DNA from: Humisphaera borealis
Lineage (GTDB): Bacteria; Planctomycetota; Phycisphaerae; Tepidisphaerales; Tepidisphaeraceae
NCBI RefSeq assembly: GCF_015169395.1
Contig: NZ_CP063458.1
Span: forward strand, 4,402,001-4,466,000
Length of the DNA: 64,000 nucleotides
Reading direction: 5' to 3'
A program made the translations under genes and the position numbers. Each line of letters begins with the position of its first letter. The first letter of the stretch is position 1. Shown in pieces: positions 1 through 64,000 of the stretch. The notes under the pieces were generated by a model. That model worked only from the letters and a program-made list of their open reading frames with translations. It had not been told where the DNA came from and ran no database searches.

Positions 1-465
1 TTCAAGCTGCCGGTGCTGTTCCACCTCGATTCCCAGCGCAACACCGACAAGCCCGGCCTGCCGGGGCTAGAAGCAGTGCTGAAAGGCAATCCGCAGACGA
101 CGTTTATCGGGCATGGCCCCGGGTTCTGGGCGAGCATCTCGGGCGATGTCAAAACGGCGGCCGACCTGGGCGGGTATCCGAAGGAAGGTGTCAGTGAAGG
201 CGGCGCGCTCGACCGGCTGATGGAGTCTTACCCGAATCTGTGCGGCGACCTGTCCGCCGGCAGCGGGGCGGGGGCGCTGAAGCGAGATTTGAAGTTCGCG
301 GCGGGTTTCATGACCCGCCGGCAGGACCGCCTGATGTTCGGCACCGACTACCTGTCGCCCGGCCAGCCGGTGCCGCAGTTCGAGGTGCTCAAGTCGATCG
401 AGATCCCCGACGCCGTGCGGCAGAAGATCTACCGCGACAACGCGAGGCGGCTGTTGGGGTTGTAG
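1..465 (+). CDS. Amidohydrolase family protein, C-terminal part (5' end outside window)
   Basis: The reading frame is open from the first base and ends at a stop at 463-465. The visible 154 residues look like the C-terminal half of a metal-dependent amidohydrolase (amidohydrolase-2 type TIM barrel). A histidine occurs in FIGHGPGFW near residue 38, at the position where this family has a metal-binding or catalytic histidine. A late aspartate occurs in LMFGTDYLSP near residue 113, where the family's catalytic Asp follows a GTD motif. The end, with an xxNARRLLGL sequence, is typical of these hydrolases. The substrate cannot be told. It is followed by a 238-base gap with a long inverted repeat, so it is probably the last gene of its unit. 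Confidence 0.72.
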   Translation, partial: FKLPVLFHLDSQRNTDKPGLPGLEAVLKGNPQTTFIGHGPGFWASISGDVKTAADLGGYPKEGVSEGGALDRLMESYPNLCGDLSAGSGAGALKRDLKFAAGFMTRRQDRLMFGTDYLSPGQPVPQFEVLKSIEIPDAVRQKIYRDNARRLLGL

Positions 466-493
466 GAGTGACCCTGGGAGTACGTCAGATCGG

Positions 494-636
494 GTGACTC
501 TTAAGTGGCCGCGCACGGAGTGTACTCACGGAGTAAGCGGGAGCGTTGACGGTCGGGAACCCACTTCTGCTGACTGCGTGTCGCCGTGCCCGCTTACTTC
601 GTGAGTACACTTCGTGCGCGGCTCCTCAGAGAGTCA
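494..636. repeat. Long imperfect inverted repeat downstream of the amidohydrolase
   Basis: Arms 509-541 and 589-621 match at 31 of 33 positions when one is reverse-complemented, with a 47-base spacer. The pairing resumes further out, with GTGACTCT near 494 matching its complement near 636. It lies in the gap between two genes on the same strand. It could be a small palindromic mobile element or a strong transcript hairpin. No ORF or run of T is associated with it. Confidence 0.75.
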
Positions 637-703
637 CAAGCGCTCAGCTCAGGGTGATGATTCGTGTAGCTGGGGAGACATCAATTCGAGAGGAGGATCG
701 GCG

Positions 704-2194
704 ATGAACGCTTCCTGTTCTTCCACGCACCGTGCACGGGCCGCGAGCCCGTGTCACTTTGGCGCGATCGGTTTGCCCCTGCTGGCCTGCCTGCTCTCCA
801 CGAACACGATACTCGCCGCCGACGCGCCGGCCGCCTGGCGGGCGGGCGTGGCGCGGACGAAGATTACGCCGCCGCAGCCGGTCTGGATGGCGGGCTACGC
901 CTCGCGGACCAAGCCGGCGGATGGGACGCTGAACGATCTCTGGGCCAAGGCATTGGTGTTCGAAGACGCCGGCGGCAAGCGCGTCGCGCTGATCTCGCTC
1001 GACGTCTGCGGCATCGACCGCGACACCTCCGTGCGGATCTGCGATCGATTGAAGGCCAAATACGCGCTCGACCGCGATGCCGTCGCGATCTGCGTCAGCC
1101 ATACGCACAGCGGCCCGGTCATCGGGCACAACCTGCGGCCGACGTACGTCTTCTCGGCCGAGGAGTCGGACAAGGTGCGGGCGTACACCACCTGGATGGA
1201 AGAGCAGGTCGTCGAGACCGTCGGCAGGGCGGCGGGGCAGATGGCGCCGGTGTCGATGAATTATGGCGTCGGCACGGCAGCGTTCGCGACCAATCGCCGG
1301 GAGAACAAGGAAGCCGAGGTCACCAAGCTCGCCCACGGCGACGCCGGCGGCACCGCGGCGTGGCGCAAGACGATGAAGGGGCCGTTCGATCATGACCTGC
1401 CGGTGCTGTCGGTGGTGGCGGCGGGCGGGGCGTCTGCCGGAAAGCCGATCGCCGTTCTCTTCGGCTACGCCTGTCATGCGACGACGCTGTCGGGTTACGA
1501 ATGGTCGAGCGACTGGCCGGGCTTTGCCGCCGAAGCGATCGAGGCCGATCTGCCCGGCGCGACGGCGATGTTTGCCGCCGGCTGCGGCGCGGACCAGAAC
1601 CCGTTCCCGCGGCGGGAGGTGGCGTTCGCCAAATCGTTCGGTCGGCAGATCGGCGACGGCGTGAAGGCCGCCTTCGCGGCGGAGATGAAGCCGATCGGCG
1701 GAACCATCGCAGCGACCTACCGCGAGATCGATCTGCCGTTCGGCGAGATGCCGTCGCGTGAATTGCTGGAGCAGCAGAAGGCATCGACCGACCCGAAAGA
1801 CCGCTATCTGGCCCGCAGGGCGTCGCTGCTGCTGGAGCGAATGGCCCGCGACGGCAAGCTGTCGACCACGTACGCCTACCCGGTTCAGAGCTGGAAGCTG
1901 GGCGACGGGCCGACGCTGGTGTTCCTGGGCGGAGAGGTGGTGGTCGACTATGCACTTCGGTTGAAGAAGGAGCTCGGCGGAACTGCCGCCGTCTGGCCGA
2001 TCGGCTATGCCAACGACGTGATGGCGTACATCCCGTCGGCCCGCGTGCTGAAGGAAGGCGGCTACGAAGGGGCCGCCGCGATGGTCTACTACGGCCTGCC
2101 GACGGTCTGGGGCGGGACGGTCGAAGAGAAGATCATCGCCGAGGCGACGGGGCAGGTGACGCGTGGCGAGGGTGGGAAGCCTGGACAAAAGTGA
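704..2194 (+). CDS. Secreted neutral/alkaline ceramidase-like hydrolase
   Basis: The 496-residue product has a signal-peptide-like N-terminus (hydrophobic stretch GAIGLPLLACLLSTNTILAA, about residues 19-38). It then matches the N-terminal domain of neutral/alkaline non-lysosomal ceramidases: WRAGVARTKITPP, the zinc motif SHTHSGPV near residue 128, and a second zinc-type histidine in GYACHATTLSG near residue 260. Such enzymes cleave N-acyl-sphingosine or related amides outside the cytoplasm. It is shorter than classical ceramidases of about 700 residues, and no C-terminal immunoglobulin-like domain is seen. In bacteria many single-domain relatives have unknown substrates. Start 704 was chosen because GAGGAGG lies 7 bases upstream. 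An in-frame start at 614 would add 30 residues with no signal-peptide logic. Confidence 0.82.
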   Translation: MNASCSSTHRARAASPCHFGAIGLPLLACLLSTNTILAADAPAAWRAGVARTKITPPQPVWMAGYASRTKPADGTLNDLWAKALVFEDAGGKRVALISLDVCGIDRDTSVRICDRLKAKYALDRDAVAICVSHTHSGPVIGHNLRPTYVFSAEESDKVRAYTTWMEEQVVETVGRAAGQMAPVSMNYGVGTAAFATNRRENKEAEVTKLAHGDAGGTAAWRKTMKGPFDHDLPVLSVVAAGGASAGKPIAVLFGYACHATTLSGYEWSSDWPGFAAEAIEADLPGATAMFAAGCGADQNPFPRREVAFAKSFGRQIGDGVKAAFAAEMKPIGGTIAATYREIDLPFGEMPSRELLEQQKASTDPKDRYLARRASLLLERMARDGKLSTTYAYPVQSWKLGDGPTLVFLGGEVVVDYALRLKKELGGTAAVWPIGYANDVMAYIPSARVLKEGGYEGAAAMVYYGLPTVWGGTVEEKIIAEATGQVTRGEGGKPGQK

Positions 2195-2278
2195 GTGCGA
2201 CTTGGGGTTCGAAGATGCACCACGAAGGCGCGAAGGGCACCCAGGAGCACGAAGGAGCACGGAGAAGAGCCGTAGTAT

Positions 2279-2411
2279 GTCATCCTGAGGTACTCCGAAG
2301 GACCTGTTTCCCTCGCCGAAGAGCGACGGAGCTTCAACACCGATCGCGCAGTTGATCCATCGAACGTTTCTCGGCTGGGACACCAGGTCCTTCGGAGTAC
2401 CTCAGGATGAC
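2279..2411. repeat. MITE-like inverted-repeat element, copy 1
   Basis: Arms 2279-2306 and 2384-2411 are perfect reverse complements over 28 bases (GTCATCCTGAGGTACTCC...), enclosing 77 bases. A second copy at 24485-24620 has an identical right arm over 27 bases. Around copy 1 there is a further imperfect outer pair built on ACCACGAAGGC and CGAAGGGCAC (about 2219-2240 and 2430-2460). No transposase is present, so it would depend on one elsewhere if mobile. The rest of the 419-base gap 2195-2613 shows no coding signal. Confidence 0.8.
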
Positions 2412-2613
2412 AATTGAACGTTCTTCTTTGTGTCCCTTCGTGCGTTGGTGCCTTCGTGGTAAATCCCCGGCTCTGACCGACGATTCTCGCAGGATCGTGC
2501 AAGCGGATCCCTGCTTCTGGCCGAACAGTACCCGTCTATGGTAGAACGGTCGCGACTTCAACCGACCGCGTTCCCAATCGTTCGTCGATTCTCTCCGGCA
2601 AAGGACTGCCGTA

Positions 2614-3351
2614 ATGCCTGGCGAAACCGATCTCCACAAGACGCTCAAGAAGGAAGCCTGCCGCTGGCTTTTCCGCAACGGCTACCGCTGTATCGCGGCG
2701 GAGGTACGGCTCAAACCCCTGGGCATCATCGATGCCGTCGGTACCGGAGTGTTTCGGCCTTACCACAACTACCTGTTCATCCCGCGCGAGCTGCCGCAGG
2801 TCTGCTTCATCGAATGCAAAGCCAGCCGAAGTGACTTCCTGCGTGATATCAGCCCCGACGGGCAGATGTCGCTCTGCATGATGGAGCGGGAGCGAAATCT
2901 ATTCAGCGGGAGCGGCAAGCGTCGGGGAAAGGCCGGCCGGGTGGCGCGACCGCGCCGGCAGGTGCGGCAGGCGGTTGGGCTGGGCAAGTTCGATGCGTGT
3001 CTCATGCAGCCGATGGCGAACATCCATTACGTCCTGGCGCCGGCGGGTGTGGTGAAGAAGACCGATCTGCCGCCGCGATGGGGACTGCTGAGCTACGGCG
3101 AAGGCGGCATTACCGTCGTCGCCCGCCCTGAATGGCAGGAGTGTGCCCGCACGCTGCACGTGGAGTCGGCGATCGCCCGCACGCTGACCGGCGACATCTA
3201 CCGCGCCGACGACCGGGCCATCGGCTCGGTGAACCGCGAGATCTTCGCCCAGCAGCAATTGCTGGCCGAACGGATTCGGTCGGTGAAGCAGCGCGTGGTT
3301 CTCGCGAACTCGCCCCGCGACGCGATCCAGCCGGCGGCTGTGCGAAGCTGA
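2614..3351 (+). CDS. MmcB-like/PD-(D/E)xK nuclease-fold protein, unknown role
   Basis: The product has 245 residues and no signal or membrane segment. The first 85 residues carry an apparent PD-(D/E)xK core: Glu30 in AAEVRL, Asp40 in GIIDAVG, and Glu67-x-Lys69 in FIECKASRSDFLRD. The ExK followed by S-x-x-DF-x-x-D recalls the MmcB/DUF1052 family of putative repair endonucleases. The middle (residues 95-125) is very basic (GKRRGKAGRVARPRRQ), which could bind nucleic acid. The C-terminal third has no recognised domain. The gene stands alone between repeat-filled gaps, so context says nothing about its job. The upstream sequence AAAGGA is only a weak ribosome site. Nuclease activity is inferred from the motif only. 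Confidence 0.68.
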   Translation: MPGETDLHKTLKKEACRWLFRNGYRCIAAEVRLKPLGIIDAVGTGVFRPYHNYLFIPRELPQVCFIECKASRSDFLRDISPDGQMSLCMMERERNLFSGSGKRRGKAGRVARPRRQVRQAVGLGKFDACLMQPMANIHYVLAPAGVVKKTDLPPRWGLLSYGEGGITVVARPEWQECARTLHVESAIARTLTGDIYRADDRAIGSVNREIFAQQQLLAERIRSVKQRVVLANSPRDAIQPAAVRS

Positions 3352-3370
3352 GCGGGCGGTGTCCAAGCAA

Positions 3371-3435
3371 ACCGCAGATTGCGCAGATGACGCAGATTTT
3401 TTTTCAGAATCTGCGTCATCTGTGAAATCTGCGGT
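3371..3435. repeat. Hairpin-forming inverted repeat 20 bases after the nuclease-like gene
   Basis: Arms 3371-3398 and 3408-3435 pair at 26 of 28 positions around a T-rich loop. The words GCAGAT and CGCAGATT recur inside the arms. It sits between convergent genes and could end transcription from either side. Confidence 0.75.
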
Positions 3436-3461
3436 CAACTCAATGTCCGTGTTCTCTGGCT

Positions 3462-3635
3462 GAAGACAAAGGGGAACCACAGATGCACACAGATCTTCGC
3501 AGATAAGGAAAACAGCATCTTGTCGTTTGCCGCGGCATCTCGTCTTCAGTTGACAATGTCGGTACTCGCCAATCCCAATTCGCTGCAATTCCATCTGTGC
3601 AGATCTGTGTGCATCTGTGGTTCCGCTTTGTCTTC
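3462..3635. repeat. Large inverted repeat between convergent genes
   Basis: Arms 3462-3504 and 3593-3635 pair at 40 of 43 positions (words GGAACCACAGATGCACACAG), with an 88-base spacer that has no ORF. A single-sided fragment of another repetitive word (CTCCGTGTCTCCGTGCC) follows at 3664-3685. Together with the hairpin at 3371-3435 it fills most of the 358-base gap 3352-3709. Confidence 0.78.
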
Positions 3636-3709
3636 GTTCAGAGATCGTGGTCGTCGAGTCAACCTCCGTGTCTCCGTGCCTCCGTGGTGAGTTCTTCCCT
3701 GCCCGCCGT

Positions 3710-6700
3710 TTACGGTCCGATCTTCTTCCCGCAGCTCGTACAGAAGTTGCCGGTCGGTCCCAGCTTGTTGCCGCAGTGAACGCAGAACTTGGGGCGGTTG
3801 GCCGGCGGCGTCGCCGGATTGAACGGCGGGGTGGTGACGACCGGGTCGGGTGTCGCCGGGCGGGTGGCCGGAAGGCCGGCCGGCGGAGGTGGACCCTTGG
3901 GCTCGGTGACGCCGAACTTGCCTGCGTCGAACAGCACCGCCGTCGGCTCGCCGGCGTTGACCCAGAACGGCTCGTTGAAGCGCTTCCCCCCGAACGCGGT
4001 CACGAAGGCGTAGCGGCCCGGCTCGAGCGGTTGGCTGTCGCCGAATTGTCCGCGGTGGACGACGCGGTCGGAAGCGTCGTGGATTTCGTAAGCGCCGGGC
4101 GACCGCAGGACGGCGGCACGAAGTTCGGTCAGCAGGGTTGCGGTGTCGAACGCCCCCCAGTACTTGCCGCGCCCCTTGTCGGCCATCCCCCGAAGCTGCC
4201 GGCCCCAGTCTTCCCGGCCGATGTCGAAACCGACCACGTGCACCATCGCCTTGCCCGACTTGCCGATCGCTTCGGCGGCGGCGACGGGGTCCTGGCGCGG
4301 CTGCGAGTCTTCGCCGCCGTCGGTCAGCAACAGCACTTCCACCTGCTTGTCGGACATGCCGTCGATGTCGCCCTTGGCGGCCTGAAGGCTGCGGGCCATC
4401 GGCGTTTTGCCGCGGGCGCGAAGCTTCTTGAGCTGGTCGGCCATCGCCTGGCGGTCGAGCGGGCCGATGGGCACCAGCAGTTCGGTGTCGTCGTTGGCGC
4501 CGGGGTCGAGCGCGGTTTTACGATGGCCATAAACGCGCAGTGCGACCTGCGTCGCATCGGGAAGTTCGGCGAGCAATGACGCGACCGACTGCCGGGCGAC
4601 ATCAAACTTTGTCTTGCCGCCCATCTCCTCCATCATCGAGCCCGAGCAGTCGAGGATGATGTACAGCCGTGGTGCCGGCGGCTGGAGCAGACCAGTTTTG
4701 AGCACGCCCGGACCAACCTTGGGCTCTGGCGTGACGGCGAGTTTGGGCGTGCCGCGGGACAGAAACAGGATCGCGAAACTCGTCGAAAGTTCGGCCTGGT
4801 TCTCGGCCTTCTCATCGTGCCAGGAGCCGTTTTCCTTCTGAACGTCCAGCAGGTATTTGGCGCCCATCGGATACCACTCGTTCGGGCCGATGAACTCAGT
4901 ATCGAGCGTACGGCCGAGGCGTTCGACGGAATAAAGGTAGTAGTAGAGATTCGCTTCGCCGGCGCCGGGGTTCTTATCGACCGCGAACCCCTTGGCGAGC
5001 CAGGCCAGGCCGCGTTCGATCGATTCGTCTTCGGCGGGGGACTTTTCCTGAAGGTGATAACGGGCGACGGTCAGGGCATAGGCGGCGGCGCAGGTCATGC
5101 TGCCGGAGGTGGCACTGGTCGAGCCGACATACCCCCACCCGCCGGTGTCGGTCTGGCGGGTGCGCATCATGGCCACGACCTGCCGCCAGACGTCGATCGG
5201 CACTTCGACACCCGCCCGGGCGGCCGCGTGCAGGCCGAGGACGGCGAACTGGACGAGGGAATTGTCGTGGTCGAGCTCATCGGACTTCTGCGTGGTGGCG
5301 CGGTTCCACTTCTCGGCCGCCTCGGCACCGCTGCCGATCGGCGGTCGGCCGCCCCAGACCTGCAGCGGCTTTTGGGTCCGTGGGTCGAGCATCGCGGCAT
5401 CGGCGACTTTGGGACGGTAATCCCAGCCTTTGGAACTAAGGCCTTCGAACAGGTAACGGGCCGAGGCGCGCAGCTTCGGTTCGTATCGCGGATCGCCGTA
5501 GGCTTCGATCAGCATGCAGAGCACGCCGGCGGCATAGGTGCCGATCGTCTCGGGCTGTACTCGGTCAAGGTAGACGCGGAGCATGCGATTGAACTCGGCA
5601 TCGCGCTTGTGCAGACCCGCGCGCACGAGCGCCAGCGAGGCGAGCGTGTGATACCCCTCGTAGCCGCCGCCTTCACCGGCGATGAAGGGCGGATTGCCGC
5701 ACTCTTTAAGCATGTGCGGCCAGAGGAAATCCGCGCCGCGTTTGACGGCCGCGTCCACCTGCTCCTGGGTCAGGCCGACTCCAGCAAGCCCTCGCGGCTG
5801 GAGTGGTTGTTTGGCGGTTACGCGCGGCTGCGCCGTCACCGTGACGGCAGGAGGAGCGGGCATCGTGGCAGGCGGGGGCGGCACGACAGCCACAGCCGGC
5901 TGGGTGGCGGGAACGACGGGCGGGTTCACCGGCGGCATCACTACCGGTGCGGTGGTGGGAGGGGGCGACATGGCAGGTGGAGGCACGACAGCCGGCGGCA
6001 CGTTCGGATCGGGCCGTGTAGTGGGGGTAGTGGCAACGGCGACTTGCGTTGTTGGCGGTGTCAGCGCCTTGGGTGCGTAGGTCGCCAGCAGGTCGCGCAT
6101 CGCCGCATCCGACGCAGTGCTCCCCGGCACGCGAGACTGCGACAGCGTCCACTTTCCATCGGCAAGGCTCGCGACGCCGATCGATTTGCCATGTTCCTCG
6201 GTCGCCAGCACCGTCGTTCGGGCGTCTTCAGGCAGGCGTTCGGGGCGAATGCCTGCGACGGCGATCAGGACGTCCCGGTTGCCGACGGCTTTGCGAACGG
6301 TGGCGAGTCCCCAGGCGGTGCCGTCGTACAGGATGATGATCCGGTCGCTTTCGGCGGCCGCTTTGGGCAACCAGGTCGCGATCGCCTCTGCCGGCGGGGC
6401 GAAACGAACGCCCTCAAACTGCTCCCGCAGCGCTGGCGAGAAATCCAATCCCTTTGGCGCCTCGCTGACGCCGATCACGCCGAAGCGAACGGCTCCCACC
6501 TTCTTCACGACAAAGGGTTCGAACATCGGTTTTCCGTCGGCACTCAACAGTGTCGCCGAAATGAGCGAAAACCGGGCGCTCCTGAGCGTTGTAAGCGCGG
6601 CGGACTTTCCCCAGCCCAGGTCGGCGGGGGTGATGTGGGCGGCGTCGTAGCCCATGGCGTTGTACGCCGCCACCATGACAGCGCCGGCGGAAGCGGCGCT

Positions 6701-7006
6701 CTCGGGGCCGGCAAGCCATGCGCCGGCATCGAGCAGCAGTGCCGGGCGCTCGCCGGTGCGAAGCTGCGCGACGATGGTGGCCCGCCGATCCAGTCCGCCG
6801 TCGCCGACGTGCATCGGGCATGATTCACACGGCTTGACGTGGCCTTCGGTGTTAGCGGTGAGCAGTATGGCAATCGCATCGGCCTGGTGGGCGGCAGGGC
6901 TTTGGGCCCGGACCGTGTCCACGGCGACGAACATCGACACGGTCGCGATGACGACGAATACGCCCGCCCGACGAACGAGGGCGCGGCCGAACGGGATTGC
7001 GATCAT
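3710..7006 (-). CDS. Exported multidomain protein: nucleotidase-like, cyclase-like toroid, vWA and zinc ribbon
   Basis: The 1098-residue product starts with a signal peptide (residues 1-35, ending near VRAQS). Residues 38-270 resemble the metallophosphoesterase half of UshA-type 5'-nucleotidases (TANTEGHVKPC, then GGLDRRATIV), but the usual metal ligands are not clearly complete. A Pro/Thr-rich linker covers about 300-395. Residues 400-755 look like a terpenoid-cyclase/prenyltransferase alpha-alpha toroid (repeats such as DTGGWGYVGS and QKENGSWHDE). Residues 778-960 are a von Willebrand A domain with an intact DCSGS MIDAS motif and LLLTDGGED. The last 28 residues are a double CxxC zinc ribbon (CVHCGNKL...CTSCGKKIG). 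Start 7006 was preferred because it gives a clean signal peptide. It lies 46 bases after the upstream gene, so the two are probably co-transcribed. The substrate and partner are unknown. Confidence 0.75.
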   Translation of the reverse strand: MIAIPFGRALVRRAGVFVVIATVSMFVAVDTVRAQSPAAHQADAIAILLTANTEGHVKPCESCPMHVGDGGLDRRATIVAQLRTGERPALLLDAGAWLAGPESAASAGAVMVAAYNAMGYDAAHITPADLGWGKSAALTTLRSARFSLISATLLSADGKPMFEPFVVKKVGAVRFGVIGVSEAPKGLDFSPALREQFEGVRFAPPAEAIATWLPKAAAESDRIIILYDGTAWGLATVRKAVGNRDVLIAVAGIRPERLPEDARTTVLATEEHGKSIGVASLADGKWTLSQSRVPGSTASDAAMRDLLATYAPKALTPPTTQVAVATTPTTRPDPNVPPAVVPPPAMSPPPTTAPVVMPPVNPPVVPATQPAVAVVPPPPATMPAPPAVTVTAQPRVTAKQPLQPRGLAGVGLTQEQVDAAVKRGADFLWPHMLKECGNPPFIAGEGGGYEGYHTLASLALVRAGLHKRDAEFNRMLRVYLDRVQPETIGTYAAGVLCMLIEAYGDPRYEPKLRASARYLFEGLSSKGWDYRPKVADAAMLDPRTQKPLQVWGGRPPIGSGAEAAEKWNRATTQKSDELDHDNSLVQFAVLGLHAAARAGVEVPIDVWRQVVAMMRTRQTDTGGWGYVGSTSATSGSMTCAAAYALTVARYHLQEKSPAEDESIERGLAWLAKGFAVDKNPGAGEANLYYYLYSVERLGRTLDTEFIGPNEWYPMGAKYLLDVQKENGSWHDEKAENQAELSTSFAILFLSRGTPKLAVTPEPKVGPGVLKTGLLQPPAPRLYIILDCSGSMMEEMGGKTKFDVARQSVASLLAELPDATQVALRVYGHRKTALDPGANDDTELLVPIGPLDRQAMADQLKKLRARGKTPMARSLQAAKGDIDGMSDKQVEVLLLTDGGEDSQPRQDPVAAAEAIGKSGKAMVHVVGFDIGREDWGRQLRGMADKGRGKYWGAFDTATLLTELRAAVLRSPGAYEIHDASDRVVHRGQFGDSQPLEPGRYAFVTAFGGKRFNEPFWVNAGEPTAVLFDAGKFGVTEPKGPPPPAGLPATRPATPDPVVTTPPFNPATPPANRPKFCVHCGNKLGPTGNFCTSCGKKIGP

Positions 7007-7052
7007 GACCAACTCCGAAATGGCAGTGCCAGGCGTCTGCAAGGATGTTTCA

Positions 7053-9527
7053 CTAGGAGGCACTACCCGAAAGAATATTGCAGAGCCCGCCACCCAACAC
7101 ACCGCCGGCCGCGCCGCCCAGGCCACCGGCAGCGCCGGCGCCTGCCACACCGATGCCAGCAGTGGACGCAAGAGCCAGCGTGGTGAGCGCACCCATGGCA
7201 ATTGCACAGACGCCGCATCCGACCTTTTTCATCGCGCTGGAAGCCGAGTTGGTGCCGCCGCAGCCGTGGAAGTTCAGGTAAGACGTGCCCACGAAGACCG
7301 CCAGGAGCGCGGCCTTCTCGGCCATGGTCGCGCCTCCGTGGCTAGTCATTCCGAGACATCGCCCGCTCGCCGGGTCGACACGCCACCAGGCGACCGACGC
7401 CGTGCCGGCAAGACTCACCGCCTTGGCGGGAACGACGATGGTCTGGCCGGACTTGAGGTCGGCGCGAATGCGTGCTGCCGCTTCGGCCGGCAACTGGATC
7501 TTCGCCCAGTTCGGGTCGTCATTCGATCGTAGAACGATCGACGCAACGCCTTCGTCGGCAGCCCGTTCGAACACCGCCGGCAGGTTCTCCTTTTGCGGCC
7601 GTGTGGTCGCCAGTACCTCGGCGTTGGTGTCGATCACACCCTGCTCCAGGCGGATACGGCGGGCATCGGCGCGCCAGGCGTGCCGGACGGCGATATCGTT
7701 AAAGATGACGTCAAAAATCTCGCGGACGGAGAATGGCTGATCGGCAGCGGCACCGGGCACCAGCCGCTGGTGGAACGCGGCGACGTTCACGCGATCGAGA
7801 TAGACTGCCTGCTGCACCCTGCCCACCATGAAACGCGTCATCGCGTAGTTGTAAAGCGCGGTGGGGAAGCTCTCGAGATTGAAGACCGGCGAGGCGGCCT
7901 TGGCGTCGCCGCGGGCCACGCCGGACATTGCATCGAGCAGCGGCGTGCGCGCTTTCATCAGCGAATCGATCGCCAGGTTCTGCACGAAATCTGGCGACAA
8001 CCGGCACGGCGCGATCAGAAGCTCCGTGCGGCCGAACAGTGCCGCACCGCGAGTCAGGTCGGGGTCGGCGCCATCGGCGAGCAGGTCCGATTTGCCTGCC
8101 GATCGGGCCGCCGGGCCCAGCAGATCGAACACGTCGCGGCGTTCGATCGTGGGTGGCTGCCCGGGCTGGCGCGTCTCGATCTCGATCCATTCGGCCGTCC
8201 AGACCGAGGGATCGGCATTGGCGGCGGGGGGATCGCCGAGGTTGCCCAGCAGATCGGCCGCGCCGCCGATTCCCTTGGCCAGGCTTTTGCCGACCTGACC
8301 CATCGGGTCCATCGGCGGTTTCGGGTCGAGCGAACCGTCCGCGGCAACCCCGGCTTCATAGAACGGCGTGCCGTCGATGCTGAGGATCGGCACCCACATC
8401 GGCTGCGTTCGCATGGCGGCGATGAGTCGTTCCGACAGTTGCTGGCCCTCGGGCGCCATGAGATCCGACGGCCATTTCGTCGGGTGGTGGAAGAGGGTGA
8501 CGCGCTTGCCGAGGATCTCGGCAGGGCGAAGGGTCTGCTTCAGTGCGACCGCTTCCGATCGCTTGCCCCGCGACATCCGCTCGACCACGACGTGAACCTG
8601 AACCGTGTGAACGTTCGCATCGTCGACCGGAAGTCGACCGTTGACCACCTTGTAGTCAGTCCAGCGGGTCGCCTTCATCTGGGCGTCGGCGAGGCCGTTG
8701 GGCAGAAGCAGGTCGGCCGTCACCCACGCTCCGCCGGGCTCGCGATGCTGCAGGAACCAATGATCCTGAATTGCCTGCGCGGCGGGATCGGCGGCCGGCT
8801 CTGCCGCGGGGAGTTGTCCGAGCGCGTCGGTCAGCGCCTCGGACTGGTCGGCGACCCTCGCCGCCAGCTTTGCAGCCAGCTGGCGTGTCCGCAGCAGCCC
8901 GTCAGACGCGCCCCGCTTCAACTGCTCCGGATCAAACCCGTGCTTACGGGCGAAGGCTTCGGTCAGGGCGATCTGCTCGGCTTCCGTCGGCGGGGCGGCG
9001 GCGGCGGTTTTCGTCGCGGGGTCTTGTTTAGGGTCGAGAAGCGTCGCCGTCATCGCCGCTACATCGGCGCTGTTGGGGTCGAGTGTCACGGAACCGAGGC
9101 GCACTTCGCGACCTGCGTTTGTGAGCAGTTCTGCCAGCAGGAGCGTTCGATCCAGCGTTCCGCCGCACCGGTCCTGAAGCACACCGATCGGCCCGCGCAA
9201 CACGCCGCGATAGGGAACCCACGATGTGTGGTCTCGAACCCAGGCGGTCAGCTTCGACGGATCGCGGCCGTTGGACTCGACGACCGCCTTCGGATCGAAG
9301 CCCTCCCGCGGTAGATCCTTCTGAACCGCCTCCAGCAGCTTGCAAGTGGATTCCAGCGAAGCGCGGGCGCTGTCCATGTCCCTTGCGGTTGGCTCGCCGG
9401 CACCGGGCGAAGCCGCGGCGGCGGTTTGTGCCTGTGCCGTGCGCGTTGCTCCGCTCCAGGAAAGGACCATCAACAGGCAGAAAACACAACGCAGTGCACG
9501 CGTTGGTAGATCCATTGCCAGCCGCAT
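7053..9527 (-). CDS. Exported transglutaminase-like protein of unknown function
   Basis: The 824-residue product begins with a signal peptide (ALRCVFCLLMVLSWSGA, cut near AQAQ). Residues 104-147 read like a transglutaminase-type cysteine-protease core: DRCGGTLDRTLLLAELL followed by AGREVRLGSV, the usual Cys-helix then strand arrangement. The matching His and Asp were not located with certainty. The large middle has no recognised domain. The C-terminal 80 residues are peculiar: a Cys-rich patch (HGCGG, VGCGVC) followed by a long Gly/Ala run (GVAGAGAAGGLGGAAGG), possibly a membrane-inserting tail. Two ATGs compete, 9533 and 9527. GGAG stands 7 bases before 9527 but only 1 base before 9533, so 9527 was taken. 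It is immediately upstream of the vWA/zinc-ribbon gene and likely works with it. Confidence 0.68.
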   Translation of the reverse strand: MRLAMDLPTRALRCVFCLLMVLSWSGATRTAQAQTAAAASPGAGEPTARDMDSARASLESTCKLLEAVQKDLPREGFDPKAVVESNGRDPSKLTAWVRDHTSWVPYRGVLRGPIGVLQDRCGGTLDRTLLLAELLTNAGREVRLGSVTLDPNSADVAAMTATLLDPKQDPATKTAAAAPPTEAEQIALTEAFARKHGFDPEQLKRGASDGLLRTRQLAAKLAARVADQSEALTDALGQLPAAEPAADPAAQAIQDHWFLQHREPGGAWVTADLLLPNGLADAQMKATRWTDYKVVNGRLPVDDANVHTVQVHVVVERMSRGKRSEAVALKQTLRPAEILGKRVTLFHHPTKWPSDLMAPEGQQLSERLIAAMRTQPMWVPILSIDGTPFYEAGVAADGSLDPKPPMDPMGQVGKSLAKGIGGAADLLGNLGDPPAANADPSVWTAEWIEIETRQPGQPPTIERRDVFDLLGPAARSAGKSDLLADGADPDLTRGAALFGRTELLIAPCRLSPDFVQNLAIDSLMKARTPLLDAMSGVARGDAKAASPVFNLESFPTALYNYAMTRFMVGRVQQAVYLDRVNVAAFHQRLVPGAAADQPFSVREIFDVIFNDIAVRHAWRADARRIRLEQGVIDTNAEVLATTRPQKENLPAVFERAADEGVASIVLRSNDDPNWAKIQLPAEAAARIRADLKSGQTIVVPAKAVSLAGTASVAWWRVDPASGRCLGMTSHGGATMAEKAALLAVFVGTSYLNFHGCGGTNSASSAMKKVGCGVCAIAMGALTTLALASTAGIGVAGAGAAGGLGGAAGGVLGGGLCNILSGSAS

Positions 9528-9651
9528 TGCCATGCTCCCTTCGTGAACGACTTTGAGCCGCAGACGTTCGCCGGCGATTGAATCTCCGGGTGTGTCAGCG
9601 GATGCGGACACTGCGGTGTCCCTCGCGGTTCAGCTTACCACACCCTTGCGG

Positions 9652-12600
9652 TCACGACCGGCTGGAATTCGCTGGCCTTTTGCTGCGATTCTTCGTGTCC
9701 CGTCTCGACTGGCGACTGGTCCTTCCTTTCAGCCACTTCCCACCGAACGGCTCAGGGCCGTCGTTGTACCACTTGGCGAACAGTGCCAGCGGCTTGGCCT
9801 CACGCAGTTCGGGCGGCACGGACATTGCCGTACAGGGGTGCAGCGTCGCGCCGCAGCGGATGGCGAGCGTGCGACAGAAAGCGTCCAGCAGGTCCTTCAA
9901 TTCCTCCCAACTATCGCCGGCTTCGCGGTTCGGCGGCGTGGGAAGCTTCCCGTAGGTGCGGAACCCGACCAACGCCCCCTCGCGGGTGAGAACGACCAGC
10001 TTACGCCCGACCACCACATCCCGGCGGTCGTAGACATAGATCACCCGCTTGTTGACCTCCACCGCGTTGGCGATGGTCGAAAACGAATTGAAGTCGCCTT
10101 CGGAAAGACAGGTGTCGAAGTAGTTGCCCATCTGCAGGACGTGCAGCGGATCGGTTTCGATCTCAATGCGCAGCGGGCCGGATTTCGATTCGATGTTGCG
10201 TGACAGCGGTGCCAGCCAGGCGTCGGTGTCGATGCCGCGGGCCCTTGCCTGCGTCAGGAATCGGGCATTCTGCGGCTGCCTGGGAATCCAGGTGCGGTCG
10301 CCCTCCAGTTCGTGCGCGAGCAGCCGGCGGAGCAATGCCCGGTTGCCATCGGCCGAAAAGTAGAGGCGAAGGGCATTGTCCCAGTTTCGTTCCTCGCGCG
10401 GGTTGCGGGATGGCGGCACCGGGCGGGAAAGGATGGTCGCGAAATGCGATGCCACCGACGCCGCGACGCGCTGTTCAAGGCGGTCGAGTCGTGCGTCGTC
10501 GAGCGCGGACGGCAGATGCTTGTCGATGTCCCGTCGCAGCCAGGCGGCCAGTGCCGCGGGGTCGCCCAGCAACTGCTCCAGGTGCTCGCACCGCCGGCGG
10601 GCGGCGGGTTTGAGGTCCGGCTGTTCGCGAAGCAGCGCCAGTTCGCGCGCCATCGCCTCGGGCCGATACAGCGTCTGGCGGAGCCGTTCGGGAAGCTGAC
10701 CGTCGAGCCGCCAGTGCAGTAGTTCGGCGAGTTGCGACCGCTGAATGGCCGTCAGCGGTTCGGCGAGATGTGCCCACTCGGCCGGCAGCGGTTGATCAGC
10801 TGCGGGACCCGCGGCCAGGGCCGTAAGTTCCGCCCGAAACGCTTCGCCGCCGCTGAGCCGAAACGACAGGCCGAGTCGTGCCAGGAGCCGAAGCGTGCGG
10901 GCGGTCCGGTTGTCGCGGGTTGCGGCCAGTGACAGCGCTTCGGCCAGCGGCTCGGTGCGCTGGATCTGCCGCCATGCCTCGGCGATCTGCTCATACTGCG
11001 ACCAGTTCAGGTCGAAGGTGGCGAGGCCGAGCGTGATGAGGCGCTGCGGGGATCGCCTTGCGATGGCGACCAGCGTTTCGGTTCCAGAGTCCGACGAGCT
11101 GGCAAACAGGTGGCCGTCGAAGCCGCTGTCATTGCGACGGCGGCGAAGTTCGGCGATGCACGCGGCCGCAAGCGCCGCGACCGCTGCCGGCCGCGCTGCG
11201 ACATCGTCCTCCAATGCACGCCGGGCGCAGTCGAGGCACTGGCTGAAAGCAATGCGGGCCTGATCAATCCTCGTAGGCTTTTGAATCGCCGCCCGACGGA
11301 GTGCCGACCGGAGCACCGGCATTGCCTCGGACAATACTTCGCGGGCAAAGGTCATCACTTCGCTCGGCGGCAATGCCGTTGCATACCGCAGGCTGCTCGG
11401 CTGGTGGTTGACGAACTCGGACAGCGATTCAATAACCGCCGGAATCTGCGTGCTTTCGAGCCCGCACGCGATCAGCGTCTTCAACAGCCGCGACAGCAGG
11501 TCCGATCCGCACAGCAGGTAGGCATTGGCCCAGGTCGTGCAGCCGAAGCTGTCGAAGCTCCACGCCTTCAGAAGCGATGTCCGCAGGTGGGGCGTGGCGG
11601 CATCCTGCGTCACGCGATCGGTCCAATCATCGAGCCACTCGGTGAACTTCACGATCTGGCCGGGCGCGAACGCCATGAATTGCTTGAGCGCGCCGGTTCG
11701 CCCGGAACTCAGGTAGCGGGCCACCTGTTCGATCGAAAGCCCGGCAACCAGCGCTTTCACGACGAGTTGAACGAGGTCGAACAGGGACTGCTTGTCGCTG
11801 GGGTGGCCGGACGGCGCGATGTGGGACAGCAGTGGAATGGCGAGGGCGTCGATCGCTGAAATGATCTCGTGCCGTTGCTCCGAGGGGGCGTGGGCACGCG
11901 CCGCACAAAGCGCGATCAGCGTTGCTTCGTAGTGCTCCTGATGGGATGGGCCGATCGGCCAGGCATGGCTGCACCACTCGATCCAGTTCGGAACCCGATC
12001 GTGGAAGGAGATTGCTTCGATCGCCCCCAGCGAAAGGACGGTTTCGATGGGGAAGGGGTCTTTTGGCCGGCGCGTGCTGGTCCAAAGCGATCGGGCGGCC
12101 ATCGCTGGTAACGATTCGAAGGTGAGCGGTTCCTTCTCGCCGATGATCAGAAGACCCGGCTTGCCCGCGATCAGTTTCCAGCGGAGCACCTGCTGGTCCG
12201 ATTTGCCGCGCGTCCGGGGCAACAGGTGCCCCCTCAGCCGGTCGGCCCGCAGAAGGCTGTTGAGGAAACGCAGGGGGTCGGCGGAATCCAAACCCGATTC
12301 GGCCGGCGGATCGGGCATCGCGAGCGGCAGGGGGTCGAACCATTGCGTGAGCTCCTCGGAGACCTGCGCGTCGTAGTAATGCTGGAATCGTTGCAGTGCG
12401 AGGTTTGAAGCGGTGCCGAGCTTGCCCTTGTATCGGAGGGGATTTCCGCTGACGCCGGATTGCGTCACCGCCGCCTCGAGTGCCGACCGCTGAATGGCGA
12501 TTGCGGCGTGAAGTCGTTTGACGGGCTCATCGGCCAGCCTGTCGGCGAGGGCGACCAGCGCCGGAAGTTCGTTCAGGAATACTTCGACCGATGCTGGCGC

Positions 12601-13410
12601 GAACAGCAGTCGGTCGCGGACTGCCGCCGCGACCGCGGCGCTGTTGGCGGACGGTACTCGCCGGGCCAGGGTTTCGAGCGATCGCGTGTCGGCCAGCCGG
12701 GTGGCGGCTTGTAGCACGTCGCGGGGCCAGGCGTTGAAAAGCTTCGATACGACAGGGCTGGTCGAACCGGTCGTGATTTCTGGTGCGGGCGACATCTGTG
12801 AAGAGGTCGGTCGCCGGCGTGATTTGGGCTCCGGCTTTCGGGCGGGCGTTTCGGTCGCCGGCTGCGAAGTCGCCATCGCATCGGAGGTGCCGATCACGAG
12901 CGCCGCACGGCCGATGCCGGCGATATCGCCTTGCGACAGGGCATCGAGCAGGCTTCGCGTACGACGAAGCACTTCTTCGCACTGCAGCATCCACGTGCTG
13001 ACATCACCCACCGCCTGCGGAAGCAGCACAGGGAACCGGCGGGCTTCCTGCAGCCGGCGAAGAGATCGCGCGATCAGCGACAGGTCCACCGGAATGACGT
13101 CGTCGATTGTCGGCGACAAGGCGGCCAGGAAGTTATTGAAGGGGTGGGCGACCGTCGGAAGCTTGCCGGCATGCATTCGAACGGCGTAGGCCCCCGGCGG
13201 TTCCGACCGCAGTCGCTGTTGAACCACCCGCGTTGCGATACCGACCGAAGCTGACGGCAATGGCTCGCCGGTCCAGTAGACCAGTGTGCCCCGCATCCAG
13301 TCGAGCCGGCGGAGCAGCAGCTTCAAAGCCAGGCGGCCGCGAGCCCGGGACCCCGCGCGTCGCGCGGGGGACGTAGGTTGCAGCCGTTCGTAGTCGTCCT
13401 CGTCAAACAC
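9652..13410 (-). CDS. Large predicted cytosolic protein of unknown function with a conserved-looking C-terminal domain
   Basis: The product has 1252 residues with no signal peptide or membrane segment. It is mostly Ala/Leu/Arg-rich and helical, perhaps built of helical repeats. Residues 160-220 are a polar Pro/Ser/Thr linker (TETPARKPEPKSRRRP). Near residues 1085-1165 is a compact region that looks like a folded catalytic or binding domain: DPLHVLQMGNYFDTCLS, then NAVEVNKRVIYVYDRRD, then GRKLVVLTREGALVGFRTYG. Its general layout recalls PcfJ-like domains, but I cannot name the family. The tail is strongly basic (KGRTSRQSRRDTKNRSKRP). GTG 13410 is the first start after an in-frame TAA; an ATG at 13296 is the alternative. 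It heads the three-gene run that continues to 3710. Confidence 0.62.
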   Translation of the reverse strand: MFDEDDYERLQPTSPARRAGSRARGRLALKLLLRRLDWMRGTLVYWTGEPLPSASVGIATRVVQQRLRSEPPGAYAVRMHAGKLPTVAHPFNNFLAALSPTIDDVIPVDLSLIARSLRRLQEARRFPVLLPQAVGDVSTWMLQCEEVLRRTRSLLDALSQGDIAGIGRAALVIGTSDAMATSQPATETPARKPEPKSRRRPTSSQMSPAPEITTGSTSPVVSKLFNAWPRDVLQAATRLADTRSLETLARRVPSANSAAVAAAVRDRLLFAPASVEVFLNELPALVALADRLADEPVKRLHAAIAIQRSALEAAVTQSGVSGNPLRYKGKLGTASNLALQRFQHYYDAQVSEELTQWFDPLPLAMPDPPAESGLDSADPLRFLNSLLRADRLRGHLLPRTRGKSDQQVLRWKLIAGKPGLLIIGEKEPLTFESLPAMAARSLWTSTRRPKDPFPIETVLSLGAIEAISFHDRVPNWIEWCSHAWPIGPSHQEHYEATLIALCAARAHAPSEQRHEIISAIDALAIPLLSHIAPSGHPSDKQSLFDLVQLVVKALVAGLSIEQVARYLSSGRTGALKQFMAFAPGQIVKFTEWLDDWTDRVTQDAATPHLRTSLLKAWSFDSFGCTTWANAYLLCGSDLLSRLLKTLIACGLESTQIPAVIESLSEFVNHQPSSLRYATALPPSEVMTFAREVLSEAMPVLRSALRRAAIQKPTRIDQARIAFSQCLDCARRALEDDVAARPAAVAALAAACIAELRRRRNDSGFDGHLFASSSDSGTETLVAIARRSPQRLITLGLATFDLNWSQYEQIAEAWRQIQRTEPLAEALSLAATRDNRTARTLRLLARLGLSFRLSGGEAFRAELTALAAGPAADQPLPAEWAHLAEPLTAIQRSQLAELLHWRLDGQLPERLRQTLYRPEAMARELALLREQPDLKPAARRRCEHLEQLLGDPAALAAWLRRDIDKHLPSALDDARLDRLEQRVAASVASHFATILSRPVPPSRNPREERNWDNALRLYFSADGNRALLRRLLAHELEGDRTWIPRQPQNARFLTQARARGIDTDAWLAPLSRNIESKSGPLRIEIETDPLHVLQMGNYFDTCLSEGDFNSFSTIANAVEVNKRVIYVYDRRDVVVGRKLVVLTREGALVGFRTYGKLPTPPNREAGDSWEELKDLLDAFCRTLAIRCGATLHPCTAMSVPPELREAKPLALFAKWYNDGPEPFGGKWLKGRTSRQSRRDTKNRSKRPANSSRS

Positions 13411-13505
13411 CGGCGGTTAATGTCGCCGAGGGCAGGCAGCGTGACAACCGAATTTGATGCGTGCGTCCGCCAGGGAGGCCCGGCGCGTTGGCCAACGTAG
13501 CCCGG

Positions 13506-13529
13506 CGCGTCCGCCAAGGCGGACCCTAC
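13506..13529. repeat. Short palindromic repeat, CGCGTCCGCC family, single copy
   Basis: This 24-base word (CGCGTCCGCCAAGGCGG then ACCCTAC) is internally palindromic (TCCGCC/GGCGGA). It recurs at 18576-18599 (inverted, one base changed), 18692-18715, 22212-22231 (inverted, partial), 22253-22276 and 59197-59220. Here it lies between dnaB and the large unknown gene, next to degenerate fragments at about 13464-13500. Confidence 0.85.
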
Positions 13530-13555
13530 GGTTTGCCATCCTGTCCGTACGATTC

Positions 13556-14908
13556 TCAGAAGGGGTCGTTCTGGGCTGACAGGTTTTCGAACCGCGTTGT
13601 CTTGTTCATGAACGCCAGCTTTACGGTGCCGGTCGGGCCGTTACGCTGCTTGGCGATGATGACCTCGGCGATGTTGTCGGGCTGGAAGTCGGGCTCGCTC
13701 ATGCGGTAGTAGTCTTCGCGGTGCAGGAGCATGACCACGTCGGCGTCCTGCTCGATCGAGCCCGATTCACGCAGGTCGCTCATGCGCGGGCGGTGGCCGT
13801 CGCGGTTTTCGCTGCCGCGGTTGAGCTGGCTCAGGCAGATGACCGGCACGTTCAGTTCACGCGCGACCGCCTTGATACCACGGCTGATTTCGCTGATCTG
13901 CTGCTGGCGGCTCTCGACGCCGGGGTTATCCATCAGCTGCATGTAGTCGATCATGATCGCCTTGATGCCGTGCTGAAGCGCGAGCCGGCGGCTTTTAGCG
14001 CGAAGGTCGAGCACGGTCAGGCCCGGCGAGTCGTCCACCCAGATGGGCGCCTTGGCCAGTTCGCCGACGACGTTGGCCAGGTGCGCGTACTCGTGCGACT
14101 GCAGCAGCCCTTTGCGCAGCTTGTGGGCGTCAATTTGCCCGCGGCTGCAGAGCATGCGCTGGGCCAACTGCTGCTTGCTCATTTCCAGGCTGAACACCGC
14201 ACACGGCATCCGACTGTCGGCGGCGATGTGCTCGATCACGTTCATCGCGAAGGCCGTTTTCCCCATACTGGGTCTTGCCGCGACGATCACCAGCTCGCCC
14301 GGCTGCAGGCCGTTGAGCATGTCGTCCATCTCGTAGAACCCGGTCTCCAGCCCGCGCTGGCCGCGGTTCTCGATCATCTCGAAGACTTCGTGGAGCACCT
14401 GTTCCATCGGCACCATCGCGTTGCCGACCTTCTTCTGGGCGATGTCGAAGATGCGCTTCTCGGCGCGGTCTAGAACGACCTCGGCCGTCTCCTGCGGGCC
14501 GTAGCTGTCGCGGAGGATGTCGTTGCTGGCGGCGATAAGTTGGCGCAGCAGGCTCTTCTCGCGAACGATTGCCGCGTAGTGTGCGCCGTGGGCGGACGAA
14601 GGGACGGTGCCGATGACCTGCGCCAGATAGGCGGTGCCGCCGATCTCGTCCAGCAGGCCGCGTTTGCCGAGTTCCTCGCGGACGATGACGGCGTCGATCG
14701 GGCGGTTCTGTTCGTACAGCTTGGTCAGGCAGTCGTAGATGATCTGATGATCGGCCTGGAAGAAGTCCTCGCCGCGGATGAGCTGCACGACCTGCCCGAT
14801 GAGCTCCTTGTCGAGCATCATCGACGCGAGCACGCACATCTCGGCCTCGGCCGAATGGGGCGGCAGGCGGTCGAACTGGCCGGCGATGGAGGAATCGATC
14901 AACGTCAT
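13556..14908 (-). CDS. dnaB: Replicative DNA helicase DnaB
   Basis: The 450-residue product is full length for DnaB, the hexameric helicase that unwinds DNA at the replication fork. The N-terminal DnaB domain (residues about 15-115, PPHSAEAEMCVLASMMLD) is followed by the RecA-like motor with Walker A (ARPSMGKTAFAMN near residue 210), a Walker B region ending in MIDYMQLM, and the arginine-finger region SQLNRGSENR. The C-terminal KQRNGPTGTV is typical. No intein is present. It sits downstream of rplI as in many bacteria. A terminator after rplI and a strong promoter at 14971-14999 suggest it can also be expressed on its own. GGAG lies 9 bases before the ATG. Confidence 0.97.
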   Translation of the reverse strand: MTLIDSSIAGQFDRLPPHSAEAEMCVLASMMLDKELIGQVVQLIRGEDFFQADHQIIYDCLTKLYEQNRPIDAVIVREELGKRGLLDEIGGTAYLAQVIGTVPSSAHGAHYAAIVREKSLLRQLIAASNDILRDSYGPQETAEVVLDRAEKRIFDIAQKKVGNAMVPMEQVLHEVFEMIENRGQRGLETGFYEMDDMLNGLQPGELVIVAARPSMGKTAFAMNVIEHIAADSRMPCAVFSLEMSKQQLAQRMLCSRGQIDAHKLRKGLLQSHEYAHLANVVGELAKAPIWVDDSPGLTVLDLRAKSRRLALQHGIKAIMIDYMQLMDNPGVESRQQQISEISRGIKAVARELNVPVICLSQLNRGSENRDGHRPRMSDLRESGSIEQDADVVMLLHREDYYRMSEPDFQPDNIAEVIIAKQRNGPTGTVKLAFMNKTTRFENLSAQNDPF

Positions 14909-14970
14909 TTGCAGGGTCTCCGTTCCCGTAACTTCAGGAAGCCGAGCGGCTCTGCCGCGGGTCGTCGAAC

Positions 14971-14999
14971 ATTATACTTTCGGCTCGCTGCGAGTCCAA
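14971..14999 (-). promoter_or_regulatory. Sigma-70-like promoter for dnaB
   Basis: On the minus strand TTGGAC (14999-14994) and a perfect TATAAT (14976-14971) are separated by exactly 17 bases. Transcription would start near 14964, giving a leader of about 55 bases before the dnaB ATG at 14908. Confidence 0.72.
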
Positions 15000-15109
15000 A
15001 CATTAAGCGAACAAAGTGGCAAAGGAAACGCCCACGGACAGCGGTCCGTGGGGTCGTTGCCAGATCGTTTGGAGCCGATTTTCGCGACCCGGGAAAGTCT
15101 AAACGACAA

Positions 15110-15150
15110 GACCCGTCTCCATCGCGCGATGAACGCGAGAGAGACGGGTC
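15110..15150 (-). terminator. Rho-independent-like terminator after rplI
   Basis: Read on the minus strand, GACCCGTCTC (15150-15141) pairs perfectly with GAGACGGGTC (15119-15110), with an inner ATCGCGCGAT palindrome. A T-rich TTGTCGTTT stretch follows. It lies in the 310-base rplI-dnaB gap. A second small hairpin (CCACGGAC/GTCCGTGG, 15032-15051) lies further on; nothing else was seen in the gap apart from the dnaB promoter. Confidence 0.7.
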
Positions 15151-15218
15151 ATGCACAGGTCATCCACGTAAGCCTGTCGTGGACGGCCGATTTCGCGACA
15201 GGGGGAACCCCTGGCGCC

Positions 15219-15749
15219 TTACTCTGCGGTCGCCGGGACGGGGGTCTCGGCGGCCTTCTGCTTGTCGAAGGCTTCGATCGCGGCCTTGCTGTCCGGATCG
15301 GGGTTGACCCAGACCTTGATCTCGGTCTGCAGGTCTTCGGCAAACCGGATGTTGACCTGGTAGGTGTTGATCCGATCGAGCTTGCTGAGCAGGTTGACGT
15401 CTTCGGGCTCGATGTTGAAACCCTGTGCCTGCAGGCCCTTGGCGACTTCGGTCGCCGAGACGGCACCGTACAGGTGACCCTGCTCGTTGGCGCGGCGTTC
15501 GATCATCACTTCCACGCCGGACAGACGGGCGATGAGGGCGGCCTGCTGCTCGCGGCGTTCGCGCTCGATCTTCTCGATCTCCTTCTTGCGCTCTTCGACC
15601 TTCTTGACGTTGTTCGGCGTCGGCTGAACAGCCAGGTCGTGGGGCAGAAGGTAGTTACGCGCGTAGCCGGCCGAGACTTCGACGATATCGCCGACGCGGC
15701 CGATGCTGCGGATGGATTCTTTCAGGAGCAGTTTGACGTTCTTGGACAT
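15219..15749 (-). CDS. rplI: 50S ribosomal protein L9
   Basis: The 176-residue product starts MSKNVKLLLKESIRSIGRVG and has the signature VSAGYARNYLLPHDLA, the conserved 23S-rRNA-binding N-terminal domain. A long charged connecting helix (VEERKKEIEKIERERREQ) and the C-terminal domain follow. It is about 27 residues longer than E. coli L9 because of a tail after residue 150. AAGGAA lies 6 bases before the ATG. It belongs to the rpsF-ssb-rplI-dnaB series, but rpsR, which normally lies between ssb and rplI, is absent. Confidence 0.95.
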   Translation of the reverse strand: MSKNVKLLLKESIRSIGRVGDIVEVSAGYARNYLLPHDLAVQPTPNNVKKVEERKKEIEKIERERREQQAALIARLSGVEVMIERRANEQGHLYGAVSATEVAKGLQAQGFNIEPEDVNLLSKLDRINTYQVNIRFAEDLQTEIKVWVNPDPDSKAAIEAFDKQKAAETPVPATAE

Positions 15750-15783
15750 GATGGGTTCCTTGTCACTTGTTGCTTGTCACGGT

Positions 15784-15839
15784 TCACTGGTCATTTACGG
15801 CTCGTCTCGGGTCTACGGAATGCCGCAAGTGACCAGTGA
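15784..15839. repeat. Inverted repeat in the ssb-rplI gap where rpsR is usually found
   Basis: TCACTGGTCATT (15784-15795) pairs with AAGTGACCAGTGA (about 15827-15839) with one mismatch. Related words (TTGTCACTTG, GGGACAAATGAC) extend the symmetry outward over 15760-15855. It occupies almost all of the 111-base gap between ssb and rplI. Confidence 0.65.
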
Positions 15840-15860
15840 CGAAGGGACAAATGACTTTCT

Positions 15861-16493
15861 TCAAAACGGGATATCGTCTTTCTCAAAATGCTGTTCGTCA
15901 CTGAACGGCGGTTCGGCGACGGGGGCCGGTGCCTGCTGCGGACGCTGCATCGGTGCCTGGGCGACCGGGCCGCGCTGTTGCGGGGCGGGGCGGTTCGCGG
16001 GGGCGCGCTGCGGGGGGCCGGATTCGTAACCGGGGTCTTCGTAGCCGCCGGAGTCGTAACCGCCACCCTGCTGGCCGCCACCCTGGTAGCCGCCTTGGCC
16101 GCCCTGATAACCACCGCCTCCGCCGCCTTGACCACCACCACCGCCACCTCCCGGGCCGTCACGACCGCCTAGAAGGGTGAAGTTTTCGACGACGACCGAG
16201 AGCTTGCTTCGCTTGCCGCCACCTTGTTTGTCGTCCCAGGTGTCGAGCTTGAGCCGACCTTCGATGAAGATCTGCTTGCCCTTCTGGCAGTACTGATTGA
16301 TCACTTCGGCCTGTCGGCCAAAGGCGGAGCAATCGACAAAGGTGACTTCTTCCCGGTCTTCGCCCTGCTGGGTGCGGAACTTGCGGTTCATCGCAAGGCC
16401 GAACTCGGCGACGGGTGTCTGGCTGGGCAGGAACTTGAGCTGCGGGTCACGGGTGAGGTTCCCCAGCAGCATCACTCGGTTGAAACTCGCCAT
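15861..16493 (-). CDS. ssb: Single-stranded DNA-binding protein
   Basis: The 210-residue product binds and protects single-stranded DNA during replication and repair. The OB fold covers residues 1-105 (MASFNRVMLLGNLTRDPQL, FVDCSAFGRQAEVINQYCQKG, IEGRLKLDTWDD). A long Gly/Gln/Tyr-rich linker (residues 112-165) and a Pro/Gln-rich stretch follow. The acidic tip ends DDIPF, the classic docking peptide for partner proteins. It is longer than E. coli SSB (178 residues) because of the linker. Confidence 0.96.
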   Translation of the reverse strand: MASFNRVMLLGNLTRDPQLKFLPSQTPVAEFGLAMNRKFRTQQGEDREEVTFVDCSAFGRQAEVINQYCQKGKQIFIEGRLKLDTWDDKQGGGKRSKLSVVVENFTLLGGRDGPGGGGGGGQGGGGGGYQGGQGGYQGGGQQGGGYDSGGYEDPGYESGPPQRAPANRPAPQQRGPVAQAPMQRPQQAPAPVAEPPFSDEQHFEKDDIPF

Positions 16494-16637
16494 AGCAACT
16501 CCGGTTCGGCGCGCTTGGTTCCGACAGCAATAGCGTGAGCCTGCGGCAGGGGCAACTACGCTTGCCCGTGTCTAGCCATCGCGACGAGCGGACAGGCATG
16601 CGTGCATGCCCGTACCACGACGCGCGACCGGCCGTTA

Positions 16638-17144
16638 TCAGTCCTTGGCCGCGCCGGCTTCGGCGGGCTCGTCCTTGCGGGGGCGCGGGGCACGATCGCC
16701 ACGGTCGCCACCGCGATCGCCGCCGAATCCACCACGGCCACCGCCGCCACCTTCGCCAAAGCCACGATCCCACGCCGGGGGTTCGGCCTTGATGATCGGC
16801 TGGGGTTCGACGGCTTCCATCTCGGCGAGCGTGAGGTGCTCGGCGTCGGTGAAGAGGGCGCGGAGGACCTCTTCGCTCAGCCGCACTTCGCGGTCGATCG
16901 GGGCGATCGCCGACGTCGGGGCCTTGAAGTAGGCGATGATGTACACGCCACGCTTCTGCTTGTTCATCTCAAAGGTGAGCTTGCGTTCGTCCCACTTCTT
17001 GATGACCAGGATCTCGCCGCCGTGCTTTTCGATCATGCCGCGGGCGGTCGCGATCGCGTTGTTGAGTTCCGAGGCGGCGTTGGAGCCGAAGAGGAACATG
17101 CCTTCGTATTGACGGATGCGAACTTTGGTTGTCTTGTCTGCCAT
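16638..17144 (-). CDS. rpsF: 30S ribosomal protein S6 with a Gly/Arg-rich tail
   Basis: The product has 168 residues. Residues 1-105 are S6 (RQYEGMFLF, GGEILVIKKWDERKLTFEMN, KRGVYIIAYFKA). S6 normally pairs with S18 on the platform of the small ribosomal subunit. Residues 125-168 form an unusual low-complexity extension (FGEGGGGGRGGFGGDRGGDR...), much like an RGG box and like the tail of the neighbouring SSB. Start 17144 is the ATG of MADKTTKVRIRQYEG; the frame stays open upstream, but that part has no S6 similarity. The gap to ssb (144 bases) contains only a small hairpin at 16595-16610. Confidence 0.93.
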   Translation of the reverse strand: MADKTTKVRIRQYEGMFLFGSNAASELNNAIATARGMIEKHGGEILVIKKWDERKLTFEMNKQKRGVYIIAYFKAPTSAIAPIDREVRLSEEVLRALFTDAEHLTLAEMEAVEPQPIIKAEPPAWDRGFGEGGGGGRGGFGGDRGGDRGDRAPRPRKDEPAEAGAAKD

Positions 17145-17240
17145 GGTCTTGGTTCTCGGTCTGTCTGCCTGGGTTCTGGCCGGTTCACCGGCCGCAGTTC
17201 TTGTTCCCCTTTCCCCGGGTACGGGAGAGAGGGGGGTCAC

Positions 17241-17846
17241 TCACTCTTTTTCGCTCACGTTGTACTCGTTCATCGCCGCGTTCAGCCCTTTGCCGATCCA
17301 CATCAGCAGGGCTTCGGCGGCACGATCGAGATCGATCTTCTGTCGCTGACTTTCGGTAAACCGGCCCAGCACGTAGTCGCGCTGCGGGACCCGGGGCGGC
17401 GGGGCGTCTACCCCCACGCGGAGCCGCGGATACTGCTGCGTACCAAGTGCCCGGGCGATGTCCTTCAACCCGTTGTGTCCGCCGTCGCTTCCGCCGGGGC
17501 GGATGCGAAGCTTGCCGCACGGCAGCGCGACGTCGTCGAGGACGATCATCACGTCGACCGGCGTCAACTGGTAGAACGCCATCGCCGCCTGCACCGCCCG
17601 GCCGGACAGGTTCATGAAGGTCGTCGGCTTCAGGAGAAGGACCTTTTCAGATCCGCCGCCTGCGACCGAGACGCTACCGTCCAGTGCCAGCCCGTCGAAC
17701 TTCATCCGCGAGACGCGGTCAAAGTCGTCCGAACTGCTCGTCAGCCCGTTGCGCCAGGCGAAGCGGTCGATGACGTCGAAGCCGACGTTGTGCCGCGTGC
17801 CCGCGTACTGGTTTCCGGGATTGCCCAGGCCGACGATCAACTTCAT
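17241..17846 (-). CDS. pth: Peptidyl-tRNA hydrolase
   Basis: The 201-residue enzyme recycles peptidyl-tRNAs dropped by ribosomes by cleaving the ester bond. It starts MKLIVGLGNPGNQYAGTRHN, with the conserved Asn and the catalytic His20 of the family pattern. It continues with KPTTFMNLSGRAV, VIVLDDVALPCGKLRIRPGGSDGGHNGL (positions 98-125) and RLRVGV. Its place between rplY/ctc and rpsF is a common arrangement, and it is probably part of the same transcript. Confidence 0.96.
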   Translation of the reverse strand: MKLIVGLGNPGNQYAGTRHNVGFDVIDRFAWRNGLTSSSDDFDRVSRMKFDGLALDGSVSVAGGGSEKVLLLKPTTFMNLSGRAVQAAMAFYQLTPVDVMIVLDDVALPCGKLRIRPGGSDGGHNGLKDIARALGTQQYPRLRVGVDAPPPRVPQRDYVLGRFTESQRQKIDLDRAAEALLMWIGKGLNAAMNEYNVSEKE

Positions 17847-17865
17847 GGGAGTAGGCCGTACGCAG

Positions 17866-17920
17866 TAAGCAGTACGCAGTAAAGAGACGAATCTGCCTGC
17901 TGCCTACTGCGTACCGCTTA
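17866..17920. repeat. GTACGCAGTA-type inverted repeat between rplY and pth
   Basis: TAAGCAGTACGCAGTA (17866-17881) pairs with 17905-17920 at 15 of 16 positions. A further GTACGCAGTA unit lies directly upstream (17858-17867). The same words form the larger repeat at 23273-23378. Confidence 0.75.
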
Positions 17921-17929
17921 CTTCCCTGA

Positions 17930-18565
17930 TTACTTCTCTTCCGCAGCCGCGTCCTCGGCAACCTTGCCGATGACTTCGGGCTCGGCCGCATCGGCGGAAC
18001 CTTCGGCGACCTCTTCCTCAATCTTCGAGAGGGTCGCGAGCACCAGGTCTTCATCCTGCAGCGCGACGACACCGTCGGGCAGCTTGATGTCCTTCAGGTG
18101 CAGGACCGAGTCAAGGCCCATGTCGCTGACGTTGTGCCGAATGGCTTCGGGGATGTCGGTGACGACGCACTCAACTTCCAGGTCGGCCACGAGCTGCTGC
18201 ATGACGCCACCTTCGGCTTCACCCTTGGGGTCGCCCTTGAGCTCGAGCGGCACGGTGACGGTCACCTTCTCGTTCAGGCTGACGCGGGCGAAGTCGACGT
18301 GCAGGACCTCGATGCCGAGGTGGTCGTACTGAACTTCCTTCACCAGCACGGTTTCACTCTTGCCGTCGACCGAGAGGTCGAACACGTGAGCGCCGTGGGC
18401 CAGGTGCTGGCTCAGCGACTTCTTGGGAAGCTTGACGGGAACGACCGCTTCCTTGTGTCCGTAGACGACGCCGGGAATAAAGCCTGCTTCGCGAAGCTTG
18501 GCATTGGCCCGGGAGCCGAGCTGGGCTCGCGGATCGGCCTGCATTTGAATGGTTTTCGTTGCCAT
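17930..18565 (-). CDS. rplY: 50S ribosomal protein L25/general stress protein Ctc
   Basis: The 211-residue product is the long, two-domain (Ctc/TL5) form of the 5S-rRNA-binding protein L25. The N-terminal L25 domain (residues 5-95) shows GSRANAKLREAGFIPGVVYG and VQYDHLGIEVLHVDFARV. The C-terminal beta domain (residues 100-185) includes VTVPLELKG and a long acidic tail (EEVAEGSADAAEPEV). It stands between prs and pth, as in Bacillus-type prs-ctc-pth order. Confidence 0.94.
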   Translation of the reverse strand: MATKTIQMQADPRAQLGSRANAKLREAGFIPGVVYGHKEAVVPVKLPKKSLSQHLAHGAHVFDLSVDGKSETVLVKEVQYDHLGIEVLHVDFARVSLNEKVTVTVPLELKGDPKGEAEGGVMQQLVADLEVECVVTDIPEAIRHNVSDMGLDSVLHLKDIKLPDGVVALQDEDLVLATLSKIEEEVAEGSADAAEPEVIGKVAEDAAAEEK

Positions 18566-18575
18566 AGTTCTCTCC

Positions 18576-18715
18576 GTAGGGTCCGCGTTGGCGGACGCGA
18601 TACGCTTTATCTGTTCGTTGGCCTCAACACACTGGCCTTAACACATTGGGACGCCGTTGGCAGTCGCCGCGATCCGCGTTGATCGCGGCGTCGCGTCCGC
18701 CAAGGCGGACCCTAC
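18576..18715. repeat. Pair of inverted CGCGTCCGCC-family repeats filling the prs-rplY gap
   Basis: A reverse-orientation copy at 18576-18599 and a forward copy at 18692-18715 flank 92 bases. The forward copy ends right at the prs stop codon region. An inner hairpin (GCCGCGATC/GATCGCGGC, about 18666-18688) lies inside. The pair could act as a processing or attenuation structure in the prs-rplY transcript. Confidence 0.8.
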
Positions 18716-19695
18716 TAGTCTCTCGCTCCGCCCGAGTCCTTGCGGAACAGGGCACTGACCGATTCGTTGTGGTGGATCCGGTGGATCGCTTCGCCGAGCA
18801 GTTCGGCGGTGCTCAGCATGACCACGCGGTCCTTGATCGCATCGGCGCGGTCGCCGAGCGGGATCGTGTCGGTGATCGCCAGCTTGGTGAACGCGCACTT
18901 GCTGAGTCGCTCGATCGCCGGCCCGGCGAGCACGCCGTGCGTGGCCGCCAGATACACATCCAGCGCGCCGTTTTCCTTCAGAATCCGCACGGCTTCAGTC
19001 ATCGTGCCGGCGGTGGTGATCATGTCGTCGATCATGATCACGTTCTTGTCCTTCACATCACCGATGATGTGAACGGCCTTGGTCTCGCTGCCGCTGCGGC
19101 GTCGCTTGTCGATGATGCACAGGTCGCCGCCAAGGATATTGGCGTAAACCTGGGCCCGCTTGACATTGCCGACGTCGGGCGACACGAAGACACGGTTCTG
19201 CAGCTTCAGGCTTTTCACCCACTTGATCAGCACGGGGCTGGCCGAGAGGTGATCCACCGGAATATCGAAAAAGCCCTGCACCTGGGCGGCGTGCAGATCG
19301 ACCGACACGACGCGGTCGGCACCCGATCGCTCGATCAGGTTCGCAACCAGTTTTGCCGTGATCGGCGTGCGGCCTTCATCTTTGCGGTCCTGCCGGGCGT
19401 AACCGAAGTACGGAATGACCGCCGTCACCCGGTTGGCGCTGGCCCGGCGGAGCGTGTCGATCCAGATGAACAGCTCCATCAGGTTCGTATTCACCGGGTT
19501 GCAGGTCGGCTGCACGATATAGCAGTCGCGGCCGCGGACATCTTCCTCAATACGGACCATCAGTTCGCCGTCCGGAAACAGCTCGGATCGACCGCGGCCG
19601 GCAGGGATCTCGAGGTAGTCGCAGATTTTCTGCGTCAACGCCGGGTTGCCGCGGGCGGCGAACACTTTGAGTTTGTCGGCGTCGAGTGACGACAT
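18715..19695 (-). CDS. prs: Ribose-phosphate pyrophosphokinase (PRPP synthetase)
   Basis: The 326-residue enzyme makes PRPP from ribose-5-phosphate and ATP, feeding nucleotide, His and Trp synthesis. Features seen: the N-terminal ARGNPALTQKICDYL, FPDGELMVRIEEDVRG, the catalytic-loop region YARQDRKDEGRTPITAKLVA, VVSVDLHAAQVQGFFDIPVD, and the PRPP-binding motif VIMIDDMITTAGTM near residue 225. Its length is normal. It follows the GlmU-like gene after 28 bases, the usual glmU-prs pairing. Confidence 0.96.
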   Translation of the reverse strand: MSSLDADKLKVFAARGNPALTQKICDYLEIPAGRGRSELFPDGELMVRIEEDVRGRDCYIVQPTCNPVNTNLMELFIWIDTLRRASANRVTAVIPYFGYARQDRKDEGRTPITAKLVANLIERSGADRVVSVDLHAAQVQGFFDIPVDHLSASPVLIKWVKSLKLQNRVFVSPDVGNVKRAQVYANILGGDLCIIDKRRRSGSETKAVHIIGDVKDKNVIMIDDMITTAGTMTEAVRILKENGALDVYLAATHGVLAGPAIERLSKCAFTKLAITDTIPLGDRADAIKDRVVMLSTAELLGEAIHRIHHNESVSALFRKDSGGARD

Positions 19696-19723
19696 AGGAG
19701 CCTAATGCGTACCGCGTAATCCT

Positions 19724-20698
19724 TCACTCCGCCCGCACGTTGCCGGCGATCGTCGTGCCTTCGGGCACTACCGCGTCTCGCGGCACCAAGGCGAACGGCC
19801 CGATGACGCATTCAGCGCCAATGCTTGCGTCGCGACCGACGAACGAAAACGGGTGGATGATCGTGTCCGGTCCGATCGTCGCTCCGGCTTCGATGTACAC
19901 GTTCGCCGCACTGTTGATTCCGACGCCGTTGGTTCGGTGCGCCTGCTGAATCCGGTCTTGCAGAATCGCGTCGACGTCGGCCAACTGGTCGCGGCTGTTG
20001 ACCGACAGCACGTCGTCGGCGGCGACCGCCTGCACCGCCGTCACCTTCTTGCCCGCGTTTCGCAGGATGCCAAAGACGTCGGTCAGGTAGTACTCGCCCT
20101 TTTTATTGTCGTTCTTCAGCCGGGCCAGGGCGAAGAGCAGTTCGTCGGCCTTGGCGCAGTACAGGCTGACGTTGATTTCCCGAATGTCGCGCTGCGCGGG
20201 CGACGCATCGAGCTGCTCGACGATTTCCAGGAAATCGCCGGCGGTCGTTCGCACAATCCGGCCGTAGCCGGCGGGCTCATCCACGACGGCCGTCGCCAGG
20301 CTGGCGGCGGCGTGGTCCTGCTTATGCGCCTGTCGAAGCGCCCGCAAGTTGTCGGCCCGCACCAGCGGACCGTCGCCGGCCAGGATAAACACGTCGCCGT
20401 CGGGGTGCGTCGCGCTCTGCTTGGCCAGCAGGCTTTCGCACACCCGCACGGCATGGCCGGTGCCAAGCTGTTCGGTCTGTTCGACCCAGTCGATTCGCGC
20501 GTCGCCGGCGAACTGAGCGATTACTTCGTCCTTACCATGCCCGACGACAACGATCACCCGGCCGCAGCCGGCTTCGAAGCACGCGTCGAGCACGTATCGC
20601 AGCATGGACCGGCCGCAGACTTCGTGCAGCACTTTCGGCCGGCGCGACTTCATCCGCGTCGAACGACCCGCGGCGAGGATGACGGCGACGGAACTCAT
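19724..20698 (-). CDS. glmU: GlmU-like sugar-1-phosphate uridylyltransferase without a full acetyltransferase domain
   Basis: The product has 324 residues against about 456 for bifunctional GlmU. The N-terminal nucleotidyltransferase is complete: VILAAGRSTRMKSRRPKVLHEV, EQLGTGHAV, ILAGDGPLV, GYGRIVR, EINVSLYC and GEYYLTDV. After residue 255 there are only a few hexapeptide-type turns (GATIGPDTIIHPFSFVGRDASIGAECVIGP), and the protein stops at GTTIAGNVRAE. The trimeric acetyltransferase end with its catalytic His and C-terminal segment is missing. It should make UDP-GlcNAc from GlcNAc-1-P; acetylation of GlcN-1-P must then be done elsewhere. No frameshift is visible, so the short form looks native. 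Confidence 0.88.
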   Translation of the reverse strand: MSSVAVILAAGRSTRMKSRRPKVLHEVCGRSMLRYVLDACFEAGCGRVIVVVGHGKDEVIAQFAGDARIDWVEQTEQLGTGHAVRVCESLLAKQSATHPDGDVFILAGDGPLVRADNLRALRQAHKQDHAAASLATAVVDEPAGYGRIVRTTAGDFLEIVEQLDASPAQRDIREINVSLYCAKADELLFALARLKNDNKKGEYYLTDVFGILRNAGKKVTAVQAVAADDVLSVNSRDQLADVDAILQDRIQQAHRTNGVGINSAANVYIEAGATIGPDTIIHPFSFVGRDASIGAECVIGPFALVPRDAVVPEGTTIAGNVRAE

Positions 20699-20782
20699 AA
20701 GGATGAAGGATGAAGGCGGAAGGATGAAGAAGGAGACAGACGTCGGCGTCTTCGTTCATCCTTCAGGATTCAACCTTCATCC
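20699..20782. repeat. GGATGAAGG-type inverted repeat upstream of the GlmU-like gene
   Basis: Several GGATGAAGG words (20699-20732) are mirrored by CCTTCATCC-type words (20755-20782). It fills most of the space between the GlmU-like start and tRNA-Gln. Confidence 0.65.
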
Positions 20783-20795
20783 ATATTCGACGAAG

Positions 20796-20866
20796 CTACC
20801 CCGCCTGGATTCGAACCAGGACAAAGAGAGCCAAAATCTCTTGTGCTACCGTTACACTACGGGGTA
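20796..20866 (-). tRNA. tRNA-Gln (anticodon UUG)
   Basis: The minus strand folds into a complete cloverleaf of 71 bases. The acceptor TACCCCG pairs with CGGGGTA. A D-arm follows. The anticodon stem AGAGA/TCTCT carries loop TTTTGGC, so the anticodon is TTG. The T-arm is CCTGGTTCGAATCCAGG. CCA is not encoded (GCTT follows). It reads CAA and probably CAG codons. Confidence 0.93.
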
Positions 20867-21519
20867 GTGGCTAATTTCGGGGTTGGCCGGGCAGCGATAT
20901 GCCAAGCCGACGGTCGGACGTTTCGTCTTTTTTGCAGGCGAAGCCGACGCCACTTCGACGTGCGAGCCGGAAAAGTTCCCGGCGACGTCGCTGGTTGACG
21001 TGTTACTTCGCGGTGTCATGGCGAAGACTCGTTGGGCTCTGGGAACCCGCAAGTCTTGACGCCACCGTTCCCTGGAGCACGAGCCGCATACCGCGAACGC
21101 CCTGAAATCAGGACGACGGCCCGTCACATCTACCAACCCGGCCACGCGCCGGGCCTCTCGACGAACGCTCCCTCGGTGGGAAGTCGGAACATCCTACGGA
21201 TGGCCTTGAAGTTGTCAAGACTAAGTGGCAGTTGAAACGTGTTGCAACTGCATATCAAACGCCCACGGCGTTGCCCTGGGTTCCGCGTGATGCAGCGGGC
21301 ACGGATAAGCAGGTTTGGCGTAATTGCCATCCCGGAAACCGTCAGGCCTGTTTCAGTTGCACCACTGGGCTATTGCACTCGCGCGTTGCACCCGTCAAGA
21401 AGCGCCCCGCTTTCCAAATGGTTGACGCCCCTCGTCTTCGCACCGTACCATCGCCGGACTTCAAAGACCTGCCGCACAGGGTTGTGTGGTTGTAGCTGTC
21501 GAAGTTGAGCGGAGCGTGG
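20867..21519. other. Intergenic region between tRNA-Gln and the sigma factor gene
   Basis: The 653 bases contain no convincing gene; the open frames here are short, lack ribosome sites and resemble nothing. The right end holds the candidate promoter described at 21422-21451. Confidence 0.5.
21422..21451 (+). promoter_or_regulatory. Candidate promoter for the ECF sigma gene
   Basis: TTGACG (21422-21427) and TACCAT (21446-21451) are spaced by 18 bases. The start would be near 21458, about 60 bases before the ATG at 21520. The -10 box matches consensus at only four positions. Confidence 0.38.
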
Positions 21520-22215
21520 ATGGCACAGCGGCCGGGTAAGGTTAGCGGGCATACGCCGTCAAAGCCCCCGGTCCCTCCTGCGCCAGCGGAGGCCGTCGAG
21601 GACTTTAAGCCGGCGGCGCTCGGTAAGGCCAGTGACGAAGACCTGATGCGCCGCACCCAGCTCGGCGACAAGGCTTCGTTCGAGATTCTTTACGAACGGT
21701 ATCACGCCTCGGTCCTCTCCTATCTCTATCGAATGCTCGGCAACCTCGAGGACGTCGAGAGCATCGGCCAGGAAGTCTTCCTTCGGGCTTTCCGCTTCGC
21801 ACCGACCTATCGCTATCCGCAGAAGTTGTCGACCTGGCTTTTCACGATCACCCGCAATTTGGCGATCAACCAGAGCCGCCGTCGCAAGCGCAGCCCGATC
21901 CGCAACGTCACCGAGCTGAACCTGGAAGGCATGGACATCAGCGGCGACCCCTATCAGGTTGCCACCAAGGCCACCGACAGCCTCGAAAAGCAGGAAGAGA
22001 TCGCCCGCGTCCTCAAAGCGCTCGAAGGCCTGCCGACGGATCAGAAGGAAGTCATCGTGCTCGGCGTGTTCCAGGACATGAGCTACGCCGAGATGGAAGC
22101 GATCACCGGCACCAAGGCCGTCACGCTGCGAAGCCGCATGTTCCACGGCCTCAAGCGGCTGGGCCGGTCGATCGGCGCGGTGCCGGACGAGGATGAGAAA
22201 GAGAAAGAACCGTAG
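21520..22215 (+). CDS. ECF-type RNA polymerase sigma factor
   Basis: The product has 231 residues. After a Pro-rich leader (residues 1-35) comes region 2 (SFEILYERYHASVLSYLYRMLGN, then IGQEVFLRAFRFAPTY and WLFTITRNLAINQSRRRKR). Region 4 follows (LPTDQKEVIVLGVFQDMSYAEMEAITG, then VTLRSRMFHGLKRL). It should direct RNA polymerase to a dedicated promoter set. ATG 21520 has GGAG 5 bases upstream; a TTG at 21505 is less likely. The next gene encodes a membrane-anchored protein and may be its regulator. The stop codon lies inside a palindromic repeat (22212-22231). Confidence 0.93.
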   Translation: MAQRPGKVSGHTPSKPPVPPAPAEAVEDFKPAALGKASDEDLMRRTQLGDKASFEILYERYHASVLSYLYRMLGNLEDVESIGQEVFLRAFRFAPTYRYPQKLSTWLFTITRNLAINQSRRRKRSPIRNVTELNLEGMDISGDPYQVATKATDSLEKQEEIARVLKALEGLPTDQKEVIVLGVFQDMSYAEMEAITGTKAVTLRSRMFHGLKRLGRSIGAVPDEDEKEKEP

Positions 22216-22276
22216 GGTCCGCCTCGGCGGGCCTTCCGGTTTTGAGAGCATTCGCGTCCGCCAAGGCGGACCCTAC
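22212..22276. repeat. Inverted pair of CGCGTCCGCC-family repeats filling the sigma-membrane protein gap
   Basis: A reverse copy (22212-22231) covers the sigma stop codon. A forward copy (22253-22276) ends two bases before the next ATG at 22279. The two can form a hairpin spanning the whole 63-base gap, including the place where a ribosome site would be expected. Confidence 0.85.
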
Positions 22277-22278
22277 AC

Positions 22279-23277
22279 ATGGCTACGGACATCGAATCCA
22301 ATCCCCTCTTCGGCCTTCTGACTGACGCCCTGCGCGCCGGACCCGGCAGCCCCGAGTGGCATCAGGCCGTCGCCAAGCTGCGGTCGGAGGGGCTCGCCGA
22401 TTCCGACGAATATCGACTGCTCGTCCAGGTGCGCGAAAACCTCGAAAGCGGGCGAGACTACCGGTCCGTCCGGGCCGGTCCGGGCTTTACCCGTAAGGTT
22501 CTTGAAGGGATCGAAAACGAAAAGCAGGTCGGCGGGGCCAAGACCGGCGGCATCCCGCTGGCCAATGTCATCGCGGTCATCTCTGTCATCGCGATCATCG
22601 GCGTGCTGGCGTACCTCGGCTACCAGCTGTTTCCGCGGCCCGGCGTTTCCCAGGAGACCGTTGAGGAACTCGAAAAGTCTTACCTGCCGACGGAAGTCGC
22701 GTCGGCAAAGTTCGACGGCACCATTCCTTCGGCCTGGCGGAAAATCGGTGCCCTGCCGCTGGAATCAACCAAGGCCGGCCTGAAACCTGCACCGTTGGCT
22801 GGCGGCGCTACGCAGCCGTCGGTGTCTGCCGGCGGGGCGCTGCTCTCGCCAATCGCCGTCGTGCCGGAAGAGACGTTTGCCGTCATCGTTCAACTCAAGC
22901 CCGGCCGTCCCAGCGATGACCTGATCGTCCAGGTGTTCGTTTCGACCGAGGATGATTTCAGCGCCGATAAGGCGATCAGCAGCAACGAGCTGGTCTGGCT
23001 GATCCAGGGAAGCCGCCAGAAGGTGATCGTTCGCGACAGCCAGACCGAGTACAACGCCGAGCGCCCAGACCCGACCAAACTGGATCCCATCACGGTTCGG
23101 CTGGCGGTTAGCAAATCGCTCGCCGTCGTGTCCAATGGCGGAACAAAGCTCTGGGCCGGCAACAACGGCCTGACGGCTAAGCCACGAACCGTGGGCGTTC
23201 GATTCATTCAAGTCGACCCCACCAAGCCGGTCGATCCTACGATGGTGGTGCAGTCGATTCGGATTGTGAAAAAGTAA
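22279..23277 (+). CDS. Single-pass membrane protein, possible partner of the ECF sigma factor
   Basis: The 332-residue product has a cytoplasmic N-terminal part of about 93 residues (acidic, helical, SPEWHQAVAKLRSEGLADSD), then one membrane segment (NVIAVISVIAIIGVLAYLGY, about residues 95-115). An extracytoplasmic C-terminal domain of 215 residues follows, beta-rich and ending FIQVDPTKPVDPTMVVQSI, perhaps a lectin-like fold. This topology and the place directly after a sigma gene resemble anti-sigma factors, but no zinc-binding anti-sigma motif was seen. There is no recognisable ribosome site: the preceding bases belong to the palindromic repeat, so translation may be coupled to or tuned by that structure. 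Confidence 0.72.
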   Translation: MATDIESNPLFGLLTDALRAGPGSPEWHQAVAKLRSEGLADSDEYRLLVQVRENLESGRDYRSVRAGPGFTRKVLEGIENEKQVGGAKTGGIPLANVIAVISVIAIIGVLAYLGYQLFPRPGVSQETVEELEKSYLPTEVASAKFDGTIPSAWRKIGALPLESTKAGLKPAPLAGGATQPSVSAGGALLSPIAVVPEETFAVIVQLKPGRPSDDLIVQVFVSTEDDFSADKAISSNELVWLIQGSRQKVIVRDSQTEYNAERPDPTKLDPITVRLAVSKSLAVVSNGGTKLWAGNNGLTAKPRTVGVRFIQVDPTKPVDPTMVVQSIRIVKK

Positions 23278-23378
23278 GCAGTACGCAGTAGGCAGTAGGC
23301 AGAGAAGAAAACGCGAGTGTCCTCCGGGTCTTGTCTGCTTACTGCTTACTGCTTACTGCGTACTGCGTACTGCTTACT
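23273..23378. repeat. GTACGCAGTA-type inverted repeat covering a stop codon
   Basis: The first 18 bases (AGTAAGCAGTACGCAGTA, 23273-23290) are perfectly complementary to the right end of 23335-23378. Both sides are built of repeated CAGTAAG/CTTACTG words. The TAA stop of the membrane protein is part of the left arm. Confidence 0.8.
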
Positions 23379-23387
23379 ACGACCCAC

Positions 23388-24437
<1,050 letters not shown>

Positions 24438-24484
24438 GGGCGGAGCCGTGATCGTTTAGCGGTCGCGCGGCCACCGCACACATT

Positions 24485-24620
24485 GTCATCCTGAGCGCGG
24501 CGAAGGACCTTGTGTCCGAGGCTAACCGGCGTTCGTGGATGAGCACCGATCGATCGGTGTCTGACGTTCGGAGATCTCTTCGGTTCGGATGCCAGGTCCT
24601 TCGGAGTACCTCAGGATGAC
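24485..24620. repeat. MITE-like inverted-repeat element, copy 2
   Basis: The right arm 24594-24620 is identical to that of the element at 2279-2411 over 27 bases. The left arm 24485-24510 keeps 11 outer and 10 inner bases but differs in the middle. The core is divergent apart from a shared GCACCGATCG. It ends 13 bases before the stop of the next gene on the minus strand. Confidence 0.8.
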
Positions 24621-24632
24621 GTGGGAAGCCGG

Positions 24633-25100
24633 TCAGGCCGGCTCGAGCTTCCAGTACCCGCCGCTGATCAGGTCGCGCGATTCGACCCACTTCCAGCATC
24701 CCGGCGATTCGACGATTTCCCGCCGAACGGTTTTGTACCCGCCCGGATCGATGCAGACGCGCTCGCGGCGGATGATCTGCACATTCCCCTCCCAGGACAC
24801 CGTCTCGCGAACTTCGTATCGCGCTGGCGACCAGACCTGTTCGTAGACGACGCGGACGACAGGTTCCACCCATACCCGCTTGCGGATCACCTGATAGACC
24901 GGCTCCACCCAGACCCGCCGATACTGTACCTCGTGCCGCGTTGGCGGCATCGGGCGAACGTATTGTTCGTCCACCCAACTCGGCAGCTTGCCGTCGAGCT
25001 GGTTGACATCCACCCACACCTGTCCGTGTGTGGGGGACGTCATGGAACCGAACATCATCGTGGCGAACAGAGCTGCAAGGCTGAAGACGCGAGTATTCAT
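24633..25100 (-). CDS. Small secreted protein with tyrosine/tryptophan-rich repeats
   Basis: The 155-residue product starts MNTRVFSLAALFATMMFGSM, a signal peptide cleaved near THGQ. The mature part has imperfect repeats of about 12 residues with the pattern (R/Y)xVWVEPVxxVx, namely VQYRRVWVEPVYQV, IRKRVWVEPVVRVV and EQVWSPARYEV. It then runs to ESPGCWKWVESRDL. It has no catalytic motif and could be an envelope or surface structural protein. GGAGG lies 5 bases before ATG 25100. It is monocistronic and divergent from nothing obvious. I do not recognise the family. Confidence 0.75.
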   Translation of the reverse strand: MNTRVFSLAALFATMMFGSMTSPTHGQVWVDVNQLDGKLPSWVDEQYVRPMPPTRHEVQYRRVWVEPVYQVIRKRVWVEPVVRVVYEQVWSPARYEVRETVSWEGNVQIIRRERVCIDPGGYKTVRREIVESPGCWKWVESRDLISGGYWKLEPA

Positions 25101-25250
25101 GGCAACCTCCGGCGAACATCGTCCCCAATTCAATAGACGGCCGTGGCAGCCGGAAGTTGCAGGCACAGCACCGAATCGGGACGCGCGCCAGCCAACGAAA
25201 GCGGGCGACCCATGGGGTCGCCCGCGAAGTGTTCGATCTCGGTTACTCCG

Positions 25251-26336
25251 TTAGGAAGCCAGCGTCGCGTACATCGGCTGACGGATCTGGGTCGAGCGTG
25301 GGGCTGGGGATTCCTCGGCGATCGGCATGGTGCCGACGTCGGCCCAGTCGCAGGTGAGCCAGATCGTTGTCGGACGGGTCGGCGGCTCGGCCAGGATTCC
25401 TTGGACAGCCTCGACGACCTTGCCGATCCCAACGAAGTAGCCGCTGCAGTCTGGCGTCGTCTCGTCCTTGCACCCGATCGCAGCCAACGCAACATCGACG
25501 GCGGCATTGTCGGCGATCGCGGCTTTGGCGAGCCTGGCGGCCGGGATCGATTCGCACACGAACGCGACTGCACCGTCGCCGAGCAGCGTTGCCACTTCCC
25601 CCGGCGCGCAGGTGTCAATTACCGCATCAGGCGCATACCGCTGGGCGGCCTGCCGAAGTGCCTGCGTGACGGCCGATCGTCCGGGGGCCTCGACGGCGAC
25701 CAACCGGCGATGACCGGACAGCAGCAGGTCGCGGCCGATTTTCATCCCCGCCAGTGCGATATCAGGCATGACGCAGTGCATTGAGAACGTGCGGGGCTCG
25801 TGCCCGATCGCGACGAGGGGCAAGGTGCGGACGATCAGGCTTCGGACGGTCGCTTCCGGTGCGCCGAAGAGGTCGAGTACGGCGCTGAATGGGGTCAGAA
25901 AGCTGGGTCGAATCTGGGACGGGTCGGCACAAACGATCATTTCAGGGTTCACGTCACGAAGCCGTCGGACAAGATCGGATTCGGCACCCGCCGGGTCGGT
26001 CAGGACGAGCCAGCGGCCCATGCCGGCGGCAGCGGGTGCGGTGCCTTTGACGTAGGTGCCGCGACCGATGCTGCGGTCGAGCAGTCCCTCGGCGGCAAGA
26101 TCGGTTAGGGCTTTGCTGAGCGTCTTGGCATTGACGTGAAAGCGTTTGGCGAGCTGGCGTTCCCCGGGAAGCTTGGATTCGAACTCGCCGGAAAGGATGG
26201 CTTCGCGAAGTTTTTCACGAAGTCGCTGAAACTTGTAGCTCAGGCGAGCGTCGGCAGGGCCGGCCGTTGTATCGGTCGTCGCCTTCTCCGAAGGCGTGGA
26301 CCGCTCTTCCGCGGGTGTCTCTACATGTAATTCCAC
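25251..26336 (-). CDS. GntR-type transcriptional regulator with a LacI-like sensor domain
   Basis: The 361-residue product has an N-terminal winged helix of GntR type at about residues 30-100 (YKFQRLREKLREAILSGEFE, LPGERQLAKRFHVNAKTLSKAL, GLLDRSIGRGTYVKG). From residue 110 it resembles a periplasmic-binding-protein-like ligand domain as in LacI/AraR regulators (PDIALAGMKIGRDLLLSGHRRLVAV, PAARLAKAAIADNAAVDVAL). A small carbohydrate is a likely ligand, by analogy only. GTG 26336 was chosen because GGAG stands 6 bases upstream; the frame extends to 26492, but that part is low-complexity. It is divergent from the exonuclease gene, with a short dyad between them. Confidence 0.83.
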   Translation of the reverse strand: MELHVETPAEERSTPSEKATTDTTAGPADARLSYKFQRLREKLREAILSGEFESKLPGERQLAKRFHVNAKTLSKALTDLAAEGLLDRSIGRGTYVKGTAPAAAGMGRWLVLTDPAGAESDLVRRLRDVNPEMIVCADPSQIRPSFLTPFSAVLDLFGAPEATVRSLIVRTLPLVAIGHEPRTFSMHCVMPDIALAGMKIGRDLLLSGHRRLVAVEAPGRSAVTQALRQAAQRYAPDAVIDTCAPGEVATLLGDGAVAFVCESIPAARLAKAAIADNAAVDVALAAIGCKDETTPDCSGYFVGIGKVVEAVQGILAEPPTRPTTIWLTCDWADVGTMPIAEESPAPRSTQIRQPMYATLAS

Positions 26337-26508
26337 GAAATACTCCAACGAACAACGATTGAGGGTCCAGTCGGGGGCGGCATCCGTCGCCGCGGAAGCC
26401 GCCGCGGCGTCGCGCCGGCTTCCCCTTTGGAACATGAACCCTCCACCATCTTCGACACGATGGGCCGCTCCCTTTGAATGAAACTGGAACAATTACAGGT
26501 TCTTGGCA

Positions 26509-26521
26509 CGTTGCTGCAACG
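26509..26521. promoter_or_regulatory. Candidate operator dyad in the divergent GntR/exonuclease promoter region
   Basis: CGTTGC-T-GCAACG is a perfect 13-base dyad, followed by an AT-rich stretch (GAAATATAAATAACTTAC) unlike the surroundings, where divergent -10 boxes could lie. It would fit autoregulation by the GntR-type protein. Apart from this, 26337-26646 holds no other feature. Confidence 0.4.
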
Positions 26522-26646
26522 CTTGAAATATAAATAACTTACAAGCGACGAAGTGCCTACAAATGGCACCGCATGCCTATCCTGCGTGGCAACAGTATGG
26601 CCGGGATTTCCCGATCAGCCGGCGTATCCGGCGCTATCATCCGCCG

Positions 26647-27645
26647 ATGCTTCGATGGCAGGATGACCTCTACCTTCCGGCTTGTTCCCTCTACCTGGAC
26701 AGCCGTCGGCCTCGCCCGTTCTGCTTTGTATCGCACGCGCACAGCGACCATCTTCCCCAGGATGGTGCCCATGAAAGGGTGATCTCGACCGCCCAGACTC
26801 TGGTGCTTGCCAATCACCGCCTTGGAAAACTGTCCATCGCCGCGCCGACGGCGGAGTCTGTCCAATCGATTGATCCTGACACGCGGATCTCGCTGCTGCC
26901 GGCGGGGCATGTGCTCGGCAGCGCAATGATTCGCGTGGAACGCCCGGAAGGTTCGCTGCTCTACACCGGCGACTTTAAGCTGCGGCCGAGCCTGACCGTC
27001 GCGACCGCCGAACCCACGCCCGCCGACATACTGGTTATGGAAAGCACCTACGGGCTTTCCATGTTTCGCTTTCCACCCTGGCAGCAGACGCACGCACGGT
27101 TGGTGGAACTGGTGGGTGCCGCTCTGGCCGAGGGTCGTCAGCCGATCGTGCTCGGCTACTCCCTGGGGAAGGCGCAGGAGATCGTGCGGATTCTCACGGA
27201 CAACGGTTTGCGCGTGACCTGTCACGGCGCGGTGGCGGCGATCAACGAGATTTACGAATCACTGGGAACGCCGCTGGGTGCGTTTCGTCGATACCGGCCC
27301 GAAGACTTCCACGGCCCAACGTCGCTGGACCTGGCCGAGCGAGGCGTGCTGGTCGCGCCACCACAGGTCGCGCGGTCGGCGTTCGTCAATCGGTTCTCCA
27401 GCCCCTTGACGATCCTGATGTCCGGCTGGGGGATGCAGAAGAACGCCAGGTATCGTTACGGCGTCGATGAGGTGCTGCCGCTATCGGATCACGCCGACTT
27501 TGGCGAACTGCTGGAACTAGTCGAGCGTGTATCACCCCGGAAGGTGTACACGCACCACGGGTACGCCGAGTTCGCCGAGACACTGCGGGCCAGGGGAATC
27601 GACGCCGAACTGGCTCGTCCGGAGGCACAGATGCGTCTGTTCTGA
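26647..27645 (+). CDS. Metallo-beta-lactamase-fold exonuclease (mRNA 3'-processing/ligase-associated type)
   Basis: The 332-residue product has the zinc motif HAHSDHLP (residues 26-33), a later metal His in LLPAGHVLGSAM, Asp in YTGDFKLRPS, and STYG, as in beta-CASP and DNA-ligase-associated exonucleases. The C-terminal half has SLGKAQEIVRIL, GWGMQ, LSDHADFGEL (the CPSF-type DHADF motif) and YTHHGYAEFA. It should degrade nucleic acid, but whether DNA or RNA is unknown. ATG 26647 gives the family's usual start (MLRWQDDLYLPACSLYLD). An in-frame ATG at 26563 would add 28 basic residues. No ligase gene is next to it. Confidence 0.83.
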   Translation: MLRWQDDLYLPACSLYLDSRRPRPFCFVSHAHSDHLPQDGAHERVISTAQTLVLANHRLGKLSIAAPTAESVQSIDPDTRISLLPAGHVLGSAMIRVERPEGSLLYTGDFKLRPSLTVATAEPTPADILVMESTYGLSMFRFPPWQQTHARLVELVGAALAEGRQPIVLGYSLGKAQEIVRILTDNGLRVTCHGAVAAINEIYESLGTPLGAFRRYRPEDFHGPTSLDLAERGVLVAPPQVARSAFVNRFSSPLTILMSGWGMQKNARYRYGVDEVLPLSDHADFGELLELVERVSPRKVYTHHGYAEFAETLRARGIDAELARPEAQMRLF

Positions 27646-27727
27646 CGCTACCGTTTCGAACCCTTGTATGTCGGGCGTAGGTGCACCTTAGGTGCGACCG
27701 CTAAACAGACAGGCGGGGCAGATCCAG

Positions 27728-28750
27728 TCACCCGGGTCGGCGGGGTGCTTCAGGTTTGGGCGGCGCGGTGGGCTTGGGCGGGGCGACGTAGCGACTGTTC
27801 GTCGGTAGTGCATTGCCCGTCTGCCTTGTCGTGCTAGCACTTGCCGGTTCTGAACGAGCGGTGTCCGTCGATTGCTTATTGCCTTCGGCGGTTGCGTCGC
27901 GCGGGGCGGGAAGCGTGGGGCCTTCGGTCAGTGAGCGAGGACCGTTAGCGGATCCTTCACGGGTTGGCGACGGATTTGGTTCGTTCGGGTCGCGGTACGA
28001 CGCGGGTGCCGGAGGGTCGAACGCCTGAACCGTTGAAGGCTTGCGAGCCGGTGTCGGCGGCTCGAACGGAACCGACAACAACGGCGTCGGAACGGACGGC
28101 GTTACGGCGGAGGCTCGCGTTGTCGGTGCCGATGTCGGCGCCGATATCGGTCCAGGTGCTGGCTGCGTGGCTGGTATCGTCGGCCGAGTCGTCGATTTCT
28201 TTGGGTCCGACGGACGACCCATCTCGATCGGCGTTTCAAGGGGCATCAGTTCCGATGGCGCAACCGGACGCCATCGTTCGGACGGGGAACCGGGAAAGGC
28301 TGGCTGGCGCGGTTCGGCGACAAACGGCGGTCCAGGGACGACCGGCTGCGTGTCAGGTGGGGTCAGCAGACCGGGCTGCTCCCGCTGAGGCGGAATCGCC
28401 GGCAATGCTGGAAGGAGTGGCAGTTCGACACGGCTATCGGTGCGATCATCGGCGATCTTATCGTCGCTGATCGGGCCGTCTTCGGCAGGAAGTACAGTGT
28501 CGAGCGTCGGTTTCGAGTGTCGCGTTCGCGACTCAATTGCATAAATCATTGTCGCTACAAGGACGGCAATAAACGCCACGGTAGCGATGGTCCAGGGTCT
28601 GGGTGAGTGCGGTGCTGTCGGCGGTCGAGGAGGCGTCCACTCAGCGTTGTCGATCGGCGGATTCGCGAGGCCCAGTCCGCAACGTGGACAGAACTGTGCC
28701 CCGATCGGCGGGAACTTCGCGCAGCGTGCACAGCTCTGTGGAACCAACAT
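27728..28750 (-). CDS. Zinc-ribbon, single-pass membrane protein with a long Pro/Thr-rich tail
   Basis: The product has 340 residues. Residues 7-24 form a zinc ribbon (CARC...CPRCG). One membrane segment follows at about 53-72 (WTIATVAFIAVLVATMIYAI). The remaining 265 residues are a low-complexity Pro/Thr/Ser region (PTTRPTIPATQPAPGPIS) with no folded domain visible. The ribbon would be cytoplasmic and the tail outside. Function unknown. GAGG lies 7 bases before ATG 28750; the frame is open further upstream, but only this start begins at the ribbon. It converges with the exonuclease gene; a short GGTGCACCTTAGGTGC hairpin lies in between. Confidence 0.72.
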   Translation of the reverse strand: MLVPQSCARCAKFPPIGAQFCPRCGLGLANPPIDNAEWTPPRPPTAPHSPRPWTIATVAFIAVLVATMIYAIESRTRHSKPTLDTVLPAEDGPISDDKIADDRTDSRVELPLLPALPAIPPQREQPGLLTPPDTQPVVPGPPFVAEPRQPAFPGSPSERWRPVAPSELMPLETPIEMGRPSDPKKSTTRPTIPATQPAPGPISAPTSAPTTRASAVTPSVPTPLLSVPFEPPTPARKPSTVQAFDPPAPASYRDPNEPNPSPTREGSANGPRSLTEGPTLPAPRDATAEGNKQSTDTARSEPASASTTRQTGNALPTNSRYVAPPKPTAPPKPEAPRRPG

Positions 28751-28925
28751 GTCAGTGCCTCGGAGACGCAGCAGAGCGTCCTTCAGGTAGTTTACCCCAG
28801 GATCTGTCGTTGCCGCATGGCGTAATTCGAAGTCGCGCATCGAAACGTGGCGCGCGACCCGGCGTCCCAAGTGGAGTCACGTTGATTCGCCGAAGCTCAC
28901 TCCGTAGCATCGAGATATCAACCGC

Positions 28926-29246
28926 ATGCTGCACGCCTACCTCTCAGCCGCCGACATCCCTCTCGACAAGATCCTGATCGCATCGCTGGCGTTAGTTGCG
29001 TTCGTCGTCGTGGGGTTGGTCGTGGTATCGCAGGTGAAGAAGCGGCTGGCATCCGACGACGAGGGCAAAGGTCAGCCGGGCGGGTTTACGCTATCGGACC
29101 TTCGGGCGCTCCACCGCAACGGACAGATGTCTGACGAGGAGTTCGAGCGCGCCAAGGGAAAGATCATCGACGCATCCAAGCGGGCAGCCGAGCGCGACAA
29201 GCAGAAGCGCGATGGCGACGGGACCACCAGGCCTAACGCCGGGTGA
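28926..29246 (+). CDS. Small membrane protein with a SHOCT-like domain
   Basis: The 106-residue product has an N-terminal membrane segment (ILIASLALVAFVVVGLVVVS, about residues 16-35). The SHOCT-like motif follows at 53-80 (GFTLSDLRALHRNGQMSDEE then FERAKGKII). The tail is charged. SHOCT regions are short oligomerisation modules on membrane proteins. It is divergent from the zinc-ribbon membrane protein with 175 bases between, and may be functionally linked to it. Confidence 0.75.
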   Translation: MLHAYLSAADIPLDKILIASLALVAFVVVGLVVVSQVKKRLASDDEGKGQPGGFTLSDLRALHRNGQMSDEEFERAKGKIIDASKRAAERDKQKRDGDGTTRPNAG

Positions 29247-29675
29247 CCGTTATCGGGGCGGTCCTGAATTATGGCGTCGTTCCAATTGTCCGCCGTTGTG
29301 TGGCGCGTGTAAGATAGGAGTCATTAGCGTCGGATTGGCGTCGCAGAGGCCAATTGTTTCGACGTAATGAAGATAACGGGAATGGGCATCAAGTTGGCCC
29401 CCGTTGTCGCACGATAATTCTCTGAGCGGTCAGTGCCTGCCCCGAAAGTCTGGCGACACTGCGCCCCGATGCGTCATCGAGCGTTGTGGGGTTTCGTCGG
29501 AGGACGAATTCCGCGCGGCGGCTTTATATCCATGACCCGTGCCGGACGTCTCGGATGACGTCCCTGGCGCGGGAGATTAACGGCTGTCACCGGCGCACGG
29601 ATTCGCCGACGTCAGCCCGCCGAACTGCCCGCCCATGACCCGGCTTGGCGTTCGGATGCAGAGGAAGGTTTGAGA
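29247..29675 (+). other. Long leader region before clpX
   Basis: The 429 bases have no plausible gene. The clearest structure is an imperfect hairpin at 29536-29573 (CCCGTGCC and GGACGTC facing GACGTCC and GGCGCGGG). It could be a terminator of the upstream gene or a leader structure for clpX. No clear promoter was found. Confidence 0.45.
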
Positions 29676-31034
<1,359 letters not shown>

Positions 31035-31076
31035 GCCGCCGGGAGCCCCGGGACTTGTCCCGGGTGTAACGCAATC

Positions 31077-31114
31077 AATGAAGCACGCCGCCCAGCAGGG
31101 CGGCGTGCTTCATT
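31077..31114 (+). terminator. Strong hairpin after clpX
   Basis: A perfect 17-base stem (31077-31093 with 31098-31114, AATGAAGCACGCCGCCC) has the four-base loop AGCA. A weaker GGAGCCCCGGG/CCCGGG hairpin precedes it at 31041-31064. There is no T run, so it may stabilise the mRNA end or act with Rho. Confidence 0.7.
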
Positions 31115-31129
31115 GTACGGATGAGTGAT

Positions 31130-31161
31130 TTGACTACACGACGCCGATGACATATTGTCAT
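31130..31161 (+). promoter_or_regulatory. higBA promoter with overlapping operator dyad
   Basis: TTGACT (31130-31135) and TATTGT (31153-31158) are spaced by exactly 17 bases. ATGACA-TAT-TGTCAT (31147-31161), a dyad with perfect six-base arms, covers the -10 box. Predicted transcription starts at about 31165, one or two bases before the higB ATG at 31167, so the mRNA would be leaderless or nearly so. Confidence 0.62.
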
Positions 31162-31166
31162 CAGGC

Positions 31167-31484
31167 ATGCGGGTGATCAGCCGGAGACGCCTGAGAGAGT
31201 TTTGGGATCGTCATCCCCCGGCCGAACAGTCATTGAAGAATTGGTACGCATTGACGCGCAAGGCGCAGTGGCAGTCGATCGCGGATGTTCGCAGAACCTT
31301 TCCACATGCCGACGCCGTCACGCTGGACTGCAGGAAGGTCGTGACGATCTTCAACGTCGCGGGCAATCACTATCGGCTGGTCGTCGATATTCTCTATCAG
31401 AAGAAAGTGGTATACGTGAAAGTCGTTCTCACGCACGCCGACTACGACTCCGAACCATGGAAAGCGCGAATATGCCGAGAATAA
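31167..31484 (+). CDS. higB: HigB-type mRNA interferase toxin
   Basis: The 105-residue product belongs to the HigB family of RelE-fold, ribosome-dependent endoribonucleases (MRVISRRRLREFWDRHP, then WQSIADVRRTFPHADAV, then GNHYRLVVDILYQKKVVYVKVVLTHADYD). The C-terminal HADYD is the family signature. The toxin gene comes before the antitoxin gene, which is characteristic of higBA. ATG 31167 sits directly after the predicted promoter. Confidence 0.92.
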   Translation: MRVISRRRLREFWDRHPPAEQSLKNWYALTRKAQWQSIADVRRTFPHADAVTLDCRKVVTIFNVAGNHYRLVVDILYQKKVVYVKVVLTHADYDSEPWKARICRE

Positions 31485-31891
31485 AGCACATTTTGTCGCG
31501 AGATCTCCCGGCGAGCTTTGAAGCACTCGTGCGCATCTATCCTCCCCGCGCCATCCAGGACGAGGTAGACTACAAGAACACGCAGGAGCTCATCGATGCC
31601 CTGACCAATCGGCCGAAGTTGAGCAAGGGCCAGGCGGATTACCTCGAAACGCTGACACAATTGTTCGAGGTATTTGAAGAAGAACACGAAGCGATCGATT
31701 CCGATCTCTCTCCGCTTGACGCCCTAAGGGAGCTCCTGGAGCAGCATGCGATGAGCGCTTCGGACCTGGGCAGATTACTCGGCGATCGCGCTCTGGGAAG
31801 CAGAATCCTCAGCGGGGATCGAGAATTGAGTAAAGCTCACATCCGTACTCTTGCGGAACATTTCGCTGTGTCAGCCGATTTGTTTCTCTAG
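31472..31891 (+). CDS. higA: HigA-type antitoxin with XRE helix-turn-helix
   Basis: The 139-residue product has an N-terminal part that would bind the toxin (YPPRAIQDEVDYKNTQELID, LSKGQADYLETLTQLFEVFE). An XRE helix-turn-helix fills residues 85-139 (LRELLEQHAMSASDLGRLLG, SKAHIRTLAEHFAVSADLFL). Start 31472 has GGAAAG 7 bases upstream and overlaps the toxin gene by 13 bases, giving translational coupling; ATG 31457 is the alternative. The dyad at 31147-31161 is a natural target for this protein. Confidence 0.9.
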   Translation: MPRIKHILSRDLPASFEALVRIYPPRAIQDEVDYKNTQELIDALTNRPKLSKGQADYLETLTQLFEVFEEEHEAIDSDLSPLDALRELLEQHAMSASDLGRLLGDRALGSRILSGDRELSKAHIRTLAEHFAVSADLFL

Positions 31892-31978
31892 GTGTCAGGT
31901 ATCGACACGTGGTGTGCCGGCATGCTGGTACGGGGACTTGATCGACCAGTCAATTGCTCTCTCGTGAATTGCAACGAC

Positions 31979-32737
31979 CTACAATCCGCACTCGGGGCAC
32001 CGATCCGGCGAACCTCGCAGGTCATAGCCGCAATCCATGCATGCGTGCCTCCGGTGTCGCCGACGGCGCCTTGAGAGGTCACGCCAGCGCCACATTGCCC
32101 ACACGACGGGGACCATGGCCGAGGTCATCCAGATGAGCCAAAGAGGAAGGACAACTTGCCACCTAGCCGATTGCAGGTGGGGATAGTAACTTCGAAGCAT
32201 GGGTAATGTGCCAGACGTGCGTCTCCCCGGCACAGCCCGGCGAAATGACGTTAAATCGTTGTCCTTCGCCTCGCCGCCTGCTTGAGAAAGCTTTTTCCGC
32301 AATTCTGCCAACTGTGCTTCGGCTTGTGCCTCGGCACGCACTATTTGTGCTTCGCGTGAAAGGTTGCCTTGAAAAAGTTGCCAGAGCATCGCGTCATTCG
32401 TCGCCACATCGACCGCACGAATTTCGTAGAAGCGAACCGGACTGTAGCCGGTGGTTTTGCCCTGGGGGCCGAAAGGCGGAATCTGAAGCGACGAGAGAAC
32501 CGATCCGCCGGCGAGCTCGATCTCCAGCGGTTTCCTAAGCGCGTTCCACTCGTTGGGGAGCAAGCCCTGGTGCTCGACATGTCGCAGTGCGATTAGCCCT
32601 TCGCGATAGCGAACGACATGCGTTCCCCAAGGCGTTTCGAATGAGAGGCTTGGGTAGTGGTAGTAGCTGTCGAGCCACGCCGCAGTGACGGCAAGCGTGA
32701 GAAGTCCGAAAGTTCCAAGGAACATGGTTTGGGCCAT
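31979..32737 (-). CDS. Membrane protein with C-terminal CGYDLRG zinc ribbon
   Basis: The 252-residue product has a first membrane segment at residues 4-22 (TMFLGTFGLLTLAVTAAWL), an outside region of about 150 residues including a helical stretch (REAQIVRAEAQAEAQLAELR), and a second segment near 200-220 (VVLPLWLIWMTSAMVPVVWA). A basic patch and a C-terminal four-Cys ribbon (CMDCGYDLRGSPDRCPECGL) follow. That ending is, to my knowledge, frequent on planctomycete membrane proteins. Function unknown. ATG 32737 was chosen. The frame runs open to 33796, but that part is antisense to the esterase gene. Confidence 0.75.
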   Translation of the reverse strand: MAQTMFLGTFGLLTLAVTAAWLDSYYHYPSLSFETPWGTHVVRYREGLIALRHVEHQGLLPNEWNALRKPLEIELAGGSVLSSLQIPPFGPQGKTTGYSPVRFYEIRAVDVATNDAMLWQLFQGNLSREAQIVRAEAQAEAQLAELRKKLSQAGGEAKDNDLTSFRRAVPGRRTSGTLPMLRSYYPHLQSARWQVVLPLWLIWMTSAMVPVVWAMWRWRDLSRRRRRHRRHACMDCGYDLRGSPDRCPECGL

Positions 32738-32824
32738 ACGCAATTGGCACCGCCACGAACAGGACATATCTGGGCAGCAAAAGCTACACTTGAGAGCGTA
32801 GCACGTGGCGAACGAGGAGGCATC

Positions 32825-33769
32825 TTGTACAAGTCCGCACCGCCAACAGTTTTCAGCCGAAACAAGCTCCGTCAGTCGACCGCCGGCATCCTTGCATTCC
32901 TCCTGTTGGTGCTGGTGCCATCGCTCGGCCATGCGGAAGAGACGGCAGCGCCGCCGCGTGTCGAAAGCGACATCCTCTATCGGCCTAATGTCGAGGCCGC
33001 CGACGACTACGCCCAATCCAAATGCACCCTCGACTTCTACTACCCGTCCAAGCCTGCGAAGCAGTTCCCGCTGGTCGTCTGGTTCCATGGCGGCGGACTG
33101 ACCAGCGGCAGCAAGACGGGAACCAAAACCGCTGAGAACGGCGGGGAGGTCGGGCTGTTCCGGAGGCTCAACGATCAGGGCATCGCCGTTGCCTCCGTGG
33201 GCTATCGCCTCAGTCCCAAGGTGAAGTACCCGGTCTACCTTCAGGACGCAGCGCAGGGCGTCAAATGGTGTGTCACGGAGGGCGTTAAGAAGGGGGCAGA
33301 TCCCAAGGCGATCTTCATCAGCGGACACTCGGCCGGCGGATACATCGCCGCGATGCTCGCGATGGACGAGGGTCTGCTGAAAGAGGCAGGCGTGCCGGGC
33401 GACAAGATCGCCGGGTACATCCCGGTCAGCGGACAGATGCTCACGCATTACACCATTCGCGGCGAGCGCGGCCTGAAGAAAGAGAACGTTTCGGCAGATG
33501 CCGCCGCGCCGATCTACCACGTCCGCAAGGTCGCTCCGCCGATGCTGATTATCGTCGGCGACAAGGACATGGAAATGCGACTGGAAGAGAACCAGCTCTT
33601 CTACTCGGCGATGCACGACCTGGTGAAGAACGAGACGACGTCGATCGTCGTCGTCCCCGACCGCAACCATGGATCGATCTGCAACCGCCTGCTCACCCCC
33701 GGCGACAAGGGCGGAGAAGCGCTGTTGGCGTTCGTGAAGAAGTGGGGCGGGAAGCACGGAGGTCAGTAG
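32825..33769 (+). CDS. Secreted alpha/beta-hydrolase (esterase/lipase-like)
   Basis: The 314-residue product starts with a signal peptide (GILAFLLLVLVPSLGHAEE). It has the oxyanion motif WFHGGGL near residue 83 and the nucleophile GHSAGGYIAAML. Asp follows in IIVGDKDMEM and His in PDRNHGSI, completing the catalytic triad. It is closest in pattern to BD-FAE/carboxylesterase-like enzymes that act on plant-polymer esters, but the substrate is unproven. TTG 32825 was chosen because GAGGAGG ends 4 bases upstream and no ATG or GTG gives an equally complete signal peptide. A related hydrolase begins at 63775. Confidence 0.85.
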   Translation: MYKSAPPTVFSRNKLRQSTAGILAFLLLVLVPSLGHAEETAAPPRVESDILYRPNVEAADDYAQSKCTLDFYYPSKPAKQFPLVVWFHGGGLTSGSKTGTKTAENGGEVGLFRRLNDQGIAVASVGYRLSPKVKYPVYLQDAAQGVKWCVTEGVKKGADPKAIFISGHSAGGYIAAMLAMDEGLLKEAGVPGDKIAGYIPVSGQMLTHYTIRGERGLKKENVSADAAAPIYHVRKVAPPMLIIVGDKDMEMRLEENQLFYSAMHDLVKNETTSIVVVPDRNHGSICNRLLTPGDKGGEALLAFVKKWGGKHGGQ

Positions 33770-33772
33770 CCG

Positions 33773-33850
33773 ATGACGAACACCCTCAATGGCCAATCTC
33801 AGACCTGTATGTCGAGATTGAGATTTGAACCTTCACTCGTCATTCGTCAT
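33773..33850. terminator. Nested hairpin between convergent genes
   Basis: The outer pair ATGACGAA/TTCGTCAT (33773-33780, 33843-33850) and the inner pair AATCTCA/TGAGATT (33795-33801, 33819-33825) lie between the esterase and the Rieske protein. It may end both transcripts. Confidence 0.5.
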
Positions 33851-33858
33851 TTCACCCC

Positions 33859-34185
33859 TCAGTACATCGGCAATTCCGCCTGCACCAGTTCCGGCTTGCC
33901 TTCCATCTTGAACACACGCGTTTTGTAGGTGGTGACCTTGCAGCCAGGGGAATCACGCAGTTCGCCGTTGTCGAGGCGGAACGGCCAGGCGTGCCAAGGG
34001 CAGACGGCGCAGCCTTCATGAACCCATCCCGCGGCGAGGTTTCCGCCGGCGTGGGGACAATAGTTGTCCATCGTGTAGACGGCCCCCTGATGCAGAAACA
34101 GCGCGAGTTTAAAGCCGCCGATTTCGACGTACTTGCCTTCGCCTTCGTTGAGTTCGTTTAATTCGCAGAGACTGGTCCAGGCCAT
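33859..34185 (-). CDS. Rieske [2Fe-2S] ferredoxin-like protein
   Basis: The 108-residue product has the Rieske cluster motif CPHAGG (residues 43-48) and CPWHAWPF (residues 62-69), giving the two Cys and two His ligands, plus the usual final strands (DSPGCKVTTYKTRVFKMEG). It is about the size of NirD and dioxygenase ferredoxin subunits. No oxygenase or nitrite reductase is nearby, so its redox partner is unknown. It is expected in the cytoplasm (no signal peptide). Confidence 0.9.
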   Translation of the reverse strand: MAWTSLCELNELNEGEGKYVEIGGFKLALFLHQGAVYTMDNYCPHAGGNLAAGWVHEGCAVCPWHAWPFRLDNGELRDSPGCKVTTYKTRVFKMEGKPELVQAELPMY

Positions 34186-34277
34186 GAGGTTGCGGGTGGG
34201 GTTAAACGTGCCATCGGTGCAATGGATGATACGCGGAGAAATGGATGGAGACGAGCGAGAATCGTAGTCTTGCCGCT

Positions 34278-35252
34278 TCAGTATCCCAGCGACTTGGCCG
34301 CCTCGCGAATGCGCTCAGCGCTTGCCCGCAATCCGGCCAGTTCTGCGTCGTTCAGCGGAACCGCGAGCGTCGCATCGACGCCTCGGCGGTTAACGACGCA
34401 TGGCACCGACAGGCAGACGTCGTCGATCGCCTCGGCGTCGGGGCGTCCCAATGGTCGCCAGTCTTTCAGCAGGCTGCTGACCGGCAGGACGCGGCCCTCA
34501 TCGTGCAGGATCGCTTCAAGGATCTTTCCCGTCGCCAGCCCGACGGCGTAGTTGGTCGCCCCTTTGCCTGCGATAATCTGGTACGCGGCATTCTTTACGT
34601 TCTCGAAGATCTCGGTGCGGTCGCGGACTGACAGCTTCCCATGGCCCTGCACCGCCCACTGGTGCAGCGGAACGTTCGCAACGCTCGCGGTGCTCCAGAG
34701 CGGCACCTCGCTGTCGCCGTGCTCGCCGGCGATGTATGCGTGGACGCTCTGCACCGCCACCTTCAGCCGTTCGGCGATCAGGAATCGGAACCGCGAACTG
34801 TCCAGCACCGTTCCACTGCCGAACACGCGCTGCGGCGGCAATCCACTGATCCTCTGAGCGATATAGGTGATCACATCGACCGGATTGGTCACCAGCAAGT
34901 AGACGGCGTTGGGGGCGACCTTCAGCAACTGCGGAAGGAGCGTTTTGCAGATACCGGCATTCGCGCCGGCGAGGTCCATCCGCGTCTGCCCCGGTTTCTG
35001 CTTTGCACCAGCGGTGATGACGACGACGTCGGCGTCGGCGCAGATCGCGATATCGTCCGAGCCTTCGATCTTCGCCATCGGCACGAACTGCAGGCCGTGG
35101 TTTAGGTCGAGCACCTCTGCGGTGACCTTGGCGCGGTTCAGGTCGTACAGAACGATCTGCCTGGCAATGCCACGGATCATCGCTGCGTACGCAATGGTCG
35201 CCCCGACACTGCCGGCTCCGATGACGGCAATCTTCGCAGTACGGTCTGTCAT
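34278..35252 (-). CDS. ldh: L-lactate dehydrogenase
   Basis: The 324-residue product is an NAD-dependent 2-hydroxyacid dehydrogenase of the LDH/MDH family. It has IAVIGAGSVGATIAYA for NAD, LVTNPVDVITY, GSGTVLDSSRFRFLIA, and the catalytic His in GEHGDSEVPLWS. The specificity loop reads GAKQKPGQTR with Gln where malate dehydrogenases carry Arg, so lactate/pyruvate is the likely pair. It follows the Rieske gene in the opposite transcription order (ldh is upstream on the minus strand, 92 bases away); co-transcription is possible. Confidence 0.92.
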   Translation of the reverse strand: MTDRTAKIAVIGAGSVGATIAYAAMIRGIARQIVLYDLNRAKVTAEVLDLNHGLQFVPMAKIEGSDDIAICADADVVVITAGAKQKPGQTRMDLAGANAGICKTLLPQLLKVAPNAVYLLVTNPVDVITYIAQRISGLPPQRVFGSGTVLDSSRFRFLIAERLKVAVQSVHAYIAGEHGDSEVPLWSTASVANVPLHQWAVQGHGKLSVRDRTEIFENVKNAAYQIIAGKGATNYAVGLATGKILEAILHDEGRVLPVSSLLKDWRPLGRPDAEAIDDVCLSVPCVVNRRGVDATLAVPLNDAELAGLRASAERIREAAKSLGY

Positions 35253-35281
35253 GTCGGCAATGGTATACCGGTGGGGGCGAA

Positions 35282-35917
35282 CTAAAACATGTACAGGCGG
35301 GCGATGGTCAGTAGAAGCGCTTCGAGAAGAAGAACTCCCGAAACGATTGAGAGCACGGAGCTTCGACGCCGGGACCGATTCCGCGGCATCGATGGGGCGG
35401 GCAATCCGTGCCGGTGTTCGATCGCGGCGATGATCAGGCTTGCTTCAAAACGGTCAATTCCAAGCCGAGCGGCTTCGCGGTAAAGCGCCTTGCGTTGGTC
35501 GTAGCGAAGCACGCCTTCGCCGAGTTGGGAGCGAACGCGCTCGGAGAACTCTTCCACCAGACCGACGGGCGACTGCAGGCCCGAAGCGATCGTCGCCGTT
35601 TGCCGGGCGACCATCGCCGCCGAGGCGACATTCTCGCGCGCGGCATCTTTACTGGCTTGATCGGAAAAGGTGACCGCAGGGGCAATTACCCGTGCGGGCA
35701 CAACGCGGGTCTTCACATGCCGCAGCCCCGCCTTGGCCGAAGCAGCGGGGCGAGCAGAGTCGACCTGTATGGCAAGGTTCTTGAGCGAAAGGTGCAGTCC
35801 GGCGGGATCGTCGCGATATCGATGCCGGATCTGCCGGGCTCGCCGACGATACGCAAACGCCGTCGCCGGGGAGGGGACGTCCTGGTCGATCTCGGGAATG
35901 TGGCTACCGGCGATCAC
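35282..35917 (-). CDS. Hypothetical protein with a C-terminal membrane anchor
   Basis: The product has 211 residues. Most is helical and basic, with a conserved-looking block near residues 130-175 (EFSERVRSQLGEGVLRYDQR, REAARLGIDRFEASLIIAAI). One C-terminal membrane segment ends it (VLSIVSGVLLLEALLLTIARL, about 188-208), suggesting a tail-anchored protein. The start is uncertain: GTG 35917 or TTG 35986. It lies 29 bases from the ldh start and is upstream of it on the same strand, so the two may share a transcript. I do not recognise the family. Confidence 0.55.
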   Translation of the reverse strand: MIAGSHIPEIDQDVPSPATAFAYRRRARQIRHRYRDDPAGLHLSLKNLAIQVDSARPAASAKAGLRHVKTRVVPARVIAPAVTFSDQASKDAARENVASAAMVARQTATIASGLQSPVGLVEEFSERVRSQLGEGVLRYDQRKALYREAARLGIDRFEASLIIAAIEHRHGLPAPSMPRNRSRRRSSVLSIVSGVLLLEALLLTIARLYMF

Positions 35918-36131
35918 ATGTTGCAGTCTACCGGCAACGAACGAAGTTCCGGCAGGAAATCTGCGAGGGTGACAACCTGTGGACAAGCGACAGGCACCCG
36001 AGAGCCGACAAGGCCCGTCGGCCAGAAAAGGACAAGACCCGCGTCGCGACCGCTACCGCGGTGCGACGCGGGCCTGCCAGGCTCCAAGACGTCTGTATAC
36101 CGGCTCGATTCGCCGGCGTGTAAGGGAGACC

Positions 36132-36395
36132 TTACTTCAGGTCTTTCATGTACTTCTTCGGATCGGCCTTAAACTTGGCGATGCAGTCGGCGCAACAGAA
36201 GGCGATCACTTTGTCTTCGTAGGTTGTCGTGACCTTCGGATCGACTTCGTTCTCTTTTTCAATCGGACAGAACTTGTTGACGGGCTTACTCGGATCCTTT
36301 TTGGCAGCGTCGGCGGCCAGAGGCTTATCCTGGGCGGCGAGTACCACCGCGCCGCAGGCGGTCAACAACAAGAGGGCAAGTACCAGATGACGCAT
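36132..36395 (-). CDS. Small exported protein with a TRASH/YHS-like metal-binding motif
   Basis: The 87-residue product has a signal peptide (MRHLVLALLLLTACGAVVLA, possibly a lipoprotein because LTACG resembles a lipobox). The mature part reads NKFCPIEKENEVDPKV, then TYEDKVIAFCCADCIAKF, then KADPKKYM. This is the pattern of YHS/TRASH domains, where Cys pairs hold a metal such as copper or zinc. AAGGAAG lies 9 bases before the ATG. Its neighbour is a ferredoxin on the same strand. Metal sensing or scavenging is an inference. Confidence 0.78.
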   Translation of the reverse strand: MRHLVLALLLLTACGAVVLAAQDKPLAADAAKKDPSKPVNKFCPIEKENEVDPKVTTTYEDKVIAFCCADCIAKFKADPKKYMKDLK

Positions 36396-36540
36396 GTGAG
36401 AACGCTTCCTTTCGCTCGCGGCGGGCTTGCAACGCATCCTTGCGCTGGCGGAGCCGATCCTACCGTTGTCATCGGTCGATTGAAAGGTGGTCCGATAAAG
36501 TTTACGGACGGACGAGTCAGTGCCTGCGGTTTTCTGACCC

Positions 36541-36801
36541 TTACTTCTTGTAGTACGACGTGTTACGTTCAATGAACTCGGCCCAGTCCGGGGGCAGATC
36601 TTCCTGGGGGAAGATCGCGGTCACCGGGCATTCATCGACGCAAAGCCCACAGTCAATGCAGGTGTCGGGGTCGATGTAGAGCATGTCTTCGGTTTCGAAG
36701 TCCGGATCGTTCTTGGTGGGGTGGATGCAGTCCACCGGGCACACGGTGACGCACGCCGTATCTTTCGTGCCGATACAAGGTTGCGCGATAATATGGGTCA
36801 T
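36541..36801 (-). CDS. 7Fe-type ferredoxin
   Basis: The 86-residue product has a first cluster motif CIGTKDTACVTVCPVDCI (residues 9-26) with the spacing of FdxA-type [3Fe-4S]/[4Fe-4S] ferredoxins. The second is CIDCGLCVDECP (residues 48-59) for a [4Fe-4S] cluster. The C-terminal helix (DWAEFIERNTSYYKK) is typical of the short 7Fe group. It carries electrons in the cytoplasm. It lies 145 bases upstream of the YHS-like gene on the minus strand. Confidence 0.92.
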   Translation of the reverse strand: MTHIIAQPCIGTKDTACVTVCPVDCIHPTKNDPDFETEDMLYIDPDTCIDCGLCVDECPVTAIFPQEDLPPDWAEFIERNTSYYKK

Positions 36802-37038
36802 AGCACTGTCGAGGAAAAGAACTCAGGGACCGACTGCGGGCGAGCGATTATACAGACTACCCGGCGAATGTCATGAGGCACGTGGATTATGACGGCGAGT
36901 TTGAAAATCGCCCCGGTCCGCCAAGGTGTCCCCCACGGCCGGCCTCGGAGCTGGCATTCGGGCGTATACCGCCGCTTCAATCGAGTGTCGTCACAACCGC
37001 TCATTATCCCCCACAAGGAATAAACCGAAGAACGGATC

Positions 37039-38691
37039 GTGACGACCTTCTCGCCCGACCTGCGCCCTCTCCCAGCCGTTGCTGCACCCGTGCAGACCCG
37101 TTCGGTCGGAGCCGTCGGTCTTGTTTTGATCGCAGGGTTGTTCGTTGCCTTGTGCCATGTCTGGCTCGTGTCAGCCGGCTATTGGGCCCACTGGCCCATG
37201 TACAGCGACCGCTATGACCGTCTGGCGACGGCTTTTGCCGCCGGGCAGACCCATCTGACCATTGCCCCCGACCCGGCGATGCTCGCATTGGCCAATCCCT
37301 ACGACCCGGTCGCCAACGAAGTCTATCGAAAGCAGCCCGGCGTCCATGACGCCTGCCTGTACAACGGAAAGCTCTACTACTACTGGGGACCGACGCCGGG
37401 CCTGATGCTTGTTCCCGCAAAGCTCCTGCTGGGCAATCGAGTCACGATCGCCGATCAGCATCTTTGCTTCACATTTGCGATGGGCCTCGTTGCCGTCACG
37501 GGGTTGATGCTGCTTCGTCTTCGGGTGGCGTTCTATTCGTCGTCGCCAGTCTGGCTCCCGGCGCTGGGTGTGTTGTTGACCGGACTCAGTACGCCCATCA
37601 CCTGCATCATGACCCGGGCAGCGGTTTACGAGGCAGCAATCCTCGGCGGCCAGTTCTTTCTGCTCGCGGGGATCTACCTCGCATGGCGCGCGATCTCAGG
37701 ATTCAGCGCCGGGGCAGATGTGGCGGCCGACAGCACCTTCGTCAATCGCCGTTCACACCGAGCACTGCTGCTCGCGGGCGTATGCCTGGCGAACGCGGTG
37801 GGCAGCCGCGTGAGTCTTGCGGTCACCGTAACGGCGATCGGATTGGTCATCGTCGGCGTGATCGTCTGGCGGTATCGACATCAGCCGAGGCAATGCCTTA
37901 AGGCGCTCGCATTTTTCGGTCTGCCGCTTGTCGTCTCGGCGGTGGGGCTGTGTGTCTACAACGCCGTCCGGTTTGATCACCCGCTGCAATTCGGACAGAA
38001 GTATCAGCTCGGCGGGGCGGACCTTTTGGCGTTGCCCGGATTGTTCGGCATCGACAACCTCTGGCCTAATCTCTGGAGCTACTTCGTCCGGCCGATCGCG
38101 GGGCTCGACCACTTTCCTTTTCTCATCGCCGTTCAGGGCTTCGAGCAGTTCCCTGCCTTCATTCGCATACCGCCGGGGTACGAAATCTACGAGCCGATCA
38201 GTGGCCTGCCTCGGGTGATGCCGGTCCTCGTGGTCATCCCGCTGGCGGCGATCCTAGGATCGCGCGCGCTGTCGATCGCGCGCACGCCGGCCCCAGGAAC
38301 TGCCACAAAAGCAGATGACGGCGGCCGCGCTCTTCGGACACCCGTCATCCTGCTTCTGCTGGCGGCCGTCCTCGGTTTCGCGCCGGTGCTGTTGATGATC
38401 GGGTCTTCGCAGCGGTACCTCGCCGACTTCACACCGCCCCTTGTCATCGTTGCGATCGTCGCGGTCTGGCATCTGACCGATGTTCGACGCGTCAGTGCCC
38501 GCTCGGCCCGCCGACTTCTCACGAGCTTTACCTGCCTTGCCGCTATCACTCTTGGCATTGGCGTGCTCATTTCGATCGACGGATATGGTGCCCACTTCCG
38601 GTTGAAGAACGCGCGGCTTTACGAATCACTCGGCGGTCAGATCGAACCCGAAAGCGAAAACACAACGGACATCACTCATGCAAAGCACTGA
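37039..38691 (+). CDS. Polytopic membrane protein, GT39/PMT-like glycosyltransferase candidate
   Basis: The 550-residue product has about 11 hydrophobic segments. The first lumenal loop holds the motif LYNGKLYYYWGPTPGLMLVP (near residue 110), seen in some polyprenyl-phosphate-sugar-dependent transferases. An early acidic/Arg pair lies in MYSDRYDRLATAF, where PMT-type enzymes carry their catalytic Asp. It probably moves a sugar from a lipid carrier to an acceptor outside the membrane. GTG 37039 was taken as start. Its stop overlaps the start of the next gene by 14 bases, so the two are coupled. The 237-base gap upstream shows no clear structure. Confidence 0.72.
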   Translation: MTTFSPDLRPLPAVAAPVQTRSVGAVGLVLIAGLFVALCHVWLVSAGYWAHWPMYSDRYDRLATAFAAGQTHLTIAPDPAMLALANPYDPVANEVYRKQPGVHDACLYNGKLYYYWGPTPGLMLVPAKLLLGNRVTIADQHLCFTFAMGLVAVTGLMLLRLRVAFYSSSPVWLPALGVLLTGLSTPITCIMTRAAVYEAAILGGQFFLLAGIYLAWRAISGFSAGADVAADSTFVNRRSHRALLLAGVCLANAVGSRVSLAVTVTAIGLVIVGVIVWRYRHQPRQCLKALAFFGLPLVVSAVGLCVYNAVRFDHPLQFGQKYQLGGADLLALPGLFGIDNLWPNLWSYFVRPIAGLDHFPFLIAVQGFEQFPAFIRIPPGYEIYEPISGLPRVMPVLVVIPLAAILGSRALSIARTPAPGTATKADDGGRALRTPVILLLLAAVLGFAPVLLMIGSSQRYLADFTPPLVIVAIVAVWHLTDVRRVSARSARRLLTSFTCLAAITLGIGVLISIDGYGAHFRLKNARLYESLGGQIEPESENTTDITHAKH

Positions 38692-40516
38692 AGAATCCAC
38701 CACCCTGATGACCGTCGGCGGCGAGATCGGCGAGACCGACCGACCCATGCAGACTTGCTGCCCCCTGTGCCGGTCGCGACGCCTGCACTACGCGTTCTCC
38801 ATTCCAGGCCCGAAGACTGCCGAAAACGCGGCGCAGGGCGACGGCCTCCGCGTGGTGCGATGCGACGAATGCCGCTTCATGCTGCTGAACCCGCAGCCGT
38901 CCGATGCCGAGCTCAGATCGATCTACTCCGCCGACTACTTCCTGTCGGACGAACAAGGTCACGCGGAGAGGATGAAGTCATCCACCGCGCGCGGTTATCT
39001 TGAGATGCTCTCCCGGTACCGCGGTTCAACCGGCGGAAGGCTTCTCGAAGTCGGCTGCGGCCAGGGTGAAGGCATGGTTGAAGCGGCCGCGGCAGGCTAC
39101 GAAATCGTCGGCGTTGAGATCTCCCAGTCATCGGCGGACGTCGCGCGAGACCGTCTAGCGATGGCATCGGGCCGGTCGGGAGCGACGGCATCGGGGACTG
39201 TGCACTGTTCGACACTTGAAGAGGTCGATCTTGCCGAGGCGTCATTTGACGTATGCATCCTCGCCGACGTTATCGAGCATGCCCGCGACCCGCTGGCGAT
39301 GCTTCGGCGGATTCGCACGCTTCTCAAGCCGGACGGCGTGCTGCTCATCGCCACCCCTTCGCTCGACTCCTGGTCGGCAAAGCTGATGAAGCGCAGCTGG
39401 ATGGAGTTTAAGCCCGAGCACCTGAGTTACTTCGATCGCAACACACTTCAGAACATGCTTTTCCTGGCCGGCTTCTCCGACACGATCGTTACGCCGGGCT
39501 ACAAGACGCTCAATCTGGATTACGTCGCGGGCCATTTCGAAAAGTTCCCCGTGCCGATGTTCAGCCGGCTCGTTAGAACGACATCGCGCCTCTTGCCCAG
39601 GCGGCTTCGCCGGCGTGATGTGCGTGTGGTGGCGAGCGGGATGGTCGCGATGACGCGCGTAAATCCTGCCGCGGGCGAACAGCCGATTCGGAAGCAGCAC
39701 ACGCTCTCGATCGTCATTCCCGCGTTCAACGAGAGCGCGACGGTCGGGCCGTTGCTGGACGCGGTGCTGAAGAAGCAGATTCCGAACCTGGCGATCGAGG
39801 TGATCGTGGTCGAGAGCAACTCGACCGACGGCACGCGGCAGATCGTCGAAGAGTACGCCGGGCATCCGCGTGTCACGGCAATCTTCGAGGACAAACCCCG
39901 CGGCAAGGGCCATGCCGTGCGCACCGGATTGAATGCCGCACAAGGCGATTTCGTGCTCATCCAGGATGCCGATCTTGAATACGACCTGGAAGACTACGAC
40001 GTGCTCCTGGAGCCGCTGATCACCGGCCGCGAGGCGATCGTGCTGGGCAGCCGTCATGGCGGCGACGCCTGGTGGAAGATGCGTCAGTTCGAGCGACAGC
40101 CGATCACCAGTGCGTTTCTTAATTTCGGGCACTGGGTTTTCACGACGCTCGTGAACGTTCTGTTCCGGCAGAAGCTGCGTGACCCGTTTACGATGTACAA
40201 GGTCTTCCGCCGTGATTGCCTTGCGGGGCTGGAGTTCTACTGCAACCGGTTCGACTTCGACTACGAGCTGCTGATCAAGCTCATTCGCAAGGGCTACAAG
40301 CCGATTGAGATTCCGGTGAACTACCGATCGCGAAGCTTCAAGGAAGGCAAGAAGGTGAGCACCTTCCGGGATCCGATCAACTGGCTCAGGGCACTTGCAT
40401 GGCTGCGGGTCACCCGGATCGATCCCCTGGGTGTCGTTGCGCGATCGGCCCGACCGACGATTGCGACGACGGCGAGCCTCGGCAGTGACGACGCGTCGCT
40501 CCGCAATGCGGCTTGA
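38678..40516 (+). CDS. Fusion of a SAM methyltransferase and a DPM-like family 2 glycosyltransferase
   Basis: The product has 612 residues. Residues 28-65 form a Cys4 zinc knuckle (CPLC...CDEC). Residues 100-245 are a class I methyltransferase (RLLEVGCGQGEGMVEAAAAG, DVCILADVIEHARDPLAML, LKPDGVLLIATPS). Residues 340-560 are a GT-A glycosyltransferase like dolichyl/polyprenyl-phosphate mannose synthases (TLSIVIPAFNESATVGPLL, VVESNSTDGTRQIV, KGHAVRTGLNAAQG, QDADLEYDLEDY). The C-terminal FKEGKKVSTFRD is typical of that group. Such GTs load a sugar onto undecaprenyl phosphate, which would supply the upstream membrane transferase. The methyltransferase may modify the same sugar or lipid. I see no frameshift; the fusion looks genuine. 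Confidence 0.88.
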   Translation: MQSTEESTTLMTVGGEIGETDRPMQTCCPLCRSRRLHYAFSIPGPKTAENAAQGDGLRVVRCDECRFMLLNPQPSDAELRSIYSADYFLSDEQGHAERMKSSTARGYLEMLSRYRGSTGGRLLEVGCGQGEGMVEAAAAGYEIVGVEISQSSADVARDRLAMASGRSGATASGTVHCSTLEEVDLAEASFDVCILADVIEHARDPLAMLRRIRTLLKPDGVLLIATPSLDSWSAKLMKRSWMEFKPEHLSYFDRNTLQNMLFLAGFSDTIVTPGYKTLNLDYVAGHFEKFPVPMFSRLVRTTSRLLPRRLRRRDVRVVASGMVAMTRVNPAAGEQPIRKQHTLSIVIPAFNESATVGPLLDAVLKKQIPNLAIEVIVVESNSTDGTRQIVEEYAGHPRVTAIFEDKPRGKGHAVRTGLNAAQGDFVLIQDADLEYDLEDYDVLLEPLITGREAIVLGSRHGGDAWWKMRQFERQPITSAFLNFGHWVFTTLVNVLFRQKLRDPFTMYKVFRRDCLAGLEFYCNRFDFDYELLIKLIRKGYKPIEIPVNYRSRSFKEGKKVSTFRDPINWLRALAWLRVTRIDPLGVVARSARPTIATTASLGSDDASLRNAA

Positions 40517-40630
40517 TGCGCTGTTGATGATGGTCGCGGCGGTGGCGCGGTGCGGTGAATGTTGCCTCGCCGGACGCAGCGGTCGACTCGCAATCGGCCG
40601 CGCCATCGAATAGTCTCCCTGGCAACCATC

Positions 40631-41587
40631 ATGGCACGTTACTTCATCACCGGCGGAGCCGGATTTATCGGCAGCAATCTTGCAGATCGGCTACTGGCCG
40701 ACGGTCACCAGGTGACGGTTTACGACAACCTCTCCACAGGACAGCGCGAGTTCATCGCCCCGGCGAGCAGGCAGAAGGGCTTTACCCTGATCGAAGGCGA
40801 TGTGCTCGACGAGAGCCGCCTGGGCTCGGCGGTCGCCGGGCACGACTTCGTCTTCCATCTGGCCGCCAACGCTGACGTTCGCTTCGGCACCGACCACCCC
40901 CGGCGCGACCTCGAGCAAAACACCATTGCAACTTACAACGTACTCGAGGCAATGCGCCTTGCCGGCATCAAGCGGATCGCCTTCAGCTCGACAGGCAGTA
41001 TCTACGGCGAAGCAGCGACGATCCCCACACCCGAGGATGCGCCCTTCCCGATCCAGACGTCGCTCTATGGTGCCAGCAAGCTCGCCGGCGAAGGCCTCAT
41101 CAGCGCGTATGTCAGCGGTTTCGGCTTTTCCGCGTACATCTTCCGGTTCGTCTCGATTCTTGGCGAACGATACAGCCACGGGCACGTGTTCGACTTCTTC
41201 CACGCTCTCGCGAAAGATCCGACCAGGCTCCGCGTGCTCGGCAATGGCAAGCAGCGGAAAAGCTATCTCTATGTAAAGGACTGCGTCGAAGCGATCCTGA
41301 CGGTCATTGAGAAGTCCGCCGAGCCCGTCGCGATCTACAATCTGGGCACCGATGAGTATTGCCAGGTGAACGACTCCATTGGCTGGATCTGCGGCAAGCT
41401 GGGCGTGAATCCCGAGCGGCAGTACACCGGCGGCGACCGGGGATGGATCGGCGACAACCCCTTCATCTTCCTTGATACGAAGAAAGTCCGCTCGCTCGGA
41501 TGGAAACCCAGGCTCACGATTCAGAAGGGCGTTGAAAAGACCGTGGAATACCTGACGGCCAACCCGTGGCTGTTCGAGAGGCGCTAG
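40631..41587 (+). CDS. NAD-dependent nucleotide-sugar epimerase/dehydratase
   Basis: The 318-residue extended SDR has the NAD motif TGGAGFIGSNLADRLL (residues 7-22), LAANADVRFG, a catalytic Ser in SSTGSIYGEA, and the YxxxK pair in SLYGASKLAGE. YSHGHVFDFFHAL and a C-terminal sugar-binding part follow (GNGKQRKSYLYVKDCVEAIL). It resembles UDP-glucose 4-epimerase relatives; the exact nucleotide sugar is unknown. ATG 40631 was chosen; the longer frame adds 24 basic residues outside the fold. It probably makes a sugar precursor for the neighbouring transferases. Confidence 0.88.
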   Translation: MARYFITGGAGFIGSNLADRLLADGHQVTVYDNLSTGQREFIAPASRQKGFTLIEGDVLDESRLGSAVAGHDFVFHLAANADVRFGTDHPRRDLEQNTIATYNVLEAMRLAGIKRIAFSSTGSIYGEAATIPTPEDAPFPIQTSLYGASKLAGEGLISAYVSGFGFSAYIFRFVSILGERYSHGHVFDFFHALAKDPTRLRVLGNGKQRKSYLYVKDCVEAILTVIEKSAEPVAIYNLGTDEYCQVNDSIGWICGKLGVNPERQYTGGDRGWIGDNPFIFLDTKKVRSLGWKPRLTIQKGVEKTVEYLTANPWLFERR

Positions 41588-41661
41588 CAGAGCGAACCGG
41601 CCCTGCTGTGCGGGCCACCGACCGAGTCCTCTCCCTCGTACCGGGAGATGGAGCGAAAGTC

Positions 41662-42525
41662 ATGCTCCCACTTCAATCCAAACTCGCATTGGTCACCGGT
41701 GCCTCGCGCGGTCTCGGCGAAGCGATCGCCCGCCAACTCTGGTCGGCCGGTGCGTCGCTCGCGCTGGTAGCCCGCGACAGCAAGGCTTTGGAAGAACTCG
41801 CCGCCAGCCTTCCGGAAGCACCTTCTGAAGGTCAGAGGCTTGGCGTGTTCCCCGCGGATATTGCCGACATCGCGTCTCTCGAAGCATCGTTTGCCGGCAT
41901 TTCCGCGCAGCTCGGCGACGTGGACGTACTGGTGAACAACGCGGCCATTCAGGGCCCGCTGGGGCCGTTGGAGTCCATCGATTTCGCCGCTTGGAAGCAG
42001 GTTTTTGACGTCGATCTATTCGCCGCGGTCCGGCTGTGCCAGCTTGTCATCCCGGGGATGCGGCGTCGGGGCGGCGGTAAGATCATCAACATCTCCGGCG
42101 GCGGTGCGACGGGCCCCCGGCCCGATGTGACCGCCTACGCGTGCGCCAAGACCGCATTGGTCCGCCTCGCCGAGACGCTGGCCGAAGAGCTGAAAGACGC
42201 CAGGATCGATGTCAATTCCGTGTCTCCCGGCGCCATGAATACCCGCATGCTTGAGGAGACCCTCGCGGCCGGGCCGGCCGGCATCAGGCGGGAGTTCCAG
42301 CAGGCGATGGAGCGAAAGCAGAAAGGGAGCGGCGTTCCTCCGGAGAAGGCCGCCGAACTGGTCGTTTTCCTGGCGTCGCCGGCGAGCGATGGCATCTCAG
42401 GCAAAATCATCAGTGCCGTCTGGGACCCCTGGCGTGCCCTCCCGGGTCATCTGCAAATGCTGGCCAATTCTGATGTCTTTACCCTTCGTCGGATCACGGA
42501 GAAGGACCGGCAAATCACCTTCTAG
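41662..42525 (+). CDS. Short-chain dehydrogenase/reductase
   Basis: The 287-residue product is a classical SDR with LALVTGASRGLGEAIA for the cofactor, VDVLVNNAAIQGPLGP, a catalytic Ser in NISGGGATGP, and Tyr/Lys in YACAKTALVRL. The tail (PPEKAAELVVFLASPASDGI then SGKIISAVWDPW) is characteristic of sugar/polyol SDRs. The substrate is unknown. It follows the epimerase after 74 bases on the same strand and is likely part of the glycan cluster. Confidence 0.88.
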   Translation: MLPLQSKLALVTGASRGLGEAIARQLWSAGASLALVARDSKALEELAASLPEAPSEGQRLGVFPADIADIASLEASFAGISAQLGDVDVLVNNAAIQGPLGPLESIDFAAWKQVFDVDLFAAVRLCQLVIPGMRRRGGGKIINISGGGATGPRPDVTAYACAKTALVRLAETLAEELKDARIDVNSVSPGAMNTRMLEETLAAGPAGIRREFQQAMERKQKGSGVPPEKAAELVVFLASPASDGISGKIISAVWDPWRALPGHLQMLANSDVFTLRRITEKDRQITF

Positions 42526-42636
42526 TGTGGCCCCTCGCATCGAAATCCGCCGGGGGGAAACCCGACGAAGGAAGCTGCCGGCAGACGGACTCCACCTCGC
42601 GAAGCCGACGCATCGGGCGTTGTCACTGTCCGGTGC

Positions 42637-44115
42637 TTGGATTACAACCCCCGCCCGGTGGATACCTTTTGGAAAATTGTAGCGACACTCGCCCTGGTCG
42701 CGCTCAACGGCTATTTCGTCGCGGCCGAGTTCGCCGCGGTCAGCGCTCGAGCTTCGCGGTTCGAACAACTCGCCGAAAACAGCCTGGTGTATCGGATGTG
42801 TCTGGAGATCAAGCGCAAGCTCGATCTCTACCTGTCCACGTGCCAGATCGGGATCACGATCGCCAGCCTGGCACTCGGTGCGGTGATCGAACCGCTGGTC
42901 GCCGGGATCATTGACTCGCTGCTGGTCCGCATGGGGCTGGCTTCCGAGCCGCTGCCCGGACAGCACAGCGGACTGGCGATCGGGCTTGGCCTGGCGATCG
43001 GCACTGCTTTGCACGTGGTGATCGGCGAGCAGGCTCCCAAGAACTGGGCGATCCAGTTTGCCGACCGGGTGCTGCCGGTTCTCGCCCCGCCCCTGATCGT
43101 CTTCACGTGGGTGTTCTTCCCGATCATCTGGGTGCTGAACTGGGTCAGTAACGCCATCCTCCGCCTTTTCGGCGTCCACCTGAACAACGACGCCCATGGC
43201 GGGCTCCCTCATACCGAAGACGAGCTCAAGGCCCTTCTCGCCCAGGCTGTTGCCAGCGGCACCATCGCCAAGGGTAACGAACAGATCCTGACCAGTGCGT
43301 TCGATTTCGGCGACCTCAAGACGAGGCAGATCATGACGCCCCGGACACAGGTCGATTTTCTGTCGCTCGATCAGCCGGTCGGCAGGATTCTCAACACCGT
43401 GCAGAAGAGCGCTTATACGCGGTTCCCGCTGTGCGACGGCGACATCGACCACATCGTCGGCCTGGTCCATATGAAGGACCTTTTCACCCACCTGAAGCTG
43501 GTCCCCGGCCGGCTCCGATTCGCCGACGCCACCACCCCGGCCGGCGAGGCGATCGCGATCGCCGACGGATTGCCCGGGTCGAGCGTGCACGTGATTGGCG
43601 CCGGCGATATCGAACTGATGCAGATTAAGCGCGATGTGCTGTTCGTCCCCGAACTTCTGCCGGTGCCGAAACTGCTTCGGCAGTTTCAGACCAGCCATGT
43701 CCACATGGCGGTCGTCGTTGACGAGTATGGCGCAACGCAGGGCATTGTGACCCTGGAGGACGTTCTCGAAGAGATCGTCGGCGAGATCGAAGACGAGTTC
43801 GACGCCGCCAAGCACGCCGGCGATTTCGTGAAGGAAGGGGAGGGGTTCCGCGTCAGCGGTTCGTTTGCGCTGCACGAATTGCGCGAGAATCTCAAGCTCG
43901 ACAGCGACGAGTTGGAGGCTGACGACGTTGACACCGTCAGCGGGCTGGTGGTGCGGGAGCTAGGCCGCTGGCCGCGGGTCGGTGACAAGATCGTCATTGC
44001 GAACTACGTCTTCCGCGTGGTGAGCATGGTCCAGCGAACCCGTCGGGTCGGACAGGTGTTCATCACGCCGCAAACGCAGGATCAGATGCGGGCAGACGGA
44101 CCGGGTGCGGCGTGA
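42637..44115 (+). CDS. CNNM/CorC (HlyC) family membrane transporter
   Basis: The 492-residue product has an N-terminal DUF21/CNNM membrane domain with four segments (residues 8-190, LNGYFVAAEFAAVSARASRF, LHVVIGEQAPKNWAI). A CBS-pair region follows (IMTPRTQVDFLSLDQPVG, then VHMAVVVDEYGATQGIVTLE, EEIVGEIEDEFD). A CorC_HlyC domain closes it (FRVSGSFALHEL, DTVSGLVVRELGRWPRVGDK). The family is tied to magnesium/cobalt export. The start is uncertain: TTG 42637 or GTG 42658; neither has a clear ribosome site. It lies 112 bases after the SDR. Confidence 0.87.
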   Translation: MDYNPRPVDTFWKIVATLALVALNGYFVAAEFAAVSARASRFEQLAENSLVYRMCLEIKRKLDLYLSTCQIGITIASLALGAVIEPLVAGIIDSLLVRMGLASEPLPGQHSGLAIGLGLAIGTALHVVIGEQAPKNWAIQFADRVLPVLAPPLIVFTWVFFPIIWVLNWVSNAILRLFGVHLNNDAHGGLPHTEDELKALLAQAVASGTIAKGNEQILTSAFDFGDLKTRQIMTPRTQVDFLSLDQPVGRILNTVQKSAYTRFPLCDGDIDHIVGLVHMKDLFTHLKLVPGRLRFADATTPAGEAIAIADGLPGSSVHVIGAGDIELMQIKRDVLFVPELLPVPKLLRQFQTSHVHMAVVVDEYGATQGIVTLEDVLEEIVGEIEDEFDAAKHAGDFVKEGEGFRVSGSFALHELRENLKLDSDELEADDVDTVSGLVVRELGRWPRVGDKIVIANYVFRVVSMVQRTRRVGQVFITPQTQDQMRADGPGAA

Positions 44116-44202
44116 ACGCCGGGTGCGGAGATGCAACGGCTGACTGCTGAGTCTTTGGCCGTCTTCTTCGACTAATCACTCGGCAATTTCGTCTTAACAC
44201 TT

Positions 44203-47200
44203 TTACGCGTTTCGCCGGCCCTGCATGGAGAACGGCTCGGCGGGTACCGCGGCGGGCACACCGGCGATTTGGGGCTCATCGAAGTGGTCGTAGGCGTAAT
44301 GTGAGACCGGCGGGATGTACACGCCCGGCGAGCGCGACGCCGCCAGCGCCATCAACACCAGGAACATGCCGGCCGCCGACGCGATGAACGAGTACCACGC
44401 TCGCTGGTCGTCGCCGGGTACGATCGACGCCGACTCCGGAACCACTTCGGCGATCGACACCGTAGCAAGTGGGTCGCCGGTCGCGTCGGCGATCTTCTGG
44501 TTCTCGACGTGCCGCTCTTCGCTCAGCGCGATGCGTTCGGCGTCGAGCTTCTCGATCGTAAGCCGGGCGGCCTCGGCCAGATCGGCCTCGGCTCGGGCCT
44601 GACTTGCCGAGAGGGAGGTCTGGGCCCACTCATTCTGGAGCTTGGCTTCGGACAGCCGGGCGTCGGTCAACGCTTTGCGCTTAAGCTCGATCGCGGCCAG
44701 CCGTTCGGGCTCGGCCATCGTGAGGCTGGGAGGCGGCTCGTCGCCAATTGCCGCGGCCCGCGCCTCGGCCAGTTCGCGTTTGCGGGCCTCAACCTTCGCC
44801 TGTTGGCTTGCCACCTGCTGCGTCAGTCCTCGGACGGCAGAGTCCGCCCGCGCATTGGTTTCGTCGAGCATCGCTTGGTATCGCGCCCGCGCGCTGGACA
44901 ATGCCTTATACGCCTCGTCGAGCGACTTGGCCCGTGCCTTCTGGTCGGCCGGGAGCTTGTCCATGTCGGGCTTGGCCGCGACGAACGCGTCGAACAACTC
45001 CTTCAGACGTTTCTCATTCCGCTGCCGCGACTGCTCGACCAGCTTCACGCTGTCGTCGATGAACGCGAGGAACTGCTTGGTAAGCGGGTCGTACTCGTCC
45101 TTTGCCGCGATCAGGCTGCGCAGTGCCTCAATCTGCTTGTCGAGATCGGTCATCTCGTCTCCAAGCTTCTTCGATTCGGGCAACTTCGCCGACGACGCGA
45201 CGTTGAACTGCCGCTCCACTACTGCACGGCGCGTCACCAGCGCCTTGAGCTGAGGATCGCTGTTCCAGGCACGCTGAATGCGGTTGGCGGTCTCCTGGGC
45301 CAGTCGGCTGCGGAGCTTTTCCAGCATCTCCCGCTGGTCCTTCTGCTGCTGGGCCAGTTCTTCGTTGTGACGGCGAAGCTCGAACTGGAGTGCCTGAAGC
45401 TTTTCAAGGTAGCCTGCCAGGATGACGTTCCCCGCGGCGGCATCGCGGGCTGCGGCGACCTGCGTGTCGAACTGCTGCTGGGCGGCGTCGAGCACCGACT
45501 TGGGGTCGCCGGCGTTGTTCGTGGAGGCTTCCATCGCCGCGTTCAGGCTTTCGTTGAGCGACTTGAGCTGATCGGTCAGCCGTTTGAGCTCCGTGTCGTT
45601 TTCGTCGGACGAGACGACCGCGTTTGCCGCGAGGCTGGGAAGGTTCTCCAGCATCGCGATTTCCTTTTCCAGGGCACGCGTCTTCTGCGGAAGCGATTCG
45701 AACTCGGCCTTGAGGGCGATCGCCTTCTTCCGGAGGCTATCGGCCTCGGCGCTGCGGGTGGGGCCCTGCGCGATCTGTCGCTCGGCTTCGGCTCGGCGAT
45801 CGGTGATGTTGCTGAGGGCGACGTCGATCTGGCCGATTCTCGTCCGGGCACGGCCAAGCACCGCTTCGTCGCCGGCCGAGGCCTTCGGTGATTCGTCGTA
45901 TCGACGCTTGGCCGCATGCAGGATCGCCAGCATACGGCTGCGGTCGGCCTCGCCGGTCGCCCCACGGTAGTCGATGACCAACTCGCCGCTGCGATCATCC
46001 CAGCGTGCGGCGCTGAGCGATTCAATCAGGCGGACGGCGTCGTCCTTCTTCGCTTCATCGAGCATGCCCAGCGACATTCCCTTGTCGTAGATCTGTCGGC
46101 GGGCGTCTTCCAGAACCTGGCGTTCGGTCAACGCTGCAATCTGCTGCTGATGAAACGCCCGGCGCACATCGGCCGTGATTCTCGGGCTATCGAGCCCCCG
46201 GTACTGCAGTCGTCCCTGGACGGTCGAACGCGGCCCCATCAGCAACCAGACGGCGACGATAGCGGCGACGGTCAGAACGACCGCGATCAGCACGAGCACG
46301 AGCCGCCGCTTGCTCGACTTGGGCGCGACGACGGCCGGCTGAGCCAGGTCGCCGGTGTTCGTGAAGGGGTCACGCGGGGCGGCGGCCGGTGTTGGCAGGG
46401 CGGCCGGGCGTCGGACGGCTTGGGACGGTAAACCCGTCGATCGTGGGTCGGCTGCAATCGCCGGTGTATTGGCCGAGCGACGGGCCGGCAGCGAAGGGCC
46501 TGCCGGGGTTGCCTCAGCCTTCGAAGCAGGCGCTGCGGGGACCACCGGTGGACGGAAACCGGGGGACACTGGCGTTGCGGCAGGCTTGGCCGCGATGACG
46601 CGACGCGGGCCGACGGGCTTGTCGAACTTGCGGGCAAGAGGTGCTGCCGTGCCGGGGCCGGTCGGCGTGCGGCCGACCGGGGGCTTCGCCGGTCGCGGGA
46701 CGGCCTTGGCGATTCCCGGCTTGCTCATCCCCGCGGGACGGATCAGCGGACGCGGTTTGGCGGCCATGCCCGGCTTCTTTCCAGGGGAAAGAGCCGCCGC
46801 TGCCGCACCCGCGGCAAGAACTCCACCAGCAGCCGTGGGTGCCAGTGCGTCTACGCCGGCAAGTCCAGTCGCGACGGCATCCGCGGCTTGCGTCGTGCCT
46901 TCTTCCGGCCGGCTTTCTTCGAAGCCGGGTTCGCCGGCGGTGGTCGATGCTGATGCTGTTGGGAACTGCTCCTCGGCGGCCGCCGGGCTGATGTCGTCAG
47001 CGACTGGCGAGACAAACTCAGGCTGCTCCAATGGCGTCACCGGCTCGGTGGCAACGGCTTCGACCGAAACCTCGACCGGGGCAGTCCCGGAGAGCTCTAA
47101 GCTGTCCGCAGGCAAGTCAAAAATGTCGACCGGCAACGTGGTCGCGACGGTCGTCGCCGAGCCGGCCTCGGCAATGTCCTGCGGCTCCTGGACTTCTTCC

Positions 47201-50200
47201 ACCTCAACCAGTTCGGGCAGGTCGAACCATTCCGACGACCCCGCGAAATCGCCCGCTGGGGCGACGAGGGATGTCGTTTCGCTGGGGCTCGATTCCAGCA
47301 AAGAATTGTCGGTCCTGACGTCGTCGTCGATCGTTTCGGCCTCGATGACGTCTCCGCCCAGTGGCTGCGCGGAGGAATCCGGCTCAATTGCGGCTTCAAA
47401 GCTGGCAGACTGCGACTCGGGGGGCTCTACGGGGGCAACGTTCCAGTCTTCCAGCATATCAACCGATGCCGCACCGTCAGTGGGCGTGACATGGGGCTCG
47501 GGAACCGCTGAGGGAGCCGTCTCCATTTCCTGTACCGCTGGCTTATCAGCCCAGATTGCTTCGGCGGAGGCAGGCTCTGCTGACGACAGTGCCGGGGATG
47601 TTGGCTTCGACCAGAAGAGGTCGGATGCAGCGGCTTCTTCCTGCGATGAAGCTTCGACTTCATGCTTCTCGCCCGGAATCGTCACAACGGGCGTGGGTTC
47701 GGCAAAGTCCCCGGCAATCGTCGACTCTCCGTCAGCCGTGGCGGGCGGGGGGAGGAAGCCGATCGATGTGCTTTCAACGTGCTCGGCGACAAAAGCCGGC
47801 TCGGGCGATTCCACCGCCGGTTCGTCGTGCATCAGTTCCGCTTCCGACACGTGCCAGTCGTCGTCGAGCGGAACTTCCGGTGCACCTTCCGCAGATCGAG
47901 CGTCAGCCGGGGGCGGATCGAACTCCCCGAACGACTGTTCCGCTGGCAGCGGTGCTGCGGCGGAGAAGCCATCCGCCGGCTGGGTGTCCGGCGTTACGCG
48001 ATTGGTTGCAAACACGTCGGACGCCGTGGCCTCCTCGAGTTCGACGCTTTCGAATATCGGAGGCTCGGATAACGGCGACTCGGAAATCGTCGTGGGCGAC
48101 GCGAATGAGTCTGAGATCAGTGGTTCCGACTCGTTCGATGGCGCTGGACCTTCGTCGCGGATCGCTTCGGTCGAGGGTGCTTCGGCCGGGAAATCGTCCG
48201 AATCCAGGTCCAGTGTTTCGTAGAGGTCTTCGGCGACAGGTTCCGGATTTGCCACGGCGAACAAGGCCGGCTCGCCAGCGGACGAGGGCAGTTCCGAGGC
48301 GTCGGTCGGCAGCGGCGGTGGCTCTTCCAGCGGCATCTCCATCACCGCCGGCACGCCCGCCGACAGCGGGTCATGGGCGTCGGTGAGGAGTAGATCCTGT
48401 TCCGGGAGAAATTCGTCTACGACGGTGACTTCTTCAAAAACCCCGGCCTCGGGCGGCGACACTGACGGTGTCTGATCTGCCGCGACTGCTTCAGCCGGCG
48501 AGGAGGCGTCTCCATCGAACAGGTCACCTGCTGTGTGCTCTGCGGTCGGCGTCCATTCGGGCAACGGTGAATCGACAGGATCAACGGAAGGGGTTTGGAG
48601 ATCGTCCAGCAGATCTTCAAAAGCGTCGTCCGCACCCACCGGCGAGATCGGAGTCTCGTGGAGATCGTGCTGCGGGAGCGTTGCTTCGCCGGCGACAGGA
48701 AGTTCCGGCGGGAACACCGGAGTTTGACTGCCTTCGTCGGCCGACAATTCGCTGTCGAAATGGGTAGCGGTTTCCGCTACGTCTACCGGAATCTCGCTGG
48801 CCGGAGGTTCAGCAGCAGTCTCAGTCGACTGCGACGCCATCATGTCGGGAGGCATTGTGGCGGCGGCGTTGGCGAGGGTTCCGCCGGCGGGTTGGGCCGG
48901 TTCGCCGGAAGCTGGGGGCGTCACCTGATGCGATTGGGTCAGCAAGGCCCCGCCGCCGAAGTCGTCGTCGTGTATTGGCACGAGATCGGATCGCAGTGGC
49001 GTGAACCGTGTCTCGTCGCGAGCACCAGGCGGCAGCGGTGCGCCGAACATGGGCATCGCTTCAGGTTCAACCATCGTTACTTCGGCCAACACGTCGGCGC
49101 GGGTGTCCATTGTGACCGGGCGGTCGCCGAACGGCAGGCGCGGTCGCGCTGGGCGCGGCGGCTCCTGGGGCTGAAGCGAACCCAGCGACAGCGGCATGCC
49201 GCCGAAGAAACTTCCCTGGTCTCGCCCGTGCAGCGAGAACGGATCGAACTCCGGCATGCCCACGGTCGGCGTCTCGAACGAACGCCCTGCGGCGTCGTCG
49301 GTCGGGTGCGTTGGCTCTGTAGTCGAAAGCTCCGCCGCCGGCGATTCCAACGCCGCCGGCTCACTCGGTGCAACGTCCAGTGGAGATTCAGCCAACGGCT
49401 CGACGAATGTTTCGTCCGTGACGCTTTCGGAAGCCACCGGCGGTGGTTCATCAACGGGCGTGTGGGCGTCGATCAACTCTTCGAAAAATCCATCGGGAAG
49501 CTGGTCCGTCAGAGCGGCTGCGCCGGCTGGCGCGATGTCGGTGCTGATCGCGGCCGAGGCGGTATCGAAACCTACCATCGGCGTCGTCGAGATCGACGAG
49601 AAGTCTGCGTCGCCCGGTCCTGACAAGTCCCCGGTAGGAACCTCGATGGAAGGATTGAAGCCTACGGCGTCGGTAGGCTCCCCGTGCGACGCCGATTCCT
49701 GGGTGGTTTCGGCCGCAGGCGTTTCGGCGGTTGTCGGTTCGTGGAAACCGGAAAAATCCATGGGCGCACCGGTCGAGATGCCCCACATCTGGTCGACCGG
49801 TCCGAAGCCGCTGAGGACCAGCTGTCCCCCGTGCCCGCCGACGCCCGACAACGTTATCTCGGCCACGCCAATCGTGGGCAGTGGACGCGGAGCCTCGTTT
49901 TCCGGCGCGGACGGGAGCTGCTCGTCGGGAGCGGCGACATTCTCGTTGTCGGCGGTCGCCGCGTCCGGCGATCCGGACGAGGGGAACTCGACCGGCATCG
50001 AGTGTCCGCCTGGCATCGAGGCAGTCGCATCAATATCAATATTGCCAGCGCCGGCCGCCGAGTCGTCGGCGGTCAGTTCGGTCGCGGGTTCGAATGCCAG
50101 TCCGTCGTCGAGAAGGGCATCATCGACGGGTGTGACTTCTTCAAGTGGCGTATTGCCTTCGAGAGTCGAAATGCCCTCGACGGGCGTCGGTTCATCGGTC

Positions 50201-53200
50201 GTGCCGGCATGGGATACGGCAACGGCGGGTGCCTGCGGCACCGGCGGCCAGCTCATGTCGCCGCGTCCCAAGTCCATTGACGAATCTTCGGCCGTCACCG
50301 GCGTGGCTTCCAGTTCGCGATCGAGCGAATCAACCATCGCCTCATCGACGTCAAACGCGGCGCGTACCGGCGTTGCTGGCGCCGCCTCCGGGGCGGGCGT
50401 GACGACAACTGTGGAGACCGGCGCGACTGCTAGTGGTGCAGCAGATGCCGTCTCTGGAGCGGGCTTTCGGCCGAACAGGCGGCTCCACAGAGATCGCTTG
50501 CCCGCCGTCTGGGGAGGTACTGCCGTCACAGCGGCTGCAGCAACTCCGGCGACGGTTACAGCGCCGACGACTGCCGGCGCCGCGACTGGAGCGAGTGAGG
50601 CGGCCGTTGCGGAGAGATTCGCTGGAGCTTGCGCGCTCGCCGTTACGGTCGAGAGCGAGTCGAGGTGCCCTGCGCCAGGCGTCGTGCCGGACGGTGGAGT
50701 CTCCTCTACGAAATCGAGCCCCGTGTCGAGATCGTCCTTCGCGGTCGTCGTCGGGCTGGCGATCGCCGGCGAGAACGAAGTCGGGAACTCGAACGACGGC
50801 ATGTTCGCCGCCGCGGCATCAAGTGCGGCGAAGTCGATCGCCGCATCAAGTTCCGGCTGGTCCGAGATGTCGGAACCGACGTCAGCCTCCTCCGGAGGCA
50901 AGGCAGGTGTCGAGGCGACGGCCCGTGCATCGCCGGGGAAGAGTTCAGTCTCGAGGGGTGCGTCGGGGTCAATGTCACCGGCGGCGATGACGCCCGGACC
51001 GATGGCAGGAAGCCCTTCTTCGGTCAGGCTTGGGTCGATGTCGCCGGCCTCTATCTCGGCCACGTCTAATTGTTCCGGATCGATGGTGGAAGACGCCGCA
51101 TCCAGATCCGGCCCCGACACTGTCGCCGCCGATACCGGTGCTTCCTCGATTGGGGGAATATCCCAGTCGATCGCGGCGGCGAAGTCATCGTCCGTTGCGC
51201 CGGCGGTCCCGTCAGCGGAAGGAGCCTCGGGCTCGGCCGCCATGTCGACCGCCGTGTCGACCGGCTGTTCGGGCGTCAGCTCAAGTGGTGACGCCGACTC
51301 GAACACCCCTCTCGACATTGGCGTGTCGTAGGTGGGCACAGCACTTTCGGCCACTACATCGTCGGTCGAGAGCTCGTCAGACTTAGGGGGCGAACTCTCT
51401 TCGAAATCGGTCCAGTGTGGAGCGTCTGCGGGTGCTTCCAGCGTCGGCTCGTGATCCAGGACATCCGCCGGACTGGCGACCTGCGGGTCGGCGGGAAAGG
51501 TGCCCGATGCGTCGGCAGGATCGACGGCCAGCGGCGTTGCTTCGGGCCCGCGGGCCCACTGGGCGGGCATCACGCCGATGACATGGGCCGACATCCCCAG
51601 GTCGTCCATCTCGGGGAACTCGACCATGTCGGCGGGCTGCGATTCGCCGGCGGCAGCAGACTGGTCAGCCGGTGCCTCGGGGAGCGGCTCCTCGATTGCT
51701 GTCGAACGGATGACGTCGTGCGACACCTCGTCGGCCTGAGTCAGCGTTTCCGCGGGCGGCGATGTCGCTCCGCCGATGTCGGCATCGATCTCGGTGTCGG
51801 CAATCGGTTCGGCCTCGGGCGCGGCAGTCTCTGCGGTGAGACCTTCGCCTTCAACTTCGGGCCACTCGGCGAGCGCTGCCACTTCGTCGGGCTCACCGGC
51901 ACCTTGCCGAAGTTCCGCGAAAAAGTCGTCGTCGATTGCCGGCTCTTCGACCGAGTCGGCGGAATGCATGGACTCGGCGGCAGCTTCAACCTCATCGGAC
52001 GGGAAGTCTTCGGTCGACGCGTCGACGACAGGAGACGCCGCCGAAAGGTCCTCCACCATCGGCGAAATCGTCGGGGGGGCCGCCGGCCGAGCCCCGGGAA
52101 CGGACAGGCCGACGGTATCGGCCGAGGTGACGCCGTTCATGTCGGGGTCGGCGTCAAGATCGATCGGCTCGGGCAACGCCACCGGCGCCACCGCGGCGAC
52201 CGTCGGTGCTGCACTGCGTGAGGGCTCGGGTGCCAGAGGAATGAGATCGTCTTCGTCGGCCAGGGGAACCAGATCGGCCTCGGCAAGCCCGCCATAGGCA
52301 GCACCTGCCAGGCCCAACCCCGCTCCTGCCACCGACATGGCATCGTGCGACGGATGACCGTTGCTGGTCGCTTCCCCGTCCTGCGCCGGCACGCCCGGCT
52401 CGGCGACTGTCTGACGCGAACCCTGGGGCTGTCCGGCGGAGGTAAAGCCGAGCAGCTCGTCATGCCCGAGGCGAGCCGTGCCGACGAGGTCTTCCAGTTC
52501 GGTGATGTCCTCGAATGTGCCAGTCCCGGATTCAGCCGGACGATAGATGAACTCGCGCGGCCCCACGCGCAGCCGGTCGTTGAGGTTCAGTGGCTGCTGA
52601 TGGGCGGCGACGCCGTTGACGAAAGTACCGGTGCGCGAGCCCAGATCGCGAACGTAGCGCAAGCCGTCGAGTTCGAAGATGATGGCGTGGATCGTGGAAA
52701 CGCGCTCGTCGTCAATATGCAGGTCGCAGCCGGCGCGACGACCGATGACGGTCGTGCGACCGTCCAGCGGCAGCACGCCGCCGCCGTTGTTCGCTTCGAC
52801 CAGTTGTCCCGGTGCCGGAGACGGAACCTCGGCCCCGGCCGAAGGGTGCTGCAACTTGAAGGTGAACGACCCGATCTGAAGCAGATCGCCGTCGGTCAGC
52901 TCCATCTCGTGGATGACCCGTCCGTTGACGTAAACGTGGGTTCGACTGCAAAGGTCACGGATGTAGACGCGGCCGTTGTCGTGGATGATCGCAGCGTGAC
53001 ACTTGCTGACGCTGCTGCTGACCAGGTGCAGATGAGCGCGGTTGCGGGCCCCGGCGAGCGTGAACGGGCGGTTCAGCGTCATCCCCGGCTTGCCGCGATG
53101 CTTGCCATGCGGCAAGAGGGTCGGGCCGTCAACGGCCGGAGGCGGAGTCGCGGCGGTTCGACTGGAACCTGCGGGGCGTTTTGAAGAACTTGACGATGCC

Positions 53201-53202
53201 AT
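44203..53202 (-). CDS. Giant FHA-domain protein with a polysaccharide co-polymerase-like coiled-coil end
   Basis: The product has 2999 residues. An FHA-like domain covers residues 45-117 (SSSVSKCHAAI, RDLCSRTHVYVNG). A canonical FHA domain follows at 145-221 (IGRRAGCDLHI, RVSTIHAII, RDLGSRTGTFVNG); such domains bind phosphothreonine. About 230-2140 is very acidic and Ala/Pro/Glu-rich, with almost no Lys or aromatic residues and probably disordered. Near 870-912 it contains one hydrophobic patch followed by a basic helix (SLWSRLFGRKP). A basic Pro-rich stretch precedes membrane segment 1 at about 2299-2322 (RLVLVLIAVVLTVAAIVAV). Residues 2325-2930 are long coiled coil. Membrane segment 2 lies at about 2935-2955 (FIASAAGMFLVLMALAAS). 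Two membrane segments bracketing a coiled coil resemble Wzz-type co-polymerases. The antisense strand has long open frames that are codon-bias shadows. Function unknown. Confidence 0.85.
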   Translation of the reverse strand: MASSSSSKRPAGSSRTAATPPPAVDGPTLLPHGKHRGKPGMTLNRPFTLAGARNRAHLHLVSSSVSKCHAAIIHDNGRVYIRDLCSRTHVYVNGRVIHEMELTDGDLLQIGSFTFKLQHPSAGAEVPSPAPGQLVEANNGGGVLPLDGRTTVIGRRAGCDLHIDDERVSTIHAIIFELDGLRYVRDLGSRTGTFVNGVAAHQQPLNLNDRLRVGPREFIYRPAESGTGTFEDITELEDLVGTARLGHDELLGFTSAGQPQGSRQTVAEPGVPAQDGEATSNGHPSHDAMSVAGAGLGLAGAAYGGLAEADLVPLADEDDLIPLAPEPSRSAAPTVAAVAPVALPEPIDLDADPDMNGVTSADTVGLSVPGARPAAPPTISPMVEDLSAASPVVDASTEDFPSDEVEAAAESMHSADSVEEPAIDDDFFAELRQGAGEPDEVAALAEWPEVEGEGLTAETAAPEAEPIADTEIDADIGGATSPPAETLTQADEVSHDVIRSTAIEEPLPEAPADQSAAAGESQPADMVEFPEMDDLGMSAHVIGVMPAQWARGPEATPLAVDPADASGTFPADPQVASPADVLDHEPTLEAPADAPHWTDFEESSPPKSDELSTDDVVAESAVPTYDTPMSRGVFESASPLELTPEQPVDTAVDMAAEPEAPSADGTAGATDDDFAAAIDWDIPPIEEAPVSAATVSGPDLDAASSTIDPEQLDVAEIEAGDIDPSLTEEGLPAIGPGVIAAGDIDPDAPLETELFPGDARAVASTPALPPEEADVGSDISDQPELDAAIDFAALDAAAANMPSFEFPTSFSPAIASPTTTAKDDLDTGLDFVEETPPSGTTPGAGHLDSLSTVTASAQAPANLSATAASLAPVAAPAVVGAVTVAGVAAAAVTAVPPQTAGKRSLWSRLFGRKPAPETASAAPLAVAPVSTVVVTPAPEAAPATPVRAAFDVDEAMVDSLDRELEATPVTAEDSSMDLGRGDMSWPPVPQAPAVAVSHAGTTDEPTPVEGISTLEGNTPLEEVTPVDDALLDDGLAFEPATELTADDSAAGAGNIDIDATASMPGGHSMPVEFPSSGSPDAATADNENVAAPDEQLPSAPENEAPRPLPTIGVAEITLSGVGGHGGQLVLSGFGPVDQMWGISTGAPMDFSGFHEPTTAETPAAETTQESASHGEPTDAVGFNPSIEVPTGDLSGPGDADFSSISTTPMVGFDTASAAISTDIAPAGAAALTDQLPDGFFEELIDAHTPVDEPPPVASESVTDETFVEPLAESPLDVAPSEPAALESPAAELSTTEPTHPTDDAAGRSFETPTVGMPEFDPFSLHGRDQGSFFGGMPLSLGSLQPQEPPRPARPRLPFGDRPVTMDTRADVLAEVTMVEPEAMPMFGAPLPPGARDETRFTPLRSDLVPIHDDDFGGGALLTQSHQVTPPASGEPAQPAGGTLANAAATMPPDMMASQSTETAAEPPASEIPVDVAETATHFDSELSADEGSQTPVFPPELPVAGEATLPQHDLHETPISPVGADDAFEDLLDDLQTPSVDPVDSPLPEWTPTAEHTAGDLFDGDASSPAEAVAADQTPSVSPPEAGVFEEVTVVDEFLPEQDLLLTDAHDPLSAGVPAVMEMPLEEPPPLPTDASELPSSAGEPALFAVANPEPVAEDLYETLDLDSDDFPAEAPSTEAIRDEGPAPSNESEPLISDSFASPTTISESPLSEPPIFESVELEEATASDVFATNRVTPDTQPADGFSAAAPLPAEQSFGEFDPPPADARSAEGAPEVPLDDDWHVSEAELMHDEPAVESPEPAFVAEHVESTSIGFLPPPATADGESTIAGDFAEPTPVVTIPGEKHEVEASSQEEAAASDLFWSKPTSPALSSAEPASAEAIWADKPAVQEMETAPSAVPEPHVTPTDGAASVDMLEDWNVAPVEPPESQSASFEAAIEPDSSAQPLGGDVIEAETIDDDVRTDNSLLESSPSETTSLVAPAGDFAGSSEWFDLPELVEVEEVQEPQDIAEAGSATTVATTLPVDIFDLPADSLELSGTAPVEVSVEAVATEPVTPLEQPEFVSPVADDISPAAAEEQFPTASASTTAGEPGFEESRPEEGTTQAADAVATGLAGVDALAPTAAGGVLAAGAAAAALSPGKKPGMAAKPRPLIRPAGMSKPGIAKAVPRPAKPPVGRTPTGPGTAAPLARKFDKPVGPRRVIAAKPAATPVSPGFRPPVVPAAPASKAEATPAGPSLPARRSANTPAIAADPRSTGLPSQAVRRPAALPTPAAAPRDPFTNTGDLAQPAVVAPKSSKRRLVLVLIAVVLTVAAIVAVWLLMGPRSTVQGRLQYRGLDSPRITADVRRAFHQQQIAALTERQVLEDARRQIYDKGMSLGMLDEAKKDDAVRLIESLSAARWDDRSGELVIDYRGATGEADRSRMLAILHAAKRRYDESPKASAGDEAVLGRARTRIGQIDVALSNITDRRAEAERQIAQGPTRSAEADSLRKKAIALKAEFESLPQKTRALEKEIAMLENLPSLAANAVVSSDENDTELKRLTDQLKSLNESLNAAMEASTNNAGDPKSVLDAAQQQFDTQVAAARDAAAGNVILAGYLEKLQALQFELRRHNEELAQQQKDQREMLEKLRSRLAQETANRIQRAWNSDPQLKALVTRRAVVERQFNVASSAKLPESKKLGDEMTDLDKQIEALRSLIAAKDEYDPLTKQFLAFIDDSVKLVEQSRQRNEKRLKELFDAFVAAKPDMDKLPADQKARAKSLDEAYKALSSARARYQAMLDETNARADSAVRGLTQQVASQQAKVEARKRELAEARAAAIGDEPPPSLTMAEPERLAAIELKRKALTDARLSEAKLQNEWAQTSLSASQARAEADLAEAARLTIEKLDAERIALSEERHVENQKIADATGDPLATVSIAEVVPESASIVPGDDQRAWYSFIASAAGMFLVLMALAASRSPGVYIPPVSHYAYDHFDEPQIAGVPAAVPAEPFSMQGRRNA

Positions 53203-53608
53203 CAGGGAGCCTGTCCTTACGCTGACCGATCTGGCCGCCGGAAAGGGCGACGCGGGCGCTTGCCTCTATCGCTCTGGGTACACCGAACTCGTGACGATGC
53301 CGAAACTTGGATACCAGTCCTCCACCGGTACCCGCGGCCGACCGTTCCCGGCCAAATGGATAAGTCCCTGAGTCTACCAGATGATCGACCGCCTTAAAGG
53401 GAAAACAACGTTCCTCGCGATGGGAAACCCGTTATCGGACCGGACACGGTCGGGTCTGGTTGGCAATGCAATGGCGCTGCGTTACCGAATCATTGCCTCG
53501 ACGCGGTCCCCTCACGCGTATCAACGTGTTTTACGTTTCGACCTAGTCGCCCGTTCGCTTTGCTCTTGTGGCACCCTTGCGGCAAACTGAGCTTTCGACG
53601 GAGGTTCC
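53203..53608. other. Divergent promoter region between the giant gene and moaC
   Basis: The 406 bases hold no gene and no convincing -35/-10 pair or dyad that I can support. The moaC side has GGAGG before GTG 53609; the giant gene has no clear ribosome site before ATG 53202. Confidence 0.4.
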
Positions 53609-54121
53609 GTGTCTCAGCCAGAACAAACCGACAATCCGCGATTGACCCACCTCGACGAAAAGGGCGCCGCCCGAATGGTCGATGTCGGCGACAAACCCGT
53701 GGCCGCACGCCGTGCCGTCGCCGAGGGATCTGTGACGATGCAGCCGGCAACCCTGCGGGCGATCGCCGAGCAGCACGTTCCCAAGGGCGAAGTCCTGAAC
53801 ACCGCCCGCATCGCCGGCATCATGGCGGCCAAGCGGTGCGGGGAACTGATCCCCCTCTGCCACCCATTGCCGCTCGAGAGCGTGGAGGTCGATTTCGACA
53901 TCCCGGATCTGGAACCGGCCGAAGGCGAGCCGGCGAAGATCTATATCAGGGCGATTGCCGGTATCACCGCCAAGACGGGCGTCGAAATGGAAGCGCTGAC
54001 AGCCGTTTCTGTCGCCGCATTGACGATTTACGACATGTGCAAAGCGATCGATAAGACAATGGTGATCGGCGAGATTCGAGTGGTGAGCAAGACCGGCGGG
54101 AAGTCGGAATTGAACCGTTGA
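53609..54121 (+). CDS. moaC: Cyclic pyranopterin monophosphate synthase MoaC
   Basis: The 170-residue enzyme makes cyclic pyranopterin monophosphate in molybdenum-cofactor synthesis. It has [36 protein letters not shown], and the catalytic block [20 protein letters not shown] then MCKAIDK. Its length is normal. GGAGG lies 4 bases before GTG 53609. No other moa gene is in the window. Confidence 0.95.
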
Positions 54122-54183
54122 GATGCTTGCGGGCAAGTCGAAGTGGGTGACCAGTCATTCGGCAGTGATGCAGGAGATTCGAG

Positions 54184-55263
54184 ATGTCTGAGAGTTTGGT
54201 CGGTGTGGGCATCATCGGCTTCGGCCGTATCGGCGCGGAGCACGCCGCCTGGCTTTCCCAGGCGACCAACGCGCGTGCGATCGCCGTTGCCGACGCCACG
54301 CCGGCCCGGCAGGCCATCGCCCGGGAGCGCGGACTAAGGGTTTACGCGACGCCAGCCGAACTACTGGCCGATCCGCAAGTCGCGGCAGTCCTGGTCGCGA
54401 CGCCGACGGCGATGCACGTCGAGCATGCAACCGCTGCCCTGGCCGCCGGTAGGCATCTCGTGGTGGAAAAGCCCATGGCGCTCGACCTGCCGCAGGCCAA
54501 GCAGCTCGTCGCGCTCGCTCGGCAGAAGGACCTCGTCCTGAGTGTTTTCCACAACCGTCGCTGGGACATCGACTTCCTGACGGTAAAGAAAACCGTCGAA
54601 GCCGGGGTACTGGGGAAACTGATCAACGTCGAAAGCCGCCTGGGCCAGTGGGCTAGCTGCGTCGGGCCGGCGGCGAAGGAGTACCGCCCCGGTTGGCGGA
54701 ACGAGGCCAGCTTCGGCGGCGGCGGGCTGTACGACTGGGGCTCACACTTTGTCGACCAGCTCTGGCGACTGCTTTGGCCGGCAAAGCCCGTCCGCGTCTA
54801 TGCCCAACTCCGGGGCAATGTCTGGACGAACGACTGCGACGACTTTGCCCGGGTGCTGATCGACTTCGACAATGGTGTCGCCGGTCTGTGCGAGATCAAC
54901 ACCACGACCACAACCCCGCTCGACCGCTGGCGGCTCGATGGCACCCGCGGCTCGGCGAGCAGCCCGCACTCGGCCGCGTTCGACACCAAGGCCTGGGCTC
55001 ATCTCCGCCATACCCCGGCACCGGCGACAGGCCCCCTGACGGCCGAGATGGCAATCGCGCCAATCGACCTACCCAAGTCCGATCCCGGGCTGACCGAAAC
55101 GCAGATCTGGGAGCAGTTCGCCGCCGCGGTCCAGGGCAAAGGTGAACCGGCCGTCAGAGCCGAGAGTGTGTTATGCACCATGGCGGTGCTGGATGCCGCG
55201 AGAGAAAGCAGCCGAACGGGCAAGGCGATCGACGTGAGCGACGCGGTGGAATGGGTGCTGTAA
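54184..55263 (+). CDS. Gfo/Idh/MocA-family oxidoreductase
   Basis: The 359-residue product has an N-terminal Rossmann fold (VGIIGFGRIGAEHAAWLSQA), VATPTAMHVEHATAALAAGRH, and the family's lysine in VVEKPMALDLPQA. The C-terminal domain has GGGLYDWGSHFVDQL with the His that usually acts on the sugar substrate. These NAD(P) enzymes oxidise or epimerise sugars and inositols. GGAG lies 7 bases before the ATG. It lies 62 bases downstream of moaC without an obvious functional link. Confidence 0.9.
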   Translation: MSESLVGVGIIGFGRIGAEHAAWLSQATNARAIAVADATPARQAIARERGLRVYATPAELLADPQVAAVLVATPTAMHVEHATAALAAGRHLVVEKPMALDLPQAKQLVALARQKDLVLSVFHNRRWDIDFLTVKKTVEAGVLGKLINVESRLGQWASCVGPAAKEYRPGWRNEASFGGGGLYDWGSHFVDQLWRLLWPAKPVRVYAQLRGNVWTNDCDDFARVLIDFDNGVAGLCEINTTTTTPLDRWRLDGTRGSASSPHSAAFDTKAWAHLRHTPAPATGPLTAEMAIAPIDLPKSDPGLTETQIWEQFAAAVQGKGEPAVRAESVLCTMAVLDAARESSRTGKAIDVSDAVEWVL

Positions 55264-55309
55264 AACCGGCCGTGTCGCGGGTAGCCAAACACCTTGGGAA
55301 GATGCCGGC

Positions 55310-56164
55310 TTAGCCGTTGGTCTCCTGGCGGACACGCTGCTGAATGGCGCGGTGGAGTTTCGCCGTCAGCGGCCCGCAACGGCCCTGGCCGATGTACTTT
55401 TCATTCCAGCGGGCGACCCAACTGATCTCTCTCGTGGTGCTGGTGATGAACAGTTCCTGGGCGCGGACGGCCTCGCTTTCCATCAGCGTCCGCTCGTCGA
55501 CTTCGATCTTCAACTCCGCCGCACACTGGAACAGTACTTCGCGGGTGATGCCGGGAAGCACCTTAGAACCCACGGGGTGGGTCACGATCTTGCCGTTGAT
55601 GATCGCAAACACATTGCTCGCCGAGCACTCGGTGACCACGCCGTTCTCAACGAACACCGCTTCGTCGTAGCCCTGGCTGACGGCTTCGTTCTTGGCCAAG
55701 ACGTTGGCCAGCAGTGCGATGGACTTGATCCAGCAGCGCTTCCATCGCTCGTCCGGGACGGCCATCAGTTTGGCGCCTTCCCCCTCGCCGGGGTTGGGGA
55801 TCGGCGGCAGCGGACGGCAGTAGGCGACGACCGTTCCGGACGGGCTTTCGGGGAAGACATGGTTCCGCGGTGCGACGCCTCGGGTCGCCTGCAGGTAGAT
55901 CATGCCCTCGCGAACGCCGCTGCGATCGACCAGCTTCAGCAGCCCGGCTTCGAGTTCGGTTCGAGGCGTCGGCAACGCCAGTTTGATCCCCGCGGCGGAG
56001 CGTTCGAGGCGGTCCAGGTGTTCCTTGAAGGTGAACGGCCGGCCGTTGTACAGCCGGAACACTTCGTAGACCCCGTCGGCGAACTGGTAGCCGCGGTCCT
56101 CGACGCCGATGCGGGCGTCGGCCATGGGAATGATTTCGCCGTTGATGTAAACGAGTTCGGACAT
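55310..56164 (-). CDS. D-amino-acid transaminase-like class IV aminotransferase
   Basis: The 284-residue PLP enzyme starts MSELVYINGEIIPMADARIG, then EDRGYQFADGVYEVFRLYNG. It has the Schiff-base Lys in LLANVLAKNEAVSQG and the phosphate loops VVTECSASNVFAI and GSKVLPGITREVL. These patterns fit D-alanine aminotransferase of Bacillus type better than branched-chain transaminase. It would supply D-amino acids or act on related keto acids. AGGTG is 4 bases before ATG 56164; an extra 12 codons upstream were rejected. It converges with the oxidoreductase gene. Confidence 0.88.
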   Translation of the reverse strand: MSELVYINGEIIPMADARIGVEDRGYQFADGVYEVFRLYNGRPFTFKEHLDRLERSAAGIKLALPTPRTELEAGLLKLVDRSGVREGMIYLQATRGVAPRNHVFPESPSGTVVAYCRPLPPIPNPGEGEGAKLMAVPDERWKRCWIKSIALLANVLAKNEAVSQGYDEAVFVENGVVTECSASNVFAIINGKIVTHPVGSKVLPGITREVLFQCAAELKIEVDERTLMESEAVRAQELFITSTTREISWVARWNEKYIGQGRCGPLTAKLHRAIQQRVRQETNG

Positions 56165-56539
56165 AAGACACCTTCCGAGGAACGCGGTACGACGACTCAT
56201 TGTATCGGACGGAGCGGGTGGGTGACATCGGTGGATACGAGCGTCCGTAAGAAGTTCTGTACAACTTTACGTTACACAGCTTCCCAAGCGTTGCTGGCGA
56301 CGTTGAAATCGTAGGACTTTCATCCTCAACAGCCCGCTCTTCGTTCATTCCGGATAGACGCAGAGTGAGATCACTGAGGATGAGGGTTGGACCGTCAGCC
56401 CGACATCGCCAGCACGAGATGGAAACCCGTGGCACGGAATCTGATCCGTCCCACTCAGGCAGTGTCAGGTCGCTTGATGGTTCGTCGATTCCTGAAAGTC
56501 CACAAAGCGCTGTGATTGCATATACTGCGGAACTCGCTC
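56165..56539. other. Divergent intergenic region upstream of menG
   Basis: The 375 bases have no coding signal. A short dyad AAGTT-N6-AACTT lies at 56252-56267. TATACT at 56522-56527 could be a -10 box for menG but has no good -35 partner. I see nothing else. Confidence 0.35.
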
Positions 56540-57403
56540 ATGACCTCGACACCGCCCCAACCCGCACCGTCCACAGGCAGCACCGCCGTCGCGTGGGATG
56601 ACAACCTCCTGCAGAACCCGCACGCCGTCGCCGACAAGCAGAAACGCGTCCAGAGGATGTTCGCGGCGATCGCGCCGAGCTACGACCTGAACAACCGCGT
56701 GCATAGCCTTTGGGTCGATCAGTATTGGCGGCGCAAGGCGGTGAAGCTATCGAATTTGACGCCGACGGATCGGGTGGTGGACGTGGCGTGTGGGACGGGT
56801 GATTTGACATTGAAGTACGCGAACGGCCTTTACTCCGTCGCTGCCAGAACGGGGTCTGACGGTCCGCGCGAAGGTCAGATCGTCGGGATCGACTACACCT
56901 TTGAGATGCTGCCGATTGCCCGGTTGAAGGCCGGTGCCGCGTCCGCTCCAGTCCGAAGCCATCCAGCCCCGACCTTCCTCGGATCGACCACCCGTTTCCT
57001 CAACGGCGACGCCCAACGCCTCCCCCTGCCCGACGCCTCGGCCGATGTCGTCTCGATCGCGTTCGGCATTCGTAACGTCGCCGACCCGGCCAAGGCGATT
57101 CGCGAGTTCTACCGCGTTCTCCGTCCCGGCGGACGGCTCATCATTTTGGAGTTCTCGCTGCCGACGAACCCCGTGCTGCGCGGCTTGTACAACTTCTACT
57201 TCCGCCAGATCCTGCCTCGAACCGCGACGCTGATCTCCGGCGACAAGAGCGGGGCTTACAAGTACCTGCCGGAGTCGGTGAATACGTTTATTGGACGCGA
57301 CCAAATGCGGGGGATGATGAACGACGCCGGGTTCACCGACATCTCGCAGCACGCGATGACGTTCGGTGTCTGCATCTGCTACCGGGGCGTCAAGAAGGCG
57401 TAA
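56540..57403 (+). CDS. menG: Demethylmenaquinone methyltransferase (UbiE/MenG)
   Basis: The 287-residue SAM enzyme methylates the quinone ring as the last step of menaquinone synthesis. It has the family start MFAAIAPSYDLNNRVHSLWVD, motif I VVDVACGTGDLTLKYA, DVVSIAFGIRNVAD, REFYRVLRPGGRLIILEFS, and the closing FIGRDQMRGMMNDAGF. Compared with E. coli UbiE (251 residues) it carries a Pro/Ser leader and two loop insertions (ARTGSDGPREGQ; GAASAPVRSHPAP). It is followed by ubiX and ubiA homologues, a quinone-pathway context. Confidence 0.94.
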   Translation: MTSTPPQPAPSTGSTAVAWDDNLLQNPHAVADKQKRVQRMFAAIAPSYDLNNRVHSLWVDQYWRRKAVKLSNLTPTDRVVDVACGTGDLTLKYANGLYSVAARTGSDGPREGQIVGIDYTFEMLPIARLKAGAASAPVRSHPAPTFLGSTTRFLNGDAQRLPLPDASADVVSIAFGIRNVADPAKAIREFYRVLRPGGRLIILEFSLPTNPVLRGLYNFYFRQILPRTATLISGDKSGAYKYLPESVNTFIGRDQMRGMMNDAGFTDISQHAMTFGVCICYRGVKKA

Positions 57404-57473
57404 TGGTCAGAGTGCCGGCGTCCGGCGGATTTGAAAGCCGAATGGGCTCGAAGACCACTACACTGTGGGCGTC

Positions 57474-58076
57474 ATGGACATCGTCACCGCCATCACCGGC
57501 GCCAGCGGCGCTTTGTACTCTCAGCGTTTCATCCAAGGCCTCGTACAGGCCGGCGTGAACGTCCATCTGGTTGTCTCGCCGTTGGGCCGGCGGCTGCTGC
57601 ACGATGAACTGGGCATGGAGACTGTTAATCTCCCCATGCTCGCCGGGACTGACGACCACACGATCACCCTCTACAACTACAACGACGTTGGCAGCAAGTT
57701 GGCGAGTGGCTCGTTTCTCCATGACGGCATGGTCGTCGTCCCCTGTTCCAGTAATACGCTCGCCGAAATCGCCCATGGCCTGGGTGACAACCTCATCAGC
57801 CGGGCTGCCGCGGTGACCTTAAAGGAACGCCGCCGGCTCATCGTCGTCCACCGCGAAATGCCACTGTCGCCGATCGACATCAACAACTACAAAGCGCTCT
57901 CCGATGCCGGTGTGATTCTTTGCCCGGCGAACCCCGGCTTCTATCTTAATCCGACAACCGTGCTGGAGGTGGTCGACTTCGTCGCCGGCAAACTGCTCGA
58001 TCTCGTCGGCGTCAAACATTCCCTCGATACGCGGTGGGACCCCAAGGTCGTCCGGCCACCGATGCAGACGATGTAG
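57474..58076 (+). CDS. ubiX: Flavin prenyltransferase, UbiX/MqnM-like
   Basis: The 200-residue enzyme makes prenylated FMN, the cofactor of UbiD-type decarboxylases. It has TAITGASGALYSQRFIQGL, SSNTLAEIAHGLGDNLISRA, VTLKERRRLIVVHREMPLS, and the closing AGVILCPANPGFYL. In bacteria using the futalosine route this is the MqnM role next to MqnL; no ubiD/mqnL gene is visible in the window. ATG 57474 was preferred to GTG 57465 because it starts exactly at the family N-terminus. Confidence 0.93.
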   Translation: MDIVTAITGASGALYSQRFIQGLVQAGVNVHLVVSPLGRRLLHDELGMETVNLPMLAGTDDHTITLYNYNDVGSKLASGSFLHDGMVVVPCSSNTLAEIAHGLGDNLISRAAAVTLKERRRLIVVHREMPLSPIDINNYKALSDAGVILCPANPGFYLNPTTVLEVVDFVAGKLLDLVGVKHSLDTRWDPKVVRPPMQTM

Positions 58077-58220
58077 CCACCGGCCTTCAACAAGGCGAAG
58101 ACCACCATTCCGTCGCAGCGTTCCGGCTTTGCGTTTTGGCTTCACCTTGTCTGCCAAGTGATGCGCCGGGCCGGCCGGCGTTTTCGATTGACGGCGTCTG
58201 CCTTAGACTCTTCGGCAAGC

Positions 58221-59150
58221 ATGACCTCCGCCCCGACATCTCCATTCCCCGCTTCGCCGATCTCAATCGGTCAGAAACTCCGCGTGTTTGCGGGCGATAT
58301 CAAGATCAGCCATACGGTCTTCGCGCTGCCGTTTGCTCTGCTGAGCAGTTTCCTCGCGGCGTCGAAACTGCCTTCAGGCATGCCGAGTGTCGGTCAGATT
58401 TCGCTGGTGATCATCTGCATGATCGCCGCCAGAACGCTCGCGATGGCCGCCAATCGGCTGCTGGACGCGGGGCTCGACAAGCTCAATCCCCGCACGGCTC
58501 GACGGGCCATTCCATCGGGCGCGCTGTCGCCGGTGTTCTATTTTGCCGTCGGCGTCGTATGCACCGGGGCATTCATGGCCGCGTGCTACGGGTTCTACAT
58601 TCTCGACCGCAATCCTCTGCCCGTGTTGCTCGGCCTGCCAGTACTGCTGTTCCTCTGCAGCTACCCGTTCTTGAAGCGATTTACCCGCCTCTGCCACTAC
58701 TACCTTGGCGCGGCTTTGGCTTTGGCACCGATCTGTGCCTGGGTCGCGATTCGTGGGTCGATTGATGCGCCCCCGTTCTGGATGGCCGGCGCAGTACTCT
58801 GCTGGACCGCCGGATTTGACATCATTTACGCCTGCCAGGACTACGCTTCCGACGTCGCGACCGGCGTGTTCTCGGTTCCGGCGAAGGTGGGGATCGCCAA
58901 TGCCCTCTGGATCAGCCGGGCGACCCACCTGTTGTCAGCGACCATGCTCGTCGTGCTGGGACTGTCGGCGAGGCCGCCACTGGGGACGCTCTATTTCATT
59001 GGCGTCGGGTTGGCGATCGCGTTGCTGCTCACCGAGCATCTGTTGGTGAAACCGAATGATCTTTCGAAGGTGGGGCTGGCGTTCTTTACGATTAACGGGG
59101 TGATCAGCATCGTCCTGGGAACGCTCGGAATTGCGGATGTCCTTTTGTAG
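58221..59150 (+). CDS. UbiA-family polyprenyltransferase (MqnP-like)
   Basis: The 309-residue integral membrane enzyme attaches the isoprenoid tail to an aromatic ring precursor. It has the first Asp-rich motif NRLLDAGLDKLNPRT (N-x3-D-x3-D, near residue 77), the second DYASD with preceding Asp in DIIYACQDYASD, and about nine membrane segments. It begins ISIGQKLRVFAGDIKISHTV, similar to 4-hydroxybenzoate/MqnP transferases. With ubiX and menG beside it, menaquinone synthesis by the futalosine pathway is the best guess. ATG 58221 was chosen. Confidence 0.9.
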   Translation: MTSAPTSPFPASPISIGQKLRVFAGDIKISHTVFALPFALLSSFLAASKLPSGMPSVGQISLVIICMIAARTLAMAANRLLDAGLDKLNPRTARRAIPSGALSPVFYFAVGVVCTGAFMAACYGFYILDRNPLPVLLGLPVLLFLCSYPFLKRFTRLCHYYLGAALALAPICAWVAIRGSIDAPPFWMAGAVLCWTAGFDIIYACQDYASDVATGVFSVPAKVGIANALWISRATHLLSATMLVVLGLSARPPLGTLYFIGVGLAIALLLTEHLLVKPNDLSKVGLAFFTINGVISIVLGTLGIADVLL

Positions 59151-59196
59151 GGCGGGCATTGCCTGCCGAAAGACATGTGCCGTGCCGAGGCCCATC

Positions 59197-59220
59197 GCGT
59201 CCGCCAAGGCGGACCCTACG
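59197..59220. repeat. CGCGTCCGCC-family palindromic repeat, single copy
   Basis: The word matches those at 13506-13529, 18692-18715 and 22253-22276 over 24 bases. It ends four bases after the anmK-side boundary, covering the anmK stop codon region (59216-59218). Confidence 0.85.
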
Positions 59221-60454
59221 GTTTTGGGGTGACGCTTCCCAAAACGACGGCTTTTTTCGCACCGGTTGCGGTGGGGATATTGCCGGGCACGCAGTCGATC
59301 GTCGCCGCGCCAAGGAGTGCAAATGCCATCGCTTCTTTCGCGTCACTGGGCACTCCCAATTCGTCCGAGGTTCGCACCGGCATGTCGCCCAGGGGTTGCT
59401 TCAGCAGGCACATCAGGGTGGCGTTCTTGGTGCCGCCGCCGCTGACGATCAGTTCATCGGGGAAGGGCCAGAACCGGCGGATGGCGTCGGCGATCGTTGT
59501 CGCCGACAGAAGGCACGCCGTCCGCATCAGATTCTCGAACGGAAAGTTACGGCCGATGGTCTCGTAGGCCTTGGCGAAGAGCTGAATCATCGCCGGGCCG
59601 TCAGTGCTCTTGGGGGGAGATGCCTGGAAATAGGGGTCGGAGAGCATCAGGCTCATGAGCGGGTAGATCGCCTGGCCGTTCTTCGCGATCTCGCCGTTAC
59701 GGTCGAATCCCGGGCCCTGGGGGTCGTAGAGGCGCATCAGGTGGTCGCTGACGCAGTTGCCAGGGCCCGTGTCGAAAGCGATGACGTTTGCCGGGCCGCC
59801 GCCGGGCGGCAGGTAGGTCACATTCGCGATCCCGCCGATGTTCAGAAGCACACGTGATTTGACGGGATCGCGGAACAGGATGTAGTCGGCGAACGGCACA
59901 AGCGGCGCGCCCTGTCCGCCGGCCGCGCAATCGGCCCGCCTGAAGTCGCTGACGACACTGCATTCGGTTTCGGCCGCCAGGAGGGAAGGATCCAACAACT
60001 GCATCGTGCAAGGCGGGGCGTGGAAGATCGTCTGCCCGTGGGCGGCGATCGCGGAAATCTCGACGGAGGCGAGCCCTTCGGCGGCTACGAGCTCATGAAC
60101 CGCCTTTGCGTAGCAAAGCGACGCGTCGCGGGTGACGCGGGCGAGCGTGCGCAGATCGCTTCCGCCGTTCTGCCGCATGGTGCAGACAGCGTTCCTGAGC
60201 CAGTCGTCGTAGGGAACGTGAACGTGGCGAAGCAGGCGGCAGGTGTAATTGGGGGGCGCGGCGCTATCGATCCGGCCAAAGCCGCCGACCGCCACCAGGG
60301 CCGCATCGACCCCGTCGGCCGAGGTCCCGCTCATGGCACCAATAAAGAGCCGCTCGTCGCGCGCGTTCGCGGGACTGCTTGGTACCAGGGGATCGCAATG
60401 TTGGCGATCAGCCTTCCCGTCGCCTCCTCCGGCGCGCTGGGCGTCGTCAACCAT
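59216..60454 (-). CDS. anmK: Anhydro-N-acetylmuramic acid kinase
   Basis: The 412-residue enzyme phosphorylates and opens 1,6-anhydro-MurNAc in cell-wall recycling. It has the ATPase-fold start LFIGAMSGTSADGVDAALV, AAHGQTIFHAPP, ECSVVSDFRRADCAAGGQGAP, VLLNIGGIANVTYLP, FDTGPGNC, and IVSGGGTKNATLM. It is about 40 residues longer than E. coli AnmK because of a polar N-terminal lead. ATG 60454 was chosen; the frame runs to 60535. No ribosome site is clear. Its presence implies peptidoglycan turnover in this bacterium. Confidence 0.93.
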   Translation of the reverse strand: MVDDAQRAGGGDGKADRQHCDPLVPSSPANARDERLFIGAMSGTSADGVDAALVAVGGFGRIDSAAPPNYTCRLLRHVHVPYDDWLRNAVCTMRQNGGSDLRTLARVTRDASLCYAKAVHELVAAEGLASVEISAIAAHGQTIFHAPPCTMQLLDPSLLAAETECSVVSDFRRADCAAGGQGAPLVPFADYILFRDPVKSRVLLNIGGIANVTYLPPGGGPANVIAFDTGPGNCVSDHLMRLYDPQGPGFDRNGEIAKNGQAIYPLMSLMLSDPYFQASPPKSTDGPAMIQLFAKAYETIGRNFPFENLMRTACLLSATTIADAIRRFWPFPDELIVSGGGTKNATLMCLLKQPLGDMPVRTSDELGVPSDAKEAMAFALLGAATIDCVPGNIPTATGAKKAVVLGSVTPKP

Positions 60455-60599
60455 GGACGGAAGATAGCGAATCAGACCTGTACCAACAACTGGCAACCGC
60501 GCAGCCGTCGCGAGCTTTCCCGCGGAACTCGCCAAACGCGTTGCCGGCGTCGGTGCGTGGGACTACTCTTTGCGTACCAGTTCGTTCCGGACACCACCT

Positions 60600-61109
60600 A
60601 TGGCCGAATCCTCACGAATCCTGAACCACATTCCGAGAGTACATGCCACTGCGGCACCGGAGTCACGACCTTACGAACCCATCTGCGCGGTGTTTCGCAG
60701 GTATCTGCACGGGCAGAGCCTTAAGTTCACGCCGGAGCGCGCGATGATCCTTGATGCGGTCCTGCGAAAGGACAGCCTTTTCGATGCCGAGCGGCTCGTT
60801 GATGATCTGAAGGCGCTCGGCCACCGGGTAAGCCGGGCGACCGCTTACCGTACGCTGACCCACCTGCAGGATGCAGGAATCGTCAAACAGGTCTTTCTCG
60901 ACAACAAGCAGAGTTACTACGAAGTAGTCGCCGGCCGGCAGACCCACGATTACCTTATTTGCGTCGCCACGGGGAAGGTAATCGAGTTCAGCAGTGAAAA
61001 GGTGCGTCGGCTCCGCGAAGAGATCTGTCGCGAGCACGGATTTGAACCGCTGTCACACCAGTTGCAGATTTATGGGGTCAGCCCGGAAGGCCGCAAGAAA
61101 TCGGAATAG
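60600..61109 (+). CDS. Fur-family transcriptional regulator with an altered zinc site
   Basis: The product has 169 residues. The winged helix (residues 35-100) is clear: FTPERAMILDAVLRKDSLFD then AERLV, SRATAYRTLTHLQDAGIVKQ and VFLDNKQSYYEV. The dimerisation half has HDYLICVATGKVIEFSSEKV, where Fur proteins normally have CxxCG; the second Cys is Thr. No second CxxC follows, so the structural zinc is probably not bound in the usual way. The regulatory His/Glu residues (HDY, H in EPLSHQLQIYG) are partly kept. It lies on the strand opposite to anmK, with 145 bases between the two starts. Confidence 0.87.
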   Translation: MAESSRILNHIPRVHATAAPESRPYEPICAVFRRYLHGQSLKFTPERAMILDAVLRKDSLFDAERLVDDLKALGHRVSRATAYRTLTHLQDAGIVKQVFLDNKQSYYEVVAGRQTHDYLICVATGKVIEFSSEKVRRLREEICREHGFEPLSHQLQIYGVSPEGRKKSE

Positions 61110-61580
61110 TTGGCCAATGCGAACGTCGCAGGCTTAGCAGAGCGCCATAAAGGTGGCGAGCGACAATAGGAAGATGCGCGTCTTGCGCGCCTGAAAAGAG
61201 GGGTGGGTCAGCAGGAGGATGGGGGCAGCGAACATTGTTTTCCTCGCGACTTAGGAATTCCCGGCGACGCGACCCCTCACGCAATGGCCGTGCCCAAACC
61301 GACCAGAGCTTAAAAGACCTCTCAATCAAGCAGATCTGCTGGTTCCAATAAACTGCTGTGGTCCGTTTGCAACGAATGATGCCCGTGAGCCACGCCCGAA
61401 TGTGGAAAATTCACAACACGGTGCATTTGGTCAGGTCATTTCACACCCATCTGAAACAAGCAAGTATTGGTATGTAAAGGAGTTGGGGGCGATAGCCGAT
61501 GTATAAGACAGGAATCTGGATACAAGGAACAAAATTTTGCGCAATGACGACCCTAATCCTGTCGTGTACGTATAAAACAG
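61110..61580. other. AT-richer intergenic region between fur and the AraC regulator
   Basis: The 471 bases lack a believable gene. The right half (61320-61575) is distinctly AT-richer than the window, a likely promoter region for the AraC-type gene. I could not identify a -35/-10 pair with confidence. Confidence 0.4.
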
Positions 61581-62825
61581 GTGATTGAAATTAACACCCC
61601 GTTAAGAGAGTCATCTGCGTCGGAAGGCGAGAATCGAGAGTTTTACGTGACCCCCGTGACAAGAGAATCTGTAACAAGTCGTCAGCTACTGGACCTGCTC
61701 AAGCCACATGCCTCGTTTGCGCAGGGACTTGTGATCACCAGCCTGCCCCGCGGTGGTCTGCACATCACGCAGCCGCTGAACGTGTCGGAAACGGTCATGC
61801 GAAGCTACGGCGAGGGCCTGCATGCCGAAGATCGACTGTCGTGGCAGGCGATCCTTGGCGGCGAGCCGGTGCGTCTCAGTGATGTTTTCACGGACGAGGC
61901 CGCTTCGCGCAACGGCTACGTCAAGAACATCCTCGCCCCGATGGGCATCAAGTACGTCTTGGCGCTGCCGCTTTCCGGACCAGTTCTGGAAGGCTACCCT
62001 GGGTCGATTCACTTGCTGCGTACCGCCGAACAGGGCGACTTTACCACCGAAGAAATCGAGACGTTACAGCGTGCCGTGAAGGTGTTTGAGGTTGATCTGG
62101 CTGCAGCCAGGCAGGCCCGTCGCACCGGCGCTGCGGCCCACCAGCTGGTAGCGCGTCCGGCCCTGAGCCTTACCGTATTCGATTCGCACCTCAAGCCGCT
62201 CACCCCGACAGAGGGCCTGGACGGCGTTGACGAAGGTCTCCGTGCCCAACTGATTGAGCAGGCCCGTCAGCAGTTGGCCGCCCAAAGCGGGCTTGATGTC
62301 GATCTGCAGCGCATCACCGTACCCGATAGCCATGGCGACCGGTGGGTGTTCAATCGCGTGGTCTACAAGAAGTATCCCGCGCTCGGCGAAGGCCCCGCCA
62401 TCTTCTTCTGCCTTCAGCCGGACTGCACCGACTGGAACGGCGTGCGGGTCTCTGACTTCCAGGCGGATCCGGAACTGTCCCGGCTGATCCCGGCCGTCAA
62501 GTTCATGTATGCCGAGTACAGCAGGGGCCCGACGCTCACCGAGATCGCCCAGCAGGTGAAGCTAAGCCCGTTCCATTTCCACCGCCGTTTCACCGAATTG
62601 CTGGGTATGACGCCCAAGCAATACATGCTGGCCTGCCAGATTCAGCAGTCCAAGTCCGATCTGCTGTCCGGCCAGAAAGAGCTCGCGACCATTGCCAAGG
62701 AATGTGGCTTTGCCCACCAAAGCCACTTTACGAGCCGGTTCAAGCAGGCGACCGGCCTGACGCCGACCCGTTGGCGTCGCATGGCCAGTCGTCGGGCTCC
62801 CAACGCGGCGGCCGATCAGAACTGA
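61581..62825 (+). CDS. AraC-family transcriptional regulator with a GAF-like sensor
   Basis: The product has 414 residues. Residues 35-170 look like a GAF-type sensor (RQLLDLLKPHASFAQGLVIT, GEPVRLSDVFTDEAASRNGY, APMGIKYVLALPLS). Residues 310-395 hold the two AraC helix-turn-helix units (PTLTEIAQQVKLSPFHFHRR, FTELLGMTPKQYMLACQIQQ, LATIAKECGFAHQSHFTSRF, KQATGLTPTRWRR). GTG 61581 is the first start of the frame and has no strong ribosome site. The signal and targets are unknown; the gene is alone between AT-rich DNA and a terminator. Confidence 0.9.
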   Translation: MIEINTPLRESSASEGENREFYVTPVTRESVTSRQLLDLLKPHASFAQGLVITSLPRGGLHITQPLNVSETVMRSYGEGLHAEDRLSWQAILGGEPVRLSDVFTDEAASRNGYVKNILAPMGIKYVLALPLSGPVLEGYPGSIHLLRTAEQGDFTTEEIETLQRAVKVFEVDLAAARQARRTGAAAHQLVARPALSLTVFDSHLKPLTPTEGLDGVDEGLRAQLIEQARQQLAAQSGLDVDLQRITVPDSHGDRWVFNRVVYKKYPALGEGPAIFFCLQPDCTDWNGVRVSDFQADPELSRLIPAVKFMYAEYSRGPTLTEIAQQVKLSPFHFHRRFTELLGMTPKQYMLACQIQQSKSDLLSGQKELATIAKECGFAHQSHFTSRFKQATGLTPTRWRRMASRRAPNAAADQN

Positions 62826-62848
62826 TGGCGTTAGATTGCGATCGAAAA

Positions 62849-62912
62849 AGAGCGATGAGTTCTGAACGCGGGTGTTGTGTGTGCGCACCGGCGTTTCAGA
62901 ACTCATCGCTCT
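62849..62912. terminator. Bidirectional hairpin between araC-type gene and ispD-like gene
   Basis: An 18-base perfect stem, AGAGCGATGAGTTCTGAA (62849-62866) with 62895-62912, has a 28-base loop. A-rich sequence precedes it and CTCTT follows, fitting a terminator usable from both sides. Confidence 0.78.
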
Positions 62913-62958
62913 CTTGATTGGCTCCGGCGTTTCGACTCTGCCTTCACCCTGAATTCAG

Positions 62959-63654
62959 CTACCACTGCGCCTCTTCGAACGGATTGCTGAGCGCTTTAAG
63001 CTTCGGTTTAGGCAGCATCCCCAGCATCGCCTTGACCATGCCGGCGTCGCCGTTGCCGCCGACTCGAACGTTCAAAGCCGAGCCCGTCACCGTCTTAAGT
63101 TGCGACGGGTGAACATCCTTCCTGGTTTTGGCTATCTCAAGGAACTTTGCCCGGCTGAAGACCTGTGGCGTCAGCACTTGGACGTATCGCGACGGCAGGT
63201 GAGCCGCGACTGCACCGCCGCCTTCATCCAGTTCGAGCAGCGGTGCCTGCAGGGCCGTCGTCAGCGCCACGGCGTCATGCTTCTCCGCGGCTTCCATGAG
63301 CGCGTCGATGTCACTGAACGGCACTGCCGGCCTGGCCGCATCGTGCACGATGACGTGCGACGTATCGGCAACGAGTTTCTCGGCCATCGCGACGATCTGG
63401 TCGAACCACTTGTTGGTGGTCCATGCCAGCTTCACCCCTGAGAACGCCAGGTGATTACCGAACTTGCGCTTCGCCTCTTCGGCCTGCGCGTTGTCGAATG
63501 CCAGCAATACCTGCTTGACGTTGGAGCGATTGAGGAACAACTCCACGCTGCGGAGCAGCGCCTCACGCCCGTCGATCTTGACCGTAGGCCCCGCCGACTC
63601 GCCCGACTGCCCCGGCGGCGGGGCGGTGATGATGACAACACTGAACTCAGGCAC
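62959..63654 (-). CDS. IspD-like cytidylyltransferase-fold protein with a degenerate nucleotide site
   Basis: The 231-residue product follows 2-C-methyl-D-erythritol 4-phosphate cytidylyltransferase over most of its length: DGREALLRSVELFLNRSNVK, VIVHDAARPAVPFSDIDALM, VALTTALQAPL, HLPSRYVQVLTPQVF. The N-terminus reads VVIITAPPPGQSGESAG, where true IspD has the GxGxRxG...PK CTP-binding loop; the conserved Arg and first Lys are absent. It may be an inactive paralogue, or use a different nucleotide, or be a divergent enzyme. Whether another ispD exists elsewhere cannot be seen. Confidence 0.75.
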   Translation of the reverse strand: MPEFSVVIITAPPPGQSGESAGPTVKIDGREALLRSVELFLNRSNVKQVLLAFDNAQAEEAKRKFGNHLAFSGVKLAWTTNKWFDQIVAMAEKLVADTSHVIVHDAARPAVPFSDIDALMEAAEKHDAVALTTALQAPLLELDEGGGAVAAHLPSRYVQVLTPQVFSRAKFLEIAKTRKDVHPSQLKTVTGSALNVRVGGNGDAGMVKAMLGMLPKPKLKALSNPFEEAQW

Positions 63655-63774
63655 AAGGACCTCCTGTCTTCAACCCGACAACGGCCGCCGGACGCGCCCT
63701 AAACGCGTTGGCCCGGCCTTCCACCCATGATAGGTTCTACCGCCGTCTGATGAGAATTGTACCGGAGGCCGAGA

Positions 63775-64000
63775 ATGTATTTCCGATTCGCCGTTGTCGC
63801 GTTGATCGCCGTCTGTTCCGCCGTCATACGCCCGGCCGCGGCACAGCAACCCGCGGCGCAACCGCTCCAGATTCCGCCCAACATCGAGTTCCAGACGGAT
63901 GTCGTCTACGGCAAGGGCGGCGGAAAGGACCTGACGCTCAATCTCGCCCGGCCGAAGATCATCACTAGTCCGGCACCCTGCATCGTGATTATTCACGGCG
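63775..64000 (+). CDS. Secreted alpha/beta-hydrolase, N-terminal part (3' end outside window)
   Basis: The first 75 codons are visible. A signal peptide (MYFRFAVVALIAVCSAVI, cut near AAAQ) is followed by FQTDVVYGKGGGKDLTLNLA and PAPCIVIIHG, the start of an esterase with the HGGG-type oxyanion strand. GGAGG lies 6 bases before ATG 63775. The order of motifs matches the esterase at 32825-33769. The frame is open to the last base. Confidence 0.75.
   Translation, partial: MYFRFAVVALIAVCSAVIRPAAAQQPAAQPLQIPPNIEFQTDVVYGKGGGKDLTLNLARPKIITSPAPCIVIIHG

Follow-up and report, generated by a model that had tools for sequence, protein, structure and literature searches.

Polysaccharide co-polymerases (PCPs) are known to be controlled by tyrosine kinases or pseudokinases, and planctomycetes are unusual in both their division and their wall synthesis. 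A giant gene of the soil planctomycete Humisphaera borealis, whose genome comprises 7.19 Mb in a single contig, raises the question how a protein that begins with FHA domains and ends in a PCP-like membrane part is built and what such a combination might serve. The gene lies in the stretch of 64,000 nucleotides analysed here, referred to as the window, in which it runs on the minus strand from 53202 to 44203 and yields a product of 2999 residues composed of two FHA domains, an acidic linker, a first transmembrane helix (TM1), an alpha/beta and coiled-coil part and a second transmembrane helix (TM2). A promoter/terminator scan at the 3' end of the gene found none. The parts are distributed over the window as follows:

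44203..53202, minus strand: whole gene, ATG start, 2999 codons plus stop
52870..53052, minus strand: FHA1 core, residues 51-111, from Pfam; Ala, Ser or Asn at the canonical Arg position in the family
52561..52752, minus strand: FHA2 core, residues 151-214; GR and SxxH retained, Thr in place of the NG-motif Asn (SRTGT)
46333..52539, minus strand: acidic linker of low complexity, residues 222-2290, presumably disordered and in the cytoplasm
52468..52497, minus strand: linker motif LEDLVGTARL, residues 236-245, directly C-terminal of FHA2, in 7 of 15 homologues
49183..49224, minus strand: linker motif RDQGSFFGGMPLSL, residues 1327-1340, the best-conserved linker island
46240..46314, minus strand: TM1, residues 2297-2321, preceded by KSSKRR; from hydropathy, AlphaFold and K/R counts
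45892..46227, minus strand: putative PCP/Wzz-like alpha/beta base, residues 2326-2437, from predicted fold and profile comparison
44479..45879, minus strand: periplasmic helical coiled-coil region, residues 2442-2908, from the AlphaFold model
44338..44403, minus strand: TM2, residues 2934-2955; a short strand and a conserved D.R lie before it
44206..44337, minus strand: C-terminal tail, residues 2956-2999, short and without a kinase domain

The giant reading frame is genuine and not a chance ORF, since its domain order recurs in homologues. A search for proteins with this order, as proposed in the initial annotation, returned 13 complete long homologues (1536-2634 aa) that run from two FHA domains through an acidic linker to TM, coil and TM, and two further ones (1801 and 1494 aa) with the same order and a shorter periplasmic/PCP part, while four more that end at contig edges stand outside the count of complete ones. 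The 13 and the two all belong to one bacterial family, the window protein's own, and relatives named in GTDB are Tepidisphaeraceae, Humisphaera sp. and other Phycisphaerales. Their FHA domains are 39-51% identical to those of the window protein in the long homologues and 33-40% in the two with the shorter PCP part. A profile of the C-terminal part detected relatives in 22 of 26 genomes from this family, and in 12 of 13 when only good assemblies are counted. Two relatives, L060 and L062, have a short PCP-like part without FHA, and the L062 genome encodes a separate tandem-FHA protein of 544 aa elsewhere. Scanning the genome contigs for the FHA pair was done with a 7-row alignment, the 17-sequence alignment being too diverse, and gave ten tandem-FHA loci of the window family, all in Phycisphaerae, as well as nine weaker hits that are mostly other FHA proteins. 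Apart from the giant proteins, the H. borealis genome also encodes a soluble tandem-FHA protein of 533 aa that ends in an acidic tail and shows no clear TM (G000:C1:2355036-2355590, in L005), which is related to the window FHA pair (E=2.1e-41) and resembles proteins of 506-544 aa in other genomes of the family.

The two N-terminal FHA-type domains noticed at first are borne out by Pfam, whose FHA model PF00498 matches the protein in two stretches (E=1.7e-26) and thereby places it in the FHA sequence family. FHA2 keeps the Arg and Ser contacts and SxxH invariant in the seven closest sequences, with the altered NG motif listed above, whereas FHA1 is degenerate and lacks Arg in its canonical place; in the sister family described below, most FHA domains are without the Arg and Ser contacts. 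Because the contacts are incomplete, FHA2 of the window's family may be able to read phosphothreonine, whereas this is doubtful for FHA1 and for the FHA domains of the sister family. The closest solved sequences are those of GarA, OdhI and EmbR (E about 1e-13 to 3e-12), which carry a single FHA domain within other proteins, while the window protein has a tandem with altered contact residues.

The region between the FHA pair and the membrane is acidic as first described and, with 2069 residues (222-2290), slightly longer than the estimate of about 1900. D and E amount to 18.3% of it and K and R to 3.0%, which leaves a net charge of -317; in the 16 proteins measured, the window protein included, the linker spans 596-2069 residues and is acidic throughout. 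Two islands are conserved within it, SF.GG.PL.L in most homologues and LE(D/H)LVGTAPL just past FHA2 in seven. GarA and OdhI carry self-binding phosphosites, which the second island resembles by position and not by sequence, and this likeness is only a lead.

At the other end of the protein, membrane segments had been claimed at 2299-2322 and 2935-2955, and both the hydropathy maxima (2296-2328, 3.12; 2935-2958, 1.97) and the AlphaFold helices (2297-2321 and 2934-2955) agree with them. Two TM helices near the ends of the periplasmic domain are predicted in the window protein and in nearly all homologues, as expected of a PCP with cytoplasmic termini. Counted over 24 proteins, 112 K/R residues precede TM1 and 33 follow it, a strong positive-inside signal that places the N-terminal side in the cytoplasm; TM2 is neutral, and from these sequences both termini are probably cytoplasmic. 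The 612 residues between the helices had been described as a coiled coil of about 600 residues, which holds for most of them, but the first ~110 form an alpha/beta domain that had gone unnoticed, with strands at 2326-2335 and 2407-2414, a GFL-type motif at 2379-2381 and a D..R..A helix. Spacing from TM to TM is near-constant in the long forms, at about 600 residues, and the periplasmic part, whose length and fold are conserved, holds the best-conserved residues outside the FHA domains.

How far this part resembles PCPs was assessed by structure prediction, the comparison that had been recommended initially. AlphaFold2, supplied with residues 2285-2999 and 17 sequences, gave a model (mean pLDDT 78.6, pTM 0.35) in the order TM1, strand, helices, strands, helix, long coil, strand and TM2. 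When this model was searched against the PDB with Foldseek, generic coiled coils ranked above PCPs; KpsE (8tsw_H, prob 1.00, rmsd 5.5 over 140 columns) and WzzE were among its matches, and VIA re-alignment matched Wzc across both TMs. A natural short homologue of 407 aa, L059, was therefore modelled to remove the coiled-coil problem (pLDDT 85.2, pTM 0.63), and the first 17 of 350,542 PDB chains in its Foldseek ranking were all Wzc, KpsE or WzzE, headed by Wzc (E=6.9e-6, prob 1.00). As VIA re-alignment of both models gave PCPs a Z of about 10-11, which lies inside the coiled-coil background, it is the Foldseek ranking and not Z that bears the argument. The alpha/beta membrane-proximal base and the extended helical periplasmic part of PCPs are thus both present in the AlphaFold topology and in the structures matched by L059. 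The initial annotation had named three outcomes that would speak against it, namely a C-terminal fold unlike PCPs, hydrophobic segments that do not cross the membrane and homologues that lack the FHA part throughout, and none of these came true.

While the PCP-like end stands at the level of fold, the corresponding Pfam match is absent: Wzz (PF02706)/GNVR matched none of the 17 long-form C-terminal parts and none of the short or sister-family forms, although a GumC protein of the same genome, used as positive control, does match. Membership in the PCP sequence family is therefore not assigned, and a Pfam Wzz/GNVR label was dropped. When the C-terminal alignment was run as a profile against PDB sequences, mostly coiled coils were returned and no PCP. 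A first hhalign comparison with three GumC sequences gave a probability of 9.6% and was superseded by a decoy-controlled test with seven, in which only profiles lacking TM1 were used because TM composition could explain the higher scores obtained with it. The alpha/beta profile without TM1 scored 17.1 against the seven GumC-type PCPs, compared with at most 13.3 for 100 column-shuffled decoys and a lower value for the reversed profile too, and the sister-family profile without TM1 reached 28.6 against decoys of at most 19.9. A remote relationship to PCPs is likely, without being proven at the sequence level.

Among known systems, Wzc/GumC-type proteins (PCP-2a) provide the best structural matches and a weak in-register profile similarity to the window family, and they share the two TMs around an alpha/beta base and a helical periplasmic part. 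In contrast to them, the window protein has no tyrosine-kinase domain, Tyr tail or Pfam Wzz match and instead carries two N-terminal FHA domains on a 2069-residue acidic tether. It does not qualify as a PCP-2 (BY-kinase) protein, because its 44-residue tail is without a domain and no BY-kinase, C-terminal or partner, was recognised adjoining the window gene. KpsE (PCP-3) shares the base and TM region, with strong Foldseek matches, and to our knowledge has neither an FHA part nor a tether; Wzz/WzzE (PCP-1) shares the two TMs, a largely helical periplasmic domain and the absence of a kinase, is found among the structural matches and has, as far as we know, no large cytoplasmic extension. Wzc and Wzz have a common membrane-proximal motif that forms an octameric ring (PMC8285477), and this membrane-proximal part is also predicted in the window protein. 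In EpsV/EcpK and HfsA/HfsB, a PCP-2 depends on a partner proposed as a non-phosphorylating scaffold (PMC12004946); that partner is a BY pseudokinase, whereas for the window protein and its sister family it is an FHA pair, fused or encoded by the neighbouring gene. Mycobacterial FhaA carries an FHA domain on an unstructured linker of about 300 residues and is linked to cell-envelope synthesis (PMC11898655), but has a different globular domain and no PCP part. The parts of the window protein are hence of known kinds, and their combination of FHA and PCP is new: the initial annotation knew of no described protein with this order, and a literature search, with most subscription journals outside its reach, found no work joining FHA with a polysaccharide co-polymerase or Wzz.

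Whether the FHA pair and the PCP-like protein belong together functionally can be judged from another Phycisphaerae family, f3, in which a class search found giant proteins of 2065-2599 aa that consist of a coiled-coil spacer of more than 1,000 residues followed by TM, PCP-like domain, coil and TM. Two of them, L094 and L145, bear an N-terminal tandem-FHA fusion (E=1.6e-19 and 6.2e-28 with a profile of the window family only), and at ten other f3 loci a tandem FHA with a coiled coil is the product of the adjacent upstream gene, which has the same orientation, eight of these genes having been recognised by profile score and two read from sequence. Since the FHA pair is fused to the PCP protein in some genomes and adjacent in others, there is good evidence from gene arrangement that the two act together. 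A GT4 glycosyltransferase gene lies directly downstream on the same strand at 12 of 13 f3 loci, the 13th having ended too soon, and mraZ follows at each of the 11 loci whose sequence was read far enough. Two genomes continue with rsmH and then with ftsI, murE, murF, mraY and ftsW, these last five as read by eye. This series of tandem-FHA gene (fused in two genomes), PCP gene, GT4 and mraZ is known as gene order alone, and it points to glycan or cell-wall work of the FHA-PCP pair. A phylum-wide search with the f3 profile gave no match in 392 sampled genomes, a sample that held no positive control. In a further family, f4, a protein of 725 aa (L097:3546-5720) has a coiled coil in its cytoplasmic part and ends in a very short TM-alpha/beta-TM unit that lacks the periplasmic coil; it is perhaps a minimal relative.

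The surroundings of the window gene itself are less telling, and the f3 gene order ties FHA and PCP better to glycans or the cell wall than do the glycan genes of the window. Those genes (37039-42525) had been placed just upstream of the giant gene; they lie instead past its 3' end, converge on it from the opposite strand and are separated from it by a CNNM/CBS/CorC transporter gene (42637-44115) that adjoins the giant gene. The methyltransferase/GT2 and epimerase genes are real. As a group they do not recur next to homologues, and for this reason they were rejected as partners of the giant protein. The gene stands alone in its family, its neighbours varying among genomes except for the CNNM/CBS gene, which is kept nearby at 7 of 18 loci; no conserved glycan or GT4 neighbour was found at the homologue loci, and no KpsMT-like ABC transporter was recognised beside the window gene. 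Three ordinary GumC/BY-kinase PCPs are also present in H. borealis, so exopolysaccharide may be their task.

At about even confidence, we read the window protein as a PCP-type membrane protein that has a long-tethered FHA scaffold in the cytoplasm in place of a tyrosine kinase. It would be a two-helix inner-membrane protein whose periplasmic part adopts the PCP fold and, like PCPs, probably forms oligomers, and its cytoplasmic regulator would be the FHA pair on the very long acidic tether, replacing the usual tyrosine kinase. Together with the short linker motifs, the FHA pair might bring cytoplasmic partners to the PCP ring, be they glycosyltransferases, cell-wall enzymes or phosphoproteins, or alternatively control how the ring assembles, and the outcome would be a coupling of cell state to the export or polymerisation of envelope glycans. 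If this holds, FHA readers fused to or beside a PCP-fold protein would offer, family-wide, another way for conditions in the cytoplasm to act on surface glycans. They would also be a candidate for connecting the planctomycete cell-wall cluster with glycan assembly, and a natural test case for why a bacterium retains a tether that spans hundreds of residues and in the longest case about 2,000. A wider version, in which Phycisphaerae possess a new PCP class whose tandem-FHA scaffold, in place of a BY-kinase, and tether of hundreds to thousands of residues connect envelope-glycan assembly with Ser/Thr-type signalling and with the mraZ/dcw programme, is put forward only tentatively.

The gene order in f3 can also be read as that of a cell-wall or division scaffold that reuses the PCP fold without any role in polysaccharide chain length, its periplasmic coil recruiting peptidoglycan enzymes and its FHA tether gathering divisome or elongasome proteins. 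For this speak the arrival at mraZ in every locus read far enough with continuation into rsmH and ftsI-ftsW genes in two genomes, the precedent of FhaA (PMC11898655) and the near-universal presence of the gene in its family, which would fit a core envelope function; nevertheless, the f3 gene nearest to the PCP gene is the GT4 glycosyltransferase, and in the window's genome mraZ and rsmH are located at 6.02 Mb and the window at 4.40 Mb, with the dcw cluster 1.6 Mb distant, and we regard such a scaffold as unlikely. Quite improbable is a membrane-anchored spatial organiser, a polar or surface hub for which the PCP-like part would be just an anchor and the acidic tether the working part: the great length of the linker with its conserved short motifs, the f3 spacer and the lack of conserved neighbours other than the CNNM gene would suit it, but the periplasmic part is conserved beyond what an anchor alone requires. 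A secretion-system inner-membrane ring protein like YscD/PrgH, with FHA-like cytoplasmic domain, TM and periplasmic ring domains, is very improbable, because the match of both FHA domains to Pfam Yop-YscD_cpl (E=1.3e-20) comes from a model that overlaps FHA in general, the single TM and periplasmic ring-building domains of T3SS inner-ring proteins are not found in a protein with two TMs, the L059 fold search is headed by PCPs and no secretion genes were recognised nearby.

Apart from the giant gene, two other loci of the H. borealis genome came to light. At about 5.772-5.778 Mb of G000:C1 (L172:6183-12224), an FHA protein is encoded in a same-strand gene run that includes small ubiquitin-like and ThiF/E1-like proteins and lies ~0.3 kb from a GumC/BY-kinase gene; identified by eye, it is possibly a ubiquitin-like or type VII-like system. 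At about 0.69 Mb (L049:637-4731), a protein of 1365 aa, whose Wzz score is weak and probably due to chance, seems to combine a Hanks-type kinase, a TM and a long helical part with a C-terminal domain resembling the formylglycine enzyme.
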